Both the position numbers and the translations under genes were made by a program. Positions 1 to 57,588 of a DNA stretch of 57,588 bases are shown piece by piece. A model generated the notes under the pieces. That model was given only the letters and a program-made list of their open reading frames with translations, was not told where the DNA came from and made no database searches. The stretch is from Myxococcota bacterium (GTDB taxonomy: Bacteria > Myxococcota_A > UBA796 > UBA2385), in assembly GCA_023150805.1 (NCBI GenBank), contig JAKLKF010000035.1:1-57588 (forward strand). The letters run 5' to 3'. Positions within the stretch are counted from its first letter, which is position 1, and every line of letters starts with the position of its first letter.

Positions 1-3000
1 CCGGCCTCGACCAGCAGGGCCACGACCTCGGCCTGGGCCCGCGCGTCCTCGGCCCGGGCCCCCGCCAGGCGCACCGCCGCCAGCGCCTGCGCCACCCTCC
101 GGCCCACCTCGGCGTCCCCGGCGTCGCCGGCCAGGGCCGCCCGGCCCGCCCGCGCCGCGCGCCCGACGTCGAAGGCCGCCGCCGGGTCCGCCTCCAGGGC
201 CAGCGCCCGCAGCGGCAGCCCGCCCCCCGGGCCGACCGCCACGCGCAGCAGCTCGCCGGTCGCCGACGGCCGGCCCGTCGCCACCGGCAGGGTGATCTCC
301 GCCTGGTCGAGCGTCCCCCCGCCCTCGGCCTCGACCCGCAGCGCCAGGGACCGTCCAGGCGCGAGATCCCCCAGCTCGACCCGCTGCTGCGCGCCCGGCT
401 CCAGCACCAGCGCCTGGGGACGATCCCCCACCAGCAGCCGCCCCGAGAAGGGGACCGCGCCACCGTTCACGACGTGCGCCACCGGCCGGGCGAGCTCCCC
501 CGCCCCGGCCGCGGCCAGCGGAGCCGCCACCAGGAAGACCCCGTCCGCCGCGCTCCGGTCCTGCTCGGCCATGCCCGTGGCCCCCGCCGCCACCGCCGTC
601 GCCCGCAGCCGCCAGGTGGCCGGCGGGGGCCGGTCCAGCTCGACCGTCACGCGCCCCTGGTCGTCGGACTCCACCACCTGCCACAGGACGCGCTCCCGCC
701 AGCCGAAGGGCAGGGCCACCCGCCCGCCGGACACGGTGCCGAAGCCCCCGCCGCCCCGCCCGTAGCCCGAGCCGTAGCCCGCGCCGCCGCCCACCGAGCC
801 GATCGTGCCCAGATAGCCCAGGCCCTCCAGCTCCTCCGCGGCGAGCAGCTCGTCCATGATCCCCGCCGACAGCCGGCCCCGGCCCGCGGACTCCGCGCGG
901 CGCGCCTCCGCCTGCCGGGCGCTCTCGGCCAGCAGGGCCGCCGAGATGGCCTCCGACCAGGCGGCGTGCCGCAGGTCCGCGGCCACCGCGGCGCCGTCCG
1001 CCGTCCACGCCGTGGGCCACAGGCGGTCCGCGGACAGGGCGGGCTGGGCCCAGGTGTGCAGCAGCCGCCGGTCCACCGCCGACAGCGCCACCTGGGCCCG
1101 CGTCGGCAGGCCGTCGGGGCCCTTCACGGCCGCCTGGATCCGCCAGCGACCGTCCACCTCCTCCACGGACAGTTCCACCTGGAGCGCCGTCCGCAGCGGG
1201 ATCGTCCGGGCGTGCACGCGGGCCTCCGGATCGGTGGCGACCAGCGCCAGGTCCGCTCCGCTGCGCGGCAGGTCGAGGCGCAGCCGTCCCGCCCCCGTCA
1301 CCAGGGCCACCGCCTCGATGCCCTCGCCCTCTGCCGTCACCAGCGCCGCCCCCTGCACCGGCAGGTCCAGCCGCCCGCCACCCGCCAGCACGGTCGGCAG
1401 CGCGCCCAGGCGCGGACCGACGCCGGCCACCTCCACCGGCAGCGTCACCGTCCCGGCCTCGGGCCCGCCGGGCACCACCCGGATCACCCACCGCCCCGCG
1501 GGCAGGGGGTCCAGCACCTGCTCGACCGGCGCGCCCGCCGGCAGCGCCAGGTCCAGCCACCGCGGCTCGCCCAGGCCGTCCACCGGCGGCGCCTCGGGCG
1601 CGGCGCCCTCCCAGGCCCGCGGCCCCTGCAGGGTGGGGTCCGGGTCGAGCGCCCACGGCGGACGCAGCGGCGGGGCGGGCGCGGGCGCCTCGACCACCGG
1701 GAACAGCCCCACCCGCACGGGCCCCGCGGGGCCCTCGACCCGCAGGCGCAGCGCCTGCCCGGCCTGCGGCCGGTCCTGGTCCAGGTGGGCGGACAGGGTC
1801 GGCGGTGCAGGCGGGTCCGGGGCCCAGGCCTCGACCTGTCCCCCGGCCAGCCGCGCCTGCAGCCGCCAGGGCACCCCGGCGCCGGGCGATGCGACCTCCA
1901 CCCGGCCGGCGGCGTCGGTCCACGACACCTGGGGCGCGTCGCCCGCGCGCCGCGTCCACGCCACCGGCACCCCCACGGCGGGCCGCCCGTCCGCCTCGCG
2001 CACCTGGACGGTGGCGCCCGGGTCCCCCTGGCGCACCTGCAGGCTGCGGCGCGGCGCCGCCGGCCCCGCCACCGGCAGGCTGGCCAGCACCACGGCCTCC
2101 TCCTCGCCGGGCGCCCGCGCCACGAGCTGCCAGGCGCTGCCGCCCGCGTCCCACAGCGGCAGGTCCAGCTCCCCCGCCGCGACGCCGCGCGCGTCCGCCT
2201 GGACGGTGACGCCCGGGTGGTCGAGGCCGCCGGCCCGCACCTGGACCGTCCAGGCGCCCGGGACGGCGGAGGGGCCCCTCGCGCCGACCAGGCGGAAGCC
2301 GACCCGGTCCCCGGGCAGGTAGACGGGCCTGTCCAGCTCGGCGGTCACCCGGAGCTGCTCCTCCGGCGCGGGGGTCGGACCCCACGCCAGCGCAGCCAAC
2401 GCCGGGCCGCCCGCTCCGTCCACCAGGACGACCGCCTCGCCGTCGGGCACGGCCAGCCGCGCCAGGCCGTCCGCGCCCAGCCGCGTCTCGGACACGGTGC
2501 CGCCGTGCGCCACCCAGGCCCGCAGCCCCCCCGCGGGCCGAAGGGCCTCCTCGGGCCCCCGCAGCGCCGCCACCACCAGGTCCCCGCCCCGGGCGCGGGT
2601 GATCAGGCGGTTCTCGCTCACCAGCACGATGGCCTGGGCCTCGCGCTGGGAGGTGGCCACCGTCACCGCGTACAGTCCCGGCCCCGGCACGCGCAGGGGC
2701 AGGTCCGTCACACGGTCCTGGCCGGCCGGCGCCTCCGGCAAGCTCACCGTCCACTCCCGGTCGGGCGCGATCACGGCCACGTCCAGGTCCGGCAGCGTGT
2801 CGGGGCGGCCCCCCGCGCGCAGGAAGGCCTCGGCCTCGACCCGGTGCAGCCGCACCGCCAGCTCGGCCAGGTTGCGGCTGTGGACCCGCACGGTCGGGCG
2901 GCGCGGGTCCTGCCGGCCGGTCACCTCGACGGCCAGGGCCGGCTCCTGCAGCGTCGCCAGGGCGCTGGCGGCGGCGCCGGACAGGGGGCCGCCGCCGTCG

Positions 3001-4436
3001 CGGAGCGGCCGAAGCCAGGCCAGGGCCGCCTCGACGTCGTCCTGGGCCCGCAGGCGCGCCACCGCCTCGACCGCCCGGTCGGCCGAGGCCGCCTCCGGGT
3101 GGCGGGCCATCAGCTCCTCCCACCGCGCCCGCGCCGCGTCCGGCTGGCCGCCGGCCAGGGCGGCCACGCCCGCCTCCCATGCGGCCTCCGGCACGCGCGG
3201 GTCGGTGGGGTGGGCCAGGACGAAGCGGTCGAAGCGCGCCACCGCGCGCAGCGGGTCTGCCGCGGCCTCGCGGCGGGCCAGGTCCAGGCGCAGCTCGGCC
3301 AGCTCGGCCTCGACCTGCGCACGCGCGGCGTGCGAGGGGAAGGTCTGCAACCAGTCGGCCAGCAGGGGCTCGGCCGCCGGCGGGTCCAGGCGACGCTCCA
3401 GCCGGGCCCCCTCCAGGGCCGCCTCGGCGCGCAGCAGGTCCAGGGAGGCGGGGCGGTCGGCGCCGTCGCCTCGGGCCAGCTCCTGCCAGTGGGGGCGGGC
3501 CTCGGCCAGCCGGGCCTGGGCCGTCAGCGCGCGGGCGAGCCGGGCCCGGGCCGGCCGATCCTGCGGGTCGAGGGCCACCGCCTCGGCGAGCAGGGCCACG
3601 CCGCGGTCGGGGTCGGCCTCCAGCGCCAGCTCGGCCCGCGCCAGGCGGGTCGGGGGCGTCGAGGGCAGCGGCGCGAGCAGCCCCTCGCCGACCGGACCGC
3701 GCAGGAGCAGCGCCGCCAGCCGCCGCAGCTCCGCCTCCTCCTCGGGCGCGCGCGCCCCCCCGCCGGCCAGGTGGTCGAGCAGCACCTCGCCGGCGGCCTG
3801 CCCCGCGCGGTCGTCGAAGGCACGCCCCGCCTCGCGGTCGGCCCGCACCCGGGCGCCCAGCTCGCGGGCCAGGGCCAGCCGATCCGCTTCGGTCAACGCC
3901 AGCTCCAAGCCCAGGGCCAGCAGGGCGTGGGCGCGCGAGGGGTCGCCCTCGGGGTCGGCCTGCAGCTTGTCGGCCAGGCGCCGCAGCAGGGCCGCGGTCG
4001 CGGCGTCGCGCCCCTCGCCCAGCGCGGCGGCGCCGGCCTGCTCGTAGAGCGCGGCCGCCTCCTCGGCGCGCCCCAGGGCCAGCAGCGCGTCGGCCCGGTC
4101 GAAGGCCGCCCGGGGCCCGCAGGCCGCCGACAGGGGGACCGCCTCCAGGGTGCGCACCGCGGCCGCGTCGTCGCCGGCCCGGCGCTCCGCCTGACCCAGC
4201 GCGCAGCGCAGCGCGTGGCGCAGCCCCTCGTCCGCCTCCCGGGCCAGGGCCCCGCGCAGCCGCCGCACCGCCGCCTGCGGGCGCCCGCTGGCCAGCTCCT
4301 CCAGGACCTCGTCGCCCGCGGCCTCCGCGGGGTGGGGTCCCTGCTGCGCCCGGGCAGGCCGGGACAGGGCGGGCAGCGACAGGGCGGGCAGCGACAGGGC
4401 GAGCAGCAGGACGGGCGAGCGCAGCGAAGCGAGCAC
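1..4436 (-). CDS. alpha-2-macroglobulin-like protein with TPR-rich N-terminus (3' end outside window)
   Basis: About 1,478 codons are present and the frame stays open to the left edge, so the C-terminus is missing. The start is GTG at 4436, preceded by GGAGG five bases upstream, and opens with a signal peptide ending near ARAQQ. The first ~450 residues are Ala/Leu/Arg-rich helical repeats of tetratricopeptide character. Near residue 700 comes DRPVYLPGD, the hallmark of the macroglobulin MG2 domain, followed by several Ig-like domains. A Gly-rich segment (720-830) sits where the bait region is expected. After it, RERVLWQVVESDDQGRV and WRLRATAVAA match the A2M domain. No GCGEQ thioester is visible in the part available. 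Family members are periplasmic or surface protease traps. An outer-envelope role is inference; the fold assignment is well supported. Confidence 0.85.
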   Translation of the reverse strand, partial: MLASLRSPVLLLALSLPALSLPALSRPARAQQGPHPAEAAGDEVLEELASGRPQAAVRRLRGALAREADEGLRHALRCALGQAERRAGDDAAAVRTLEAVPLSAACGPRAAFDRADALLALGRAEEAAALYEQAGAAALGEGRDAATAALLRRLADKLQADPEGDPSRAHALLALGLELALTEADRLALARELGARVRADREAGRAFDDRAGQAAGEVLLDHLAGGGARAPEEEAELRRLAALLLRGPVGEGLLAPLPSTPPTRLARAELALEADPDRGVALLAEAVALDPQDRPARARLARALTAQARLAEARPHWQELARGDGADRPASLDLLRAEAALEGARLERRLDPPAAEPLLADWLQTFPSHAARAQVEAELAELRLDLARREAAADPLRAVARFDRFVLAHPTDPRVPEAAWEAGVAALAGGQPDAARARWEELMARHPEAASADRAVEAVARLRAQDDVEAALAWLRPLRDGGGPLSGAAASALATLQEPALAVEVTGRQDPRRPTVRVHSRNLAELAVRLHRVEAEAFLRAGGRPDTLPDLDVAVIAPDREWTVSLPEAPAGQDRVTDLPLRVPGPGLYAVTVATSQREAQAIVLVSENRLITRARGGDLVVAALRGPEEALRPAGGLRAWVAHGGTVSETRLGADGLARLAVPDGEAVVLVDGAGGPALAALAWGPTPAPEEQLRVTAELDRPVYLPGDRVGFRLVGARGPSAVPGAWTVQVRAGGLDHPGVTVQADARGVAAGELDLPLWDAGGSAWQLVARAPGEEEAVVLASLPVAGPAAPRRSLQVRQGDPGATVQVREADGRPAVGVPVAWTRRAGDAPQVSWTDAAGRVEVASPGAGVPWRLQARLAGGQVEAWAPDPPAPPTLSAHLDQDRPQAGQALRLRVEGPAGPVRVGLFPVVEAPAPAPPLRPPWALDPDPTLQGPRAWEGAAPEAPPVDGLGEPRWLDLALPAGAPVEQVLDPLPAGRWVIRVVPGGPEAGTVTLPVEVAGVGPRLGALPTVLAGGGRLDLPVQGAALVTAEGEGIEAVALVTGAGRLRLDLPRSGADLALVATDPEARVHARTIPLRTALQVELSVEEVDGRWRIQAAVKGPDGLPTRAQVALSAVDRRLLHTWAQPALSADRLWPTAWTADGAAVAADLRHAAWSEAISAALLAESARQAEARRAESAGRGRLSAGIMDELLAAEELEGLGYLGTIGSVGGGAGYGSGYGRGGGGFGTVSGGRVALPFGWRERVLWQVVESDDQGRVTVELDRPPPATWRLRATAVAAGATGMAEQDRSAADGVFLVAAPLAAAGAGELARPVAHVVNGGAVPFSGRLLVGDRPQALVLEPGAQQRVELGDLAPGRSLALRVEAEGGGTLDQAEITLPVATGRPSATGELLRVAVGPGGGLPLRALALEADPAAAFDVGRAARAGRAALAGDAGDAEVGRRVAQALAAVRLAGARAEDARAQAEVVALLVEA

Positions 4437-4520
4437 GGGGGCCTCCGGGGTCCACGCCTGGGACCCCGGGGTAACGGGGCGGGTTCGTCCCTGACGCTTT
4501 CCTTGCGCGAGCCGGCTGGC

Positions 4521-4526
4521 TACCCT
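4521..4526 (+). promoter_or_regulatory. -10 hexamer TACCCT, leaderless arrangement
   Basis: TACCCT lies seven bases before the ATG at 4534, so transcription should begin at or next to the start codon. No Shine-Dalgarno sequence precedes the ATG. The -35 region is poor. The same spacing recurs at five other genes in this window. Confidence 0.5.
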
Positions 4527-4533
4527 GGCCGCC

Positions 4534-5313
4534 ATGCCCGCCGCCCTTGCCGCTGTCCCCCAGGTCGTCCGCGACGGCTACACCACCGTCCGCGACGGCT
4601 ACGACCGCCGCAGCCTGGTCGCCCTCGCCGGCCTGTTCGCGGTCTACACCGCCGTCGGCGTGAACTGGTTCCACCTGCTCGACCTGTCGCGGGGCATGGA
4701 CTGGCTGCTGGCCGGCATCTGGGCCTTCATGACGGCGGTGCTCTGCTGGGACATCCGCGCCAGCCGCGACGTGCCGCTGGTGATCGTCGCCTTCTTCGGC
4801 GGGCTGGTGATCGAGGCCTGGGGCACCCAGACCAGCCTGTGGCGCTACTTCACGGCCGAGCGGCCGCCGATCTGGATCCTGCCGGCCTGGCCGGTGGCGG
4901 CGCTGACCATCGACCGGATCTACCGCCTGCTGCAGGCCGTCGTGCCGCCCTGGCGGCTGGGCGCCGTCTACGCGGTGGGCGTGCCGCTGTTCGTGCTGGC
5001 GATGACCCGCTTCCTGTGGCCCAGCATCGACCAGTCCTGGTCGCAGGTCGTGGTCGCCCTGATGATCGGCGTGACCCTGACCCCCGGCGACCGGCGCGAG
5101 GAGGTGCTGCTGTTCACGGCGGGCAGCCTGCTCGGCGTCTTCCTGGAGTACTGGGGCACCAGCCGCCGGTGCTGGACCTACTACACGGGCCAGGTCCCGC
5201 CGCTCGAGGCGATCTTCGCCCACGGCTTCGCCAGCCTGGCCTTCCTGCGGGGCACCCGCGCCTTGGGCTGGGCGCGGACCCGGCTCTCGGCGGGGCGCTC
5301 GCTGGCGCGCTGA
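4534..5313 (+). CDS. uncharacterised multi-pass membrane protein with internal duplication
   Basis: The protein has 259 residues with roughly six to seven hydrophobic segments and no recognised enzyme motif. Two halves resemble each other. Residues 94-112 (EAWGTQTSLWRYFTAERPP) align with residues 205-223 (EYWGTSRRCWTYYTGQVPP), each following a hydrophobic helix, giving the pattern E-x-WGT-x4-W-x-YxT-x3-PP. This suggests a duplicated helical bundle with conserved Trp/Tyr/Glu facing a binding site. The start ATG has no ribosome site but a -10 element directly upstream. The gene is divergent from the macroglobulin-like gene. I do not recognise the family; a transporter or a lipid- or pigment-related membrane enzyme are both possible. 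Confidence 0.8.
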   Translation: MPAALAAVPQVVRDGYTTVRDGYDRRSLVALAGLFAVYTAVGVNWFHLLDLSRGMDWLLAGIWAFMTAVLCWDIRASRDVPLVIVAFFGGLVIEAWGTQTSLWRYFTAERPPIWILPAWPVAALTIDRIYRLLQAVVPPWRLGAVYAVGVPLFVLAMTRFLWPSIDQSWSQVVVALMIGVTLTPGDRREEVLLFTAGSLLGVFLEYWGTSRRCWTYYTGQVPPLEAIFAHGFASLAFLRGTRALGWARTRLSAGRSLAR

Positions 5314-5471
5314 TCCCGACCGGCGCGGGGCGGGGGCTGCGACAAGGCGCGCCAGGGTCGGTCCCCGGTGGTCACGGTTCGGTCACCGCGCCCCGGGGCC
5401 GGTCGCGCCGTGGTTACCTCGCCGGTGCCCCGGGCCCCGACGGGCCCTGCGGATCCGCGCCTGGAGGACCC

Positions 5472-6449
5472 GTGCAGGCCAGCCTCGCCATCGAGACCCG
5501 CGCCCTCGCTCTCGACGTGCACACGCTGCTCTCCGAGCTGGACGTGGCGCGCTGGCGGGCCGAGCTGGAGCAGGCCGCCCGCGCCAAGGTGCGCAGCATC
5601 GAGGCGCGGCTGCAGGCCGTGCGCGGCATGGAGGGCCTCTCCGAGGAGCGGCTGGCCGGGCTGCGCGCCAGCGTCGACGAGGTGGCCGGGGTCCTGCGGG
5701 CCTACGTGCCCCAGGCCGCCGAGGACGCCGAGCAGCTCCGGAGCGAGTGGGCCGCGCTGCGGGCCCGCCTGCAGCCGGCCTACGAGGCGATGGCCAACGC
5801 GCTGCAGGCCCAGGCCATCCACGTGCCGACGCGGCGGCCCACCAACTACGCGCGCAACCTGCTGCACTTCGGCAGCGCGACGCTGGCCCTGCTGCTGGTC
5901 CACCTGGTCCTGCCGCCGGCCTGGCTCCTGCCCCTGGGCGCGGTCCTGGCCGCCTGGGCGTGGAGCCTGGAGGCGGGCCGACGGCTCAGCCCACGCTTCA
6001 ACGCCCTGCTGATGGCCATCCTCGGCCGCTTCGCGCACCCGCACGAGGCCTACCGGGTCAACTCCTCGACCTGGTACTGCACGGCCTTCTTCGTGCTCGG
6101 CCTGACCGGCTCGACCACCCTGGTCCTCGTGGCCCTGGCGGTGCTCGGCTACGCCGACCCGGCCGCCGCCATCATCGGCCGTCGCTGGGGCAGCCTGAAG
6201 CTGGTCAACGGCCGCTCGTTGCAGGGCACGGCCGCCTTCTTCGGCGTGGGCCTGCTGGCGTCCGGCGTGGTCCTGCACCTCACCCGCGCCGACCTCGGCG
6301 GGGCGGCGTGGGCCCTGGCCGCGGGCGCCGCCCTGCTCGGCGCGCTGGCCGAGCTGTTCAGCCTGCGCGTGGACGACAACCTGTCGGTGCCGGCCGCCGC
6401 CGCCGCGGGTGCCGCCCTGGTCGCCCTGCTGCTGGGCCTGCCCCTGTAG
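5472..6449 (+). CDS. dolichol/phytol kinase-like CTP-transferase membrane protein with coiled-coil N-terminus
   Basis: The protein has 325 residues. GTG at 5472 was chosen because GGAGG lies four bases upstream. The first ~125 residues are charged and helical (repeated ELEQAARAKV-like heptads), probably a coiled coil. The rest is a polytopic membrane domain with about six helices. The segment GYADPAAAIIGRRWGSLKLVNGRSLQGTAAFF matches, in part-by-part comparison, the D-P/G-x-A-x-x-x-G-R-x-x-G ... K-S-x-x-G-S signature of the SEC59/VTE5/CdsA group, which transfers phosphate or CMP from CTP to a polyprenol or lipid. It may act in polyprenol phosphate recycling. The long N-terminal extension is unusual for this family. 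Substrate is not predictable. Confidence 0.75.
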   Translation: MQASLAIETRALALDVHTLLSELDVARWRAELEQAARAKVRSIEARLQAVRGMEGLSEERLAGLRASVDEVAGVLRAYVPQAAEDAEQLRSEWAALRARLQPAYEAMANALQAQAIHVPTRRPTNYARNLLHFGSATLALLLVHLVLPPAWLLPLGAVLAAWAWSLEAGRRLSPRFNALLMAILGRFAHPHEAYRVNSSTWYCTAFFVLGLTGSTTLVLVALAVLGYADPAAAIIGRRWGSLKLVNGRSLQGTAAFFGVGLLASGVVLHLTRADLGGAAWALAAGAALLGALAELFSLRVDDNLSVPAAAAAGAALVALLLGLPL

Positions 6450-6499
6450 CGCTGGCGGGGGCGCGTCCCCCGAGGGCCCCCCGGGTTAGCGGGCGCGGC

Positions 6500-7654
6500 A
6501 TGGCTGCCGATCCGGCCGGTCCTTTCGTCCTGTGCATCGCCCACCATCCCCGCACCGACCTGGTGGGGCGAAGGATCTTCCTGCTTGCCGGCCAGCAACT
6601 GGAGCTGGGACGAGGGGGACAGGCCCTGGGGCCCGACGCGCTGCTCGACCCGCGCATGTCCCGGCGCCACGCGCGCCTGTTCGCCACCGAGGACGCCTTG
6701 TGGATCGAGGACCTGGGCAGCCGCAACGGCACCCTGGTCGACGGCCACCCCGTCCGCCGCGGGCGGCTGCGCCCGGGCACGGTGGTGGGGCTCGGCCGCA
6801 TCCTGCTCCAGGCCTGGCGCATGCCCGCGGAGCAGGCGGCGCGCGGCGTCCTGGGAGGCGCGCCGACCCCGCCGCTCGTCGCCGAGAGCCCCACGATGCG
6901 GCCGGTGATGGACGCGGTCCTGGCTGCCGCGTCGGACCGGACACCGGTGCTGATCGTCGGCGAGGACGGGGTCGGCAAGTCGGTGGTCGCCCAGGCCATC
7001 CACCGGGCCAGCCGGCCGGAGGGGCCCCTGGTGGTCCTGCCGGTCGCGGCCCTCCGCGACGAGGAGGTCGAGCACGCGCTGCACGGCAGCGCAGCCGACC
7101 CCAGCCCGACGGGCGCGCTGGCCCGCGCCGAGGGGGGGACCCTGGTCCTGCCGCGCCTGGACGTCGCCCGGCCCGCCCTGCACGCCGCGCTCCGCGCCTT
7201 CCTGGAGGACGGCATGCTGCGCCCGCGGGGCGGGGCGCCGCGGCCGGTCTCCCTGCGGGTCGTCGTCACCACCGTGCGGGATCCCGCGGCGATGGTGCGG
7301 GCCGGCGACCTGTCCGACGCCCTGTACTCGCACCTCCGCAAGCGCCTGATCGCCGTGCCCCGCCTGCGAGACCGGCGCGAAGACATCCTGCCCCTCGCGC
7401 GCCACCTCTTCCACGTGCACGCCGGCCAGCCCACTCCCATGGACCGCCTGCTGGCGCTGCTGCTGGCCTTGCACGACTGGCCGGGCAACACCACCGAGCT
7501 GGAGGGGGTCGTGCGACGGATCGCGGCCGAGCAGGCGGGCGCCGTCACCTTCCGCCTGCCGCCCTGGGGCGCCGAGGTCTTCGGCCCTCGGGCGACCGAG
7601 GTGGTCTCGACCTTCGACCCCGCCCTGCTCGGCGGCCGGCGGAGCCGCCCATGA
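6500..7654 (+). CDS. FHA domain fused to degenerate sigma-54-activator-type AAA+ domain
   Basis: The protein has 384 residues. Residues ~34-98 form an FHA phosphothreonine-binding domain (MSRRHARL, DLGSRNGTLVDG). Residues ~128-365 resemble the sigma-54 interaction AAA+ module: Walker A GEDGVGKS at 154-161, LRDRREDILPLA near 289-300, and HDWPGNTTELEG in the sensor II position. Key parts are altered. The GAFTGA loop that contacts sigma-54 is absent (only SPTGALARA is found), and the Walker B position reads TLVLPRLD instead of LFLDE. No helix-turn-helix follows. It is therefore unlikely to be a working sigma-54 activator; an ATP-sensing or scaffolding role controlled by Ser/Thr kinases is inference. 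Its stop codon overlaps the dusA start as ATGA. Confidence 0.85.
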   Translation: MAADPAGPFVLCIAHHPRTDLVGRRIFLLAGQQLELGRGGQALGPDALLDPRMSRRHARLFATEDALWIEDLGSRNGTLVDGHPVRRGRLRPGTVVGLGRILLQAWRMPAEQAARGVLGGAPTPPLVAESPTMRPVMDAVLAAASDRTPVLIVGEDGVGKSVVAQAIHRASRPEGPLVVLPVAALRDEEVEHALHGSAADPSPTGALARAEGGTLVLPRLDVARPALHAALRAFLEDGMLRPRGGAPRPVSLRVVVTTVRDPAAMVRAGDLSDALYSHLRKRLIAVPRLRDRREDILPLARHLFHVHAGQPTPMDRLLALLLALHDWPGNTTELEGVVRRIAAEQAGAVTFRLPPWGAEVFGPRATEVVSTFDPALLGGRRSRP

Positions 7655-8691
7655 GCTGGCCGCGCGCCGCCATCCCGCCGCTCTCCGTGGCGCCCATGCT
7701 CGACCACACCGACCGCCACTTCCGGTGGCTGGTCCGGCAGGTCAGCCGTCACACGCTCCTCTACACCGAGATGGTGGTGGCCCAGGCCCTCGTGCACGGC
7801 CCGCGGGAGCGCCTGCTCACCTACGACCCCGTCGAGCACCCCGTCGCGCTCCAGCTCGGCGGCGACGACCCCGCGCTGCTGGCGCGCTGCGCAAGGATGG
7901 CCGTGGACGCCGGCTACGACGAGATCAACATCAACGTCGGCTGCCCCAGCGACCGTGTACAGAGCGGGTGCTTCGGCGCCGTGCTGATGCGGCGGCCGGA
8001 CCTGGTCGCCCGGATCGTGGCGGCCGTGCGCGAGGCCGTCGGGGTGCCCGTGACCGTGAAGCACCGCATCGGCGTCGACGAGTTGGACAGCTACGAGCAC
8101 ATGCTGTCCTTCGTGGACACCGTGGCCGCGGCCGGCGCCGACCGCTTCACCGTGCACGCCCGCAAGGCGTGGCTGGAGGGCCTCTCCCCCCGAGAGAACC
8201 GGACCATTCCCCCCCTGCGCTACGGCGACGTCCACCGCCTGAAGCGCGAGCGCCCCCACCTCCCGGTGGAGCTCAACGGCGGCGTGCAGGACCTGGACCA
8301 GGCCATCGCCCAGCTCCACCACGTCGACGCCGTGATGATGGGTCGGGCGGTCGCCGAGGACCCGTGGGTCCTGCGCCACGCCGACGCCCGCCTGTTCTGC
8401 GGCCCGGGGGCAGGCCTGGCCGCGGATCCCCGGGAGCTGTTGGTCCGCGCGCAGGAGTACGCGGCGCGGGAGATCTCGCGCGGCCAGCGCCTGGGCAGCA
8501 TCGCCCGGCACCTGCAGGGCCTGTTCAAGGGCCAGCCCGGCGCCCGGGCCTTCCGGCGCCACCTCTCGGACCACGCCTTCCGCGAGGGCGCCCCCGCCAC
8601 GGTGCTGGGCGAGGCCGTCGAGGCGATGGACCGGGCGAGGGACCGGGCGGAGCGGGACCCCGGCGCCGACCCGGAGGAGACCGGACGATGA
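7651..8691 (+). CDS. dusA: tRNA-dihydrouridine synthase, DusA type
   Basis: The protein has 346 residues, the normal size for DusA, an FMN enzyme that reduces uridines in the tRNA D-loop (positions 20/20a) with NADPH. SVAPMLDHTDRHFRWL near residue 12 is the DusA-specific N-terminal signature. ININVGCPSDRVQSGCFGA carries the catalytic cysteine (SGCFGA). VKHRIGVDELDSYE, FTVHARKAWLEGLSP and VMMGRAVAEDPWVL are FMN and substrate-binding segments. It starts by ATGA overlap with the FHA gene and ends by ATGA overlap with the downstream hydrolase, so the three are probably cotranscribed and coupled. Confidence 0.97.
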   Translation: MSWPRAAIPPLSVAPMLDHTDRHFRWLVRQVSRHTLLYTEMVVAQALVHGPRERLLTYDPVEHPVALQLGGDDPALLARCARMAVDAGYDEININVGCPSDRVQSGCFGAVLMRRPDLVARIVAAVREAVGVPVTVKHRIGVDELDSYEHMLSFVDTVAAAGADRFTVHARKAWLEGLSPRENRTIPPLRYGDVHRLKRERPHLPVELNGGVQDLDQAIAQLHHVDAVMMGRAVAEDPWVLRHADARLFCGPGAGLAADPRELLVRAQEYAAREISRGQRLGSIARHLQGLFKGQPGARAFRRHLSDHAFREGAPATVLGEAVEAMDRARDRAERDPGADPEETGR

Positions 8692-9527
8692 TCCCCGCCC
8701 ACCACCGCACCGGCCCCCCGGACGCGCCCCACACCGCCTGGTTCCTGCACGGCATCCTGGGCAGCGGCGCCAACTGGCGCGGCTTCGGCCGTCGCTTCGT
8801 CGAGCGCAATCCCGGCTGGAGCGCGGTCCTGGTCGACCTGCGCAACCACGGGGACAGCACCGGCGCCGCCCCGCCCCACACCCTGGCCGCCTGCGCCGAC
8901 GACCTGTGGGAGCTGGCCGGCGCCCTGGGCGGGCCGCCCGCCCTGCTGATCGGCCACTCCTTCGGCGGCAAGGTGGCCCTGACCTTCGCCGGGCAGGCGG
9001 CGCGGCTGGGCGCCACCGGCCCGGGCGCCCTGGCGCGCGTGTGGGTGCTCGACGCCTTCCCCGGCCCCTGGCCCGGCCGCCCCGAGGACGACGCCGAGGT
9101 GGTGGCCGTCATCGGCGCCCTCTCGCGGATCCCCCAGCCGCTCGCCGCGCGCGAGGACGTCGTCACCCACCTGACCGCCGCCGGCTTCTCCGTGGGCCTG
9201 GCCCGCTGGATGACCACCAACCTGCGCCACGACGGCACCGGCTACCGCTGGCGCTTCGACCTCCTGGCCGCGCGAGAGATGATCGCCGACTACTTCCGCG
9301 CCGACCTGTGGCCGGTGCTGGAGGACCCGGGCCCGGACCTGCACATCGACGTGGTGCGGGCCGCGCACAGCATGCGCTGGAGCGACCCGGAGCTGGCCCG
9401 CTTCGCCGCCCTGCCGCCGGACGGGCCCGTCCGCCTGCACCTGCTGCCCGACAGCGGCCACTGGGTCCACGTCGACAACCCCGACGGCCTGATGGAGCTG
9501 ATCGAGGCGGGGTCGGGCCTGCGCTGA
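8688..9527 (+). CDS. alpha/beta-hydrolase
   Basis: The protein has 279 residues with a complete alpha/beta-hydrolase core. The oxyanion region is FLHGILGSGANWRGF, the nucleophile elbow is GHSFGGK (Ser near residue 90), and the catalytic histidine lies in DSGHWVHVDNP near the C-terminus. No signal peptide is present, so it should be cytoplasmic. It resembles the YbfF/ABHD11-type esterase group. The ATG overlaps the dusA stop (ATGA), and the gene ends seven bases from the convergent methyltransferase gene. Substrate is unknown. Confidence 0.88.
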   Translation: MIPAHHRTGPPDAPHTAWFLHGILGSGANWRGFGRRFVERNPGWSAVLVDLRNHGDSTGAAPPHTLAACADDLWELAGALGGPPALLIGHSFGGKVALTFAGQAARLGATGPGALARVWVLDAFPGPWPGRPEDDAEVVAVIGALSRIPQPLAAREDVVTHLTAAGFSVGLARWMTTNLRHDGTGYRWRFDLLAAREMIADYFRADLWPVLEDPGPDLHIDVVRAAHSMRWSDPELARFAALPPDGPVRLHLLPDSGHWVHVDNPDGLMELIEAGSGLR

Positions 9528-9534
9528 GGCACCC

Positions 9535-10701
9535 TCAGCAGCACCCCGGCGTCGTGCACAGCGCGCCGGCCTCGGTCGTCTCGTCGTAGCCCTCGCCCTT
9601 TCGCTCGGCGGCCGACCGGATCAGCATGTCGACGCCGCAGGGGAAGGGGCGCACCTGCTCGGCCGGCACCGGCACCCGGGGCTCGATCCGCTCGAAGTGC
9701 TCGGCATAGGGCGCGCGGCCGTAGATCTCGAAGGTCTTGGCGCAGACGGCGACCGGCAGACCGCGCACCAGGCGGTGCCCGTCGTCGTCGTGGACCTCGC
9801 GGAAGGGACCCTTGTAGATGACGGCCTGCTTGTGGTCCCAGCAGGGCCCCTCCTTGCCCTTGTAGGCCACCACGGTCACGCTGCGGAACTCCACGCCCTC
9901 GACCGTGCGCCAGGGCGACACGTCCCGCTTCAGGAGCTGGACGCCGTACAGGCCGGCGTCGGTGAAGGCCTGCAGGAACAGGTCCTCGCGCATGGCGCCG
10001 GAGATGCAGCCCGTCCACAGCGCGGGGTCGGCCTGCAGGTGGGCGGGCACGTCGACGTCGCTGACGATGTCGGAGATCACGGCGCGCCCGCCGCGCCGCA
10101 GGACCCGGTGGATCTCCCGGAACATCACCGCCTTGTCCTCGGGGCGGACCAGGTTGAGCACGCAGTCGCTGACGACGACGTCCACGCTCTCGGCGCGGAC
10201 CAGGGGCTGCTCGGCGCGCAGCCGGGCCTGCTCGGCCTCCAGCGCCCCCAGGTCGGCCGCGCAGCGCACCGGGTGCTCGCCCAGCCAGGCGTCCAGCTTG
10301 TCCAGGTCCAGCGCCAGGTCCTGGATCCGGCCCTTGAGGAACCGGACGTTGTGGAAGCCGACGGCGCGGGCGAAGGCGGGCGCGTTGCGGCGGGCCAGGG
10401 CCAGCATGTCCTCGTTCATGTCGACGCCGATGACCCGTCCCTTGGGGCCGACCACCTGGGCCGCCAGGAACACGCCCTTGCCGCCGCCGCTGCCCAGGTC
10501 CAGCACGACCTCGCCGGCCTGGATCCAGGGGGTCGGGTCGCCGCAGCCGTAGTCGCGCTCCCGCACCTCGACCGGCACGGCCTGCAGCAGGCGCGGGTCG
10601 ACCAGCACGGGGCAGCACAGGTCCGCGGTGGGGTGCTCCGCTGCGGCGCTGTAGGTCGAGCGGACGTGGGCTTCGGGGTCGAGGGAGACGAAGTTGGTCA
10701 T
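9535..10701 (-). CDS. ArsM-like SAM-dependent methyltransferase with C-terminal extension
   Basis: The protein has 388 residues; ATG at 10701 begins MTNFVSL. The Rossmann SAM motif is VLDLGSGGGKGVFLAAQVV with GVDMNEDM following. LCCPV near residue 28 and ERDYGCGDPTPW are typical of a methyltransferase group related to arsenite methyltransferases. The cysteine pair that binds As(III) in ArsM appears conserved: SDCVLNLV and TGCISGAM. A ~120-residue C-terminal region contains further cysteines and the protein ends CTTPGCC, a plausible thiol or metalloid site. It is divergently transcribed from a second ArsM-like gene, a Cys-rich peptide and a radical SAM maturase. Methylation of arsenic is inferred from family; methylation of another thiophilic substrate is possible. 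Confidence 0.8.
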   Translation of the reverse strand: MTNFVSLDPEAHVRSTYSAAAEHPTADLCCPVLVDPRLLQAVPVEVRERDYGCGDPTPWIQAGEVVLDLGSGGGKGVFLAAQVVGPKGRVIGVDMNEDMLALARRNAPAFARAVGFHNVRFLKGRIQDLALDLDKLDAWLGEHPVRCAADLGALEAEQARLRAEQPLVRAESVDVVVSDCVLNLVRPEDKAVMFREIHRVLRRGGRAVISDIVSDVDVPAHLQADPALWTGCISGAMREDLFLQAFTDAGLYGVQLLKRDVSPWRTVEGVEFRSVTVVAYKGKEGPCWDHKQAVIYKGPFREVHDDDGHRLVRGLPVAVCAKTFEIYGRAPYAEHFERIEPRVPVPAEQVRPFPCGVDMLIRSAAERKGEGYDETTEAGALCTTPGCC

Positions 10702-10744
10702 CGCGGTGGCCTCGGGGCGCGGATGGGGTCGAGGTCGAGCGCCC

Positions 10745-10756
10745 GGCGACGTCGCC
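10745..10756. promoter_or_regulatory. perfect 12-bp palindrome in divergent promoter region
   Basis: GGCGACGTCGCC is a perfect inverted repeat in the 125-bp gap between the two divergent ArsM-like genes. A dimeric repressor site would fit there. No ArsR gene is nearby, and palindromes of this composition are not rare at this GC content, so this is only a candidate operator. Confidence 0.25.
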
Positions 10757-10826
10757 AGTGAGAGCCCGGCCCACGCGAATGGGTGCGGGCGCGAACCCAA
10801 CGAGCGGGACCTGGCTCTCCACAGGC

Positions 10827-11468
10827 GTGGACCCCTCCCACCAGGTCGCGCTGCAAGCGCGCTACGACGCCCTGGCCGCCCAGCCGGCCACCAGCCTGTC
10901 CTGTGGCGGCGCGGCCGACCTGGCCGAGCCGCTGCCCGGGCAGGTCTGCGTGGACCTGGGCTGCGGCCGCGGGCGGGACCTGGTGTCCCTGGCGCGCAAG
11001 GTGGGGCCGACCGGACGGGCCATCGGCCTGGACGCCTCGTCGCGCATGGTGGAGGCCGCCCGGGCCCGCGCCGAGGAGGAAGGGCTGGCCCAGGTGACGG
11101 TGCGTCCGTGCCCCCTGGAGGCGCTGGACCTGCCGGACGCCTCGGTCGACTGGATCGTCTCCAACTGCGCCCTCAACCACGCCCTGGACAAGCGGCGGGT
11201 CTGGGCCGAGATCGCGCGGGTCCTGCGGCCCGGCGGCCGCTTCGTCGTCAGCGACATCTACGCGGTGCAGCCCATCGACCCCGCCTTCCGACACGACCCG
11301 GTGGCCGTGGCCGAGTGCTGGGCCGGCGCCGAGACGAAGCCCGACTACCTGGGGCAGATCGCCGCGGCCGGCCTGGTGGATGTCGAGATCCTCAGCGAGC
11401 GAGCCCCCTACCGCAAGCAGCAGGCGCTGCTCTCCAGCTTCACCCTGCGGGGCCGACGCCCCGGATAG
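10827..11468 (+). CDS. short ArsM-like SAM-dependent methyltransferase
   Basis: The protein has 213 residues if started at GTG 10827 (VDPSHQVALQARYDAL), which matches where ArsM-type proteins begin; in-frame starts at 10779 (ATG) and 10758 (GTG) would add residues of low plausibility. The SAM site is VDLGCGRGRDLVSLARKVG with GLDASSRM. Cysteines sit where ArsM binds As(III): SCGG near the N-terminus, SNCALNH, and ECWAGAE. The post-SAM C-terminal region is shorter than in full ArsM. It heads the operon peptide-radical SAM-thioredoxin reductase, with only 33 bases to the peptide start. It may methylate a metalloid or the modified peptide; the family relation is firm, the substrate is not. Confidence 0.78.
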   Translation: MDPSHQVALQARYDALAAQPATSLSCGGAADLAEPLPGQVCVDLGCGRGRDLVSLARKVGPTGRAIGLDASSRMVEAARARAEEEGLAQVTVRPCPLEALDLPDASVDWIVSNCALNHALDKRRVWAEIARVLRPGGRFVVSDIYAVQPIDPAFRHDPVAVAECWAGAETKPDYLGQIAAAGLVDVEILSERAPYRKQQALLSSFTLRGRRPG

Positions 11469-11501
11469 GCCCCCCCCACCCCCCACACCGGAGGAGTGAC
11501 C

Positions 11502-11615
11502 ATGAAGTCCCTGATCAAGAAGCCCGCCGCCGCGGCCTGCTGCGTGCCCGCCCAGACCAAGGTCGCCCAGTGCTGCGCCAAGGTCTCCAAGAACGTCGCC
11601 GGCTGCCACGACTGA
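11502..11615 (+). CDS. 37-residue Cys-rich peptide, candidate radical-SAM-modified RiPP precursor
   Basis: This small frame begins MKSLIKKPAAAACC and ends CHD. ATG at 11502 is preceded by a strong ribosome site (GGAGG, seven bases). It has five cysteines at residues 13, 14, 24, 25 and 35, spaced CC-x9-CC-x9-C, with His36 after the last. The pattern reflects an 11-residue repeat (xCC...VA, xCC...VA, then GCH). The N-terminus is Lys-rich and could be a short leader. It lies between a methyltransferase and a radical SAM/SPASM protein, the classical position of a maturase substrate, and a hairpin separates it from the maturase gene. I do not recognise the peptide family. No export gene is adjacent, so it may remain intracellular. 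Alternatives are a small metallothionein or metalloid-binding peptide. Confidence 0.8.
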   Translation: MKSLIKKPAAAACCVPAQTKVAQCCAKVSKNVAGCHD

Positions 11616-11624
11616 ACCCTCGAC

Positions 11625-11659
11625 CGCGCGCCGGGCTCCTACGACTGGACCGGCGCGCG
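11625..11659 (+). terminator. 10-bp-stem hairpin between peptide and maturase genes
   Basis: CGCGCGCCGG (11625-11634) pairs perfectly with CCGGCGCGCG (11650-11659) around a 15-base loop, ten bases after the peptide stop codon. There is no U-tract. In such operons an intercistronic hairpin usually lowers maturase expression or stabilises the precursor mRNA. It also argues against an upstream GTG at 11659 as the maturase start. Confidence 0.55.
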
Positions 11660-11694
11660 TGTCCCCCCTCGCCGCGCCTCCGTCCGGAGACGCC

Positions 11695-13017
11695 GTGCAG
11701 CCCTCGCGTCACAACATCCTCACGCCGGTCGAGGGCAGCCAGAGCTGGCTGCTCCTGAACCTGCTCTCCGGGCAGGCCGACCTGCTCGACACGCCCACCG
11801 CCGAGCGCTTCCAGCGCGGCACCTACGACGATCCCGAGCAGCTCGCCGCGAAGGGCTACCTGGTGGATCCCGCCGAGGAGGCAGGGCGGCTGGCCGCGGC
11901 CCACGCGGCCTTCCAGGCGGGCCAGCAGGACGACGAGATCCAGCTCTTCTTCGTGGCGTCCTACGCCTGCAACTTCGGCTGCTCCTACTGCTTCCAGGAC
12001 GAGTACGCGCCCCAGCAGACCCACGACCCCGACGCGGTGATCGACGCGTTCTTCGCCTACGTCGACGACACCTTCGCCGGGCGCCGCAAGTACGTCACCC
12101 TGTTCGGCGGCGAGCCGCTGCTGCCGTCCGCCCGCGCCCGGCACGTCGTCGAGCGCATGATCGAGCAGACGCGCGCCCGCGGCCTGGACCTGGCCGTCAT
12201 CACCAATGGCTACAGCCTGGAGAGCTACGTCCCGCTCCTGGCCACCGGCAACATCCGCGAGGTCCAGGTCACCCTGGACGGCGCCCGCCAGGTGCACGAC
12301 CAGCGGCGCGCGCTCAAGGGCGGCGGCGCCACCTTCGACCGGGTCGTGGCCGGCGTCGACGCGGCGCTGGAGGCGGGGCTGACCGTCAACCTGCGGGCGG
12401 TGCTGGACAAGGAGAACCTGTCGGACTTCGGCAACCTGGCCCACTTCGCCATCGACCGGGGCTGGACGGACCGTCCGAACTTCAAGACCCAGGTCGGCCG
12501 CAACTACGAGCTGCACCACTGCCAGACGAACAACACCCGACTGTACACGCGCCTGTCCCTGTGGCAGGACATGTACCGCCTGATCGAGCAGGATCCCGAG
12601 ATCCTGGCCTTCTACCGCCCCGCCTACTCGGTCGCGCGCTTCCTCTTCGACGAGGGCCAGCTCCCCGACCCGCTGTTCGACTCCTGCCCCGCCACCAAGA
12701 CCGAGTGGGCCTTCGACGCCACCGGGGCCATCTACCCCTGCACCGCCAACGTCGGGAAGGCCGGCGAGGAGATCGGCAGCTTCTACCCCACCCGCTCGCT
12801 GCGCGGCGACCGCGTCGCGGACTGGAGCGGGCGCGACGTGACCACCATCCCCGGCTGCGCGGACTGCGCCCACCAGCTCGCCTGCGGCGGCGGATGCGGC
12901 GCGGTCTCCCAGAGCTGGAAGGGCGCCATCCGCGCCCCCGACTGCCGACCCGTCGGTGAGCTGCTCAGCCTGGGCAGTGCGCTGTATGGACAGCGCGAGC
13001 TCCCACGGGAACCCTGA
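11695..13017 (+). CDS. radical SAM/SPASM peptide maturase
   Basis: The protein has 440 residues from GTG 11695 (CGGAGA four bases upstream). The N-terminal ~80 residues (RHNILTPVEG, LLLNLLSGQADLLD) resemble the peptide-engaging region found in many SPASM maturases. The SAM-cluster motif CNFGCSYC uses Cys92, Cys96 and Cys99, followed by the LFGGEPLL SAM-binding segment. The C-terminal SPASM domain is complete: C-x12-G-x4-C, then C-x2-C-x5-C-x3-C, then a final Cys in APDCRP, enough for two auxiliary [4Fe-4S] clusters. SPASM enzymes modify ribosomal peptides (thioethers, C-C crosslinks) or act on sulfatases. No sulfatase is nearby, and the adjacent 37-residue Cys-rich peptide is the obvious substrate. 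Thioether formation from its cysteines is inference. Confidence 0.9.
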   Translation: MQPSRHNILTPVEGSQSWLLLNLLSGQADLLDTPTAERFQRGTYDDPEQLAAKGYLVDPAEEAGRLAAAHAAFQAGQQDDEIQLFFVASYACNFGCSYCFQDEYAPQQTHDPDAVIDAFFAYVDDTFAGRRKYVTLFGGEPLLPSARARHVVERMIEQTRARGLDLAVITNGYSLESYVPLLATGNIREVQVTLDGARQVHDQRRALKGGGATFDRVVAGVDAALEAGLTVNLRAVLDKENLSDFGNLAHFAIDRGWTDRPNFKTQVGRNYELHHCQTNNTRLYTRLSLWQDMYRLIEQDPEILAFYRPAYSVARFLFDEGQLPDPLFDSCPATKTEWAFDATGAIYPCTANVGKAGEEIGSFYPTRSLRGDRVADWSGRDVTTIPGCADCAHQLACGGGCGAVSQSWKGAIRAPDCRPVGELLSLGSALYGQRELPREP

Positions 13018-13032
13018 GAGGAGAGTCATCCC

Positions 13033-14322
13033 ATGTCCGAGTCTGTCCACGAGATCAGCGCCGCCGAGTTCCCCGCGCTGCGCGCCTCCAAGAAGGCCCT
13101 GGTCGTCGACTTCTACTCGACCGAGTGCCCCCCGTGCGAGGCGCTGGCGTCGAAGTACGACGCGGTGGCCGAGCTGTTCCACGACGACGTCGAGTTCGTC
13201 AAGATCTTCCGCCAGGGCAACCGGGAGCTGGCGACCGAGCTGGGGGTCAAGGGCTCGCCCACCGTGCTGTTCTTCAAGGACGGCCAGGAGGTCGGCCACC
13301 GCCTGACCAGCGCCATCAAGCGCTCCGAGCTGCTCGAGGGCGTGCGCGAGCTGGAGCCGGCCGAGCGCTTCGCGTCGATCCTGGGCCAGGTGCAGCCCTC
13401 GGAGCTGGACGTCGACGTGCTCATCCTCGGCGCGGGCCCCGCGGGGGTGACCGCCGCCATCTACTGCGCGCAGGCGCGGCTGAAGACCGTCATGGTCGAC
13501 CTGGGCCTGGGCGGCGGAAACGTCGCCACGACCCACCAGGTCAGCAACTTCCCGGGCTTCCCCAAGCCGATGCCCGGCTACCTGCTGGCCGACCACATGG
13601 TCGAGCAGGCCAAGGCGGCCGGCGTGATCCCCCGCCTGGCGGCCGAGGTCACCGGCGTGGACATCGCCAACAAGACCGTCGTGCTGGACGGGGTCGAGAC
13701 GATCCGCGCCCGCCGCATGGTGATCGCCACCGGCAGCTCGCCGAGGGTGATCGGCGTGAAGGGAGAGCGGGAGTTCAAGGGCAGGGGTGTGTCCTACTGC
13801 GCGACCTGCGACGCCAAGTACCAGGAGGGCAAGCACGTCGTGGTGATCGGCGGCGGCAACTCGGCCATCGAGGAGTCCCTGTTCATCGCGCGCTTCGCCG
13901 ACCGGATCACCATCGTCAACCAGTTCCCGGACCTGCAGGCCAACCAGCACGCCCAGGAGCAGGCCAGGGCCGAGCCGAAGATCCGCTTCCGCCTGGCCAC
14001 CCAGCCGCGCGAGTTCCTGTCGCGCTCGGGCCGGGGCGTGGACGGCGTGCTGGTCGAGGACCTGGTCACGCACGAGCGGTCGATCATCGACTGTGACGCG
14101 GTCTTCGTCTTCGCCGGGATGGTGCCCAACCTCGACCAGCTCCAGGGCGTGTTCCAGCTCGACGCCTGGGGCTACATCGCCACCGACGACGAGATGCGGA
14201 CCAGCGTCCCCGGCGTGTTCGCGATCGGCGACGTCTCCAGCAAGAAGTTCCGCCAGATCACGACCGCCGTGGCCGACGGCACCATCGCCTCGATGGCCAT
14301 CGCCCGGGACCTGGCGAGCTGA
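13033..14322 (+). CDS. thioredoxin-thioredoxin reductase fusion
   Basis: The protein has 429 residues. Residues 1-105 are a thioredoxin domain with CPPC at 32-35 (rather than the usual CGPC) and cis-Pro in GVKGSPTVLF. Residues ~127-429 are a TrxB-type FAD/NADPH oxidoreductase: VLILGAGPAGVTAA for FAD, redox-active CATC at 256-259, VVIGGGNSAIEE for NADPH, and GVFAIGDV near the end. AGGAGAG precedes the ATG, and the gap to the maturase is 15 bases, so it belongs to the same operon. In fusions, TrxR commonly precedes Trx; here Trx is N-terminal. It probably keeps cysteines of the peptide, the maturase or the methyltransferases reduced, or reduces methylated arsenicals (inference). Confidence 0.92.
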   Translation: MSESVHEISAAEFPALRASKKALVVDFYSTECPPCEALASKYDAVAELFHDDVEFVKIFRQGNRELATELGVKGSPTVLFFKDGQEVGHRLTSAIKRSELLEGVRELEPAERFASILGQVQPSELDVDVLILGAGPAGVTAAIYCAQARLKTVMVDLGLGGGNVATTHQVSNFPGFPKPMPGYLLADHMVEQAKAAGVIPRLAAEVTGVDIANKTVVLDGVETIRARRMVIATGSSPRVIGVKGEREFKGRGVSYCATCDAKYQEGKHVVVIGGGNSAIEESLFIARFADRITIVNQFPDLQANQHAQEQARAEPKIRFRLATQPREFLSRSGRGVDGVLVEDLVTHERSIIDCDAVFVFAGMVPNLDQLQGVFQLDAWGYIATDDEMRTSVPGVFAIGDVSSKKFRQITTAVADGTIASMAIARDLAS

Positions 14323-14330
14323 GCCCCGGC

Positions 14331-14345
14331 CGGCGCCCCGCGCCG
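14331..14345. terminator. GC hairpin between convergent genes
   Basis: CGGCGC, a CCC loop and GCGCCG form a perfect 6-bp stem in the 40-bp gap between the convergent thioredoxin reductase fusion and diguanylate cyclase genes. No T-tract follows on either strand, so terminator function is a guess from position. Confidence 0.3.
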
Positions 14346-14362
14346 CCGCCCGGGCGCGCCCG

Positions 14363-15697
14363 CTACCGCAGGCTGTCCACGACCTCGTCCGCGCCGTCGC
14401 CGTCGCCCTCCGCGGGCCGCACGCCGTCGGCCGGCGACAGGGAGTCCACCGCCGTGTCCGGCGCCTGCTCGGCGCTCACCGCCACCCCGCCACCCCGCCG
14501 CTTGGCCTCGTAGAGCGCCGCGTCCGCCTGGTGCAGCAGCGCCTCGGCCAGCAGCTTCGCCTCGGACACCGCCTCGCCCGGGGCCAGCGCCTCCTCCGAC
14601 GCGGCCTCGAAGCGGGCGTAGCCCATGCTGGTCGCCAACCGGCGCCCGCTGGGCAGCCCGATCACCTCGGCCTCCGCCAGGGCCCGGTGGAAGCGGGACA
14701 CGGCCTCGGGCGCGGCGTGCGGGGTCGCCGTCGGCAGGATCACCGCGAACTCGTCCCCGCCCAGCCGGCAGACCATGTCGGTGCGCCGGAAGGTCTCGCC
14801 CAGCAGGCGCGCCACGGTGCGCAGGACCTCGTCCCCGGCCGGGTGGCCGTACTTGTCGTTCACCCGCTTGAAGCGGTCGACGTCCACCAGCAGCAGCACG
14901 ACCGCGCCCCGGTCACGCCGGGCCCGCTCGACCTCCATCGGCAGGGCGCTGTCGAACCAGCGGCGGTTGAAGCAGCCGGTGAGCGGGTCGCGGATCGCCT
15001 GCTCCCGCGCCTCGGCCAGGGCCTCGCGCAAGGCGCGCTCCTGCTGCCGGATGTGGTCGCGGGCCTGCCGGAGCGCCTCGTTGCGGCGCGCGAGGTCCCG
15101 CTCGAGGTGCCTCGTCGCGTGGTGGGCCGACAGGCCCAGGACGAAGAGGATGGTGGCGAAGACCACCGCGCCCGACCAGCGCTGGGCCGGCGTGACCAGG
15201 ACCTCGACGGGCAGCACCGCCAGGTTCTCCAGCCACAGCACCCCGGTGATGCCCGCCAGGCAGGCCAGGCTCCAGCCCAGCGCCGCGCGGCGGCCGAACT
15301 GGTAGCTGACCAGGGCGGGCAGCCCGGCGAGGAACCACAGCACCGTCGACTGCGAGCCGCCGGACAGGGCCGAAGCGAACACCAGCGCCACCAGGCACAG
15401 CCCCGCGTGCACGTGTGCCGCCAGGCGGCTTCGTCGCGGCTCCCCGGCCCAGGCCATCGCCAGCAGCGCCGCGGTCCCCCCCGCCGCGCCGAGCTGGACG
15501 GCCGCCGTGCGCGGATGGGCCAGCACCAGCGCCTGCACGCCGAACAACGTCCAGGCCACCAGGCAGATCGCGAGCACGTCCCGGATGCGGCGCGCGTGCA
15601 CCCCGGCGTGCCCACGATCCTCGGCCGGCGCCCCCGCGGCGGCGGTGGACCGCCGGGCGTCGCCGGGTTCGCGAGCGCTGGGTTCGACCTGCTGCAC
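14363..15697 (-). CDS. membrane-bound diguanylate cyclase (GGDEF)
   Basis: The protein has 444 residues from GTG 15697. Residues ~38-190 hold about five to six hydrophobic helices forming a membrane sensor. A charged coiled coil (~195-235) leads to a GGDEF domain with RDPLTGCFNRRWF, VDVDRFKRVNDKYGH and the active site RLGGDEF at 311-317. An RxxD inhibitory site (Arg304-Asp307) lies five residues before GGDEF, so product feedback by c-di-GMP is expected. No EAL domain is present. The C-terminal ~50 residues are acidic and low-complexity. A TAGGAT -10 element lies 24 bases before the start. The gene faces the maturase operon tail to tail and is probably unrelated to it. Confidence 0.93.
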   Translation of the reverse strand: MQQVEPSAREPGDARRSTAAAGAPAEDRGHAGVHARRIRDVLAICLVAWTLFGVQALVLAHPRTAAVQLGAAGGTAALLAMAWAGEPRRSRLAAHVHAGLCLVALVFASALSGGSQSTVLWFLAGLPALVSYQFGRRAALGWSLACLAGITGVLWLENLAVLPVEVLVTPAQRWSGAVVFATILFVLGLSAHHATRHLERDLARRNEALRQARDHIRQQERALREALAEAREQAIRDPLTGCFNRRWFDSALPMEVERARRDRGAVVLLLVDVDRFKRVNDKYGHPAGDEVLRTVARLLGETFRRTDMVCRLGGDEFAVILPTATPHAAPEAVSRFHRALAEAEVIGLPSGRRLATSMGYARFEAASEEALAPGEAVSEAKLLAEALLHQADAALYEAKRRGGGVAVSAEQAPDTAVDSLSPADGVRPAEGDGDGADEVVDSLR

Positions 15698-15721
15698 GGG
15701 GCCGCCGGGCGGAGGAGACCG

Positions 15722-15727
15722 ATCCTA
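15722..15727 (-). promoter_or_regulatory. -10 hexamer TAGGAT for diguanylate cyclase gene
   Basis: Read on the minus strand the sequence is tgcTAGGAT, 24 bases upstream of the GTG at 15697. It resembles the gcTAnnnT motif seen at other starts here. No convincing -35 was found. Confidence 0.35.
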
Positions 15728-15749
15728 GCACGAAGCGGTGGCGTCCCGT

Positions 15750-16352
15750 TCAGCCCGGCATCCAGCCGACCGCGGCGCGCAGCTCGAAGCCGGGCAGCGC
15801 CACCGGGTCGACGCCCTCCGCCGTGAAGCTGGCGCCCTCGATGGTGAGCACGGCGTCGCAAGGGTACTCGCCCCAGTCGGTCGGCTCGCCGTCCGGCGTG
15901 AGCGTCAGCGTCACCTCCCCCGCGGCGATCCACCACTCCTGGTCGATCTCGTAGGGCTCGCTCACGTCGTTGCAGAAGGCCCGCCGCAGGTCGCTGCCCC
16001 GCTGCACGGACAGGCTCGGCGCCAGCCCGTAGTCCAGCGCCATGTCCCAGGACGAGGTCAGCGGGCCGCCGGCCGCGTGCGCGCGCTCGGCCATCTCCGC
16101 GTCCAGGCGAAAGGTCAGGGCCCAGGCCTGGTCGGCGCTGGCGGCCCACAGGAACACGTCGCCGCAGCCGCCCGTCTCGGTGAGCAGGGCGGCCAGGTCC
16201 CCGGCGGCGCCCCCATCCCCAGCCCCCCCATCGCCGGTGCCCCCGTCTGCGCTGCCGCCGTCGCCGGATCCCCCGGCCCCCGTGTCGTCCTCTTCCTCCT
16301 TGTCGCCGCAGGCGACGAGCGCCAGCAAGAGGATCGCGAGCGTCCGGTCCAT
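15750..16352 (-). CDS. lipoprotein with Asp-Gly-Gly linker, unknown function
   Basis: The protein has 200 residues; ATG at 16352 follows GGGAGGAG. The signal peptide ends in the lipobox LVAC-G. A low-complexity linker of GDGG/ADGGT units follows (residues ~25-50), then a ~150-residue globular domain with four cysteines (GGCGD, AFCND, EYPCD) that may form disulfides. No family is recognised. It lies 11 bases downstream of the TIG-repeat lipoprotein and is probably cotranscribed with it. Outer-membrane or surface location is inferred from the lipobox and linker. Confidence 0.8.
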   Translation of the reverse strand: MDRTLAILLLALVACGDKEEEDDTGAGGSGDGGSADGGTGDGGAGDGGAAGDLAALLTETGGCGDVFLWAASADQAWALTFRLDAEMAERAHAAGGPLTSSWDMALDYGLAPSLSVQRGSDLRRAFCNDVSEPYEIDQEWWIAAGEVTLTLTPDGEPTDWGEYPCDAVLTIEGASFTAEGVDPVALPGFELRAAVGWMPG

Positions 16353-16363
16353 GGCTCCTCCCT

Positions 16364-18103
16364 TCACTGCAGCACCATGCTCGCCCGCAGGCGGATCCAG
16401 GTGCTGGCCTGGTTGTCCTGGTAGGAGCTGCCCGGCAGGCCGAAGGCGGGCCCCTCCTGGAAGGCGTAGAAGGACAGCGGCACCGTGCCGGGCGCCAGCA
16501 CCGAGAGCTGGGCGGCCTCGAAGCAGAAGTCCCCGTCGTCCCAGGGCACGGCGCCGACGTAGCCGACCCAGCCCTCCTCCACGAGCGGCCCCGGCTCGCT
16601 GCGCGACCAGATCGTGCTGATGAACACGGCGTCGGGGTAGGTCTGGGCCGGGGTCCACTGGAAGCAGAAGTCGCGGGCGCGGTCGTGGCTGTGGTTGCCC
16701 CACAGCGTGGGCGACAGCAGGCTCCAGTCCGCGGGCACCGTGGGCTGCACCCCCTCGACCAGGACGGCGCCCACCTGGCCCTCCTCGCCCTGGGTCCGCA
16801 GGTCGTAGTCGGTGCCGAGCACGTAGTCGGCCAGGGCGAGGCCCTGGGCCCGGTAGTAGACCAGCCCCGAGCTGTCGTCCTCCACGCGCTCCAGGGTGAG
16901 GAGCTGGTCGTCGGCCTCCAGCCACACCACCTCGCCCGCGCCCCAGGTCCGCGGCGTGGGGCAGTCCTGGGTCGCGGCGGTCGACGCGTCGATGCCGAAG
17001 GACTCGGGCAGGTCGTAGCGCTGGGGCGAGCCCAGCTCGCCGCCGGACAGCTCGGGCAGGGGGCAGGCGGGCTGGAGCGGCGTGTAGAACATGCAGAACG
17101 CCGTCACCGTCTCCTCGACCGCGCCCGTGGCGTTGTCCACGTCCCGGTCCACGCTGAAGCGCAGGTCCACCGCCACGTCCTCCAGGGCGAAGGGCGCAGC
17201 GAGCACCGTGAACGCGTCGGGCAGCACCAGGCCCTCGGTCCCGGTCTGGATCTGCAGGTCGCGGCTGCCGACGACGGCGCCCGAGGAGACGGTGAGCTGG
17301 CCGACCAGGCTGTTGCTGTCGACGACGGTCACGCTGTCCACCAGGACGTCGTTGGCCGGTCCCCAGGCGTCGTGGAAGGACACGGTCGTCTGCCCGGAGA
17401 CGAAGGCCGTCTGCCAGCCCTCGACGGAGAAGGACAGGGTCTGGCCCTGCTCGGCGCTCGACGGGGACAGCGCGCCCAGCACGGCCGCGCGGTCGACCAG
17501 GAAGCCGTCGGGCAACACGAGCCTCCCCTCCGCCCCCTCCTGCAGCTCCACGTCGCGCCAGCCCGGGGTGGCGCCGGGGTCGACGGTCGCCCGCCCCGTC
17601 GCCGTCTCCTCGTCCAGGACGGTGAACTCGACCACCTCGACGCCGTCGCCGAAGGACGGCCAGGTGCGCCCCGCCGTCCAGCTCGTCGCCTTGCCCTGGA
17701 ACTGCACCGCCACCGTCTCGCCCAGCCAGGCCTGGTCCGGCGACAGGGTGAAGCTGTCCGCCCGCACCTGGAAGGCGGCGGGCAGGACGACGGCGGCTCC
17801 GTCGACGGCGAGGGTCGCGTCGCGCGCCCCCAGCCGGGCGTCCTCGGCGATGCGCACCGTCGCCCGGGCGCGCCAGCCGTCGTCCACCTCGACGCCCTCG
17901 ACCGTGATCCCCTCGCCCAGGTCCAGGGCCGTGGCGCCCGCGGCGAAGGACGCCACCGTCGCCTCCAGGTCGAGCGTGAGGGTCGTGCCCTGGCCGCCCT
18001 GGTCGGGCCACAGGCCGTACACCGGCGAGGATGCCGCCGGCGCGGCCCCCTGCTGCGGGGCGCAGGCCAGCAGGAGCAGGGCGGGGGCGAGGGCGGGGGT
18101 CAC
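16364..18103 (-). CDS. lipoprotein with repeated IPT/TIG-like beta domains
   Basis: The protein has 579 residues from GTG 18103, with lipobox LLLAC-A. Residues ~28-305 contain three to four ~90-residue repeats, each with a pattern like LSPDxAxxGETVxVxVxG ... VxFGxGVxV ... G RDVxLxxGxEGLVLPDGFxV, which is the IPT/TIG immunoglobulin-like fold. The C-terminal ~270 residues form a distinct domain with a CMFYTPLQPACPLP segment and many Trp/Tyr, unrecognised. A -10 hexamer sits six bases before the start, suggesting leaderless expression; it is also 24 bases after the stop of the upstream TPR-like gene. A surface adhesin or sensor role is possible but not shown. Confidence 0.82.
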   Translation of the reverse strand: MTPALAPALLLLACAPQQGAAPAASSPVYGLWPDQGGQGTTLTLDLEATVASFAAGATALDLGEGITVEGVEVDDGWRARATVRIAEDARLGARDATLAVDGAAVVLPAAFQVRADSFTLSPDQAWLGETVAVQFQGKATSWTAGRTWPSFGDGVEVVEFTVLDEETATGRATVDPGATPGWRDVELQEGAEGRLVLPDGFLVDRAAVLGALSPSSAEQGQTLSFSVEGWQTAFVSGQTTVSFHDAWGPANDVLVDSVTVVDSNSLVGQLTVSSGAVVGSRDLQIQTGTEGLVLPDAFTVLAAPFALEDVAVDLRFSVDRDVDNATGAVEETVTAFCMFYTPLQPACPLPELSGGELGSPQRYDLPESFGIDASTAATQDCPTPRTWGAGEVVWLEADDQLLTLERVEDDSSGLVYYRAQGLALADYVLGTDYDLRTQGEEGQVGAVLVEGVQPTVPADWSLLSPTLWGNHSHDRARDFCFQWTPAQTYPDAVFISTIWSRSEPGPLVEEGWVGYVGAVPWDDGDFCFEAAQLSVLAPGTVPLSFYAFQEGPAFGLPGSSYQDNQASTWIRLRASMVLQ

Positions 18104-18109
18104 CTCCGC

Positions 18110-18115
18110 ATCGTA
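18110..18115 (-). promoter_or_regulatory. -10 hexamer TACGAT, leaderless arrangement
   Basis: On the minus strand ggcTACGAT ends six bases before the GTG at 18103. A GGAG lies directly against the start codon, too close for normal ribosome binding, so leaderless initiation is favoured. Confidence 0.45.
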
Positions 18116-18127
18116 GCCCCGCCCGGC

Positions 18128-20224
18128 TCAGGGCGTGCCGATCACCCGGTCGCCCACGCCCTCGACGTCGATCAGCCGGAAGCGGTGGCCGCCGTCGGGG
18201 CCCCAGGTCCACTGCAGGTCCCCCAGCACCGTGCTGGCCGTCAGCCCCACCTGCTGGCCGCCCTCCCCCAGCTCGCCCACCGCGTCGAAGCGCAGCTCGA
18301 TGTGGTCGTCGACGATCACGTTGTCCTTGGCGGTGAAGACCTGGTCGCCGTACTGCAGGCGGAACAGCGGCCGCAGCACCGCCAGCTCCTTGGGCAGGGT
18401 GATGATGATCCCGTCCTTGAGCAGCTTCTTCTCGTCGACCTGGAGCACCGTCCCGCTCCGCGCGTCGGCCGCCAGGCGCTCCAGCACGCCCACCCGCCCG
18501 CCGCCGGTCGGCGCCAGCACCGCCGCCCGGGCGGCCGCCTCGGCCTGGGCCTGGCCCGGGCGCCGCCCCTCGCGGAACTCCTGGGCCTCGGCGATCTTGT
18601 AGGCGTCCGTGTCCACCCACAGCACCGCCTCGTCCGCCAGCAGGATCGCGCGGTGGGTGACGATGTCGTCCACCTCCTTGCGCGCCCCGTGCAGGTCCAT
18701 GGCCACCTCGACGGCGCCGTAGCGGGTGGTCTGTCCGGCCAGCAGGGCCGGCTGGGTGGCGCCGGCGACGAAGGTCTCGTAGTCCTCGGCGTGCATGTCG
18801 GTGAACTGCACGGCCAGCACCAGGCTGGCGTTGTGCAGGGTGCGGTCGCTGCGGTTGGCGACCGCCACCTCCAGCTTGCTGCCCATCATGGTGGGCTCCA
18901 CCACCAGGTCCAGGTAGTGGTCCTCCGGGAAGATCCGCCGGAAGTCCTCGCCCAGCAGGGCCTGGCAGAAGGCGATGTCCGACAGCAGGAAGTCCCACTG
19001 CTGCTGGGTGCGCCGCCGGCTGAAGTGGTCCATCACCTTGCGGCGGCCGCCCTCGAAGTCCCCCTGCTCGAAGGCCAGCCGCGCGAGCTGCAGGTCGGGG
19101 CTGAAGTAGCCGGCCCCCAGCATCGTGCCCTTGTACAGCTCGACCACGTAGCTGCCCTCCCGCGTCTTCCGCAGGAAGGAGCGCATCTGGTAGGGGTCGA
19201 GCATGTCGGCCAGGGCGTCGGCCTGCTTGGGGTAGTAGGCGGCGGCCTGCTGCAGGTCCAACAGCGCCTGGTCGCCGCGCCCCTGCCGGGCCCGCAGCAC
19301 GCCGAGCAGCAGGAAGGCCGGCGCCGTGCGGTCGGGGTGGTCCTGGACGTACTGCGCGAGCAGGGCCTCCACCTCGGCGGAGGCCTCGGGGTCGTCCGCC
19401 CGCCCGCTCTCGATGACCGCCAGCGCCTTGAGCAGGTGGGCCTCCCGCTCGTCCGGCGCCATGCGGATCGCCTCGTCGGCGGCCACCTCGGTCGTCGCCC
19501 AGTCGCCGTTGTGCGCCGCCAGGTAGGCCCGGTCCCGCACCACGCACAGGCGATCCCACTCCTGCACGTAGCGGTGGTAGACCTCGGAGTAGGCGACCAG
19601 GCTGTCGATCAGCTCGGCCTCCAGCTCGCGCTCCTCGCGCCCCAGGTCCAGGCGCGCCTCCTGCCGCTGCCGCAGGTCGTCCAGCAGCTTCTGCGCCTGC
19701 TCGCGGTCGACCTCCAGGGACCCGGTCGGCCCCAGCGCCCCCCAGTCCCCCTGCCCGCCCACCACCGACAGCGTGGTGAGCAGCAGCTCGCTGGTCAGCC
19801 CCCACATCTCCTCCTGGTCCTGGATCTCCGCCTGCTTGGCGTAGATCCGGAACAGCACGTCCATCAGGTCCTTGCGGGCCGCCAGCACGTCGGGCGCCAC
19901 CCCCTGGTAGTCGCGGCGGGCCATCTGGCGCAGGTAGTCCCCCAGGCTGTCGGACTCGGCCAGGGCCAGGTCGATCTCGTGCACGACCTTGATCGTCTCG
20001 TCGAGGTCGTAGGCCGGGCCGGCGGCCGGCGCGCTCAGCGCCTCGAAGACCGGCGCGAACTCCTGCTCGGCGCGGGCCTGCTGGGCCTGCAGCGCCTGCT
20101 GCTGGCGCCACCACAGGCCGCCGGCCACCAGGCCCGACAGCCCCAGCAGCGCGCCCAGGCCGACGAGGAGCGGGCGGGCGCAGCCCTGGGGGCGGGCGGC
20201 ACGGGGGGCGGAGGAGGTGGTCAT
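18128..20224 (-). CDS. membrane-anchored TPR-like protein of unknown function
   Basis: The protein has 698 residues; ATG at 20224 follows GGAGCC. A single transmembrane helix (residues ~18-38, LLVGLGALLGLSGLVAGGLW) is followed by a coiled-coil stretch (QQQALQAQQARAEQEF) and mostly helical sequence. TPR-like elements include AHNGDWATTEVAADEAIRMAPDEREAHLLKALAV and AFLLLGVLRARQGRGDQALLDLQQAAAYYP, quoted here as two separate repeats. The C-terminal third is beta-rich (LVVEPTMMGSKLEVAVANRS) and may be an Ig-like or adaptor domain. A segment GARKEVDDIVTHRAILLADEA is unrecognised. It probably faces the periplasm as a scaffold. Function is unknown; it leads a minus-strand run with two lipoproteins. 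Confidence 0.82.
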   Translation of the reverse strand: MTTSSAPRAARPQGCARPLLVGLGALLGLSGLVAGGLWWRQQQALQAQQARAEQEFAPVFEALSAPAAGPAYDLDETIKVVHEIDLALAESDSLGDYLRQMARRDYQGVAPDVLAARKDLMDVLFRIYAKQAEIQDQEEMWGLTSELLLTTLSVVGGQGDWGALGPTGSLEVDREQAQKLLDDLRQRQEARLDLGREERELEAELIDSLVAYSEVYHRYVQEWDRLCVVRDRAYLAAHNGDWATTEVAADEAIRMAPDEREAHLLKALAVIESGRADDPEASAEVEALLAQYVQDHPDRTAPAFLLLGVLRARQGRGDQALLDLQQAAAYYPKQADALADMLDPYQMRSFLRKTREGSYVVELYKGTMLGAGYFSPDLQLARLAFEQGDFEGGRRKVMDHFSRRRTQQQWDFLLSDIAFCQALLGEDFRRIFPEDHYLDLVVEPTMMGSKLEVAVANRSDRTLHNASLVLAVQFTDMHAEDYETFVAGATQPALLAGQTTRYGAVEVAMDLHGARKEVDDIVTHRAILLADEAVLWVDTDAYKIAEAQEFREGRRPGQAQAEAAARAAVLAPTGGGRVGVLERLAADARSGTVLQVDEKKLLKDGIIITLPKELAVLRPLFRLQYGDQVFTAKDNVIVDDHIELRFDAVGELGEGGQQVGLTASTVLGDLQWTWGPDGGHRFRLIDVEGVGDRVIGTP

Positions 20225-20310
20225 GGCGGCTCCGGGCGGGCGGCCGGTATACGGCCGAGGAGGACCCTCTATGCAGCGCAGGAGGGGCCGGCGCCGCGCG
20301 GCCGGCTCAC

Positions 20311-21759
20311 TCACCACTCCGCGATGTGCTCGTCCATCCACGCGGCCCGACGATGCACCCACGCCCGCACCCGGGCGTCCTCCTCCTCGTAGCTGTCGAC
20401 GGCGTACAGGTAGCCGGAGAAGTCGATCTCCTCGATGGGCCAGACCTCGAAGTTCGCCGCGATGGCGTCGGCGCCCATGACCTCCTGGTAGCCGTCGATG
20501 CGGTCCAGGATCTCCCCGGTGGCCCAGGGTCCCGCCCGCAGCTCGGCCCAGCGCGCGGCCAGGCGCTCGGAGAAGCCGGGCACGTCCCGGAAGGCCGTCA
20601 CCATGGCCGGGCGGTACAGCAGCCAGCTGTAGGGGTTCTCGTTGTCGTTGTACGACGGCTGCCCCAGCGACAGGTCCAGGTCCCAGGGCGAGAAGACCAG
20701 CGGTCCGTCCCGGTCCTTCCAGAGGTGCACGGACAGGTAGAAGGCGTCGTTGTTCTTCATCAGCTCCTGCAGCAGGATGAAGTCGATCACCGAGTCGACG
20801 TCGACGTGCGCGGGCAACGAAGATGGGTCGGCCAGGGCGGCGGCCTGCCAGGCCTGGATCGCGGCGGTGATCCCCGCCTGCTGCGCCGCGTCGGGGTCCT
20901 TGGGGTAGATCACCGACCAGCCGCCGTAGCCCAGGCTGTTGCTCACCAGGGCCTCGCCGTCGTCGAGCTTGAGCACGAAGCTGCTGCCCGTGCCGTCGTC
21001 GGCCTCGATCGACAGCCGGTCGTCGTCGCGCTTGATCCGCTCCATCAGCGAGTAGATCCCCAGCCAGGTCCCGTCCAGGGTCAGGTCGCAGAAGCGGTGC
21101 TCGGCGGCGTAGCGCGGCCACGCGGGGTCCCCCACCTCGCCGGCGGCGCGAAACAGGTCGTAGGCCAGCGGGTTCCGGACCAGCAGGCGATCGAAGTAGT
21201 TGCCGTTGAACACCCAGTCGGCCTCGTCACCCATGCCCAGCAGGTCGGCCTCGACCTCCTCTCCGCGGGCGTCCCACAGCTCCACGCTGTACTGGTGCTT
21301 GGGCGCCCCCGCGCTGGACCGGCCCCGCGTCTCCAGTCCCGCGTAGCCCAGGTACACCAGCTCCTTGGCGGCGTCGCGCACCTCCAGGTGGCAGGGGATC
21401 TTGGGCTCGTCGGGGATCTCCTCGGGGCACTCGAGCACGATGTGGCACAGGCCGACGGGCTCCTCGACCCCGCCGTCGGTGGTCCCGCCGTCAGAGGTCC
21501 CGCCGTCAGTGGTCCCGCCGTCAGAGGTCCCGCCGTCGGGGGTCCCGCCGTCGGGGGTCCCGCCGTCGGGGGTCCCGCCGTCAGTGGTCCCGCCGTCGGG
21601 GGTCCCGCCGTCAGAGGTCCCGCCGTCGGGGGTCCCCGTGTCGGTGCCCCCGTCCCCGGTGCCCCCGTCCGCGGCCCCGCTGTCGGACCCCGCGCCAGGT
21701 CGCGCGCCCCCGTCGCCAGGGGGAGGGCAGGCCAGCACGAACAGCAGCAAGGGCAGCAC
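20311..21759 (-). CDS. CotH kinase-like lipoprotein with DGG-repeat linker
   Basis: The protein has 482 residues from GTG 21759, lipobox FVLAC-P. A linker of eleven [PST]DGGT-type pentapeptides follows. The main domain carries CotH signatures: [58 protein letters not shown], and [18 protein letters not shown], then [18 protein letters not shown] and [11 protein letters not shown], the last supplying the catalytic DxD-type acid. CotH proteins are secreted protein-kinase-like enzymes, first known from spore coats. In this phylum they are common lipoproteins of unknown target. A -10 element six bases before the start implies leaderless expression. Confidence 0.9.
21466..21630. repeat. 15-bp tandem repeat encoding (P/S/T)DGGT units
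   Basis: Ten exact-length 15-bp units (consensus ggtcccgccgtcNgN) run from 21481 to 21630, preceded by one diverged unit. They lie inside the CotH-like gene and encode its Asp-Gly-Gly linker. Slipped-strand length variation is likely between strains. Confidence 0.9.
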
Positions 21760-21765
21760 CCGCGC

Positions 21766-21771
21766 AGGATA
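21766..21771 (-). promoter_or_regulatory. -10 hexamer TATCCT, leaderless arrangement
   Basis: On the minus strand gcTATCCT ends six bases before the GTG at 21759 of the CotH-like gene, and no ribosome site intervenes. Confidence 0.5.
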
Positions 21772-21822
21772 GCGCGCGCCGCGGGGAGGGGCTAGGGCCC
21801 CGCCAACCCGGTCGGAGGTCCC

Positions 21823-22773
21823 GTGCACCGCCTGCCCACCCTCCTGCTCTCGCTGTGGGCCTGCACCCCCGCCCCCGGGCCCGCCTCGCCGCGCGCCGGA
21901 GACCCCGGGGGCGGCGACGGCGACGGCGGTGCGGGCGACGGCGGTGCGGGCGACGGCGGTGCGGGCGACGGCGGTGCGGGCGACGGCGGTGCGGGCGACG
22001 GCGGCACCGCTGGCGCGCCCTGGGTGCGCCTGCTCTCCCCCGCCGACGGCGCCACGGTCGAGAACCCCGTGCGCTTCGAGGTCGAGGGCGAGGGGGTCGA
22101 CCAGCTCACCCTGACCGCCGACGGCTGGGACGTCGCCACCTGGAGCCCCGCCCTGGACGGCTGGTCGGTGGAGTACAGCTTCAGCGGCACGGGCTACCCG
22201 CGCAGCCTGCTGCTGGAGGGGCTGGACGGGACCGGCGCCGTGGTCGCCACCGACCAGGCCACGATCACCGTGCAGGACCCCGGCGTCCACCTGGACGTGC
22301 CCTACTACGACCAGTACGACAACCGCTACGAGCCCTCGGCCACCTGCGGCATCACCTCGGCGGCGATGTTGCTGGGCTGGTGGGACGCCGGCGCGCCCAC
22401 GCCCGACGAGCTGTACGTCACCTACGGCAAGAGCCAGGGGCAGTCCCCCTCGGGCCTGGCCCAGCTCTACCAGTGGGAGGGCCTGCAGGCCCGGTACACC
22501 ACCACCGGCAGCCGCGACGAGATCCGCGCCCACCTGGACGCCGGCCGCCCGGTGGTCGTGCATGGCTGGTGGACCAGCGCCGGCCACATCACGGTCATCG
22601 TCGGCTACGACGACTCCGACTGGATCGTCAACGATCCCGCCGGCGACTGGGAGGTCTGCTACGGCTGCGGCGGGGGAGAGGGCGTGCGCTACGCCATCGG
22701 CGGCGCCTGGGACCAGGAGCTGAGCCTCGACGGCGACCTGTGGTACTCCGTCGCCGACCCGGCCGGGTTCTGA
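21823..22773 (+). CDS. C39-like cysteine peptidase lipoprotein
   Basis: The protein has 316 residues. GTG at 21823 follows GGAGG. The signal peptide ends in LWAC-T. A linker of GDGGA pentapeptides follows, then an Ig-like domain (~70-145). The C-terminal ~170 residues match the C39-like peptidase fold: VPYYDQYDNRYEPSATCGITSA holds the catalytic Cys, SAGHITVIVGYDD the His, and VNDPAGD the Asp. Such domains are papain-like proteases fused to secreted anchors. A CYGCGGGE motif near the end is unusual. It is divergent from the CotH-like gene. Substrate is unknown; it may process surface proteins. Confidence 0.88.
   Translation: MHRLPTLLLSLWACTPAPGPASPRAGDPGGGDGDGGAGDGGAGDGGAGDGGAGDGGAGDGGTAGAPWVRLLSPADGATVENPVRFEVEGEGVDQLTLTADGWDVATWSPALDGWSVEYSFSGTGYPRSLLLEGLDGTGAVVATDQATITVQDPGVHLDVPYYDQYDNRYEPSATCGITSAAMLLGWWDAGAPTPDELYVTYGKSQGQSPSGLAQLYQWEGLQARYTTTGSRDEIRAHLDAGRPVVVHGWWTSAGHITVIVGYDDSDWIVNDPAGDWEVCYGCGGGEGVRYAIGGAWDQELSLDGDLWYSVADPAGF
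21919..22008. repeat. 15-bp tandem repeat encoding GDGGA units
   Basis: Five identical units GGCGACGGCGGTGCG (21919-21993) and a sixth variant unit encode the Gly-Asp-Gly-Gly-Ala linker behind the lipobox of the C39-like protein. Identity at the third codon positions indicates recent expansion. Confidence 0.9.
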
Positions 22774-22777
22774 GCGG

Positions 22778-23893
22778 TCAGCCCTCGTCCCCGGTGCGGG
22801 ACAGGGTCTCGGCCAGCCCGACCGCCCGGTCCACCGTGGGGCCCAGCTCCTGGTACAGCCAGCCCTCGGCGACGACGACCACCCCGCGCGGGTGCACGTA
22901 GGAGCCGGGCACGCCGTGCAGCACCTCCAGCAGGGGGCCGGTGACCTCGGGCCGGGCCAGCAGGCGCCGGGCCGCGTCGGCGTCGGTGGCCTGCACGTCG
23001 AGCACGCTGTCCAGGACCGGGTCGCCGGTGGACAGGCCCGCACGCGGCGCGCCCCGCGTCCGCCCCCGCATCCGGACCCCGCCGGGCAGGGCCGGGGTGA
23101 TGGCGGCGGTGATGCGCGTCTGGGCAACCTCGGGCTCGTCGCGGGAGCGGCCCAGGACGACCTTCAGGTCCACCCGTCCCACCCGGCCGGTCAGCTGGCG
23201 CCCGCCGTCGGGATCGGGCGGACCGACCTGCAGGCCCAGGCGCAGGGCCAGGTCCCGCCAGGGCGCCTGCTGGGCCTGCCCGAGCGCCTGCCCCAGCCGC
23301 AGGCAGTGGGTGACCGTCGGTCCGGGCTGCAGCCAGTGGGGGGCGGACTGGACGACGGTGAGGCGGGAGCCGTCCAGGTCCAGCGACAGGTCGATGTTGC
23401 CGGCCAGCGTGCGCAGCGCCGAGGCGACCTCGCCCCGGGTCAGCAGCGCCCGCGTCTGCTCGGGTTGCCGGCTCTGCACCCGCAGCAGCGGATCCAGGGT
23501 GGAGTCCCCCAGCTCGAGGTCCTGCCCCCCCAACAGCTTCACCAGCTCCTGCGCCACGCCCTGGCTGAGCACCCGCTGCCCCGCGGGCATCCGGCCCGGC
23601 AGGCGCAGCTCGACCCGCAGGACGGCGCGCGGCTCGATCTTGTAGTCGCCGTGCTGGGTCCGCGGCACGGGCTCCAGGTAGCTCACCTCGACGCCGATCC
23701 CGTCGACCTCGCCCCCGGCCCAGGCGCGTGCGCCGGAGGCGGCCGGCCGCGTCGCCAGGCCCAGCGGCTCGACGGCCTCGCGCAGGCGCCGCTGCACGCG
23801 CTGGGCGTGCTCGCGCAGGTGGACGACGGTCGAGCCCACCGCGAAGAGGGCCACCGCGACGAGCCCGGCGCCGATGACGAGCTGCTCGACCAG
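22778..23893 (-). CDS. membrane-anchored protein with two homologous halves, unknown
   Basis: About 371 residues. The only start with a ribosome site is a CTG at 23893 (GGAGG four bases before), which adds LVEQLVIGAGLVA to form a complete N-terminal transmembrane helix. The first GTG (23854) would cut that helix in half and has no ribosome site. The soluble part is duplicated: LGDSTLDPLLRVQSRQPEQTRALLTRGEV and TGDPVLDSVLDVQATDADAARRLLARPEV are paired segments, each ~80 residues long and ending LRLGQALGQA or DRAVGLAETLSR. Each half is preceded by a region with GLATRPA or GLQVGPP. No family is recognised. It ends five bases from the convergent C39-like gene. Confidence 0.75.
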   Translation of the reverse strand: MVEQLVIGAGLVAVALFAVGSTVVHLREHAQRVQRRLREAVEPLGLATRPAASGARAWAGGEVDGIGVEVSYLEPVPRTQHGDYKIEPRAVLRVELRLPGRMPAGQRVLSQGVAQELVKLLGGQDLELGDSTLDPLLRVQSRQPEQTRALLTRGEVASALRTLAGNIDLSLDLDGSRLTVVQSAPHWLQPGPTVTHCLRLGQALGQAQQAPWRDLALRLGLQVGPPDPDGGRQLTGRVGRVDLKVVLGRSRDEPEVAQTRITAAITPALPGGVRMRGRTRGAPRAGLSTGDPVLDSVLDVQATDADAARRLLARPEVTGPLLEVLHGVPGSYVHPRGVVVVAEGWLYQELGPTVDRAVGLAETLSRTGDEG

Positions 23894-23915
23894 GGTGCCT
23901 CCGGGGTGAGGGGGC

Positions 23916-23921
23916 TACAGT
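23916..23921 (+). promoter_or_regulatory. -10 hexamer TACAGT, leaderless arrangement
   Basis: ggcTACAGT ends six bases before the ATG at 23928; no ribosome site is present between them. Confidence 0.45.
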
Positions 23922-23927
23922 CTACCC

Positions 23928-24650
23928 ATGCCGCCCCTGCTCGCCCCGCTGCTGGCCCTCTCCCTCTCGCTGCGCCCGGCCGTCGCCGCCGAGGGGGGCA
24001 TCCCCTTGGAGCCCCCGGTGCCCGTCGCCGGGCGGCCCTGGTCGGCCCTGGCCACGGCCTGGGCCCTGCCCCCGCAGCGGGTCGAGTACCTCACGGAGGA
24101 GGTCGACCGCCTGCCCTGCCCGGTCGCGATCACGCTGCAGCCCGACGGCATCGCCACCGCGGACGCCGACGCCTGCCCGGAGGCGATGCGCGCGGCCGCG
24201 CTGGAAGCGGCGGCGCAGTGGACCTTCCAGCCGGTGGACCCGGGCCCGGCGCCCGCGACCCTGGGCCTGACCTTCGTCGTCCGCTACAACGCCGAGCTGG
24301 GCGCCATGACCCTGTTCGCCGAGCTGGACCCGGGGCCGGCGCACGCCTTCGAGGAGGGGCGGCCCGGCCTGAAGCTGGTCCGGCCGGCGACCCCCCGCGG
24401 CGCCGACCCGGGCCGCCTCGAGGGCAAGCTCAAGGGCAAGCAGCGCAAGGCCGGCCTGGCCGCAGCCGACTGCGCGCTGCGGGTGCGGGTGGGCCCGGAC
24501 GGCCGCGCCACCGAGAGCCTGGTCGTGTCCTGCCCACTGGAGCTGGCCGCCGGCAGCCAGGCGCTGGCGCTGGGCGCGCGCTGGGAGCCGGGGACCGTCG
24601 ACGGGCAGCCGGTCGAGGACGTCACCGACGTGGTCGTGTCCTGGCGCTGA
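23928..24650 (+). CDS. secreted protein with two TonB C-terminal-like domains
   Basis: The protein has 240 residues. A cleavable signal peptide ends AVAA-E near residue 21. Two ~65-residue domains follow, each with the TonB-C pattern: CPVAITLQPDGIATADADACP ... ALEAAAQWTFQP ... LTFVVRY in the first, and CALRVRVGPDGRATESLVVSCP ... ALALGARWEPG in the second. Each contains a Cys pair that could form a disulfide. Unlike TonB there is no membrane anchor, Pro-rich rod or lone C-terminal domain, so it is probably periplasmic and not an energy transducer. The gene is divergent from the duplicated membrane protein and convergent with purF. Confidence 0.75.
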   Translation: MPPLLAPLLALSLSLRPAVAAEGGIPLEPPVPVAGRPWSALATAWALPPQRVEYLTEEVDRLPCPVAITLQPDGIATADADACPEAMRAAALEAAAQWTFQPVDPGPAPATLGLTFVVRYNAELGAMTLFAELDPGPAHAFEEGRPGLKLVRPATPRGADPGRLEGKLKGKQRKAGLAAADCALRVRVGPDGRATESLVVSCPLELAAGSQALALGARWEPGTVDGQPVEDVTDVVVSWR

Positions 24651-24659
24651 CCCCCCGGC

Positions 24660-24672
24660 CCCGCCAGGCGGG
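24660..24672. terminator. short GC hairpin between convergent genes
   Basis: CCCGCC-A-GGCGGG forms a compact inverted repeat in the 30-bp gap between the TonB-C-like gene and purF. It could terminate in both directions, but no T-tract is present. Confidence 0.25.
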
Positions 24673-24680
24673 CGGCGCGC

Positions 24681-26111
24681 TCAGCCCCGGCGCTCGCTGA
24701 GGATCGCGGCGCGCTCGGCCTCGGTGACCGGCACGGCGTACTCACCGCTGAAGCAGGCGTCGCAGAGCGGGCCGCCGACCACCTCGCGCATGCCCTCGAT
24801 CGACAGGTAGGTCAGGCTGTCGGCCCCGAGCTGGGCGGCCAGCCGCGCCTCGACCTGCTCGGCGGGCCAGGCGGCGGCGGCCAGCTCGGCCTCCGACGGC
24901 ATGTCGACGCCGTAGAAGCAGGGGTGGCGCACGGGCGGCGCGAAGACGGCCAGGTGGACCTCGGTGGGGCCCAGCTCCCGCACCATGGTCAGGATGCGGC
25001 GCATGGTCGTGCCGCGCACGATCGAGTCGTCCACCAGGATGACCCGCTTGCCCTCGAAGACCTCGCTGATCGGGTTCAGCTTCAGGCGCAGCGCAGCGGT
25101 GCGGGTCGCCTGGTCGGGCATGATGAAGGTCCGGCCCGAGTAGCGGTTCTTGATGAAGCCCTCGCGGTTCTTCAGGCCCAGCTCCTCGGCCATGGCCATG
25201 GCGGCCGGCCGGCTGGTGTCGGGCACGGCGACGACCACGTCGGCCTGCAGCCCCTTGGCCTTCCACTCCCGCGCGAGCTGCCGGCCCAAGCGCCAGCGCG
25301 TGCGGTTGACCCGCCCGTCCTCCATCACGCTGTCGGGACGCGCGAAGTAGATGCGCTCGAAGACGCAGCGCCGGGGGCTGGCGGGCACCACGGGCAGGAG
25401 CTGGGGCGCCTGCCCGGCCCGCAGCAGCAGCGCCTGGCCCACCGGCAGGTCGTCCACCCGCTTGAAGCCGGCGACGTCCAGGGCCACCGACTCGCTGGCC
25501 GCCATCCAGCTCCCCCGGCCGTCGGTGCCGTAGCAGCCGGGCCGGATGCCGTGCGGGTCGCGGAAGGCGACCAGGGTCTCCACCCCGTCCAGCTCCATGA
25601 CGGCGACGACGGAGTAGGCGCCCTTGACCCGGCGGTACACGGCGGCCACCGCCTGCACCAGGTCGGCGGTGGTGTGGGCCGAGGGCCGCAGCGCCGTCAG
25701 CTCCTCGGCCAGCACCAGCAGGATGGGCTCGGCGTCGCACTGGGAGAGCACGTGCAGGCCCGAGTCGGCCAGGCTGCGGGCCAGCTCGGGCACGTTGGTG
25801 ACGTTGCCGTTGTGGGCCAGCAGGATGCCGGGCCGCCGGGTCAGGAAGGGCTGGGCGTCCTGGGCGGTGGAGACCGCGCCCGCCGTCGGGTAGCGCACGT
25901 GGGCGATGCCCGCCGTCCCGCCGCTCTGCTCGATCTTCCGGGCGTCGAGCACCTGGGTGACCATGCCCAGGTCCTTGGTCAGGTGGAAGCGGGTCCCCTC
26001 GCGCGTGCCCAGGCCGGCGGCGTCCTGCCCCCGGTGCTGGATGGCCTGCAGCGCCACCAGCAGGGAGGAGGCGACCGGTACCGTGCTGACCATGCCCACG
26101 AAGCCGCACAT
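24681..26111 (-). CDS. purF: amidophosphoribosyltransferase
   Basis: The protein has 476 residues, full length. PurF makes phosphoribosylamine from PRPP and glutamine, the first committed step of purine synthesis. MCGFVGM places the catalytic Cys2 right after the initiator. IQHRGQDAAG, RYPTAGAVSTAQDAQPF and HNGNVTN belong to the Ntn glutaminase domain. NRYSGRTFIMPDQ and VILVDDSIVRGTTMRRI are the PRPP-binding region. CFYGVDMPS and LCDACFSGEYAVPV follow near the C-terminus. AGGAGG precedes the ATG. The gene stands alone, divergent from the universal stress protein; purL is 17 kb away. Confidence 0.97.
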   Translation of the reverse strand: MCGFVGMVSTVPVASSLLVALQAIQHRGQDAAGLGTREGTRFHLTKDLGMVTQVLDARKIEQSGGTAGIAHVRYPTAGAVSTAQDAQPFLTRRPGILLAHNGNVTNVPELARSLADSGLHVLSQCDAEPILLVLAEELTALRPSAHTTADLVQAVAAVYRRVKGAYSVVAVMELDGVETLVAFRDPHGIRPGCYGTDGRGSWMAASESVALDVAGFKRVDDLPVGQALLLRAGQAPQLLPVVPASPRRCVFERIYFARPDSVMEDGRVNRTRWRLGRQLAREWKAKGLQADVVVAVPDTSRPAAMAMAEELGLKNREGFIKNRYSGRTFIMPDQATRTAALRLKLNPISEVFEGKRVILVDDSIVRGTTMRRILTMVRELGPTEVHLAVFAPPVRHPCFYGVDMPSEAELAAAAWPAEQVEARLAAQLGADSLTYLSIEGMREVVGGPLCDACFSGEYAVPVTEAERAAILSERRG

Positions 26112-26155
26112 GCTGTCCTCCTGCCGGGTCGGGGGCGCGGCCTATCCCGCCGGTG

Positions 26156-26161
26156 TAGGCT
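26156..26161 (+). promoter_or_regulatory. -10 hexamer TAGGCT for universal stress protein gene
   Basis: TAGGCT lies 28 bases before the ATG at 26190, with a normal ribosome site (GAGGATCC) between. No good -35 is visible. Confidence 0.3.
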
Positions 26162-26189
26162 CCGCTGGCTCGTGTCCCGTCGAGGATCC

Positions 26190-27035
26190 ATGACCGACCC
26201 CACCTTCGTCCGCCGCATCGCGCTGCCCACCGACCTGGCCCAGGGCAGCGACCAGGTCTTCGGCCACGGCCTGGCCCTGGCCCTGCACAACCACGCCTCG
26301 CTGCACCTGGTGCACGTGCACCCCGCCGACAGCGAGGCCGGCTACTGGGGCCGCCTGCCCAGCGTGCGCGAGCTGCTGGCCCGCTGGGGCCACATCCCGG
26401 TCGACGCGCCGGCCTCGGCGCTCAAGAGCCTGCGCACCCAGGTGATCCTCGACGACGTGGTCGCCGCCGACCCGGCCACCGGCGCCGCGCGCGAGGTGGC
26501 GGGCCTGATGCCCGACCTGCTGGTGCTGGGCACCCACCGCCGCAAGGGCCTGTCCCGGATGCTCAAGGGCAGCGTGGCCGAGCGCATCGCCCGGGCCAAC
26601 CGGCTGCCCACCCTGTTCCTGGGCCACCAGGACCGGGGCTTCGTCGAGCTCCAGACGGGCGCCATCACCCTGCGCCGCATCGTCGTCCCCGTCGGCCAGG
26701 ACCTCAGCCCGGAGCGAGCGATGGAGCTGTGCGCCCGCTGGCTGCCGGACCTGGGCCCCGGCCCCTTCGACATCACGCTGGTCCACGTCGGTGGGCCCTT
26801 CCCCCAGCCGCCACCCACCGTGCCCGTGGGCCTGGTGGCGACCGTCCGCCAGGTCAGCCACAACGCCGGGGACGTCGTGGCCGGCGTCATGACCGAGGTC
26901 GAGCTGGAGCGGGCGGACCTGGTGGTGATGGCCAGCCACGGCCACGACTCCTGGCTGGACGACATCGCCGGGACCAAGACGGAGCAGCTCGTGCGGTGGT
27001 GCACCTCACCGGTGCTCGTGCTGTCCCTGTCCTGA
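26190..27035 (+). CDS. tandem universal stress protein (UspA) domains
   Basis: The protein has 281 residues with two Usp domains, each starting with the usual first strand (RRIALPTDLAQGSD and RRIVVPVGQDLSPE). The ATP-binding loop of the first reads GTHRRKGLSRMLKGSV, one glycine short of the G-x2-G-x9-GS consensus (Arg replaces the second Gly). The second ends ASHGHDSWLDDIAGTKTEQ and lacks the GS. ATP binding may therefore be weakened. GAGGATCC precedes the ATG. Its last 30 bases overlap the convergent AlkB-like gene. Usp proteins support survival under starvation or oxidative stress. Confidence 0.9.
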   Translation: MTDPTFVRRIALPTDLAQGSDQVFGHGLALALHNHASLHLVHVHPADSEAGYWGRLPSVRELLARWGHIPVDAPASALKSLRTQVILDDVVAADPATGAAREVAGLMPDLLVLGTHRRKGLSRMLKGSVAERIARANRLPTLFLGHQDRGFVELQTGAITLRRIVVPVGQDLSPERAMELCARWLPDLGPGPFDITLVHVGGPFPQPPPTVPVGLVATVRQVSHNAGDVVAGVMTEVELERADLVVMASHGHDSWLDDIAGTKTEQLVRWCTSPVLVLSLS

Positions 27036-27872
27036 GGCCGGGTCCGCCGCCGCGGCCAGCGCCTCGGCCCAGAAGGTCGAGGTCCGCGCCAGCTCCTGGA
27101 CGTAGCCCCAGACGTCGGCGCGGGCCTGGGGCCCCAGGTCGCGCAGCGGCAGGACGTCGGCCTCGGGCACGCAGCGGAAGGTGAAGTTCACCCGCCGGGT
27201 GTGGAAGCCCGCCAGCGGAACGTCCACCGGCGGGCCCTTGCGGTCCACGCGCTGCACGCGGTGGAAGAGCCGGTCCTTCCAGGTGGGCCCGGCGAAGAGC
27301 TGCAGGCTCCGGTCCTCCAGCCACTGCTGGCGCACCACCTCGCCGCGCGGGGTGGTGAACTGGATGAGCGCCCGGGCGCCCAGGGACACGCTGGCGACCG
27401 GCCCCGGCTCGAAGTCGCGGTGGGCCCCCACCCGCGCCCGGTCCTCGGGCCGCCCGCCGGGCAGCAGCCGGTCGCCGTACAGGTTCACCAGGCAGGTGTT
27501 CAGCCGCCAGCCGGCGGGCACGTGGGCCGGCGGGAAGCTGCGGCGCACCAGCGCCTCGGCCCGCGCCACCCAGGCCTGCAGGGGCGCGGGGAAGGGCTCG
27601 GCCGCGACGCAGCGCTCGGCCGTGCCCCGCGGCGGGTGGTAGTAGCCCAGGCAGGCGAACTGCCAGTTGCCCAGCCAATAGACCGGGCGCAGCAGGGGGC
27701 GCTGCTCCTCCCGCGGCGGCAGGGGCCGCACGGTCGAGAAGCGCTGCTCCCACAAGGGGTGGACCCCGCGCAGCCAGTCCAGCGCCGCCTGCCGCTCGGC
27801 CGGCGCGACGAAGCCCGGCACCAGCCGCAGGCCGCGGGGATCGTCGACGGGACCGGGAGGGCCAGGGCGCAT
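27006..27872 (-). CDS. AlkB-family 2-oxoglutarate/Fe(II) dioxygenase
   Basis: The protein has 288 residues. Iron ligands are His151 and Asp153 (AHRDFEPG) and His204 (RLFHRVQ). The 2OG-binding arginine and AlkB signature appear as RRVNFTFR at 226-233. NLYGD near residue 130 and YWLGNW near residue 65 also fit the AlkB fold. AlkB enzymes remove alkyl damage from DNA/RNA bases; related members act on proteins. The presence of the full motif supports a catalytic enzyme. It overlaps the Usp gene tail to tail by 30 bases and is followed by a vWA gene on the same strand. Confidence 0.85.
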   Translation of the reverse strand: MRPGPPGPVDDPRGLRLVPGFVAPAERQAALDWLRGVHPLWEQRFSTVRPLPPREEQRPLLRPVYWLGNWQFACLGYYHPPRGTAERCVAAEPFPAPLQAWVARAEALVRRSFPPAHVPAGWRLNTCLVNLYGDRLLPGGRPEDRARVGAHRDFEPGPVASVSLGARALIQFTTPRGEVVRQQWLEDRSLQLFAGPTWKDRLFHRVQRVDRKGPPVDVPLAGFHTRRVNFTFRCVPEADVLPLRDLGPQARADVWGYVQELARTSTFWAEALAAAADPASGQGQHEHR

Positions 27873-27896
27873 GGCTCCCAGGTATCGACCGCCCGC

Positions 27897-29090
27897 TCAC
27901 CAGGCGACGTAGCCCAGCGCCTCCACGTCGCGGATGACCTCGGCCTGCACGCGCGCGTCGAAGGAGTCGTCCTGCCCGGCCCGCCGCGCCTGCTCCGCCA
28001 GCCAGCGGTCGCGGTCGTCCACCAGGCCGGCGACCTGGGCCTGCAGCGCGCGCCGGCGCGCCACCTGCTCGGCCACGGCGGCCTGCCGCTCCGGCAGGGA
28101 GAGCGCCTGCAGCTCGGCGGGCAGCTCGGCCACCGGCACGTCCGCGACGGCCACGTCGCCGTCGGCCACCGCTGCGACCAGGTCCTTGCGCCCGCTGTTC
28201 AGCCGCCCTCCGCCCTTGGCCAGGTAGGAGCCGCGGGCCGCCGACAGGGCCACGTCGGCGCCCAGGGCGCGGGCCAGCTTCCCGCTCAGCTCGGCCTGCT
28301 CCTCGGCGCTGCCCCAGGCCAGGGCGGTGCCGGCGAGCTCCCGGTTCAGGCGGGCCAGCTCGGCGTCCATCGGGGTCTCCCGCTGGGCCATGCCCCCGTC
28401 CTGGGCCAGGGTGAGGAAGGCGCCGCCGCCCCGCCGGGCCAGCTCCTCGAAGTGCAGGCGGGCGTCGGGCGAGGCGCCGCACTGCACCGCGTGCACCGTG
28501 ATGCCCCGCTGCACCGCCTGGGCGACCGAGGCCGCGGCGGGCACGTCGTCGGGGTAGTCGGTGTGGGGCGGCGCGTCGCCGACCAGGAAGAGCGCGCGGT
28601 AGACCCGCGGGCCGCCCTGGGCCGTGGACGCCGCCCCCGCGGGCGGGCTCCACTGCATCGCCGTCACCGCCTCGTGCAGGGCCTGCTGGACCGACTCGGG
28701 GCCGTCGCCGCCCCCACCGGCCTGCAGCTCCAGCAGCGCGGCCCAGACGGCGTCCAGGTCGTCGCTGAGCGGGACCACCCGGGTCACGTAGTCGTCGCCG
28801 CGGTCGCGGTAGGCCACCAGGCCCACGCGGATCTCCGGGCGCGGCTGGCCCGAGGCGAACTGGTCGACGATGGACCAGACCTTGGCCTTGGCCCCCTCCA
28901 GCAGCCCGCTCATGGAGCCGGTCGTGTCGATGGCGAAGACCAGCTCGATGACGGGGACGTCCCCCGGCGCGACCAGGGGCGCGGGCACCGGGGCGGGCGG
29001 AGAGGGAGCCCGCCAGGCGGCGAGGGCGGCGACGCCCACCAGGCCGAGGGCGAGCGCGGGGAGCAGGGCGAGGGTGCGAGGTCGAGGCAC
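27897..29090 (-). CDS. von Willebrand factor A domain protein, membrane-anchored
   Basis: The protein has 397 residues from GTG 29090 (GGAG upstream). An N-terminal hydrophobic helix (residues ~6-26) anchors it or serves as signal. The vWA domain spans ~46-235 with a MIDAS DTTGSMS at residues 55-61, a variant of DxSxS, and LFLVGDAPPHTDYPDD carrying the later metal-coordinating Asp. The C-terminal part is helical and charged. Similar single-vWA proteins are predicted periplasmic metal-dependent adhesion modules. It lies 24 bases upstream of the AlkB-like gene on the same strand. Confidence 0.85.
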   Translation of the reverse strand: MPRPRTLALLPALALGLVGVAALAAWRAPSPPAPVPAPLVAPGDVPVIELVFAIDTTGSMSGLLEGAKAKVWSIVDQFASGQPRPEIRVGLVAYRDRGDDYVTRVVPLSDDLDAVWAALLELQAGGGGDGPESVQQALHEAVTAMQWSPPAGAASTAQGGPRVYRALFLVGDAPPHTDYPDDVPAAASVAQAVQRGITVHAVQCGASPDARLHFEELARRGGGAFLTLAQDGGMAQRETPMDAELARLNRELAGTALAWGSAEEQAELSGKLARALGADVALSAARGSYLAKGGGRLNSGRKDLVAAVADGDVAVADVPVAELPAELQALSLPERQAAVAEQVARRRALQAQVAGLVDDRDRWLAEQARRAGQDDSFDARVQAEVIRDVEALGYVAW

Positions 29091-29188
29091 GGGATCTCCA
29101 GGGTGCTGCCGTGCTCGACCCCGGTCGGCGCCGCCGGTTCGGCAGTGCACGGCCGTTGCACCGGGCGCGCACGCCCGCTGGTGCCCCC

Positions 29189-30532
29189 TCAGCGCCGGGC
29201 GCGCCGACGCACCCGCGGGTCGGGGTCCTCGGCCGCGTGCGCCAGGGCGACGTGGCCGGGCTCGACCTCCGACAGCAGGCGGGCCGCGGTCCACCGCACC
29301 AGGGGCTGGGGGTCGCCCAGGCCCTCGACCAGCAGGTCCACCTGGGCCGGGCTCGACCGGGCGGCCGCCTCCAGCACGCAGATCCGCAGGTCGACGGCCG
29401 GGTCCTCGGCCAGCGCCCGGCGCGCGTCGCCCAGCCACGCGACCGCGGCCAGCCCCTCCTCGCCGGGCAGGTCCTCGGCCCACAGCCCGACCACCGGCGT
29501 CCGCCCGGCCGGCATCGGCCGCGCCTGGCGCCGGGGCGCGCGCCGGGCCAGCGCCGCCTCGACCGCCGCCACCCGGGCCCCCAGGTTCGCCCCCGGGTCC
29601 GCTTCGACCGCCAGACGCCAGGCCGCCGCTGCCCGGACGTGGGGCAGGGCCTCGGCCGGCAGGTGATCGAGCGGGTCCCCGGCGACCTCGCGGGCCTGGC
29701 CGTAGGCCAGCATCAGGGCCTCGGCCCAGGTCCGCTGGGCGACCCGGTCCGCCAGCATCGGGTCCGCCGTCGACAGCAGCAGCCGGAGCTGGCGCAGGCG
29801 CGCGCCCAGGGTCGCCCACCCGTCCGCCGCCGGGCCCGCGGGCGCCTCGCTGGCCGGCGCGGTGGCGGCCAGCCGGGACGCCACGTGCGCCAGGCAGGGC
29901 GCCTGGTGGACCCCGGCCGAGAGGCACAGCTCGGCGGCCGGGGCGCAGATCTCCGGCGCCTGCGCCGTGCAGGCCGCGCGGACCGCGTCCAGCGCGCAGA
30001 CCCCCTGCCAGCGGGGGCCGCCGACGCCGGCGCACAGGCCGCCGGCCCGGGCCAGGTCCTGCTCCGCCGCCGCCTCCCGAGCCCGCTCGATCCGGCAGGT
30101 GGAGGACGGCACCACCGGGTCGCAGGCCGGCGGAGGCGACGGCGCCCCCACCACCACGCGGGGGGTCGGGCCCGGCGCCAGCACGAGCGCCTGCTCGCCC
30201 AGGGCCAGCGCCGCCTGCGCGGGTCGCGCCGGGTCCAGGGTCCACAGGGCGGCGTCGGCGGCCAGGCGCTCGCAGCGCGCGCGGGTCATGCCCGGGGCCA
30301 GCAGGCCGCACAGCGCCGGGGACGCCTGGGGCGCGACCTCGAAGATCGCCTCCGCCCGCTGGTTGCGCAGGCCCTCGTCCGCGGTGCCGGCCACCAGGGC
30401 CTCCAGCGCCTGGGGCGCGTCGTCCCACAGCCCGGCGCCGCGCGTCCGCAAGCAGGCCGGGTCCTCGCAGCCCTCGACGGGCGAGGGCCGGACCTGGACG
30501 CAGGCGAGGGCCAGGGCGAGGAGGAGGGGCAC
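29189..30532 (-). CDS. HEAT-repeat lipoprotein of unknown function
   Basis: The protein has 447 residues from GTG 30532, lipobox ALAC-V. The sequence is Ala/Leu/Arg-rich and helical, with a cysteine-rich middle (AACTAQAPEICAPAAELC). The last ~80 residues carry HEAT-type units (LVEGLGDPQPLVRWTAARLL, then LAHAAEDPDPRVRRRARR). A -10 hexamer eight bases before the start implies leaderless expression. It lies 98 bases upstream of the vWA gene. No function is recognised. Confidence 0.75.
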   Translation of the reverse strand: MPLLLALALACVQVRPSPVEGCEDPACLRTRGAGLWDDAPQALEALVAGTADEGLRNQRAEAIFEVAPQASPALCGLLAPGMTRARCERLAADAALWTLDPARPAQAALALGEQALVLAPGPTPRVVVGAPSPPPACDPVVPSSTCRIERAREAAAEQDLARAGGLCAGVGGPRWQGVCALDAVRAACTAQAPEICAPAAELCLSAGVHQAPCLAHVASRLAATAPASEAPAGPAADGWATLGARLRQLRLLLSTADPMLADRVAQRTWAEALMLAYGQAREVAGDPLDHLPAEALPHVRAAAAWRLAVEADPGANLGARVAAVEAALARRAPRRQARPMPAGRTPVVGLWAEDLPGEEGLAAVAWLGDARRALAEDPAVDLRICVLEAAARSSPAQVDLLVEGLGDPQPLVRWTAARLLSEVEPGHVALAHAAEDPDPRVRRRARR

Positions 30533-30540
30533 GGCCGCCG

Positions 30541-30546
30541 ATCCTA
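30541..30546 (-). promoter_or_regulatory. -10 hexamer TAGGAT, leaderless arrangement
   Basis: On the minus strand gggTAGGAT ends eight bases before the GTG at 30532, with no ribosome site. The 32-bp hairpin repeats lie about 50 bases further upstream. Confidence 0.45.
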
Positions 30547-30595
30547 CCCCGGGGCCCGGCGGGCGCCGGGCGCCTCTGGCGGAGGAGGGAGCGCC

Positions 30596-30691
30596 CTCGC
30601 CCGCAGCGCGCGACACGCGCGCTCCCCCTCGCCCGCAGCGCGCGACACGCGCGCTCCCCCTCGCCCGCAGCGCGCGACACGCGCGCTCCCC
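30596..30691. repeat. three tandem 32-bp units, each containing a perfect hairpin
   Basis: Three identical 32-bp units (30596-30627, 30628-30659, 30660-30691) lie between the stop of the prolyl-hydroxylase-like gene and the HEAT-repeat lipoprotein. Each contains AGCGCGCG-ACA-CGCGCGCT, an 8-bp stem with a 3-base loop. A fourth partial copy follows (ctagcccgg). They may terminate or insulate transcription from the upstream gene, or be a protein-binding array. Complete identity implies recent amplification. Confidence 0.9.
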
Positions 30692-30704
30692 CTAGCCCGG
30701 CCGG

Positions 30705-31403
30705 CTACTCCTCCTCGCCCCGCGCCCGCCGCCGCACGACCTCGGGATCGGCCAGGGCCGGCACCGCCTCGGCCCCACGCATCCAGGCGGCGGCGGCGTA
30801 GCGGGGGGCCCAGGCCGGCAGCACCTCGTGGGGGACGGCCTCGCTGCGGAAGACGACCAGGCGGTCCCAGGTCGGGTCCAGCTCCCGCGGCTGGCCCCGC
30901 ACCCAGGCGCGCAGGCGACCGCCGTGCTCCGGCTGCCAGGCCGGGTTCAGGTAGACGATGGCGGTGAACAGGCGGTTGGTGTCGCCCGGCAGGGCGTCGA
31001 CGTGCCGGGCGTAGCGCGCCCCGCCCCCGGGGTAGCAGGCCAGCTGCACACTGAAGCGCGGCAGGCCGACCCAGGTCGCCTCCACCAGGGCCTGGCGCAG
31101 CCGGTCGAACCAGGCCCAGACCGCCTCCAGGACCGGGTCGGCGCCCAGCTCCTCCAGGGTGGCCGCCCGGTCCGCGCGCAGGGCCGGGACCAGGCGCCCG
31201 TCGTGTCCCAGCCCCGCGGGCAGCAGGGCGCCCGCCGCGTCCAGGGCCTCCAGGCGCGCGCGCAGGGCCGCTGCCAGCTCGTCGCCCAGCGCCCCCTCCC
31301 GCACGACCAGGCCGCCGCTGCCCAGCTCCTGCACCTCCGCGTCGGTGAAGACCGGAGCGGGGACCAGCGTGGCGGGCCACGAGCGGAGGGGAGGCAGGAT
31401 CAC
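30705..31403 (-). CDS. prolyl 4-hydroxylase-type 2-oxoglutarate/Fe(II) dioxygenase
   Basis: The protein has 232 residues from GTG 31403. Iron ligands are His134 and Asp136 (YARHVDALPG) and His192 (VPHEVLPA); Arg201 (APRYAAAAWM) should bind 2-oxoglutarate. LACYPGGGARY and FTAIVYLNPAW match the P4Hc fold of PHD/EGLN-like hydroxylases, some of which hydroxylate EF-Tu or ribosomal proteins in bacteria. It is a second, unrelated 2OG oxygenase within 4 kb of the AlkB-like gene. The target is unknown. Confidence 0.88.
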   Translation of the reverse strand: MILPPLRSWPATLVPAPVFTDAEVQELGSGGLVVREGALGDELAAALRARLEALDAAGALLPAGLGHDGRLVPALRADRAATLEELGADPVLEAVWAWFDRLRQALVEATWVGLPRFSVQLACYPGGGARYARHVDALPGDTNRLFTAIVYLNPAWQPEHGGRLRAWVRGQPRELDPTWDRLVVFRSEAVPHEVLPAWAPRYAAAAWMRGAEAVPALADPEVVRRRARGEEE

Positions 31404-31487
31404 GGTGCACCTCGCGGGCGTCACCAGGCGCGTCTCCAAGCTAAGCCGGTGCCCAAGTCGCGGCACAGGGCCGCGCGCGGCGGCCCC

Positions 31488-32210
31488 ATGTCCCCCACCC
31501 ACGACCTCGATCACCCTGCGGCCACCGAGCACGGCGCGGCCGAGGGGGGCTGGCTGCGCCCAGCGGTCTTCGGCGCCAGCGACGGCCTGGTCAGCAACAC
31601 CGCCCTGGTGCTGGGCGTGGCCGCCGGGCAGGCCGAGCCCGGGATGGTCCTGCTGGCGGGCGTGAGCGGCCTGCTGGCCGGCGCCTTCAGCATGGCGGCC
31701 GGGGAGTGGGTCAGCGTGCAGGCCCAGCGCGAGGCCCACGAGCTGGAGATCCAGCGGGAGCGCGACCACATCGAGCGCTACCCCGAGGAGGAGGCCGAGC
31801 ACATGCGGCGCATCCTGGGCGCCGCCGGCCTGCCCGCCGACGTCGTGGCCCGGATCGTCGCCGAGCTGGAGGGCCAGCCCGACCGCAACCTGGACTTCCA
31901 CGCCCGCATCGAGCTGGGCATCGACCCGCAGGCCCTGGACAGCCCCTGGGTGGCCGCCGTCGCCAGCTTCGTCGCCTTCGCCATCGGCGCCATCGTGCCC
32001 CTGGTGCCCTGGGTCCTGCCCGCTGGTGCGATGGCCGTGCCAGCGTCGATGGGGCTGGGCGTGGCGGCGCTCTTCGGCGTCGGCGCGCTGCTGTCCCGCT
32101 ACACGGCGCGCACGTGGTGGTGGTCGGGCCTGCGGCAGCTCCTGATCGGCGCGGCGGCCGCCGGCGTCACGGCGGCGATCGGCGCCCTGCTGGGGGCGAC
32201 GGCAACCTAG
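31488..32210 (+). CDS. VIT1/CCC1-family iron/manganese transporter
   Basis: The protein has 240 residues with about five transmembrane helices. GASDGLVSNTALVLGVAAG in the first helix and GAFSMAAGEWVSVQAQRE in the second are the family's metal-path signatures. A charged cytoplasmic loop (ELEIQRERDHIERYPEEEAEHMRR, in two pieces) is rich in Glu/His and resembles the metal-binding region of plant VIT1. The last helices lie at ~150-238. CCC1/VIT members move Fe2+ or Mn2+ out of the cytosol. The stop TAG lies inside the inverted-repeat element shared with the convergent gene. Confidence 0.9.
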   Translation: MSPTHDLDHPAATEHGAAEGGWLRPAVFGASDGLVSNTALVLGVAAGQAEPGMVLLAGVSGLLAGAFSMAAGEWVSVQAQREAHELEIQRERDHIERYPEEEAEHMRRILGAAGLPADVVARIVAELEGQPDRNLDFHARIELGIDPQALDSPWVAAVASFVAFAIGAIVPLVPWVLPAGAMAVPASMGLGVAALFGVGALLSRYTARTWWWSGLRQLLIGAAAAGVTAAIGALLGATAT

Positions 32211-32247
32211 CGCAGCTAGCCTGTATTGGTTTGGCTAACGGCGCTAG
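32207..32247. terminator. CTAG-rich inverted repeat at convergent gene ends (copy 1)
   Basis: CTAGCGC (32207-32213) pairs with GCGCTAG (32241-32247). The left arm continues as AGCTAGC. The stop codons of both convergent genes (TAG on each strand) are part of the arms. A nearly identical element occurs at 36207-36247. Bidirectional terminator function is inferred from position and symmetry. Confidence 0.55.
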
Positions 32248-33422
32248 TTCTCCCCCACCAGCGCCAGGTTCCGGGGCGTCAGGGCCGGGTCGCAGAAGGT
32301 GCCGACCCGGACCCTCCAGCCCTGCGCGGCCAGCCAGCGGGCGCGGTCCAGGGCCAGGAAGACCTCCAGGGGGCGGCGGAAGGGCACGCGCACGAAGGAG
32401 AGGGCCCGGGCCTGGCGCAGGCGCTGCCGGGCGGCGCGCTCGGCCTGGTGGATGGCCGCGGGTGAGGGGTCCAGGTCCAGGCCGTCGCGGGCGGCGATCC
32501 GCGCGACGAAGTCGGCGGTCGACAGCGCGAGCCAGGGATCGGGCACCGACGGCAGGTTGCGGTAGCGATCCCGGCCGCTGGCCTCCCGCAGCAGGTGGTC
32601 CACCACGGTGCGCAGGAGCATCTCGCGGCGGCGGAGCCGGCGCAGCCGGGCGCTGGCGACCACCTCCTCGGAGCAGGGCAGCCGCAGCAGGTCCCGGTCC
32701 AGCTCCAGGTCGGGGCCCACCAGGGGCGTGTAGCGCTCGGCCCGGACGCGGTGGAAGCAGCACGGCGCCAGGGCCAGGCCGTCGCAGCCGCGCGCGGTGG
32801 CCAGGGTGAGCGCGCGGGTGCTGAGGTCGCCGCAGGCGTGCAGGGCGATCACCCGCCGACCCGGCCGCACCACGGCGGGGCCGGGATCGGCCAGGACGTC
32901 GGCGACCCAGAAACGCACCGGCAGCCGCGCCCGGTCCGCCAGCGCCTGGCCGGCCGCGCACAGCCCGGCGTCCCGCTCGACGCAGTCGACCGGCGCCCCC
33001 GTCCCGGCAGCCAGGGCGCGGCCCAGGTGCCCCTTGCCGGCGCACCAGTCCACCGAGGCCCGCGGGTCCGGCCCGAGCAGGCCCAGGAAGGCCCGCACCT
33101 GGCCCCACTTCCGCCCCGGCACACCCGGCGGGGGGTGGCCGCCGGGGCGCCCCTCGACCAGCGCGGGCACGCCGGCCAGCGCCTCGCCCTGGCGCGTGAG
33201 CGCCCGCAGCAGCGGCGGCGCCTCGGGGTGGCTGGCCGGCGCCCCCTCGAAGCGCTCCACCTCCTCCTCGGTGCGCGCCCGCAGCCAGGTCGCCAGCGCC
33301 GGCTCCTGCGCCTCCCAGGCCACCGGGATCCCGGTGAAGGGCCGGCTGGCCCACAGCGGCCGCCAGGCCGCCAGCCATGCGCCCAGCGCCTCCTGTCGCT
33401 CCACCAGCTCGTCGGGGTGCAC
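32244..33422 (-). CDS. SAM-dependent methyltransferase (Methyltransf_32-like)
   Basis: The protein has 392 residues from GTG 33422, with GGAGG five bases upstream. An N-terminal helical region (~1-115) precedes a Rossmann methyltransferase: VDWCAGKGHLGRALA is the SAM-binding loop, VIALHACGDLS the acidic/post-II strand, and LALAPCCFH the motif IV-like catalytic segment. These three match the Methyltransf_32 family, found with RNA- or protein-modifying enzymes in eukaryotes and bacteria. The C-terminal ~150 residues are Arg-rich (RLRRLRRREMLLR) and might bind nucleic acid. Substrate unknown. Confidence 0.82.
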   Translation of the reverse strand: MHPDELVERQEALGAWLAAWRPLWASRPFTGIPVAWEAQEPALATWLRARTEEEVERFEGAPASHPEAPPLLRALTRQGEALAGVPALVEGRPGGHPPPGVPGRKWGQVRAFLGLLGPDPRASVDWCAGKGHLGRALAAGTGAPVDCVERDAGLCAAGQALADRARLPVRFWVADVLADPGPAVVRPGRRVIALHACGDLSTRALTLATARGCDGLALAPCCFHRVRAERYTPLVGPDLELDRDLLRLPCSEEVVASARLRRLRRREMLLRTVVDHLLREASGRDRYRNLPSVPDPWLALSTADFVARIAARDGLDLDPSPAAIHQAERAARQRLRQARALSFVRVPFRRPLEVFLALDRARWLAAQGWRVRVGTFCDPALTPRNLALVGEN

Positions 33423-33443
33423 CCCTGCCTCCTGTCGGCCCGC

Positions 33444-33449
33444 TATGCT
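33444..33449 (+). promoter_or_regulatory. -10 hexamer TATGCT, leaderless arrangement
   Basis: cgcTATGCT ends seven bases before the ATG at 33457; no ribosome site is present. Confidence 0.5.
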
Positions 33450-33456
33450 CCCCGGC

Positions 33457-34548
33457 ATGCTCCTGCTGCTCCTCGCATGTTCCTCCGGACCCGACGACAC
33501 AGGGGCCACCGACGACACCGGCGCCCCGCTGAGCCCCGAGGCGCTGGTGGCCTCCCTGGACGCCAGCGGTCCGTGGGCCGTCGGCTACACCGAGCAGCAG
33601 GTCGAGTACACCGACCCCGCCGGCCAGCCCCGCGGCCTGCGCCTGGCGGCGTGGTACCCCACGACGGACACCGAGGGCGAGGGGGTGGAGTACCTGGGCA
33701 TCGTCGAGGACGAGGGGTCCTGGCGGGACGCGACGGTGGCGCCGGGCCCCTTCCCCGTGATCGTCTTCAGCCACGGCAGCCAGGGCTACGCCGAGGTGGC
33801 CGGCTTCCTGATGCGCCACCTGGCCAGCCACGGCTGGCTGGTGCTCTCGCCGGACCACACCGGCAACCTGATCACCGACGGCGGCAGCCGGTCCACCGAG
33901 ATCTACTTCCAGCGCCCGGCCGACATCTCGGCCGTGATCGACCACGCCGGCGCCGCCTGGGCCGACACGGCGGACCTGGAGGTCGTCGTCGGCATGGGCC
34001 ACAGCTTCGGCGGCTACACCCTGCACGCGCTGGGCGGGGCCACCTACGCCATCGAGGAGCTGGCGCCGGGCTGCTACGACGGCAGCGACACGAGCAACTT
34101 CTGCTCGACCATGACCCCGGCCTACGAGGCGATCTTCGCCGCCGGCCTGCGGGACGACCGGATCGACGCCATCCTGCCCGTCGGCGCGGGGGATCTGCGC
34201 CTGTTCGGAGAGGAGGGCATCGCGACCATCGACCGCCCGGCGCTGTGGATGGCGGGCGAGCTGGAGGGTGCCAACGCCGAAGCCGAGCAGATCTTCGGGG
34301 TGATGGCCGATGGGACCGACCGCCGGGTCGAGGTGCTGGGCGCCGGCCACAACTGGCTGCTGGACCTGTCGGCCAGCCTGGACCTGGACGCCACGCTCCC
34401 GACGGACGAGGGCTGGCGCATCGCCCGGGTCTTCACGCTGGCCTGGGCGCGGCGACACGGACTGGGCGACGCCACGGTCGACGTGGTGCTCGACGGCGGG
34501 GTGGAGGTCAGCCCGCAGGCCCTCCTGGCGCAGGAGGCTGCTCGCTGA
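33457..34548 (+). CDS. alpha/beta-hydrolase lipoprotein (PAF-acetylhydrolase-like)
   Basis: The protein has 363 residues with lipobox LLLAC-S and a short DDTGATDDTG linker. The fold is an alpha/beta-hydrolase: VIVFSHGSQGY (oxyanion), VGMGHSFGGYTLHA with the nucleophile Ser, and GAGHNWLLD with the catalytic His near residue 290. LAAWYPTTD and the placement of the catalytic residues resemble the platelet-activating-factor acetylhydrolase/dienelactone group. Two Cys (PGCYDG, NFCST) may form a disulfide. It should be a surface or periplasmic esterase. Divergent from the methyltransferase gene. Confidence 0.88.
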   Translation: MLLLLLACSSGPDDTGATDDTGAPLSPEALVASLDASGPWAVGYTEQQVEYTDPAGQPRGLRLAAWYPTTDTEGEGVEYLGIVEDEGSWRDATVAPGPFPVIVFSHGSQGYAEVAGFLMRHLASHGWLVLSPDHTGNLITDGGSRSTEIYFQRPADISAVIDHAGAAWADTADLEVVVGMGHSFGGYTLHALGGATYAIEELAPGCYDGSDTSNFCSTMTPAYEAIFAAGLRDDRIDAILPVGAGDLRLFGEEGIATIDRPALWMAGELEGANAEAEQIFGVMADGTDRRVEVLGAGHNWLLDLSASLDLDATLPTDEGWRIARVFTLAWARRHGLGDATVDVVLDGGVEVSPQALLAQEAAR

Positions 34549-34554
34549 CGGCTG

Positions 34555-34583
34555 TTGAAGGTCCTTGCGCCGCCCGCTACCCT
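34555..34583 (+). promoter_or_regulatory. sigma70-type promoter TTGAAG-N17-TACCCT
   Basis: TTGAAG (34555-34560) and TACCCT (34578-34583) are separated by exactly 17 bases, the best-formed promoter in the window. Transcription would start near 34590, about 15 bases before the ATG at 34606. The promoter begins seven bases after the upstream hydrolase stop. Confidence 0.65.
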
Positions 34584-34605
34584 GCGGCCTCCTCCCGGTG
34601 GTGCC

Positions 34606-36210
34606 ATGCTCGTGCTGCTCGCCCTGCTCGCCTGCGACCCCGGCCCGGAGCGCGCCCCGGTGACCCGCGGCGAGGCCCCCACCGTGGCGCCGCCCGCCGC
34701 TCGCCTCAAGCGCCTGACGGCCGTGCAGTACGGCAACGTGATGACCGACCTGTTCGGCGACGGCGTCCTGCTGCCCTCCAGCCTGGACCCCGACCAGCGC
34801 ATCGAGGGCCTGTTCGCGGTGGGCAGCGCCTACACGACCATCAGCAGCTACGGCGTCGAGAAGTACGAGGGCGCGGCCTACGACATCGCCGAGCAGGTCA
34901 TGGACGACGAGACCCTGCGGGCGACCTGGGTGCCCTGCGCGCCGACGGCCCTGCAGGACGACGCCTGCGCGGAGCAGGCGCTGGCCGCCCTGGGCCGCCG
35001 GGCCTGGCGGCGCCCCCTGGCCACGGACGAGCTGTCCGCCCTGGTCAGCGTCTCGGCCGAGGCGGCCGTCGCCCTGGGCGACTTCCACGACGGGCTGGAG
35101 TACGGCTTCGCCGGCATCCTGATGAGCCCGAACCTGCTCTACCGGGTCGAGCTGGGCGACGGGGTCGCCTACGACGACTGGGAGCTGGCGACCCGGCTGT
35201 CCTTCTTCCTGTGGAACACGGCCCCGGACGAGGAGCTGCTGGCCGCCGCGGAGCGGGGCGAGCTGTCGACCGACGAGGGGCTGCAGGCCCAGGTCGACCG
35301 GATGCTGGCCGATCCGCGGGCCGTCGAGGGTGTGCGCAACCTGTTCTCGGAGATGCTGCACCTGGACGAGCTGGACGACCTGTCCAAGGACCCGACCGTC
35401 TACACCTACATGAGCGACGCGCTGGGCGCCTCGGCCCGGGAGGAGACGCTGCAGGGCGTGCAGGCCCTGGTCTTCGACGACGACGCCTCCTACCTGGACC
35501 TCTACACCACCCAGCGGACCTTCCTCGACCGCACCCTGGCTGCCCTCTACGACGTGCCGGCCCCCGAGCGGGAGGGCTTCGGCGAGGTCTGGCTGGACGA
35601 GGGACAGGGCCGCCGCGGCTTCTTCGGCCAGGCCAGCTTCCTGGCGCTCAACGCCCACGCGGTCAGCACCTCGGCCACCCGGCGGGGCATCTTCGTCCGC
35701 GAGGTCGTGCTCTGCCAGGTGATCCCCGACCCGCCCGCGGACGCCAACACCGCCATCCCCGAGGTCAGCGAGGACGCGGCCACCATGCGCGAGCGCATCG
35801 CCGTGCACCTGGAGGACCCCTTCTGCGCCTCCTGCCACCAGCTGACCGACCCCATCGGCCTGGGCTTCGAGAACTTCGACGGCATCGGGCGCTGGCGCAC
35901 CACCGAGAACGACGCCACCATCGACCCCTCGGGCGAGCTGGACGGGGCGGCCTTCCAGGACGCGTGGACCCTGGCCGAGGCCGTGGCCGACCACCCCTCG
36001 ACCGGGCCCTGCCTGTCGCGGACGGTGCTCCAGTACGCCACGGGCGCCGTCGCCGACGAGCTGGACGACGACCTGGAGCAGTGGCACGCCGAGGGCTTCG
36101 GCCAGGCCGGCCACCGCGTCCTGTGGCTGATGCGCGACGTGGCCCTGTCGCCGGCCTTCCGCGGCGCGGGCGCGCCAGCCGAGGAGACGGCGGGCGACAC
36201 GGGGGACTAG
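34606..36210 (+). CDS. DUF1587/1595/1592/1588/1585 cytochrome c lipoprotein
   Basis: The protein has 534 residues; lipobox LLAC-D. The domain series typical of Planctomycetes and Myxococcota is present in order: RLTAVQYGNVMTDLFG (DUF1587), AWRRPLATDELSALV (DUF1595), LATRLSFFLWNTAPDEELL (DUF1592), RGFFGQASFLALNAHAVSTSATRRG and FCASCHQLTDPIGLGFENFD (DUF1588, with a CxxCH heme site near residue 406), and a DUF1585-like end. These are usually paired with a DUF1552 protein, which here lies 1.2 kb downstream beyond a Rieske gene on the other strand. The function of the pair is unknown, with redox export proposed. The gene ends inside copy 2 of the inverted repeat. Confidence 0.92.
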   Translation: MLVLLALLACDPGPERAPVTRGEAPTVAPPAARLKRLTAVQYGNVMTDLFGDGVLLPSSLDPDQRIEGLFAVGSAYTTISSYGVEKYEGAAYDIAEQVMDDETLRATWVPCAPTALQDDACAEQALAALGRRAWRRPLATDELSALVSVSAEAAVALGDFHDGLEYGFAGILMSPNLLYRVELGDGVAYDDWELATRLSFFLWNTAPDEELLAAAERGELSTDEGLQAQVDRMLADPRAVEGVRNLFSEMLHLDELDDLSKDPTVYTYMSDALGASAREETLQGVQALVFDDDASYLDLYTTQRTFLDRTLAALYDVPAPEREGFGEVWLDEGQGRRGFFGQASFLALNAHAVSTSATRRGIFVREVVLCQVIPDPPADANTAIPEVSEDAATMRERIAVHLEDPFCASCHQLTDPIGLGFENFDGIGRWRTTENDATIDPSGELDGAAFQDAWTLAEAVADHPSTGPCLSRTVLQYATGAVADELDDDLEQWHAEGFGQAGHRVLWLMRDVALSPAFRGAGAPAEETAGDTGD

Positions 36211-36247
36211 CGCTGCTAGCTCCGCCCGGTCGACCTGACGGCGCTAG
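36207..36247. terminator. CTAG-rich inverted repeat at convergent gene ends (copy 2)
   Basis: CTAGCGCTGCTAGC (36207-36220) and GCGCTAG (36241-36247) have the same arms and the same 41-bp span as the element at 32207. Shared sequence also covers ACGGCGCTAG on the right. Both neighbouring stop codons lie in the arms. Confidence 0.55.
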
Positions 36248-37305
36248 ACTTCCATCTGGACCTCGGCCCGGTACACCTGCCGGGCCTCGTCCAGCTCGGT
36301 CCCCTTGCTGGCCCAGGTCAAGAGCTTGAGGATGTGCGGCCCCAGCAGGTCGACCTCGGTGCTGACGTAGCGGGCGCTGCCGAACTGGCCGATGGCCCGG
36401 GTCTGCAGCGCCAGCAGCTCGGCGTCCTGGTTGAAGATCTTGAGCGCCAGGGGCTGGACCACGGGGCGGACCAGGGCGGCCGGCAGCCGCGTGCGCACGG
36501 ACACGACCGCGTAGAGCACGGTCTCGTAGTCGTCGGCGGGCGTGAGCGCGGCCGAGTTGACGATGTGGTTCTCCTCGCCCAGCGCGTACTCGACCTCGAC
36601 CACGCAGGGCATGTGGAAGCGATCGAAGTGGGTCACCACCCCGCCCGAGGGCGACAGGATGCGGGCGACCAGGCCGGTGGGCCGCGGCTCGCCGATGAAC
36701 TCGGCCTGGACCCGCTGCGGGGTGCGCTCCACCTTGCAGGTGATGCGGTTGCGGGTGGCGCTGTCGTTGCGGAACAGGCCGCCGTGCAGGAAGGCGGTGT
36801 GCGGCACGTCGAGCGCGTTCTCGGCGACGGCGTGCAGCGAGGCGCGGGCGCGCATCACCTGGCGCACGACCAGGTAGCCGGGCTTGTCGGCGAAGGGGAA
36901 GGTGAAGGGCTCACCCTGGGCCTGGGAGTCGGGGTCGCCCCAGGCCCAGACGAAGCCCTGCTGCTCGCGCAGGGTGTAGGCCTGGGCGCGGCGGGCGGGC
37001 TTGTCGGCCTCGCCCACCAGGGCGGGCAGGCGCTGGACGTGGCCGCGGTGGTCGAACTCCCAGCCGTGGTAGGCGCACTGCACGTGGTCGCCCTTGACGC
37101 AGCCGTAGGACAGGGGCACGTCGCGGTGCGGGCAGCGGTCGACCAGGGCCGCCGGCCGGCCGTCCGCCCCCCGCCACAGGACGATCGGCGCCCCGTACAG
37201 GCTGCGCTGGATCGGCTTGTCCCCCCTCCCCAGCTCGTCACTGGTGCAGAGCACGTACCAGCCCCGCAGGACGCGGGGCACAGCGGGCAGGGCGGGGGTC
37301 GACAT
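36244..37305 (-). CDS. Rieske-type mononuclear iron oxygenase
   Basis: The protein has 353 residues. The Rieske cluster ligands are C58-x-H60 (CPHRD) and C77-x2-H80 (CAYHGW). The catalytic iron site is in ENALDVPHTAFLHG (Asp, two His). This matches the PaO/VanA/choline-monooxygenase-like group of Rieske oxygenases, which need a separate reductase; none is nearby. No signal peptide or C-terminal membrane helix is evident. GGAGCC precedes the ATG. It faces the DUF1592 gene tail to tail and the DUF1552 gene head to head, splitting a pair that is normally adjacent. Substrate unknown. Confidence 0.92.
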   Translation of the reverse strand: MSTPALPAVPRVLRGWYVLCTSDELGRGDKPIQRSLYGAPIVLWRGADGRPAALVDRCPHRDVPLSYGCVKGDHVQCAYHGWEFDHRGHVQRLPALVGEADKPARRAQAYTLREQQGFVWAWGDPDSQAQGEPFTFPFADKPGYLVVRQVMRARASLHAVAENALDVPHTAFLHGGLFRNDSATRNRITCKVERTPQRVQAEFIGEPRPTGLVARILSPSGGVVTHFDRFHMPCVVEVEYALGEENHIVNSAALTPADDYETVLYAVVSVRTRLPAALVRPVVQPLALKIFNQDAELLALQTRAIGQFGSARYVSTEVDLLGPHILKLLTWASKGTELDEARQVYRAEVQMEV

Positions 37306-37333
37306 CGCGGGCTCCTGGGGCCCGTCTATGCGG

Positions 37334-37363
37334 CTGACGAGGGCCTTGCCCCGGTGCTATGAA
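37334..37363 (+). promoter_or_regulatory. putative promoter CTGACG-N18-TATGAA
   Basis: CTGACG (37334-37339) and TATGAA (37358-37363) are 18 bases apart upstream of the DUF1552 operon. Transcription near 37370 would exclude the ATG at 37359 and favour GTG 37389 as start. Confidence 0.4.
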
Positions 37364-37388
37364 TCGCCTTCGCTCGAAGGGACCCGCC

Positions 37389-38810
37389 GTGCCGCCCAAG
37401 CCTCCGCCCTGGCTCCTTCCCTGGACCCGCCGCCCGGCGCGACCCTCCGCCGCACCCCTGGCGCGGGCCGTGGACTGGCGGGCCCACCAGCCGCTCTCCC
37501 GCCGCGCCGTCCTGGGGGGCGTGGCCCGCGGGGCGCTCGTCACCCTGGCCCTGCCGCCGCTCCAGGCGATGTTCGACGCCGGCGGCCGGGCCTACGCCTG
37601 CGACGGCATCCTGCCCAAGCGCTTCGGCATCTGGTTCTGGGGCAACGGCAACCTGCCGGACCTGTGGACGCCCACCGGCACCGGCGACGGCGACGCCTGG
37701 CAGCTCTCCGAGCAGCTCGCCCCGCTCCAGGTGGTCAAGCACCGCCTGTGCGTGGTGAGCGGCATGAAGGTGCACCTGGCCAACGACGCCCCGCACTCCT
37801 CGGGCGCCGCCGGCATCCTGTGCGCCTCGCCCCTGCAGGCCACGGGCGACGACTCGACCATGAGCGCCCCCAGCATCGACCAGGTGATCGCCGAGCAGGT
37901 GGGCGGCGCCAGCATCTACCGGTCGATCCAGACGGCGGCCAGCGACTGCAGCGGCGTGTCCTACAACGGCCCCAACAGCCAGAACCCGCCCGAGACCGAC
38001 CCCTACGCCTTCTACGCGCGGATCTTCGGCGACACCTTCATCGAGCCCGGCGAGAAGGGCAAGGTCAGCCCCACCCTGGGCCTGCGCCGCAGCGTGCTCG
38101 ACGGCGTGATGGCCGACATCGACCGCCTGAACGCGCGGCTGGGCTCGGCGGACAAGGCGCGGCTGGAGCAGCACCTCGACGGCGTGCGCGAGCTGGAGCA
38201 GCGGCTGGCCATCCTCGAGGAGAACCCGCCGAACCTGGAGGCCTGCGAGCGGGCCCCGGCGCTGAAGGGCGACTTCTCGGACCTGGACGGCCGCCCCCAG
38301 GTCGCCGCCCGCAACGAGGTGATGAGCACGATGCTGGCAATGACCCTGGCCTGCGACCAGACCCGGGTCTTCGGCCACTACATCACCGACCCGGTCAGCG
38401 ACCTGCTCTTTCCGGGCGCCAGCGCCGGGCACCACGACCTGACCCACAACGAAGGCGGCGAGCAGCCCGAGGTCCACGCCATCACCGTCGGCATCATGGA
38501 GATGCTGGCGACCACCATCCAGAAGCTGGAGGCCATCGCCGAGGGCGACGGCACCCTGCTGGACAACACGGTGGTGCTGGCCTGCAGCGAGGTGAGCCTG
38601 GGCCAGACCCACAGCATCGAGGAGATGCCCGTGATCCTGGCCGGCAGCGGCTGCGGCTTCTTCAAGCAGGACCACCACCACCGCAGCCTGTCGGGCGACA
38701 ACGTCACCAAGGTCCTGGTCAGCCTGCAGCGCGCCATGGACATCTCGGTGGGGGAGTTCGGCGCCGACGAGGCCATGGTGGACGAGGGCCTGTCGGACAT
38801 CGAGGCATGA
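37389..38810 (+). CDS. DUF1552 protein, Tat-type secretion signal
   Basis: The protein has 473 residues from GTG 37389 (AAGGGA seven bases upstream); ATG at 37359 is in frame but overlaps the likely -10. [21 protein letters not shown] near residue 40 is a twin-arginine signal of the usual DUF1552 type. Conserved DUF1552 segments follow: RFGIWFWGNGNLPDLWTP, SGMKVHLANDAPHSSGAAGIL, PSIDQVIAEQVG, and NTVVLACSEVSLGQTHS. DUF1552 proteins accompany DUF1592-family cytochromes and are of unknown function. It is first in a coupled run of four genes ending at 41363. Confidence 0.9.
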   Translation: MPPKPPPWLLPWTRRPARPSAAPLARAVDWRAHQPLSRRAVLGGVARGALVTLALPPLQAMFDAGGRAYACDGILPKRFGIWFWGNGNLPDLWTPTGTGDGDAWQLSEQLAPLQVVKHRLCVVSGMKVHLANDAPHSSGAAGILCASPLQATGDDSTMSAPSIDQVIAEQVGGASIYRSIQTAASDCSGVSYNGPNSQNPPETDPYAFYARIFGDTFIEPGEKGKVSPTLGLRRSVLDGVMADIDRLNARLGSADKARLEQHLDGVRELEQRLAILEENPPNLEACERAPALKGDFSDLDGRPQVAARNEVMSTMLAMTLACDQTRVFGHYITDPVSDLLFPGASAGHHDLTHNEGGEQPEVHAITVGIMEMLATTIQKLEAIAEGDGTLLDNTVVLACSEVSLGQTHSIEEMPVILAGSGCGFFKQDHHHRSLSGDNVTKVLVSLQRAMDISVGEFGADEAMVDEGLSDIEA

Positions 38811-39676
38811 GCCTGCTTCTAGCGATGCTAGGCTGCGGACCCGCGCCGCAGGCGGACACCGGCGAGGCGCCCGCCCCCGTCGCCGCCACCTGCGACGCGA
38901 GCGGCGGCCGGCGGCACTGGGTCATGACCGGCCTGACCTTCGTGCGGGTGCAGGAGGACGGCAGCAGCGACGGCTTCGACCTGGACGGCGAGGCCACCGA
39001 GACGGGCGACGACGGGGTGGGCTGCGGCATCCCCGACATGGTGGGCCTGGACGGCACGGAGGGCGTGGACAACGCCTTCGCCCGCCTGTTGCCGGTGCTG
39101 GAGACCACCGAGTTCATCGGGGTCGAGGCCATCATCGACGCCGCCATCCAGTCCGGCGAGGTGCTGCTCATCCCCGAGATCGCCGGCGCCGAGAGCCTGG
39201 TCGCGGACGACTGCGTCACGGTCGGCCTGCGGCGGGGCGCCGGCGACCCGATGCTCGACACCAACGGCGAGCTGCTGGCCAGCCAGACCCTGGACCTGGA
39301 CCCCGCCTTCGCCGACGTCGAGGTCGGGGAGCTGCCCATCGTCGCCGGCTCGGTCCAGGCCCGGCCCTTCAGCCTGTCCCTGCCGGTCAGCATCCTCAAC
39401 GCCGACCTGAGCTTCGACATCGCCGGCGGCGCCATCCGCTACGACCTGGCCGCCGACGGCACGCTGTCCGGCGTCATGGCCGGCGGCCTGTCGACCGCCT
39501 ACCTGCGCGAGGTCGCCAGCACCGAGAACGTCAGCGCCGAGGTCTTCGAGCTGGTCGACTCGGTGGTGGACAGCGTCGCCGACCTGGCGCCGGACGACCA
39601 GGGCCAGTGCACGCAGATCTCGATCACGCTCGGCTTCTCGGCGGTGCCGGTCTACGTGTTCGAGGACGCGCTGTGA
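38807..39676 (+). CDS. lipoprotein, first of a tandem paralogous pair
   Basis: The protein has 289 residues. The ATG overlaps the DUF1552 stop as ATGA. Lipobox MLGC-G. The body is beta-rich and acidic, with FVRVQEDGSSDGFDLDG, DNAFARLLPVLETTEF and QCTQISITLGFSAVPVYVF all shared with the next gene. Its start contains CTAGCGATGCTAG, a palindrome reminiscent of the CTAG repeats. No family is recognised. Coupling to DUF1552 suggests it acts with that system. Confidence 0.82.
   Translation: MSLLLAMLGCGPAPQADTGEAPAPVAATCDASGGRRHWVMTGLTFVRVQEDGSSDGFDLDGEATETGDDGVGCGIPDMVGLDGTEGVDNAFARLLPVLETTEFIGVEAIIDAAIQSGEVLLIPEIAGAESLVADDCVTVGLRRGAGDPMLDTNGELLASQTLDLDPAFADVEVGELPIVAGSVQARPFSLSLPVSILNADLSFDIAGGAIRYDLAADGTLSGVMAGGLSTAYLREVASTENVSAEVFELVDSVVDSVADLAPDDQGQCTQISITLGFSAVPVYVFEDAL
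38937..38991 (+). repeat. 55-bp identical block shared by the paralogous lipoprotein genes
   Basis: A 55-bp block here is identical to 39788-39842 in the next gene. It encodes the conserved segment around EDGSSDGFDLDG. Identity at every wobble position suggests recent duplication or gene conversion. Confidence 0.85.
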
Positions 39677-40530
39677 TCCTGGCCCTGTTGCTCGCCTGCG
39701 CCGAGCCGGCGGGCCCGGCGGGCACCGACTCCGGCGGGTCGGACCCCGTGGCCTCCACGACCGAGCACTGGGCGCTCACCACCCTCTCCTTCGTGCGGGT
39801 GCAGGAGGACGGCAGCAGCGACGGCTTCGACCTGGACGGCGACGTCACCGACGCGGGGGACAGCGACGGCTGCGGCATCGGGGACATGACCTCGCCCGCC
39901 GGCGTGCAGGGCATCGACAACGCCTTCGCCCGGCTGCTGCCCGTGCTGGAGACCACCGAGTTCGTGGGCGTCGAGCAGATCTTCCAGTCCCTCATCGAGA
40001 CGGGCGAGCTGCTGCTCGTCGCCGAGCTGGCGGACGTGCACAGCCTGCAGGACGACGACAGCGTGGACCTGGCCATGCGCCGGGCGCTGGGGCAGCCGAT
40101 GCTCGACACCAGCGGCGCCGTGCTGGCCGACCAGACCCTGGACCTGGACCTGGGCTTCGGCGCGCCGGTCATCGCCGACGTGCCGCTGGTCGCCGCCAGC
40201 GTCGAGGCCCGCCCCTTCGAGGTGGTGCTGCCCGTCAGCTTCCTCGACGCCAGCTTCGACCTCACCGTGCACGGGGGCGCGGTGCGCTACGACCTGGCGG
40301 CCGACGGCAGCATGTCCGGCGTCTTCGCCGGGGGGCTGGAGACCGCCTGGCTGGTCCAGCTCACCAAGGAGACCGGCATCTCCGACGAGGTGCAGGAGCT
40401 GCTGCAGTCGGTCCTGGGCGGCGCGGCCGACCTGGCGCCCGACGATGCCGGCCAGTGCACGCAGATCTCGGTGACCCTGGGCTTCTCCGCCGTGCCGGTG
40501 TACGTCTTCGCCGACGCGCTGGAGGAGTGA
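39673..40530 (+). CDS. lipoprotein, second of a tandem paralogous pair
   Basis: The protein has 285 residues. The GTG start overlaps the previous stop as GTGA; lipobox LLLAC-A. It aligns with its upstream neighbour over nearly the full length (VRVQEDGSSDGFDLDG, NAFARLLPVLETTEFVGVE, RYDLAADGSMSGVFAGGL, GFSAVPVYVFADAL). The signal region is different from the neighbour. Unknown function; expression is coupled to the genes on each side. Confidence 0.82.
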   Translation: MILALLLACAEPAGPAGTDSGGSDPVASTTEHWALTTLSFVRVQEDGSSDGFDLDGDVTDAGDSDGCGIGDMTSPAGVQGIDNAFARLLPVLETTEFVGVEQIFQSLIETGELLLVAELADVHSLQDDDSVDLAMRRALGQPMLDTSGAVLADQTLDLDLGFGAPVIADVPLVAASVEARPFEVVLPVSFLDASFDLTVHGGAVRYDLAADGSMSGVFAGGLETAWLVQLTKETGISDEVQELLQSVLGGAADLAPDDAGQCTQISVTLGFSAVPVYVFADALEE

Positions 40531-41363
40531 TGCTGCTGGGAATCGTGCTGGCGGCGGCCCTGGGCTGCGCCAAGCTGGGCGGCCTGGAGGGGCTGGACGC
40601 CTACAAGCCCACCGTGAAGTTCGACCGGGTCGACGTGGGCGCGGTCACCTGGCAGGGGGCGGACGCCGACTTCCGCTTCACCGTGACCAACCCCAACCCC
40701 GTCGCCGTCAAGGTCGCCAGCTTCACCTACGACCTGGACCTGGGGGGCAAGGACTTCGTCCAGGGCGACGACGACGACGGCATGACCCTGTCGGCCAGGG
40801 GTGACAGCGCCCTGGCGATCCCCGTCCGCCTGGAGTGGGCCGACGTGCTGTCGGTCGCCGGCGCGCTGTCGGGCCAGGACCAGGTGCCCTTCTCCATCTC
40901 GGGCGACTTCGGCTTCCAGACGCCCCTGGGCACGGTGAAGATCCCCTGGTCCCACGAAGGCAACCTGCCCGTGCTCCAGGCGCCGGGCGTCACCCTGCAG
41001 GCCGCACGGGTCGCCGGGCTGGACATCCGCACCCAGACCGCCCGGCTGGAGGTCGACCTGGGCCTGGAGAACAAGGGCCACAGCAACCTGTCCTTCGCCG
41101 ACCTGGACTACGCCCTGTCCCTGTCGGGGACCGCGGTGGCCAGCGGCACCGTGGCCAGCGTCGGCGGCGTCTCGGGCGGGGACAGCCGGACGGTCACCCT
41201 GCCGGTCGACGTCGAGCTGCTGAAGCTGGGGGCCAGCGTGGTGAACGCCATCACCCGGAAGGAGCCCGTCCAGGTGGGCGTCACCGCCAGCGTCGACGTG
41301 CAGACCCCGCTGGGCACGCTGCCCCTGTCGATCCGCGAGGCGGGCGAGCTTCCGCTTCGGTGA
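40530..41363 (+). CDS. LEA type 2 (WHy domain) lipoprotein
   Basis: The protein has 277 residues. Start overlaps the previous stop (TGATG), with GGAGGAG just before. Lipobox AALGC-A. Two LEA-2/WHy beta-sandwich domains are visible: VDVGAVTWQGADADFRFTVTNPNPVAVKV, shown here as the domain opening, and LDIRTQTARLEVDLGLENKGHSNLSF for the second. LEA-2 proteins are linked to desiccation and stress. Last gene of the DUF1552 run. Confidence 0.85.
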   Translation: MLLGIVLAAALGCAKLGGLEGLDAYKPTVKFDRVDVGAVTWQGADADFRFTVTNPNPVAVKVASFTYDLDLGGKDFVQGDDDDGMTLSARGDSALAIPVRLEWADVLSVAGALSGQDQVPFSISGDFGFQTPLGTVKIPWSHEGNLPVLQAPGVTLQAARVAGLDIRTQTARLEVDLGLENKGHSNLSFADLDYALSLSGTAVASGTVASVGGVSGGDSRTVTLPVDVELLKLGASVVNAITRKEPVQVGVTASVDVQTPLGTLPLSIREAGELPLR

Positions 41364-41398
41364 GATAGCCTGGGGCGTCCCGCCAAGAGGAGCCCCCC

Positions 41399-43465
41399 AT
41401 GTCCCGCCTCCTGCCCCGCTCGGCCCCGGTGCTGCCGCTGCTGGCCCTGCTCGCCGCCTGCGGAGACAAGGGAGGCGAGCCGCAGGCGCCGGACGTGGAC
41501 CAGGACGGCTTCGACGCCGAGGTGGACTGCGACGACGCCGACCCGGACATCAACCCGGGCGCCCCCGAGGTCTGCGACGGGGAGGACAACGACTGCGACG
41601 ACCTCGTCGACGACCAGGACGACAACGTCGACCTGTCGGGCGGCACGGTCTACTACGCCGACGTGGACTTCGACGGCTATGGCGACGCCGCCACGCCGCG
41701 CACCGCCTGCGCCCTGCCGGCCGGCTACGTGGCGGACGACACCGACTGCGACGACCGGGACGAGGCCCGCTTCCCGGGCGCCCCCGAGGTCTGCAACGAG
41801 CTGGACGACGACTGCGACGACGACGTGGACGAGGGGGTCGGCGCGGAGACCTGGTACCTGGACGGCGACGGCGACGGCTTCGGCGACCCGATGAGCGAGG
41901 AGACGGCCTGCACCGTCCCCGCGGGGGCGGTCGCGGTCGGCGGGGACTGCGACGACGAGGACGACGGCGTCTTCCCCGGGGCCACCGAGCTGTGCAACGG
42001 GCTGGACGACGACTGCGACGACGACGTGGACGGCGAGGGCATGGTCGCGCTCCAGGCCGCCGACGGGACCTGGCAGGACCTGAGCGCCTCCTTCTCCGGC
42101 GGCGGGGACGCCGTCCCCTCCCTGGTCCTGGACACGGCGGGCACGGTGTGGTTCTGCGACGGCACCTACGCGGCCACCTTCGACGTCGCGGCGGACGTGG
42201 AGCTGCGGGGGCGGTCGGCGGACGCCACGCGGGTGGTGCTGGACGCGGACGGGCAGGGCACCGTGGTCGAGGTCGTCGCCGACGGGGTCGAGGTCGGCCT
42301 GTACGACCTGACGCTGACGGGGGGGCAGGGCGACTCCGGCGCCCTGTTCGCGGGCGGCAGCGCCGGCGGCGCCCTGGCCTGCGAGGTCGACGCCAGCGTG
42401 ACGGGCGCCGGGCTGCTCCTGCAGCGCAACCAGGCCGGGTACGGCGGCGCGCTCTACTTCATGGGCTGCGACCTGTCCCTGTCCGACAGCGTGGTGCAGA
42501 GCAACAGCACCAGCTCCCTGGCCGGCGCCGGCCTGCTGGCCGCGGGCGACCACCTGCTCGACGGCGTGGAGGTGCTCGACAACCGCTCCAACAGCGACAT
42601 CGGCGCGCTCTACGTGGTCGGCTCGTCGGGCGAGGTCGCGGTGCGGGCGACCGACACCGTCTTCGACGGCAACTCCGACACCTGGACAGTGGGTGGCATC
42701 TACGTCTACGACGGCACCTTCGAGCTGTCGGGCACCACCGCCGGCGCCGCGGCGTTGACGGGCAACACCTCGACCTACGGGTCCGGCGCGGCCATCCTCT
42801 ACCCCGGCTCGTCCACGAACAGCGCCAGCTTCGAGCAGGTGGACTTCGGGACCGAGGACGGGTTGGACGACAACACCCTGCCCGACCTGTCCCACCTGTA
42901 CTGGAGCCACGACTACGTGGTGGGCGACTCCGCCGGGTTCACCTGCGACCAGGAGCGCTGCGGACGCTCCGCCTCGCACACGCTGGGGGAGCTCTCGTCC
43001 TCGGTCTCGATGAGCTCGCGCTTCTACGGCAACGTGGTCGAGGCCGACGAGTACGCGACCATCGACGCCTTCTCGGTCTACGTGGGCTACAGCGGCGGCT
43101 GCACGGCCGATCTGTACATCTTGAGCACCGACTCGGACCCCATGGGCAGCACCACCTCGTGGACGCTCTCGTGGTCGGACACCGGCAACACCGTCTCCTC
43201 CTCGGGCTGGCTGACCGGCTACGGCGTCTCGGTCCTGGCCGAGCCCGGGCGCTGGTACACCTTCGGCGTCGGGATGCGCGACTGCCCGAGCTACGACTAC
43301 CTGTACTACCTGGGCGCCTCGGGCACCGCGCTCAGCTTCGGAGCGCACGTGGGCTACGCAAGCTACGGCAGCAGCTACACCGGCACCTTCGGCAGCTCCA
43401 CCTCGCTGTCGGCCAGCTCGTCGGCGGTCCAGTTCTACATGGCGGTCGGTGCCACCCAGCTCTGA
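41399..43465 (+). CDS. MopE-like metal-binding-motif lipoprotein with beta-helix
   Basis: The protein has 688 residues; lipobox LAAC-G. ATG follows AAGAGGAG. Residues ~28-215 hold three to four repeats of the MopE type: DxDGDGxGD and DCDDxDPxxxPGAxEVCNxxDDDCDxxVDEG. They are named for a copper-binding surface protein of Methylococcus and are very common in Myxococcota. Residues ~215-500 are repetitive (SVVQSNSTSS, GALYFMGCDLSLSD) and fit a right-handed parallel beta-helix. The C-terminal ~170 residues are Ser/Tyr-rich and may be a beta-sandwich. Likely a surface protein; copper or calcium binding is inferred. Confidence 0.88.
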   Translation: MSRLLPRSAPVLPLLALLAACGDKGGEPQAPDVDQDGFDAEVDCDDADPDINPGAPEVCDGEDNDCDDLVDDQDDNVDLSGGTVYYADVDFDGYGDAATPRTACALPAGYVADDTDCDDRDEARFPGAPEVCNELDDDCDDDVDEGVGAETWYLDGDGDGFGDPMSEETACTVPAGAVAVGGDCDDEDDGVFPGATELCNGLDDDCDDDVDGEGMVALQAADGTWQDLSASFSGGGDAVPSLVLDTAGTVWFCDGTYAATFDVAADVELRGRSADATRVVLDADGQGTVVEVVADGVEVGLYDLTLTGGQGDSGALFAGGSAGGALACEVDASVTGAGLLLQRNQAGYGGALYFMGCDLSLSDSVVQSNSTSSLAGAGLLAAGDHLLDGVEVLDNRSNSDIGALYVVGSSGEVAVRATDTVFDGNSDTWTVGGIYVYDGTFELSGTTAGAAALTGNTSTYGSGAAILYPGSSTNSASFEQVDFGTEDGLDDNTLPDLSHLYWSHDYVVGDSAGFTCDQERCGRSASHTLGELSSSVSMSSRFYGNVVEADEYATIDAFSVYVGYSGGCTADLYILSTDSDPMGSTTSWTLSWSDTGNTVSSSGWLTGYGVSVLAEPGRWYTFGVGMRDCPSYDYLYYLGASGTALSFGAHVGYASYGSSYTGTFGSSTSLSASSSAVQFYMAVGATQL

Positions 43466-43491
43466 CCCGGCCCGTTAAGGCCCCCTCCCGC

Positions 43492-43512
43492 CGCGGCGAG
43501 ACCTCCGCCGCG
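43492..43512 (+). promoter_or_regulatory. hairpin in the purL leader
   Basis: CGCGGCG and CGCCGCG form a 7-bp perfect stem with a 7-base loop, 20 bases before the purL start. It could end transcription from the upstream MopE-like gene or influence purL translation. No known purine riboswitch sequence is recognised. Confidence 0.3.
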
Positions 43513-43532
43513 ACCGCTCCGAGGTGGTGCCC

Positions 43533-46500
43533 GTGCTCGTCCTCCCCGGCTCTTCGGCTCGCTCGCCCTTCCGCCTGGCCCGCCTGCTGCCCCTGGTGAC
43601 GGCGGTCGCGCCCGCGGTCCGCGCCCTCTCCGCCAGCTTCGTGCACCTGGTCGACGTCGAGGGCGAGCTGGAGGCCCAGCAGCGGCGGGTGCTGACGGCC
43701 CTGCTGGCCTACGGGACCGAGCCGCCGCCGCGGGAGCTGCCCCGCGCCGACGTGGTGGTCGTGCCCCGGCCGGGCACCATCTCGCCCTGGTCGAGCAAGG
43801 CCACCGACATCGCCCACGCCTGCGACCTGCCCGCGGTTCGGCGGATCGAGCGCGGGATCGTCTGGACCATCGACGGGGGCTGGTCGGAGAAGCAGCGCGC
43901 GGCGGCCCTCCCGCTGCTGCACGACCGCATGGTCGAGGCGGTGCTGCCGTCGGTGGAGGCGGCGACGGCGCTGTTCGCCCGCCACGCGCCGCGCCCCCTG
44001 GAGACGGTGCCGGTCCTGGCCCGGGGCCGCCAGGCGCTGGTCGAGGCCGACCGGGCCCTGGGCCTGGCCTTGTCGGGCGACGAGGTGGACTACCTGCTGG
44101 ACGCCTTCACCCGGCTGCAGCGGGACCCGACCGACGTCGAGCTGATGATGTTCGCCCAGGCGAACTCCGAGCACTGCCGCCACAAGATCTTCAACGCCAC
44201 CTGGACGATCGACGGCGAACAGATGCCGCACAGCCTGTTCGGCATGATCAAGCACACCTGGAAGAGCCACCCCGGGCGCACCTTGTCGGCCTACCAGGAC
44301 AACGCCGCCGTGGTCGAGGGGCAGCCGGTCGCGCGCTTCTTCCCCGACCCGGTCGACCGGGTGTACCGGGGGCACCAGGAGCCGGCGCACCTGTTGATGA
44401 AGGTGGAGACCCACAACCACCCCACGGGCATCTCGCCCTTCCCCGGGGCGGCCACCGGCAGCGGCGGCGAGATCCGCGACGAGGGCGCCACCGGCCGGGG
44501 CGGCAAGCCACGCGCCGGCCTGACGGGCTTCAGCGTGAGCGACCTGCACCTGCCCGGGGCGCCGCGGCCCTGGGAGCGGGACGTCGGCAGCTCGGACCGG
44601 ATGGCGACGGCGCGGGAGATCATGCTGGACGGCCCGCTGGGAGGCGCCGCCTTCAACAACGAGTTCGGGCGCCCCAACCTGGCGGGCTACTTCCGCACCT
44701 TCTGCCTGGAGGTGGAGGGGCTGCAGGGCGCGGAGCTGCGGGGCTACCACAAGCCGGTGATGCTGGCCGGCGGCTATGGCCACGTGCGCCCCGGCCACGT
44801 GCGCAAGGGGGGCTTCGACGCCGACGCCGCCCTGGTCGTCCTGGGCGGCCCGGCCCTGCTGATCGGCCTGGGCGGCGGGGCGGCCAGCAGCATGGCGACG
44901 GGCGACTCGTCCGCGGACCTGGACTTCGCCAGCGTGCAGCGCGCCAACCCCGAGATCCAGCGGCGCTGCCAGGAGGTCCTGGACGCCTGCATCGCCCTGG
45001 GGGACCACAACCCGATCGCCAGCGTGCACGACGTGGGCGCCGGCGGCCTGTCCAACGCCCTGCCCGAGCTGGTCGAGGGCGCCGGGCGCGGCGGCCGCTT
45101 CGAGCTGCGGCGGATCCCCAGCGACGAGCCGGGCATGTCGCCCTTGGAGCTGTGGTGCAACGAGGCGCAGGAGCGCTACGTCCTGGCGGTGGCGCCCCGC
45201 GACCTGGACGCCTTCGCCGCCATCTGCGAGCGCGAGCGGGCGCCGTGGGCGGTGGTGGGCCACGCCACCGAGGACGGCCGGCTGCTGGTCCGGGACCGCC
45301 TGCTGGAGAGCACGCCGATCGACATGCCGCTGGAGGTGCTGCTGGGCAAGCCGCCGCGCATGCACCGCCAGGCCGACAGCGCCCTGGTCCTGCGCCCCCC
45401 CTTCGAGGCCGACCGGCTCGATCCCGCCGAGGCGCTGCTGCGGGTGCTGTCCCTGCCCACGGTGGCCAGCAAGGAGTTCCTCGTCACCATCGGCGACCGA
45501 TCGGTCACGGGCACCGTGGTCCGCGACCAGATGGTGGGCCCCTGGCAGGTGCCGGTGGCCGACGTCGCGGTGACGGTGACCGACTACCAGGGGATCCAGG
45601 GCGAGGCGATGGCCCTGGGAGAGCGGGCGCCGGTCGCCCTGCTCTCCGGGCCGGCCAGCGTCCGCCTGGCGGTGGCCGAGGCGCTCACGAACCTGCTCGC
45701 CGCCGACGTCGGAGAGCTGGGCCGGGTGGTGCTGTCGGCCAACTGGATGGCCCCCGCCGGTCACCCCGGCGAGGACGCCAACCTCTACGCGACGGTCGAG
45801 GCGCTGGGCATGGAGCTGTGCCCGGCGCTGGGGATCTGCGTGCCGGTGGGCAAGGACTCCATGTCCATGCGCGCCCGGTGGACGGATGCCGACGGGGAAC
45901 ACACGGTCACCGCGCCCCTGACGGTGGTCATCAGCGCCTTCGCGCCGGTCCACGACGTGCGGCGCACCCTGACGCCGCAGCTGCGCACCGATCGGGGCCC
46001 GACCGTCCTGGTGCAGGTCGACCTGTCGCGCGGCGCCGCGCGGCTGGGCGGCTCGGCCCTGGCCCAGGTGTACGGCCAGGTGGGCGCGCTGCCAGCGGAC
46101 CTGGACGATCCGGGCCTGCTGGCCGGCCTGTGGCGGGCCGTGCACGAGCTGCGGGCGCGGGGGCAGGTGCTGGCCTGGCACGACGTCGGGGACGGCGGCC
46201 TGATCGTGACCCTGTGCGAGATGGCCTTCGCCGGGCACACCGGCCTGGACCTGGACCTGGGCTCGCCCGACGACGCCGTCGCGGCGCTGTTCGCCGAGGA
46301 GCCGGGCGGCGTGCTCCAGGTGCGGGTGGAGGATCTGTCCGCGGTGCAGCAGGCGCTCGCCGCGCACGGGCTGTCGGCCTGCACGCGGGTGCTGGGAGGA
46401 CCGTCCACCGACGATCACCTCACGGTGCGCGCCCACAGCCGGGTCCTGCTGCGCCAGGACCGGGTGGAGCTGCTGCGGGCCTGGGGAGAGACGAGCTACC

Positions 46501-47402
46501 GGATGCAGGCGCTGCGGGACGAGCCGACCTGCGCCGACGAGGCCTGGCAGGCCTTGCTGGACCGCGACGATCCCGGGCTGCGGCCCGTCCTGGCCTTCGA
46601 CCCCTCCCACGACGTGGCGGCGCCCTACGTCCGCCGGGGGATCCCGCCCAAGGTGGCGATCCTCCGCGAGCAGGGCGTGAACGGTCACGTGGAGATGGCC
46701 GCCGCCTTCGACCGCGCGGGCTTCGAGGCGGTCGACGTCCACATGAGCGACATCCTCGCCGGCCGCGAGGATCTGTACGGGTTCAAGGGCCTGGTGGCCT
46801 GCGGCGGCTTCTCCTACGGCGACGTGCTCGGCGCCGGCGGCGGCTGGGCCAAGGGCATCCTCTTCCACCGCGGCGTGCGGGACGTGTTCCTCTCCTTCTT
46901 CCGCCGCAAGGACACCTTCACCCTGGGCGTCTGCAACGGCTGCCAGATGCTCTCCCAGCTCAAGCAGCTCATCCCCGGCGCCGAGGGCTGGCCCCGCTTC
47001 GTGCGCAACCGCTCCGAGCAGTTCGAGGCCCGGGTGAGCATGGTGGAGATCGTAGACAGTCCGAGCATCCTGCTGGCGGGCATGGCCGGCAGCCGCCTGC
47101 CGGTGGCGGTGGCCCACGGCGAGGGGCAGGCGCTGTTCGGACGCGGGGAGCGCGCCCGGGCCCACGTGGCAGCGCGCTTCGTGGACAACCGGGGGCAGGT
47201 GGCCACGCGCTACCCGGCCAACCCCAACGGCTCGCCCGAGGGGATCACGGCGCTGACGACCGCCGACGGCCGGGTCACCATCATGATGCCGCACCCCGAG
47301 CGGGTGTTCCGCACGGTGACCAACAGCTGGCACCCCGACGACTGGGGGGCCGACGGGCCGTGGCTGCGCCTGTTCCGGAACGCGCGGGCCTGGGTCGGCT
47401 GA
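43533..47402 (+). CDS. purL: phosphoribosylformylglycinamidine synthase, large single-chain type
   Basis: The protein has 1,289 residues from GTG 43533, chosen because the GAGG site at 43521 is well spaced; GTG 43524 or 43527 are alternatives. PurL makes FGAM from FGAR, glutamine and ATP. N-terminal PurS-like region, then [16 protein letters not shown] near residue 215, [18 protein letters not shown] of the synthase ATP site, [17 protein letters not shown], a second synthase half, and a C-terminal glutaminase with GVCNGCQML (Cys near 1,134) and the [10 protein letters not shown] end. The large type is typical of proteobacteria-like genomes rather than the split PurS/PurQ/PurL form. Confidence 0.97.
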
Positions 47403-47418
47403 CCGGGCCCGCCTCGGC

Positions 47419-48537
47419 TCAGCCGGCGGGGGTCGCCGGCGGCGCGGCGGGCGCGGCAGGGTCGGTCGGCGCGGGCGCGGCAGGGTCGGTCGGCGCGGGC
47501 GCGGCAGGGTCGGTCGGCGCGGGCGCGCTGGCGGACAGGGGCGTCGGCGTGCCGGACCCGGCGAAGCTGAAGCTGCGCAGGGAGTACTCGCAGCCGTCGT
47601 CGAGCTGGGCGCACCAGCCGGCCGCCGCCTGGCACCACTGCTCGACCCCGTAGGGGCCGGGCACCTGGTCGTTGCCGGCCATCAGCGGCAGGAAGCCGGT
47701 GGTCTGCACCAGCAGCCCCCCGTGGTGCGGGAAGCCGGCCTCCTCGCGGGACACCACCTGGCGCACGACGCGGCCGTCGGCCGTGATCGCGGCGTGGCTC
47801 AGCGCGATCAGCCGGGTGTCCTTGAGCACGCGGTCGTTGCGCCGGACCTGGTACTCGGTCACGTCGGCGGCCCCCATCGCGCAGACGTCGACCGCGAAGT
47901 CGCCCACCCGGATCGGGGCGGAGGTCGCGACCTGGTGGGGGATGGCCTGGACCTGGTCCACCGGCAGGCCCAGCCGGTCGGCCAGCGCCTGCCAGATGCC
48001 GGCCTGGAAGGCGGCCTGGTCGGCGAAGCAGACCCGCGACAGGGTCGGGTCGTCGGTCAGCGCGTCGCAGGGCCGGCAGGAGGTCCGCTCGTCGACGACC
48101 TCGCAGCGCACGAAGGGGCTGACCTTGACGTGCGGCCCCACGTCGGCGCCGTCCTCGTAGGAGGGGACCAGGTGGGGGGTCGAGAGGATGCCGTCGAGGC
48201 TCTCGTCCTTGCGCTCGGGACCGGCGGCCAGCAGGTCGGGCGCGCGGAAGATGATGCGCTGCTCGACGGTCTGTCCCACCGCGTCGGGGCCCGTCCAGGA
48301 CACGCCGACCAGGTAGTCGCGCTCGGCGCCGTCGTCGGTCGCCACGCTGCGGCGCAGCTCGGTCGTGCCGTCGCCCCACTGCGGCGGGCGGGCCGCCGTC
48401 TGCGCGGGGGGCGCCTCCTCCACCGGTGCCGCCTCCTCCTTCGGGGGGGGCGGGGTCATGGCGGGCGGAGGCGTGGCGGGGCCGCTGTCCTCCTCGCAGG
48501 CGAGGAACAGGCCGAGGATCAGGAGGGTGCTGCCCAT
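47419..48537 (-). CDS. lipoprotein with Pro-rich linker and Ala/Pro repeat tail
   Basis: The protein has 372 residues; lipobox LFLAC-E. A Pro/Glu/Ala-rich segment (residues ~15-55) is followed by a ~270-residue domain with several cysteines (FVRCEV, TSCRPCDAL, RVCFAD, VCAMG, EQWCQ, GWCAQ, GCEYS) that may pair in disulfides. The last ~45 residues are three APTDPAAP repeats and an AAPP tail. ATG at 48537 follows GAGCTCC. A TAGGCT -10 lies 31 bases before the ATG. No family is recognised. It faces purL tail to tail. Confidence 0.8.
   Translation of the reverse strand: MGSTLLILGLFLACEEDSGPATPPPAMTPPPPKEEAAPVEEAPPAQTAARPPQWGDGTTELRRSVATDDGAERDYLVGVSWTGPDAVGQTVEQRIIFRAPDLLAAGPERKDESLDGILSTPHLVPSYEDGADVGPHVKVSPFVRCEVVDERTSCRPCDALTDDPTLSRVCFADQAAFQAGIWQALADRLGLPVDQVQAIPHQVATSAPIRVGDFAVDVCAMGAADVTEYQVRRNDRVLKDTRLIALSHAAITADGRVVRQVVSREEAGFPHHGGLLVQTTGFLPLMAGNDQVPGPYGVEQWCQAAAGWCAQLDDGCEYSLRSFSFAGSGTPTPLSASAPAPTDPAAPAPTDPAAPAPTDPAAPAAPPATPAG
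47449..47520. repeat. three 24-bp tandem repeats encoding APTDPAAP
   Basis: Three identical 24-bp units (47449-47472, 47473-47496, 47497-47520) encode the repeated tail of the lipoprotein. Likely a length-variable linker. Confidence 0.9.
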
Positions 48538-48567
48538 GGGGAGGAGCTCCGGTCGAGAGGACGCGGC

Positions 48568-48573
48568 AGCCTA
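48568..48573 (-). promoter_or_regulatory. -10 hexamer TAGGCT for the Pro-rich lipoprotein gene
   Basis: On the minus strand ggTAGGCT lies about 30 bases before the ATG at 48537, between it and the stop of the NnrS-like gene. No good -35 was found. Confidence 0.3.
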
Positions 48574-48602
48574 CCGCGGGCGAGCCGTCCGTTGGGGCCC
48601 TC

Positions 48603-49889
48603 TCAGCCCAGGGCCGAGGCCTGCCGCGGCCGCAGGACGACGAGCAGCTCCGCGAGCAGCAGGCCCGCGGTGGCCACCATCAGCAGGCCGGCCAGGCGCG
48701 CCAGCGGCGACAGGCCGCTGCCGATGGCCAGCGCGCCCACCACGGCGGACAGCAGGTGGGCCAGCAGGCCCGCCTGGGCGAGGCGGTCGGGGAGCAGGCT
48801 GCGCATGGAGGGCACGCGCACCCGCCCGACCTGGCCGGACCAGCGGTGGAACCACACCAGGAAGGGCAGGATGCGCGTGAGCATGCCGTGGGCGATGAGC
48901 CCGGCGTGGCCCCAGACCACCAGCCAGACCAGGAGCACCGGCCAGCGGGGATCGGCGGACAGGGCGCTGGCCAGGGCCACCAGGGCGGCGAGCGGCGCGA
49001 TGGCCAGCCCGGCCTGCCAGGCGCGCAGGCTGGGGTCGGGGCGCTTGCGGGTGCGGGTCGAGATGGCGCGGGCCAGCAGGGCCGGGTTGAGCAGCCAGGC
49101 GGCGACGACGCCGGGGCCGGCCAGCAGGGTCGACAGCAGGGGCGAGGCCCCGAGCGCCAGCGCCAGCGGCGGCAGCAGGGCGCCCGGCGCCAGCAGGGCG
49201 AGCACCGCGAGCCGGGCGGGCGGAGGGACGGGTCGGGTCAGGTAGAACATGGGCACCACCTGCCAGAAGACGGCCGACAGGAGCGCACCGACCCAGCCCA
49301 GCAGGCCCAGGCCCAGGTGCGCCTGGATCCAGGTCCCGCGCGGGCCGGGGAAGGTGCCGCCGCCATGGCCGTCGGCCATGAGCAGCCCCGCCGCCACGGC
49401 CAGCGACAGGCAGAGCACGGCGAGGCGCATGCCCCAGCTCGTGTCCCGCTCGGAGCGGCTGCGCACCAGGGCCAGGCCGACCGGCGCCAGGAAGAGGGTG
49501 AAGGCCAGCAGCAGGGCGAGCCGCGCGCCCTGGACCAGGGCCGGCGCGAAGGGCTGGCCGGCGCCCAGCAGGCCGCCCACCAGCAGCCCGACCCCCACCA
49601 GGAGCAGGGGCAGGACCAGGCGGGCCAGGCCGACGCGCGGCACCGGGCTGCCGGCGAGCACGGGCACGAGCTGGAGCAGGGCGCCGATCATCACGCTGCC
49701 CAGGAAGCCCAGGGTGCCCAGGTGGACCAGCGCGATGGTGCCCGGCACCCAGCCCGAGGCGAGCAGGCGCCCCCCCTCGACCAGCAGGAGCAGGCCGGCG
49801 ACGGCGGCGCTGGCGGGTGCGACCAGGAAGAAGGCCGTGGGGATCGACAGGGGCGGGGCCTGGTCCAGGCGCAGCTTCTCGGTGTTCAC
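48603..49889 (-). CDS. NnrS-like / heme-copper-oxidase-I-like 12-helix membrane protein
   Basis: The protein has 428 residues from GTG 49889 (CGAGGG upstream); an ATG at 49919 is in frame but overlaps a TATTGT -10 hexamer (49916-49921), so the GTG is preferred. About twelve hydrophobic helices. LVHLGTLGFLGSVMIGALLQLVPVL, shown in the first helices, and QAHLGLGLLGWVGALL, VWGHAGLIAHGMLTRILPF carry histidines in positions that resemble heme ligands of the NnrS/cytochrome oxidase I superfamily. NnrS proteins protect against nitric oxide in denitrifiers. The divergent hemerythrin supports a role in NO or oxygen handling. Exact family assignment is moderate. Confidence 0.7.
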   Translation of the reverse strand: MNTEKLRLDQAPPLSIPTAFFLVAPASAAVAGLLLLVEGGRLLASGWVPGTIALVHLGTLGFLGSVMIGALLQLVPVLAGSPVPRVGLARLVLPLLLVGVGLLVGGLLGAGQPFAPALVQGARLALLLAFTLFLAPVGLALVRSRSERDTSWGMRLAVLCLSLAVAAGLLMADGHGGGTFPGPRGTWIQAHLGLGLLGWVGALLSAVFWQVVPMFYLTRPVPPPARLAVLALLAPGALLPPLALALGASPLLSTLLAGPGVVAAWLLNPALLARAISTRTRKRPDPSLRAWQAGLAIAPLAALVALASALSADPRWPVLLVWLVVWGHAGLIAHGMLTRILPFLVWFHRWSGQVGRVRVPSMRSLLPDRLAQAGLLAHLLSAVVGALAIGSGLSPLARLAGLLMVATAGLLLAELLVVLRPRQASALG

Positions 49890-49902
49890 GGTGCCCTCGG
49901 GG

Positions 49903-49932
49903 TTGTCAGTGGAGCACAATATCCGTTAAGAT
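49903..49932 (+). promoter_or_regulatory. sigma70-type promoter TTGTCA-N18-TAAGAT for hemerythrin gene
   Basis: TTGTCA (49903-49908) and TAAGAT (49927-49932) are 18 bases apart; GGAGG precedes the ATG at 49955. The divergent NnrS-like gene's TATTGT -10 lies within the spacer, so the two promoters overlap and may compete. Confidence 0.6.
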
Positions 49933-49954
49933 GCGCGCCACCCACGGAGGATCC

Positions 49955-50383
49955 ATGTCCCGCGAGCCGATCACCGACCACTTCACGCACGACCACCGCG
50001 ACTGCGACGCCGTCTGGGCCGAGGTGGAACAGGCCGGCGAGGGCGAGCGCGCCGCGGCGTGGGCCCGCTTCCGCGAGCGGATGCTGCGGCACTTCGACTG
50101 GGAGGAGGGGGTCATGTTCCCGGCCTTCGAGGCGACGACGGGGATGCGCGGCATGGGGCCCACCGAGGTGATGCGCAGCGAGCACGACAGCATGCGCGGC
50201 CTGCTGGAGCAGATGGGCATGGCGGCGGACCAGGGCGACCTGGACGAGCTGCTGGACCTGGGCGACACCCTGCTCATGCTGATCCAGCAGCACAACAGCA
50301 AGGAGGAGCGCATGCTCTACCCGATGATGGACCAGGTCCTGGCCGGGCAGTGGGAGGGGCTGAAGGGGCGCCTGCGCGGCTGA
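49955..50383 (+). CDS. hemerythrin-domain protein
   Basis: The protein has 142 residues, a single four-helix hemerythrin HHE domain. Likely di-iron ligands: His9 or His12/His14 (DHFTHDH), His46 and Glu50 (RHFDWEEG), His77 (RSEHDSM), and His113 with Glu117 (QQHNSKEERMLYP). GGAGG precedes the ATG. Bacterial HHE proteins bind O2, NO or repair Fe-S centres. Location beside an NnrS-like gene suggests a nitrosative stress unit. Confidence 0.92.
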   Translation: MSREPITDHFTHDHRDCDAVWAEVEQAGEGERAAAWARFRERMLRHFDWEEGVMFPAFEATTGMRGMGPTEVMRSEHDSMRGLLEQMGMAADQGDLDELLDLGDTLLMLIQQHNSKEERMLYPMMDQVLAGQWEGLKGRLRG

Positions 50384-50506
50384 GCCTTCGTCACGACATC
50401 GTCGCGGTGGGGCGCGCGTCCGGACGGTGGTGTGGCTTGCCGGTGTCGAAGAGGCGACTACACCGTGGCCGCGGTTCGACTCCCGTCCCTCGCCCCCCCC
50501 TGGCCC

Positions 50507-51481
50507 ATGCGCGCTCCCCGCTCGCTGCTCTCGCTCGCCCTCCTGCTGGTCCTGGCGGACCGGCCGGCGCACGCCTTCGAGTCCGACCAGGTGACCTCTC
50601 GCCAGGACCCGCCCACGGACGCGCGGCTGGTGGCGAACGCCCACGCCAACGCGCTGCTGTGGCAGGCCGCCGTCCGCACCAACCGCCTGACCCGCTGCGC
50701 GCTCGACGACGCGCGCACGCAGGAAGAGCTGGCGCGGCAGGTGCACCGCGCCATGGGCGGCCGCGAGTACGTGCCCGCGCGCGGCAACCAGCCGCCGATG
50801 GGCTTCGGCGCCTACGCGGCGTGGCTGGAGACCGGGCCGGTGGACCGGGACAGCCACGCCGAGCGGGACGACCTGTACGCGGGGGTCAAGGTGGGCGACA
50901 GCCTGATCCTGGCCGCGTTCGGGCCGTCCTCCACCGTCGCGTTGGGCCCCTGGCTGGTGGGGACCGACAAGATCGACCACTTCTGGATCCAGGGCTACGA
51001 CTACTTCCGTCGCAGCCGCGAGGGCCGGATGCCCAGCCGCGCCGTGGACTGGGGCACCCGCACCGAGCGCGGCATCTGGGGCCTGCGCACCACCGGCGTC
51101 TTCAGCTACGCCGACCTGGCGGCCAACTACGACGGCATGCACTTCTACACGGGGCTGCTGGGCCCGGGCAGCGTGCTGCAGCGCGACGCCCAGGGCTGCG
51201 TGGTGCTCGACCGGGCCTTCGACTGGGCCGAGTGGGTCGACTGGCGCTACGACGAGGTGCTGAACCCCTCCGTCTACAAGGAGGGCATGGCCGACGCCCT
51301 GCTCGACGGGCTGGCCGAGAGCGCGCCGTGGTTCTGCGCCGAGGGCCTCTCGCCGGTGGAGCCGGTGGCCAAGGCGCCGTGGGTGGGCCGCGGGGCGCCC
51401 TTCGGCGAGGGCTACTTCGACCTGGCCGACCTGTGCCGCCAGCCGGCGCTGGCGTCGTCGAGGGACCGGCGGTCGCCGTGA
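50507..51481 (+). CDS. secreted protein, first of a paralogous pair
   Basis: The protein has 324 residues with a signal peptide ending AHA-F near residue 23. Conserved with the next gene: TDKIDHFWIQGYDYF, DWGTRTERGIWGLRTTGVFSYADLAANYDGMHFYTGLL (in parts) and DWRYDEVLNPSVY. The DKxDHF motif resembles metal-binding patterns of YfiM/DUF2279-type proteins but I cannot assign it. A weak promoter TTGCCG-N16-TACACC lies ~45 bases upstream. Its stop overlaps the next start (TGATG). Confidence 0.82.
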   Translation: MRAPRSLLSLALLLVLADRPAHAFESDQVTSRQDPPTDARLVANAHANALLWQAAVRTNRLTRCALDDARTQEELARQVHRAMGGREYVPARGNQPPMGFGAYAAWLETGPVDRDSHAERDDLYAGVKVGDSLILAAFGPSSTVALGPWLVGTDKIDHFWIQGYDYFRRSREGRMPSRAVDWGTRTERGIWGLRTTGVFSYADLAANYDGMHFYTGLLGPGSVLQRDAQGCVVLDRAFDWAEWVDWRYDEVLNPSVYKEGMADALLDGLAESAPWFCAEGLSPVEPVAKAPWVGRGAPFGEGYFDLADLCRQPALASSRDRRSP

Positions 51482-52506
51482 TGCTCGGCGCGCTGGTCCT
51501 GGCCTCGGCCGCGTTGGCGTGGGAGACCGACCAGATCAGCGGTCGCGGGGCGCCGGTGGCGGACGTGACCGCCCTGGCCGACGCCCGGCTCCAGGAGGTG
51601 ATCGACCAGGCGCTGCGTGCGGTGAACCAGCAGACCGGCTGCTCGGGGTCCGACGACGAGGTGCACGCCCGGCTGGCGCGAGAGATCCACGACCGCGTCG
51701 GCCGGCCGGACTTCGTGCAGGGGCGGGGGATCCTGCGCGGCCGGGGCTACAACGCCTACGGCGCCTGGGTGGAGGAGCTGGAGGCGGTCGACTGGCTGCC
51801 ACCCGCCGACCACCTGTACGCCGACCTGAGCCTGTGGCAGGCGCCGCTGCTGCGCTCGGCCGGGGTCTGCTCCACCATCCGGCTGGCCGGCCAGCGCGTG
51901 GGCGTGGACAAGCTGGACCACTTCCTCGGCATGGGCTTCTTCTACTGGAAGCACAGCGCGCGCGGGGCCGATCCGGAGGCGGCGATCGCCTGGGGCACGC
52001 GCACCGAGCGCAGCGTGTACGGGATGAGCACCTCGCTGGCCTTCAGCTTCGCGGACCTGGCCGCGAACCTGGACGGATACCGCTTCTACGCCGGGCTGCT
52101 CGACGCGGACGTCGGCCTGGCGCGCCGCGGCGCGGACGGCTGCCTGGAGCCCGTCCGCCCCTTCGCCTGGGCCGACTGGATCGACTGGCGCTACGACGAG
52201 GTGCTCAACCCGCCGGTCTACACGCCGACGGCGGCCCGCGCGGTGCAGCGGCGGCTGCTGCAGGAGCGGGCGCAGGTCTGCGCGGACTACGCCGAGTGGG
52301 GCGGCCCCGCCTACCGCGCCCACCTGGAGCGGGTGCTCTCCGCGCCGGATCCGGCGGTCCGCGGGGAGGCGCCGACGCGGGTCGACCCCTACGGGCTGGA
52401 CGCGCTGTGCGCGGGGACCGGCGACACCGGGCCGTCCGCCCGCAGCTCCTCCTTGCGGCGGCGGGCCCAGGTCCGCGTCGGGTCGACGCGCAGCAGCAGG
52501 TCGTAG
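51481..52506 (+). CDS. secreted protein, second of a paralogous pair
   Basis: The protein has 341 residues with signal peptide ending ALA-W near residue 13. It shares GVDKLDHFLGMGFFYW, AWGTRTERSVYGMSTSLAFSFADLAANLDG (in parts) and DWRYDEVLNPPVY with its neighbour. Six or seven cysteines are present. The last ~40 codons run over the 3' end of the convergent glycosyltransferase gene, a 118-bp overlap, and the tail is Arg/Ser-rich and probably not conserved. Function unknown; the pair is co-expressed. Confidence 0.8.
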   Translation: MLGALVLASAALAWETDQISGRGAPVADVTALADARLQEVIDQALRAVNQQTGCSGSDDEVHARLAREIHDRVGRPDFVQGRGILRGRGYNAYGAWVEELEAVDWLPPADHLYADLSLWQAPLLRSAGVCSTIRLAGQRVGVDKLDHFLGMGFFYWKHSARGADPEAAIAWGTRTERSVYGMSTSLAFSFADLAANLDGYRFYAGLLDADVGLARRGADGCLEPVRPFAWADWIDWRYDEVLNPPVYTPTAARAVQRRLLQERAQVCADYAEWGGPAYRAHLERVLSAPDPAVRGEAPTRVDPYGLDALCAGTGDTGPSARSSSLRRRAQVRVGSTRSSRS

Positions 52507-54728
52507 CGGGCCGTCGCGCCGGCCGCGTCGCCCGCCCGCCGCGCGGCCTCGGCCTGATCCCACCAGCGGTCGGCGTGCTGGCGCACCCGGGCCCGGGTCT
52601 GGGGCGCCTGCGGCTGCCAGGCGACCAGCAGGGGCAGGTCCTGCGCGATCCGCGCCGGGTCCGCGTCCATGCGCGCCCGCAGGCAGGCGCCCACCGCGGC
52701 GGCCACCCGTCGGCGGCTGGCGGCGGTGGCGCTGCCGTCGCGCGGCGTGCGCAGGCGGAGGCCCTCCCAGGCGCCGATGGCCTCGTCGCAGCGGCCGCTG
52801 CGAGCGACCTCCTCGACCGCGGCCCGCGCCTCCTCCAAGGCGGCGTCGGCCTGCGCGGGCGCCAGGACCTCCAGCGTGCCCAGGTCGGTCCAGGGCCCGC
52901 CCTCGACCCCGGCGCGCAGGCGGTAGGCGCCGGGCGCGCGGTCGGGGTCGGTCCGGAAGACGCCGCGGGTCCGCACGGTCTCGCCCCGCCGCCACCGGGG
53001 GGCCGGGAACCACGCCCGGCCCGCCTCGACCCGCCAGGACTCGACCGCCGCGCCGGCGGTGTCGACCAGCTCGACCCGGATCACCCGCGGGCCGTCGACC
53101 TCGGCGACGGCGGCCAGGCCCACGTCCACCAGGAAGGTCCGGCCGGCGCCGACGCGGTCGGCCCCGACCTGGGCGGCGACGAAGACCAGCCCCGGGCCCG
53201 CGGGCGGCGCCGCGGCCAGCGCCTCGCCCGTGCGCTGCCAGGCCGGCGGCGCCAGGTGCTCGCGACGGACCCAGATCCCGCCGTGGCGATCGTCCTCGGG
53301 GCGCTTGAGCGGGTAGCCGGCCACCTCGATCATCTCCTGGCGCCACCAGGGCTGCTCGGCCAGCCGGGTCCGCTGCGCCCAGCGCCCGTGCAGGTGCGCC
53401 AGGTCGATCCGGTGCCAGCGGGTCAGGTGCTCCTCGAGCACGTCGGGCCGGTAGCGGTGGTGGGCCATCGGCACGTCGAGCAGGCGGCCGTAGTCGACGA
53501 CGACCATGCCCGACCAGGTGGTGGTGGCGCCCATGTCGATGTCCAGCCAGGTGGGACGCTCCAGCAGCAGGTCGCCCTGGATGTCCCGGGCGTGGATCAT
53601 CCGCGGTCGCACCGACATCGGCGAGGTCTCGGGCTTGCGCGCGTAGGCCTGGGTGGCGCGCACCTGGGGCGCGGCCCAGGCCACGGCCAGCGCGGCGGCC
53701 AGCGCCAGCCCCCCCCACCGGCTCAGGCCCCGCCGGGGCGCCAGGCGGGCCAGCCCGAGGCCGCCGAGCACGCACAGCGGAGGCACGAGCATGGACAGCC
53801 AGCGTGCGCCCTTCATCCAGTCGCCGCCGGACCAGGCGGTGAAGAAGGCGGCGGCGGCGGCCCAGCCCAGCAGGAGCAGGCGCGGGCCGCGCCCCCACAG
53901 GCCCAGCAGCGCGGCGGGCAGCAGCCACGGGAGGGCGTGCTCGCGCAGGTGGCGGAGCAGGTAGCGCATGCCGGGGCTGGTCGGGTCGAGGCGGTCGAGG
54001 ATGCCGCCGTGGCCGGCCTTGGCGTAGTAGGTGTTCGGCAGCGGCCAGGCGAAGTACCACAGCCGCGCGGCCTCGAAGCACAACAGCGGCAGCAGGAAGG
54101 TGGGCGCCCAGCGCAGCAGCCGGCGGGGGCCCGCCAGGAGCAGCCAGCCGCCCGCGAGCAGGCCGTACATGGCGCCCTCGGGCCGCGTCATGCCCAGCAG
54201 CGCGAAGAGCAGGCCCGCGGCGGCGTCGCGCCCCGCGACCAGCGCCAGGCCGCCGGCCAGGAGCAGGAGGGTGAAGAGCGGGTTCTCCAGGCCCGAGGCC
54301 GACCAGGTCGCGTGGTGGGTCGAGGCGGCCAGCAGCCCGGCCGCGAGCAGGGCCGCCGGCGTGGCCCCCGGCCCGGGACCGGCCAGGCGCCGCGCGAGCA
54401 GCCCGGCCACCACCACCGCGGCGGTGCCGGTCACCATGCCCAGGCCGCGGGCCAGGTCGAAGTGATCGACCCCCGAGACGAAGAGCAGCGCGAGCAGCGC
54501 GACCCAGGTGGGGTTGCTGTAGCCCTCGACCGGCTCGGCGCCCGGGTAGTGCACCAGGCCGTGGCCGTTCACCAGGTTCCGGGCGTAGGTGAAGGAGATC
54601 GCCGCGTCCTCGACCAGCCACTCCCACAGCAGGGCCTGGTGGGCCGCCGCCAGCGTCGCCAGCAGGGCCAGCCCCAGGGCGCCCGCGACGGACCACCCGG
54701 CCCCGCCGCGGCGCCGGGGTTCAGTCAC
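52389..54728 (-). CDS. GT-C family membrane glycosyltransferase (AftB-like)
   Basis: The protein has 779 residues from GTG 54728, which overlaps the upstream DUF599 stop. About eleven transmembrane helices occupy the first ~360 residues. VEDAAISFTYARNLVNGHGL carries the acidic catalytic pair typical of GT-C, followed by YPGAEPVEGYSNPTWVALL, both matching mycobacterial AftB and related bacterial polyprenyl-phosphate-sugar transferases. The C-terminal ~400 residues are periplasmic: LDIDMGATTTWSG, PLKRPEDDRHGGIWV, then an Ig-like domain and a helical tail with a TPR-like end. It probably adds a sugar from a lipid carrier to an envelope polymer or protein. Confidence 0.85.
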   Translation of the reverse strand: MTEPRRRGGAGWSVAGALGLALLATLAAAHQALLWEWLVEDAAISFTYARNLVNGHGLVHYPGAEPVEGYSNPTWVALLALLFVSGVDHFDLARGLGMVTGTAAVVVAGLLARRLAGPGPGATPAALLAAGLLAASTHHATWSASGLENPLFTLLLLAGGLALVAGRDAAAGLLFALLGMTRPEGAMYGLLAGGWLLLAGPRRLLRWAPTFLLPLLCFEAARLWYFAWPLPNTYYAKAGHGGILDRLDPTSPGMRYLLRHLREHALPWLLPAALLGLWGRGPRLLLLGWAAAAAFFTAWSGGDWMKGARWLSMLVPPLCVLGGLGLARLAPRRGLSRWGGLALAAALAVAWAAPQVRATQAYARKPETSPMSVRPRMIHARDIQGDLLLERPTWLDIDMGATTTWSGMVVVDYGRLLDVPMAHHRYRPDVLEEHLTRWHRIDLAHLHGRWAQRTRLAEQPWWRQEMIEVAGYPLKRPEDDRHGGIWVRREHLAPPAWQRTGEALAAAPPAGPGLVFVAAQVGADRVGAGRTFLVDVGLAAVAEVDGPRVIRVELVDTAGAAVESWRVEAGRAWFPAPRWRRGETVRTRGVFRTDPDRAPGAYRLRAGVEGGPWTDLGTLEVLAPAQADAALEEARAAVEEVARSGRCDEAIGAWEGLRLRTPRDGSATAASRRRVAAAVGACLRARMDADPARIAQDLPLLVAWQPQAPQTRARVRQHADRWWDQAEAARRAGDAAGATARYDLLLRVDPTRTWARRRKEELRADGPVSPVPAHSASSP

Positions 54729-55398
54729 CCGCGGGGCCGGGATCGCTGCGATCCAGCACCGCCATCACGGCGACCAGCACGGCCGTGGACAGCACCAGCA
54801 TCAAGGGCCCGAACAGCCACAGGACGGCGGGCATCGCCAGGTAGCAGGCGCGCAGGCCCAGGCTGAACAGGCGACCGGCGCGGTCGAGCATGGCCACCAC
54901 GCGCTCGGCCGAGGCGCCCCGCGGGTCGTCCTCGGGCGGCACCGAGACCTGGTAGCCCAGGTGGGTGTAGAGCCGGATGGCCATGACGAAGGCGAAGACG
55001 GCGACGAACAGGTCACCGACCAGCAGCAGCACCTTGGCCGACCAGACCACCGGGTGGCGCGACGCCTCCAGCTCGATGCCGGGCCACAGGCTGCCCAGGG
55101 CGTCGGGACGACCGACCAGGGACAGGGCCCCGCCCAGCAGCAGGAGCACCGTCGAGGCCAGGAAGGTGGCGCCCATGGTGGAGTTGCGCAGCGTCTGCAC
55201 GCCCAGGATGGCCTGCGAGGGGTCGGAGAGGACCAGCCGGGCCCAGCGGCGGCGGACGTGCTGGTGGTAGGCCTGGATCGTGTAGAGCGGATCCCTCCGC
55301 AGGCGGGAGGCCATCCACGCACGGTAGGCCGCCAGCATCGCCAGGCTGAGGATCAGGGCGGCGAGCTCGGTGCCCAGGTCGGTCGACAGGCGGGTCAA
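54721..55398 (-). CDS. DUF599 membrane protein
   Basis: About 225 residues from TTG 55398, which has GGGAGG four bases upstream; GTG 55419 is an alternative. GVQTLRNSTMGATFLASTVLLL and SAKVLLLVGDLFVAVFAFVMAIRLYTHLGYQV are DUF599 signatures, shown in part. Three to four helices. Function of DUF599 is unknown. GTGA/TGA overlap with the glycosyltransferase gene indicates coupling. Confidence 0.85.
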   Translation of the reverse strand: MTRLSTDLGTELAALILSLAMLAAYRAWMASRLRRDPLYTIQAYHQHVRRRWARLVLSDPSQAILGVQTLRNSTMGATFLASTVLLLLGGALSLVGRPDALGSLWPGIELEASRHPVVWSAKVLLLVGDLFVAVFAFVMAIRLYTHLGYQVSVPPEDDPRGASAERVVAMLDRAGRLFSLGLRACYLAMPAVLWLFGPLMLVLSTAVLVAVMAVLDRSDPGPAGD

Positions 55399-55510
55399 CG
55401 GGCCTCCCGTGGGCAGCACCTACTCCGCCCGCGCATCGCCGGCCTGCCAGCGTGCGAGACAACAGGGGACAGCTCCTCCCCATTTCGGGGGATGGCGCGC
55501 GGGGTCGGTC

Positions 55511-56410
55511 ATGGGTCAAATGACGGACGGAACCGCGGCCGAGCGCCCCCACCCCCACCGCCGAGCCGCCAGCCCCCTGGAAGCCCTGATGATCGCGCCC
55601 ACCCTGCACCTGGCTGTCCACCGCCCCGGCCGCGAGGGCGCCGCCCCCATGGCGGCGGGCGCGCCGCTGCGGATCCACGCGGTCCTCGACGAGCGCACCG
55701 GCCAGTGCGCCTACGTCCTGGCCTGTGAGCGCACCCGCGCCGCCGCCCTGGTCGACCCGGCGCCGACCCTGTGGGACGCGCTGGCCGAGCAGGTCACCCG
55801 GCACCAGCTCCGCCCCCGCCTGGTCCTGCGCACCGCCCCGGTCGGCGGGCAGACGGTCTCGGTGGCCCGCTACGCGGCGCTGATGCAGGACCTGGGCATG
55901 GCGCTGCCCTCGGCCTCGGCGGGCGCCGACCGCCGCGACCCCTGGGCCGACCTGCCCTGGGCGGGGCCGCTCGCCCGGCAGGGCGACCACGAGCTGCTGG
56001 CCGTGCAGGCCGGCGCGGGCACGGTCCGCCTGCGCCGCGACGAGGGGCCCGGCCCGATGGTGACGGTGGGCGGGAGCTGCGGCCGGCCGCAGGAGGGCGC
56101 GGTGGTCGGCGGGCTGCGGGCCGCGGTCGGCGCCTTCCACGTGCTGGCCATCCCGATGGGCCACCAGCCGCGCCTGGCCTGGCTGGTCGCCGACCGCCTC
56201 TTCACGGGCCTCACCCTGCGGGGCGGCACCGGCCCGGCCACCGCCGACGAGCTGCTCGGCCTGCCGCCGGACACCCTGGTCTACCCGGGCCGCGCCCACC
56301 AGGGGCAGCTCGTCTCGACGGTCGCCCAGGAGCGGCTGCACAGCGACCGGGGCGCGGTGGCGACGCAACCGACGCGGCACCGCCACCTGCGCGTCGTGTC
56401 GCAGCCCTGA
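55511..56410 (+). CDS. ETHE1-like metallo-beta-lactamase fold lacking metal ligands
   Basis: The protein has 299 residues from ATG 55511; ATG 55589 is an alternative start with a better ribosome-like GGAAG. Overall layout follows persulfide dioxygenase/ETHE1: AYVLACERTRAAALVDPA, the LVLRT position where THxHADH is expected, AIPMGHQPRLAWLVADRLFTGLTL for TPGHTPGS...VFTGDTL, and LPPDTLVYPGRAHQGQLVST for LPxxTxVYPGHDYxGxxxS. The HxHxDH motif is gone, TGDTL reads TGLTL, and YPGH reads YPGR. It is therefore predicted not to bind two metals. A pseudoenzyme role with the downstream MglA is speculative. Confidence 0.72.
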   Translation: MGQMTDGTAAERPHPHRRAASPLEALMIAPTLHLAVHRPGREGAAPMAAGAPLRIHAVLDERTGQCAYVLACERTRAAALVDPAPTLWDALAEQVTRHQLRPRLVLRTAPVGGQTVSVARYAALMQDLGMALPSASAGADRRDPWADLPWAGPLARQGDHELLAVQAGAGTVRLRRDEGPGPMVTVGGSCGRPQEGAVVGGLRAAVGAFHVLAIPMGHQPRLAWLVADRLFTGLTLRGGTGPATADELLGLPPDTLVYPGRAHQGQLVSTVAQERLHSDRGAVATQPTRHRHLRVVSQP

Positions 56411-56470
56411 CAGCACAGAACCTCGAACACACTCTGCACAGACCTTTCACCGCACAGGGGAGGTGCGCCC

Positions 56471-57079
56471 ATGGCACGTGTCCACCACGCCAGCGGCATG
56501 CTCACCGTCAAGATCGTCTACTACGGCCCCGGGCTGTCGGGGAAGACGACCAACCTCCAGGTCCTGCACGAGAGCTACCCACCCGACACCCGCGGCGACC
56601 TGGTCAAGCTCGACACCGAGACCGAGCGGACCCTGTTCTTCGACTACTTCCCGGCGTCGATGGGCAGCATCGGGCGCTACCAGGTCAAGACCAACTTCTT
56701 CACCGTCCCCGGTCAGTCCTTCTACAACGCCACCCGCCGGGCGGTGCTCGCGGGCGTGGACGGGATCGTCTTCGTCGCCGACTCGTCGGCCGCGCGGGAG
56801 GAGGCCAACGTCGTCAGCCTGGCCAACCTCGAGGCGAACGTCGTGGCGGCGGGGCGCGAGCTGGACCGGATCCCGATGGTCTTCCAGTGGAACAAGCGCG
56901 ACCTGCCCGACGCCATGCCGGTGCGGCTGATGGAGCGCATGCTCAACAAGCAGCACCACCCGTCGGTCGAGGCGGTGGCCAGCACGGGGCTGGGCGTGTG
57001 GGACACGCAGGCCCGCATCCTGATGCAGGTGATGGAGCAGCTGCGCGCCCACACCCGCCAGGGAGCCGCGCGTGCCTGA
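56471..57079 (+). CDS. mglA: MglA-family small GTPase
   Basis: The protein has 202 residues. P-loop GPGLSGKT at 19-26, switch region SMGSIGRYQVKTNFF, TVPGQ at 78-82, and NKRD at 141-144 are MglA-type. GVDGIVFVADSSAAREEAN follows. MglA GTPases set cell polarity and motility in Myxococcota. GGGAGG precedes the ATG. No MglB (roadblock) is visible in the window. The stop overlaps the start of a DUF4388 gene by 8 bases, a common association. Confidence 0.92.
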   Translation: MARVHHASGMLTVKIVYYGPGLSGKTTNLQVLHESYPPDTRGDLVKLDTETERTLFFDYFPASMGSIGRYQVKTNFFTVPGQSFYNATRRAVLAGVDGIVFVADSSAAREEANVVSLANLEANVVAAGRELDRIPMVFQWNKRDLPDAMPVRLMERMLNKQHHPSVEAVASTGLGVWDTQARILMQVMEQLRAHTRQGAARA

Positions 57080-57588
57080 GCTGCTCGCCGGCTCGCTGAA
57101 GGCGGTGGGCCTGCCATCGCTGCTGCAGCTCGCGGAGTCCGAGGGCCTCAGCGGCCGGCTGACGCTGCACGGCGCCGGCGAGGTGGACCTGCGGGAGGGG
57201 CAGCCGGTCGGCGCGCGCTGCGAGGGGCTGTGGGCGCGCGCCGCCTTGATGGAGCTGTTCCTGGTCGACGCCGACCGCTTCTCGCTGGACGGGGCCGGCT
57301 CCCTGCCCGCCGGCCCCCCCCTCGGCGAGGTGATCGAGCTGGTGATGGAGGGATGCCGCCTGGCGGACGAGTGGTCCCGCCTCGCCGCCTGCCCGGTGGC
57401 CCGCGCCCCGCAGGCGCCGGTGCCGGGCCCCGTCGGCGCGCTGCTCGCGGGGGAAGCGGCGCAGGACGGGGACGGCGGTCGCGACGAGCGTCACCGTCCC
57501 GCCGACCCAGACGGCAGCCGCGAGCACGTGGACGGCGACGAGCGTGGTGTACACCCGGCTAGGGCTTCCGGGACTTCTCGATCGCGGC
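57072..57588 (+). CDS. DUF4388 protein, runs off the window
   Basis: GTG at 57072 overlaps the MglA stop. LLAGSLKAVGLPSLLQLAESEGLSG, shown in part, and LTLHGAGEVDLREGQPVGARCEGLWARAALMELFLVDADRFSL are the DUF4388 (PATAN) fold found with MglA and two-component proteins. After ~115 residues the frame continues without a stop but becomes Arg/Asp-rich with no conservation, antisense to a CopD-like fragment. The natural end is probably near 57420 or beyond the window. Confidence 0.78.
   Translation, partial: MPELLAGSLKAVGLPSLLQLAESEGLSGRLTLHGAGEVDLREGQPVGARCEGLWARAALMELFLVDADRFSLDGAGSLPAGPPLGEVIELVMEGCRLADEWSRLAACPVARAPQAPVPGPVGALLAGEAAQDGDGGRDERHRPADPDGSREHVDGDERGVHPARASGTSRSR
57430..57554 (-). 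pseudogene. N-terminal fragment of a CopD-like membrane protein
   Basis: On the minus strand an ATG at 57554 opens MYTTLVAVHVLAAAVWVGGT, then TLVATAVPVLRRFPREQRA, the first helix and loop of a copper-resistance D / DUF2269-like protein. After about 40 residues, similarity stops and the frame becomes the antisense of the DUF4388 gene. The gene appears truncated, or joined here by rearrangement or misassembly. Confidence 0.5.

What the first reader, a model, noticed from the sequence alone, without database searches (positions are those of the whole stretch)
9535..14322. Undescribed peptide-modification cluster linking ArsM-like methyltransferases, a Cys-rich peptide, a SPASM maturase and a Trx-TrxR fusion
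Five genes sit together around one divergent promoter: two ArsM-like methyltransferases, a 37-residue peptide, a complete radical SAM/SPASM enzyme and a thioredoxin-reductase fusion. Family knowledge says SPASM enzymes modify adjacent small peptides, ArsM enzymes methylate As(III) held by cysteines, and Trx systems supply thiols. The inference is a thiol-rich modified peptide that binds, methylates or carries arsenic or another soft metal. I know no described pathway with this exact set. No arsR, arsC, acr3 or exporter is present, so the arsenic link rests on the methyltransferases only.
Basis: partly seen in the sequence, partly recalled or inferred. Interest (0 to 1): 0.95.

Follow-up and report, generated by a model that had tools for sequence, protein, structure and literature searches.

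The report
Peptide-assisted metalloid methylation gene module
Uncultured bacteria of at least four phyla carry, side by side, a tiny gene for a peptide ending in the same cysteine-rich tail, a radical-SAM enzyme predicted to modify that peptide, a relative of arsenic methyltransferases that keeps their three arsenic-holding cysteines, and a thioredoxin system; together they would likely make and use an undescribed peptide on which arsenic or a similar element is methylated.

Summary
MT2 (ArsM-like) - peptide - radical SAM/SPASM - Trx-TrxR is a conserved module. Of 81 distinct loci (window plus the 80 best of 343 confirmed relatives; Myxococcota, Spirochaetota, Bacteroidota, others) 79 encode a peptide ending CC-x9-CHD, 78 MT2, 77 TrxR. 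A census of 377 Myxococcota genomes starting from the peptide finds 16 places; all 16 have MT2 beside them, and MT2's 16 best hits are those places. The rSAM model aligns best with CteB, a thioether-forming RiPP maturase. MT2 keeps ArsM's three As(III)-binding cysteines wherever they can be read. Corrections: the second methyltransferase (MT1) is beside the module in only 2 of 81 loci, the leader-side CC in 12 of 79 peptides. Against arsenic: acr3 is never on a module contig (15 genomes), and no ars family recurs among 203 neighbour proteins; an ArsR-type regulator heads the operon in 1 of 16 census places. No Pfam or NCBIfam model matches the peptide, no listed NCBIfam model reaches its cut-off on its partners, and my paper searches found no description. 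Chemistry and element are inferred.

The parts
11502..11615 (+). Precursor peptide gene, 37 aa; N-terminal MKSLIKK, C-terminal AQCCAKVSKNVAGCHD then stop
   Evidence: tail in 79 of 81 distinct loci. No Pfam/NCBIfam match at E 0.01.
11565..11612 (+). Conserved peptide tail (residues 22-37), AQCC-AK-x-S-x4-GCHD
   Evidence: 9 of 16 positions fixed in 80 of 80 (C, C, C, H, D were required by the pattern used there; A, A, K, G were not), Q and S in 79; synonymous codons vary. One search shows the same tails without the pattern.
11490..11496 (+). Shine-Dalgarno-like GGAGGAG of the peptide gene
   Evidence: Read; functional role inferred.
10758..11468 (+). MT2, short ArsM-like methyltransferase (236 aa as listed; GTG 10827 is a likelier start)
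   Evidence: Cys49/137/187 = CmArsM Cys72/174/224; 78 of 81 distinct loci.
11659..13017 (+). Radical SAM/SPASM peptide maturase (GTG 11695 is a likelier start); RRE-like residues 13-90, CNFGCSYC at 104-111, SPASM Cys 343/361/400/403/409/413/429, extra conserved Cys288
13033..14322 (+). Thioredoxin-thioredoxin reductase fusion (Trx first, CPPC; TrxR CATC)
   Evidence: Trx cysteines in 76 of 77 copies, reductase CxxC in 75 of 77; 77 of 81 distinct loci.
9535..10701 (-). MT1, full-length ArsM-like methyltransferase, divergent; accessory, not part of the conserved module
   Evidence: ArsM structures best; full-length copy beside the module only in the window and L032.

Best explanation
This is a conserved gene module in which a short cysteine-rich peptide is predicted to be modified by its partner radical SAM/SPASM enzyme and then likely serves as the thiol carrier on which the ArsM-like MT2 would methylate a trivalent metalloid, arsenic being the likeliest, with the Trx-TrxR fusion likely supplying electrons. 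Shown here: the four genes travel together across phyla; the peptide tail AQCCAKxS....GCHD is under selection at the protein level; the maturase has the cysteines of a radical SAM core and a complete SPASM domain, an RRE-like predicted N-terminus, and resembles CteB; MT2 is a distinct branch of the ArsM family that keeps the three arsenic-binding cysteines. Inferred: (1) the RRE-like domain binds the MKSLIKK leader; (2) the enzyme ties one of the tail cysteines to a nearby residue (thioether); (3) the remaining thiols hold As(III) or a like element and pass it to MT2; (4) Trx-TrxR keeps peptide and MT2 cysteines reduced; (5) the product acts inside the cell, since no exporter or peptidase family is shared by more than a few loci.
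For: Co-occurrence and order in 81 loci; peptide-first census, 16 of 16 places with MT2, MT2 census giving the same 16 places with a gap from 173 to 154 bits, rSAM in the same genomes except two contig-end cases, all 12 strong TrxR hits on module contigs. Codon evidence for selection on the tail. Cys triad in MT2 75/75, 78/78, 78/78 non-gap rows (79 rows, L002 included); also in 17 of 17 next-best hits, taken as ArsM-like by score only; complete in none of 5 low-scoring methyltransferases. The four best PDB sequence matches of MT2 are ArsM entries, as are the three top structural rows, one with As(III) bound. CteB is the best match of the rSAM. Correlated divergence of the three proteins, r 0.67-0.82 against a maximum of 0.18 in 999 permutations, 65 loci. 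28 other rSAM loci of the relatives search have no MT2, TrxR or peptide tail within the roughly 1.5 kb flanks held. In G225 contig 80 an ArsR-type regulator and a further thioredoxin precede MT2. Role of the triad in ArsM: PMC3877260, passages.
Confidence: 0.4

Rival explanations
1. MT2 methylates the peptide itself (a cysteine thiol, the C-terminal Asp or His), so the module makes a methylated thioether RiPP with no metalloid; the ArsM cysteines then hold the peptide thiol by disulfide or bind a structural metal.
For: MT2 is found strictly with the peptide (16 of 16) and has module-specific cysteines (45/46 and 64) absent from nearly all of the 17 controls, which suggests a changed substrate; acr3 is never beside it.
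Against: The As(III) triad shows no substitution in any readable copy; the best sequence matches with a structure are ArsM.
Confidence: 0.27
2. The matured peptide is a small redox thiol or soft-metal (Cu, Hg, Zn) carrier, a dedicated partner of the Trx-TrxR fusion, and MT2 has a side role such as repair or thiol capping.
For: A dedicated Trx-TrxR in 77 of 81 loci; vicinal CC plus CHD is a plausible metal or redox site (inference); neighbours in part of the loci are DUF1847, DUF6132, DUF302 and Crp/Fnr genes, not resistance genes.
Against: MT2 is as constant as the peptide, so methylation looks central; L039, L042 and L086 have downstream sequence but no TrxR.
Confidence: 0.2
3. The C-terminal residues are cut out to give a small thiol cofactor (as PQQ or mycofactocin come from peptides); Cys-His of GCHD could be joined into a thio-histidine that MT2 methylates.
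For: The last residues and the stop hardly vary (in one search CHD-stop was required by the pattern); cross-phylum conservation is more like a cofactor than an antibiotic (inference).
Against: No peptidase family is shared by more than 2 of the 203 neighbour proteins in the rows shown; the fixed region reaches back to AQCC, beyond what a two-residue product needs.
Confidence: 0.08
4. An ordinary arsenic detoxification operon or a chance line-up of unrelated genes.
For: MT1 and MT2 are ArsM-like; an ArsR-type gene heads one copy.
Against: Cross-phylum co-occurrence; no acr3 on module contigs.
Confidence: 0.04

Closest known systems
CteB / SCIFF-type ranthipeptide maturases (PDB 5wgg, 5why)
   Same: RRE-like N-terminus, radical SAM core, SPASM domain, short Cys-rich precursor next to it (CteB's RRE and thioether from PMC8326336, passages)
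   Different: About 18% identity; SCIFF model far below cut-off (75.9 of 425 bits); MT2 and Trx-TrxR partners
TIGR04463 (rSAM_vs_C_rich) and CefB (NF038107) maturase families
   Same: Best-scoring NCBIfam models, aligned over most of the enzyme, both named for Cys-rich targets
   Different: 119.6 of 525 and 108.7 of 600 bits; not members
ArsM arsenite methyltransferase (CmArsM, PDB 4fr0, 6cx6)
   Different: No C-terminal domain, extra Cys45/46 and Cys64 in most copies, often a Cys-rich tail; in the census always beside the peptide gene and never on a contig with acr3
Arsinothricin arsQML and arsenosugar ArsM/ArsS
   Same: An ArsM and a radical SAM enzyme working in sequence on arsenic (PMC8552651, passages)
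   Different: ArsL is said to have only the three core cysteines and acts on As(III) without a peptide; arsQML has a transporter gene

Membership tests
RiPP biosynthetic system (general) | Short precursor gene conserved beside a dedicated modifying enzyme | tested here: met
RiPP biosynthetic system (general) | Modified product observed | not testable with these tools
   Needs mass spectrometry
Thioether (sacti-/ranthi-) SPASM maturase | CxxxCxxC core plus seven-cysteine SPASM | tested here: met
   core Cys 81 of 82, SPASM Cys 80 of 82 aligned copies
Thioether (sacti-/ranthi-) SPASM maturase | RRE domain | tested here: inconclusive
   Three strands and three helices at residues 13-90, aligned to CteB from its first residue; the VIA answer says this part is barely tested; no Pfam PqqD-type match
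Thioether (sacti-/ranthi-) SPASM maturase | Thioether formed | not testable with these tools
   -
TIGR04463 / CefB / PapB / SCIFF maturases (NCBIfam) | Curated score cut-off | tested here: not met
   119.6/525, 108.7/600, 96.6/340, 75.9/425 bits
ArsM arsenite methyltransferase (MT2) | Three As(III)-binding cysteines | tested here: met
ArsM arsenite methyltransferase (MT2) | NCBIfam NF008823 cut-off | tested here: not met
   162.4 of 263 bits
ArsM arsenite methyltransferase (MT2) | Methylates As(III) | not testable with these tools
   -
Arsinothricin / arsenosugar pathway | ArsM of NF040538 / NF038099 | tested here: not met
   MT1 322.7/500 and 126.2/400; MT2 77.8/500 and 66.3/400
Thioredoxin reductase (TIGR01292) | Curated cut-off and CxxC | tested here: not met
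   296.4 of 343.45 bits, although the CxxC is present and Pfam domains pass

The most novel reading that the evidence does not exclude
A ribosomal organometalloid pathway: the SPASM enzyme forms a carbon-arsenic (or other carbon-metalloid) bond on the peptide tail, and MT2 methylates the peptide-borne arsenic, as ArsL and ArsM do in sequence for arsinothricin; the product would be the first RiPP with a metalloid built into it, hidden so far because every one of the 80 best carriers is an uncultured genome.
Probability: 0.1. Interest if true: 0.97.

Novelty: new variant of a known kind. Interest (0 to 1): 0.82.

Why it matters
It defines a precursor family with a strikingly rigid tail, spread over at least four phyla, and couples RiPP maturation to an enzyme family known for methylating arsenic. 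It gives a direct test of whether ribosomal peptides take part in metalloid chemistry, and a lead on function for a large group of radical SAM genes that sources leave unnamed or call 'uncharacterized' (3198 matches at E <= 0.001 among 7996 scored candidates; how many are true members is not known).

Tried and rejected
Rejected: MT1 as a core gene (2 of 81 loci). Rejected: the leader CC as a core feature. Rejected: chance association (28 other rSAM loci have none of the partners within the flanks held). Plasmid or phage origin: no match in the named collections at E 1e-40. No Rfam match in 9000-15000 and no sigma-70-like promoter in 9300-14700. Neighbour scan for ars genes: 203 of the 230 ORFs of the filter (lower-GC loci L044-L110; 27 left out by me) were scanned, but only the 25 commonest families of each batch are shown, so singletons could be hidden; acr3 and ArsR-type HTH were then searched in the 15 module genomes. 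An idea that the peptide's extra CC replaces the lost CC of MT2 failed: 8 loci have both, 4 neither, 57 only MT2's, 4 only the peptide's (73 loci without gaps). A separate ArsM-like gene is in 9 of 14 peptide-bearing genomes against 155 of 363 others (my count); not clearly different. Database search with a 42-aa relative of the peptide: 20 of 20 candidates listed at E <= 10, 12 of them below 1e-5, none named beyond 'hypothetical protein'. Paper searches that found no description: (listings; PMC13188914 by passages; PMC10352776 by passages, no such cluster in them). Searches were for background. VIA lists do not exclude other families.
Full report
What is there. Window 9535-14322 holds MT1 (-), MT2, a 37-codon gene, a radical SAM/SPASM gene and a Trx-TrxR fusion gene (all +). 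The peptide reads MKSLIKKPAAAACCVPAQTKVAQCCAKVSKNVAGCHD and has no match in Pfam or NCBIfam at E 0.01.

Is it a unit? I scanned one genome per species (84,980 species) with an alignment of 34 relatives of the rSAM (A1). Of 350 stretches, 343 encode a relative; the best 80 were kept. These are the closest ones, so the figures below speak for them and not for all 343. Titles name 18 Myxococcota or 'delta' records, 18 Spirochaetes, 35 Bacteroidota, 3 Ignavibacteria, 1 Neomarinimicrobiota and 5 unnamed bacteria (my count; two records, L096 and L100, are of one genome); every title says MAG or uncultured. With the window, and with L002 set aside as the same record as L042, 81 distinct loci: peptide tail in 79 (not L039, whose contig starts 90 bases before the rSAM, and not L091), MT2 in 78 (not L039, L091, L098), TrxR in 77 (not L039, L042, L086, L107; L107's contig ends there). 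Order is MT2, peptide, rSAM, TrxR; in L088 TrxR lies upstream. Median gaps are 38.5, 56 and 45 bases; in 60 of the 76 loci with TrxR downstream the rSAM-TrxR gap is under 200.

A census that does not start from the rSAM. In 377 Myxococcota genomes, the peptide profile hits 16 places in 14 genomes. All 16 have MT2 directly beside the peptide. Fourteen have the rSAM (in part or whole) next to it; in the other two, TrxR follows the peptide and the rSAM lies beyond it, pointing back (whole in G105; in G330 a fragment cut by the contig end). A search with MT2 gives 16 places at 173 bits or more, the same 16; the next hit has 153.7 bits. The rSAM profile gives 14 genomes at E <= 1e-40, of which 13 are peptide genomes; the 14th (G195) appears to be the L039 record, where the contig ends. 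Strong TrxR hits (E <= 1e-90) are 12 in 10 genomes, all on the module contigs; of the peptide genomes without one, G105 and G330 have a weaker TrxR beside the peptide, G218's piece ends early, and G086 has none near. The module is rare and patchy: the window's two genus mates in the sample lack it. One genome (G225) has three copies.

Selection. In 80 peptides (79 distinct loci plus L002) the last 16 positions read A, Q (79), C, C, A, K, x, S (79), variable, variable, mostly V, mostly A, G, C, H, D, stop. C, C, C, H, D and the stop were required by the pattern of that call; A, A, K and G were not, and the listing shows the same tails without the pattern. Codons vary freely: K 40 AAG and 40 AAA, second C 41 TGC and 39 TGT, A all four codons. 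So the protein is selected, not the DNA. The leader-side CC is in 13 of these 80 (12 of 79 distinct), mostly Myxococcota. A start like MKSL is found in 69 of 79 by a simple rule; the other ten include alternative start choices of my script.

MT2. CmArsM entries are the best sequence matches; the alignment puts MT2 Cys49, 137 and 187 on CmArsM Cys72, 174 and 224, and the entries 5eg5 (C72A) and 5jx7 (C224A) fix the numbering. These three bind As(III) and are needed for the first methylation (PMC3877260, passages). In 79 MT2 rows they are Cys in 75 of 75, 78 of 78 and 78 of 78 non-gap cells. In 17 controls, the next-best MT2 hits, all three are Cys; I call these ArsM-like by score, so they are not an independent standard. 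In 5 low-scoring methyltransferases of the window's genome none has the set (one has the first) (the row L133 of that call is the window's MT2 again and is not counted). MT2-only cysteines: 45 (69 of 79; controls 1 of 17), 46 (67; 0), 64 (74; 0). The window's own MT2 lacks the 45/46 pair. The three top structural rows are ArsM at 31-33% identity, but other methyltransferases follow within 1-2 Z at 17-28%, so the fold alone does not decide. The module copies form one branch (support 0.9). Many end in a Cys-rich tail; 32 of 79 have CC in the last 15 residues.

Trx-TrxR. CPPC in the window's thioredoxin part (both Cys in 76 of 77 copies) and CxxC in the reductase (75 of 77). Where the NADPH site is expected, copies read mostly HQF..LQAN; that the usual motif is HRRxxxR is recalled, so the electron donor is open.

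History. Distances of the three proteins correlate (r 0.67, 0.68, 0.82; largest of 999 permutations 0.18; 65 loci), which shared descent of the hosts could in part explain. On the rSAM tree the phylum label changes at least 8 times, against 4 if each of five groups were one clade, so some transfer between phyla is likely.

Context. Of 230 neighbour ORFs in lower-GC loci I scanned 203 (123 and 80); none of the 25 commonest Pfam families shown for either batch is an ars family, nor any of the 25 NCBIfam families shown for the first. Recurrent neighbours, named from one member each, are DUF1847 (22 loci), DUF6132 (21), Crp/Fnr (12), DUF302 (11) and MarR (8). In the 15 Myxococcota genomes with peptide or rSAM, acr3 matches are 15 in 12 genomes (11 over cut-off), none on a module contig. 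In G121, G222, G225 and G227 the separate ArsM-like gene lies next to acr3: ordinary ArsM keeps ordinary company, MT2 does not. ArsR-type HTH matches are 63 in these genomes; two are on module contigs, one of them heading the module of G225 contig 80, where an ArsR-type gene, a thioredoxin, MT2 and the peptide follow one another. Three related loci (L038, L039, L042) have ABC export genes downstream.

Reading. The RiPP part is nearly sure in outline: a dedicated, selected precursor beside a peptide-type maturase. The metalloid part rests on the untouched Cys triad of MT2, and is weakened by the lack of ars context and by MT2's own changes. I therefore commit to a peptide that carries a trivalent metalloid for MT2, at moderate confidence, and keep peptide methylation as the main rival. 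Nothing in the paper searches describes the set; the library is open-access only, so that is not proof of novelty.

Noticed in passing
L116, L125, L126 (genome G225): One Myxococcota genome carries three copies of MT2-peptide-rSAM on three contigs.
   Followed up: partly
L179:1356-3025 (G225 contig 80): ArsR-type regulator, a stand-alone thioredoxin, MT2 and the peptide gene follow one another on one strand; the regulator's ligand would tell what the module responds to.
   Followed up: partly
L091: rSAM and Trx-TrxR without MT2 or peptide tail anywhere in 17 kb; a DUF6132-like small gene lies upstream.
   Followed up: partly
L122, L124 (G105, G330): Variant arrangement: rSAM lies beyond TrxR and is convergent with it; in G330 it is cut by the contig end.
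   Followed up: yes
L063:8916-9473 and 21 other loci: A DUF1847 gene recurs beside the module, in six Bacteroidota loci between rSAM and TrxR; role unknown.
   Followed up: partly
L038, L039, L042 downstream: Genes of an ABC export set (HlyD-type adaptor, FtsX/MacB-type permease; ATPase seen in L042) follow the module in three related loci; these may bear on export of a product.
   Followed up: partly
13033-14322: The reductase half reads NQF..LQAN (mostly HQF..LQAN in relatives) where the NADPH-phosphate motif is expected; electron donor may differ.
   Followed up: partly
P0049: A 724-aa predicted protein joins MT2 and rSAM in one frame; the stretch between looks like the peptide gene read in another frame.
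   Followed up: no
genome contig C11:48195-48701 (L129) and C9:11697-12686 (L127): The window's genome has a separate ArsM-like gene, and one acr3 with an ArsR-type gene just before it, on other contigs than the module.
   Followed up: partly
G121 contig 107 (L119): The rSAM copy is matched in two pieces, one of them with a TGA inside; possibly broken or an assembly fault. Left as is.
   Followed up: no
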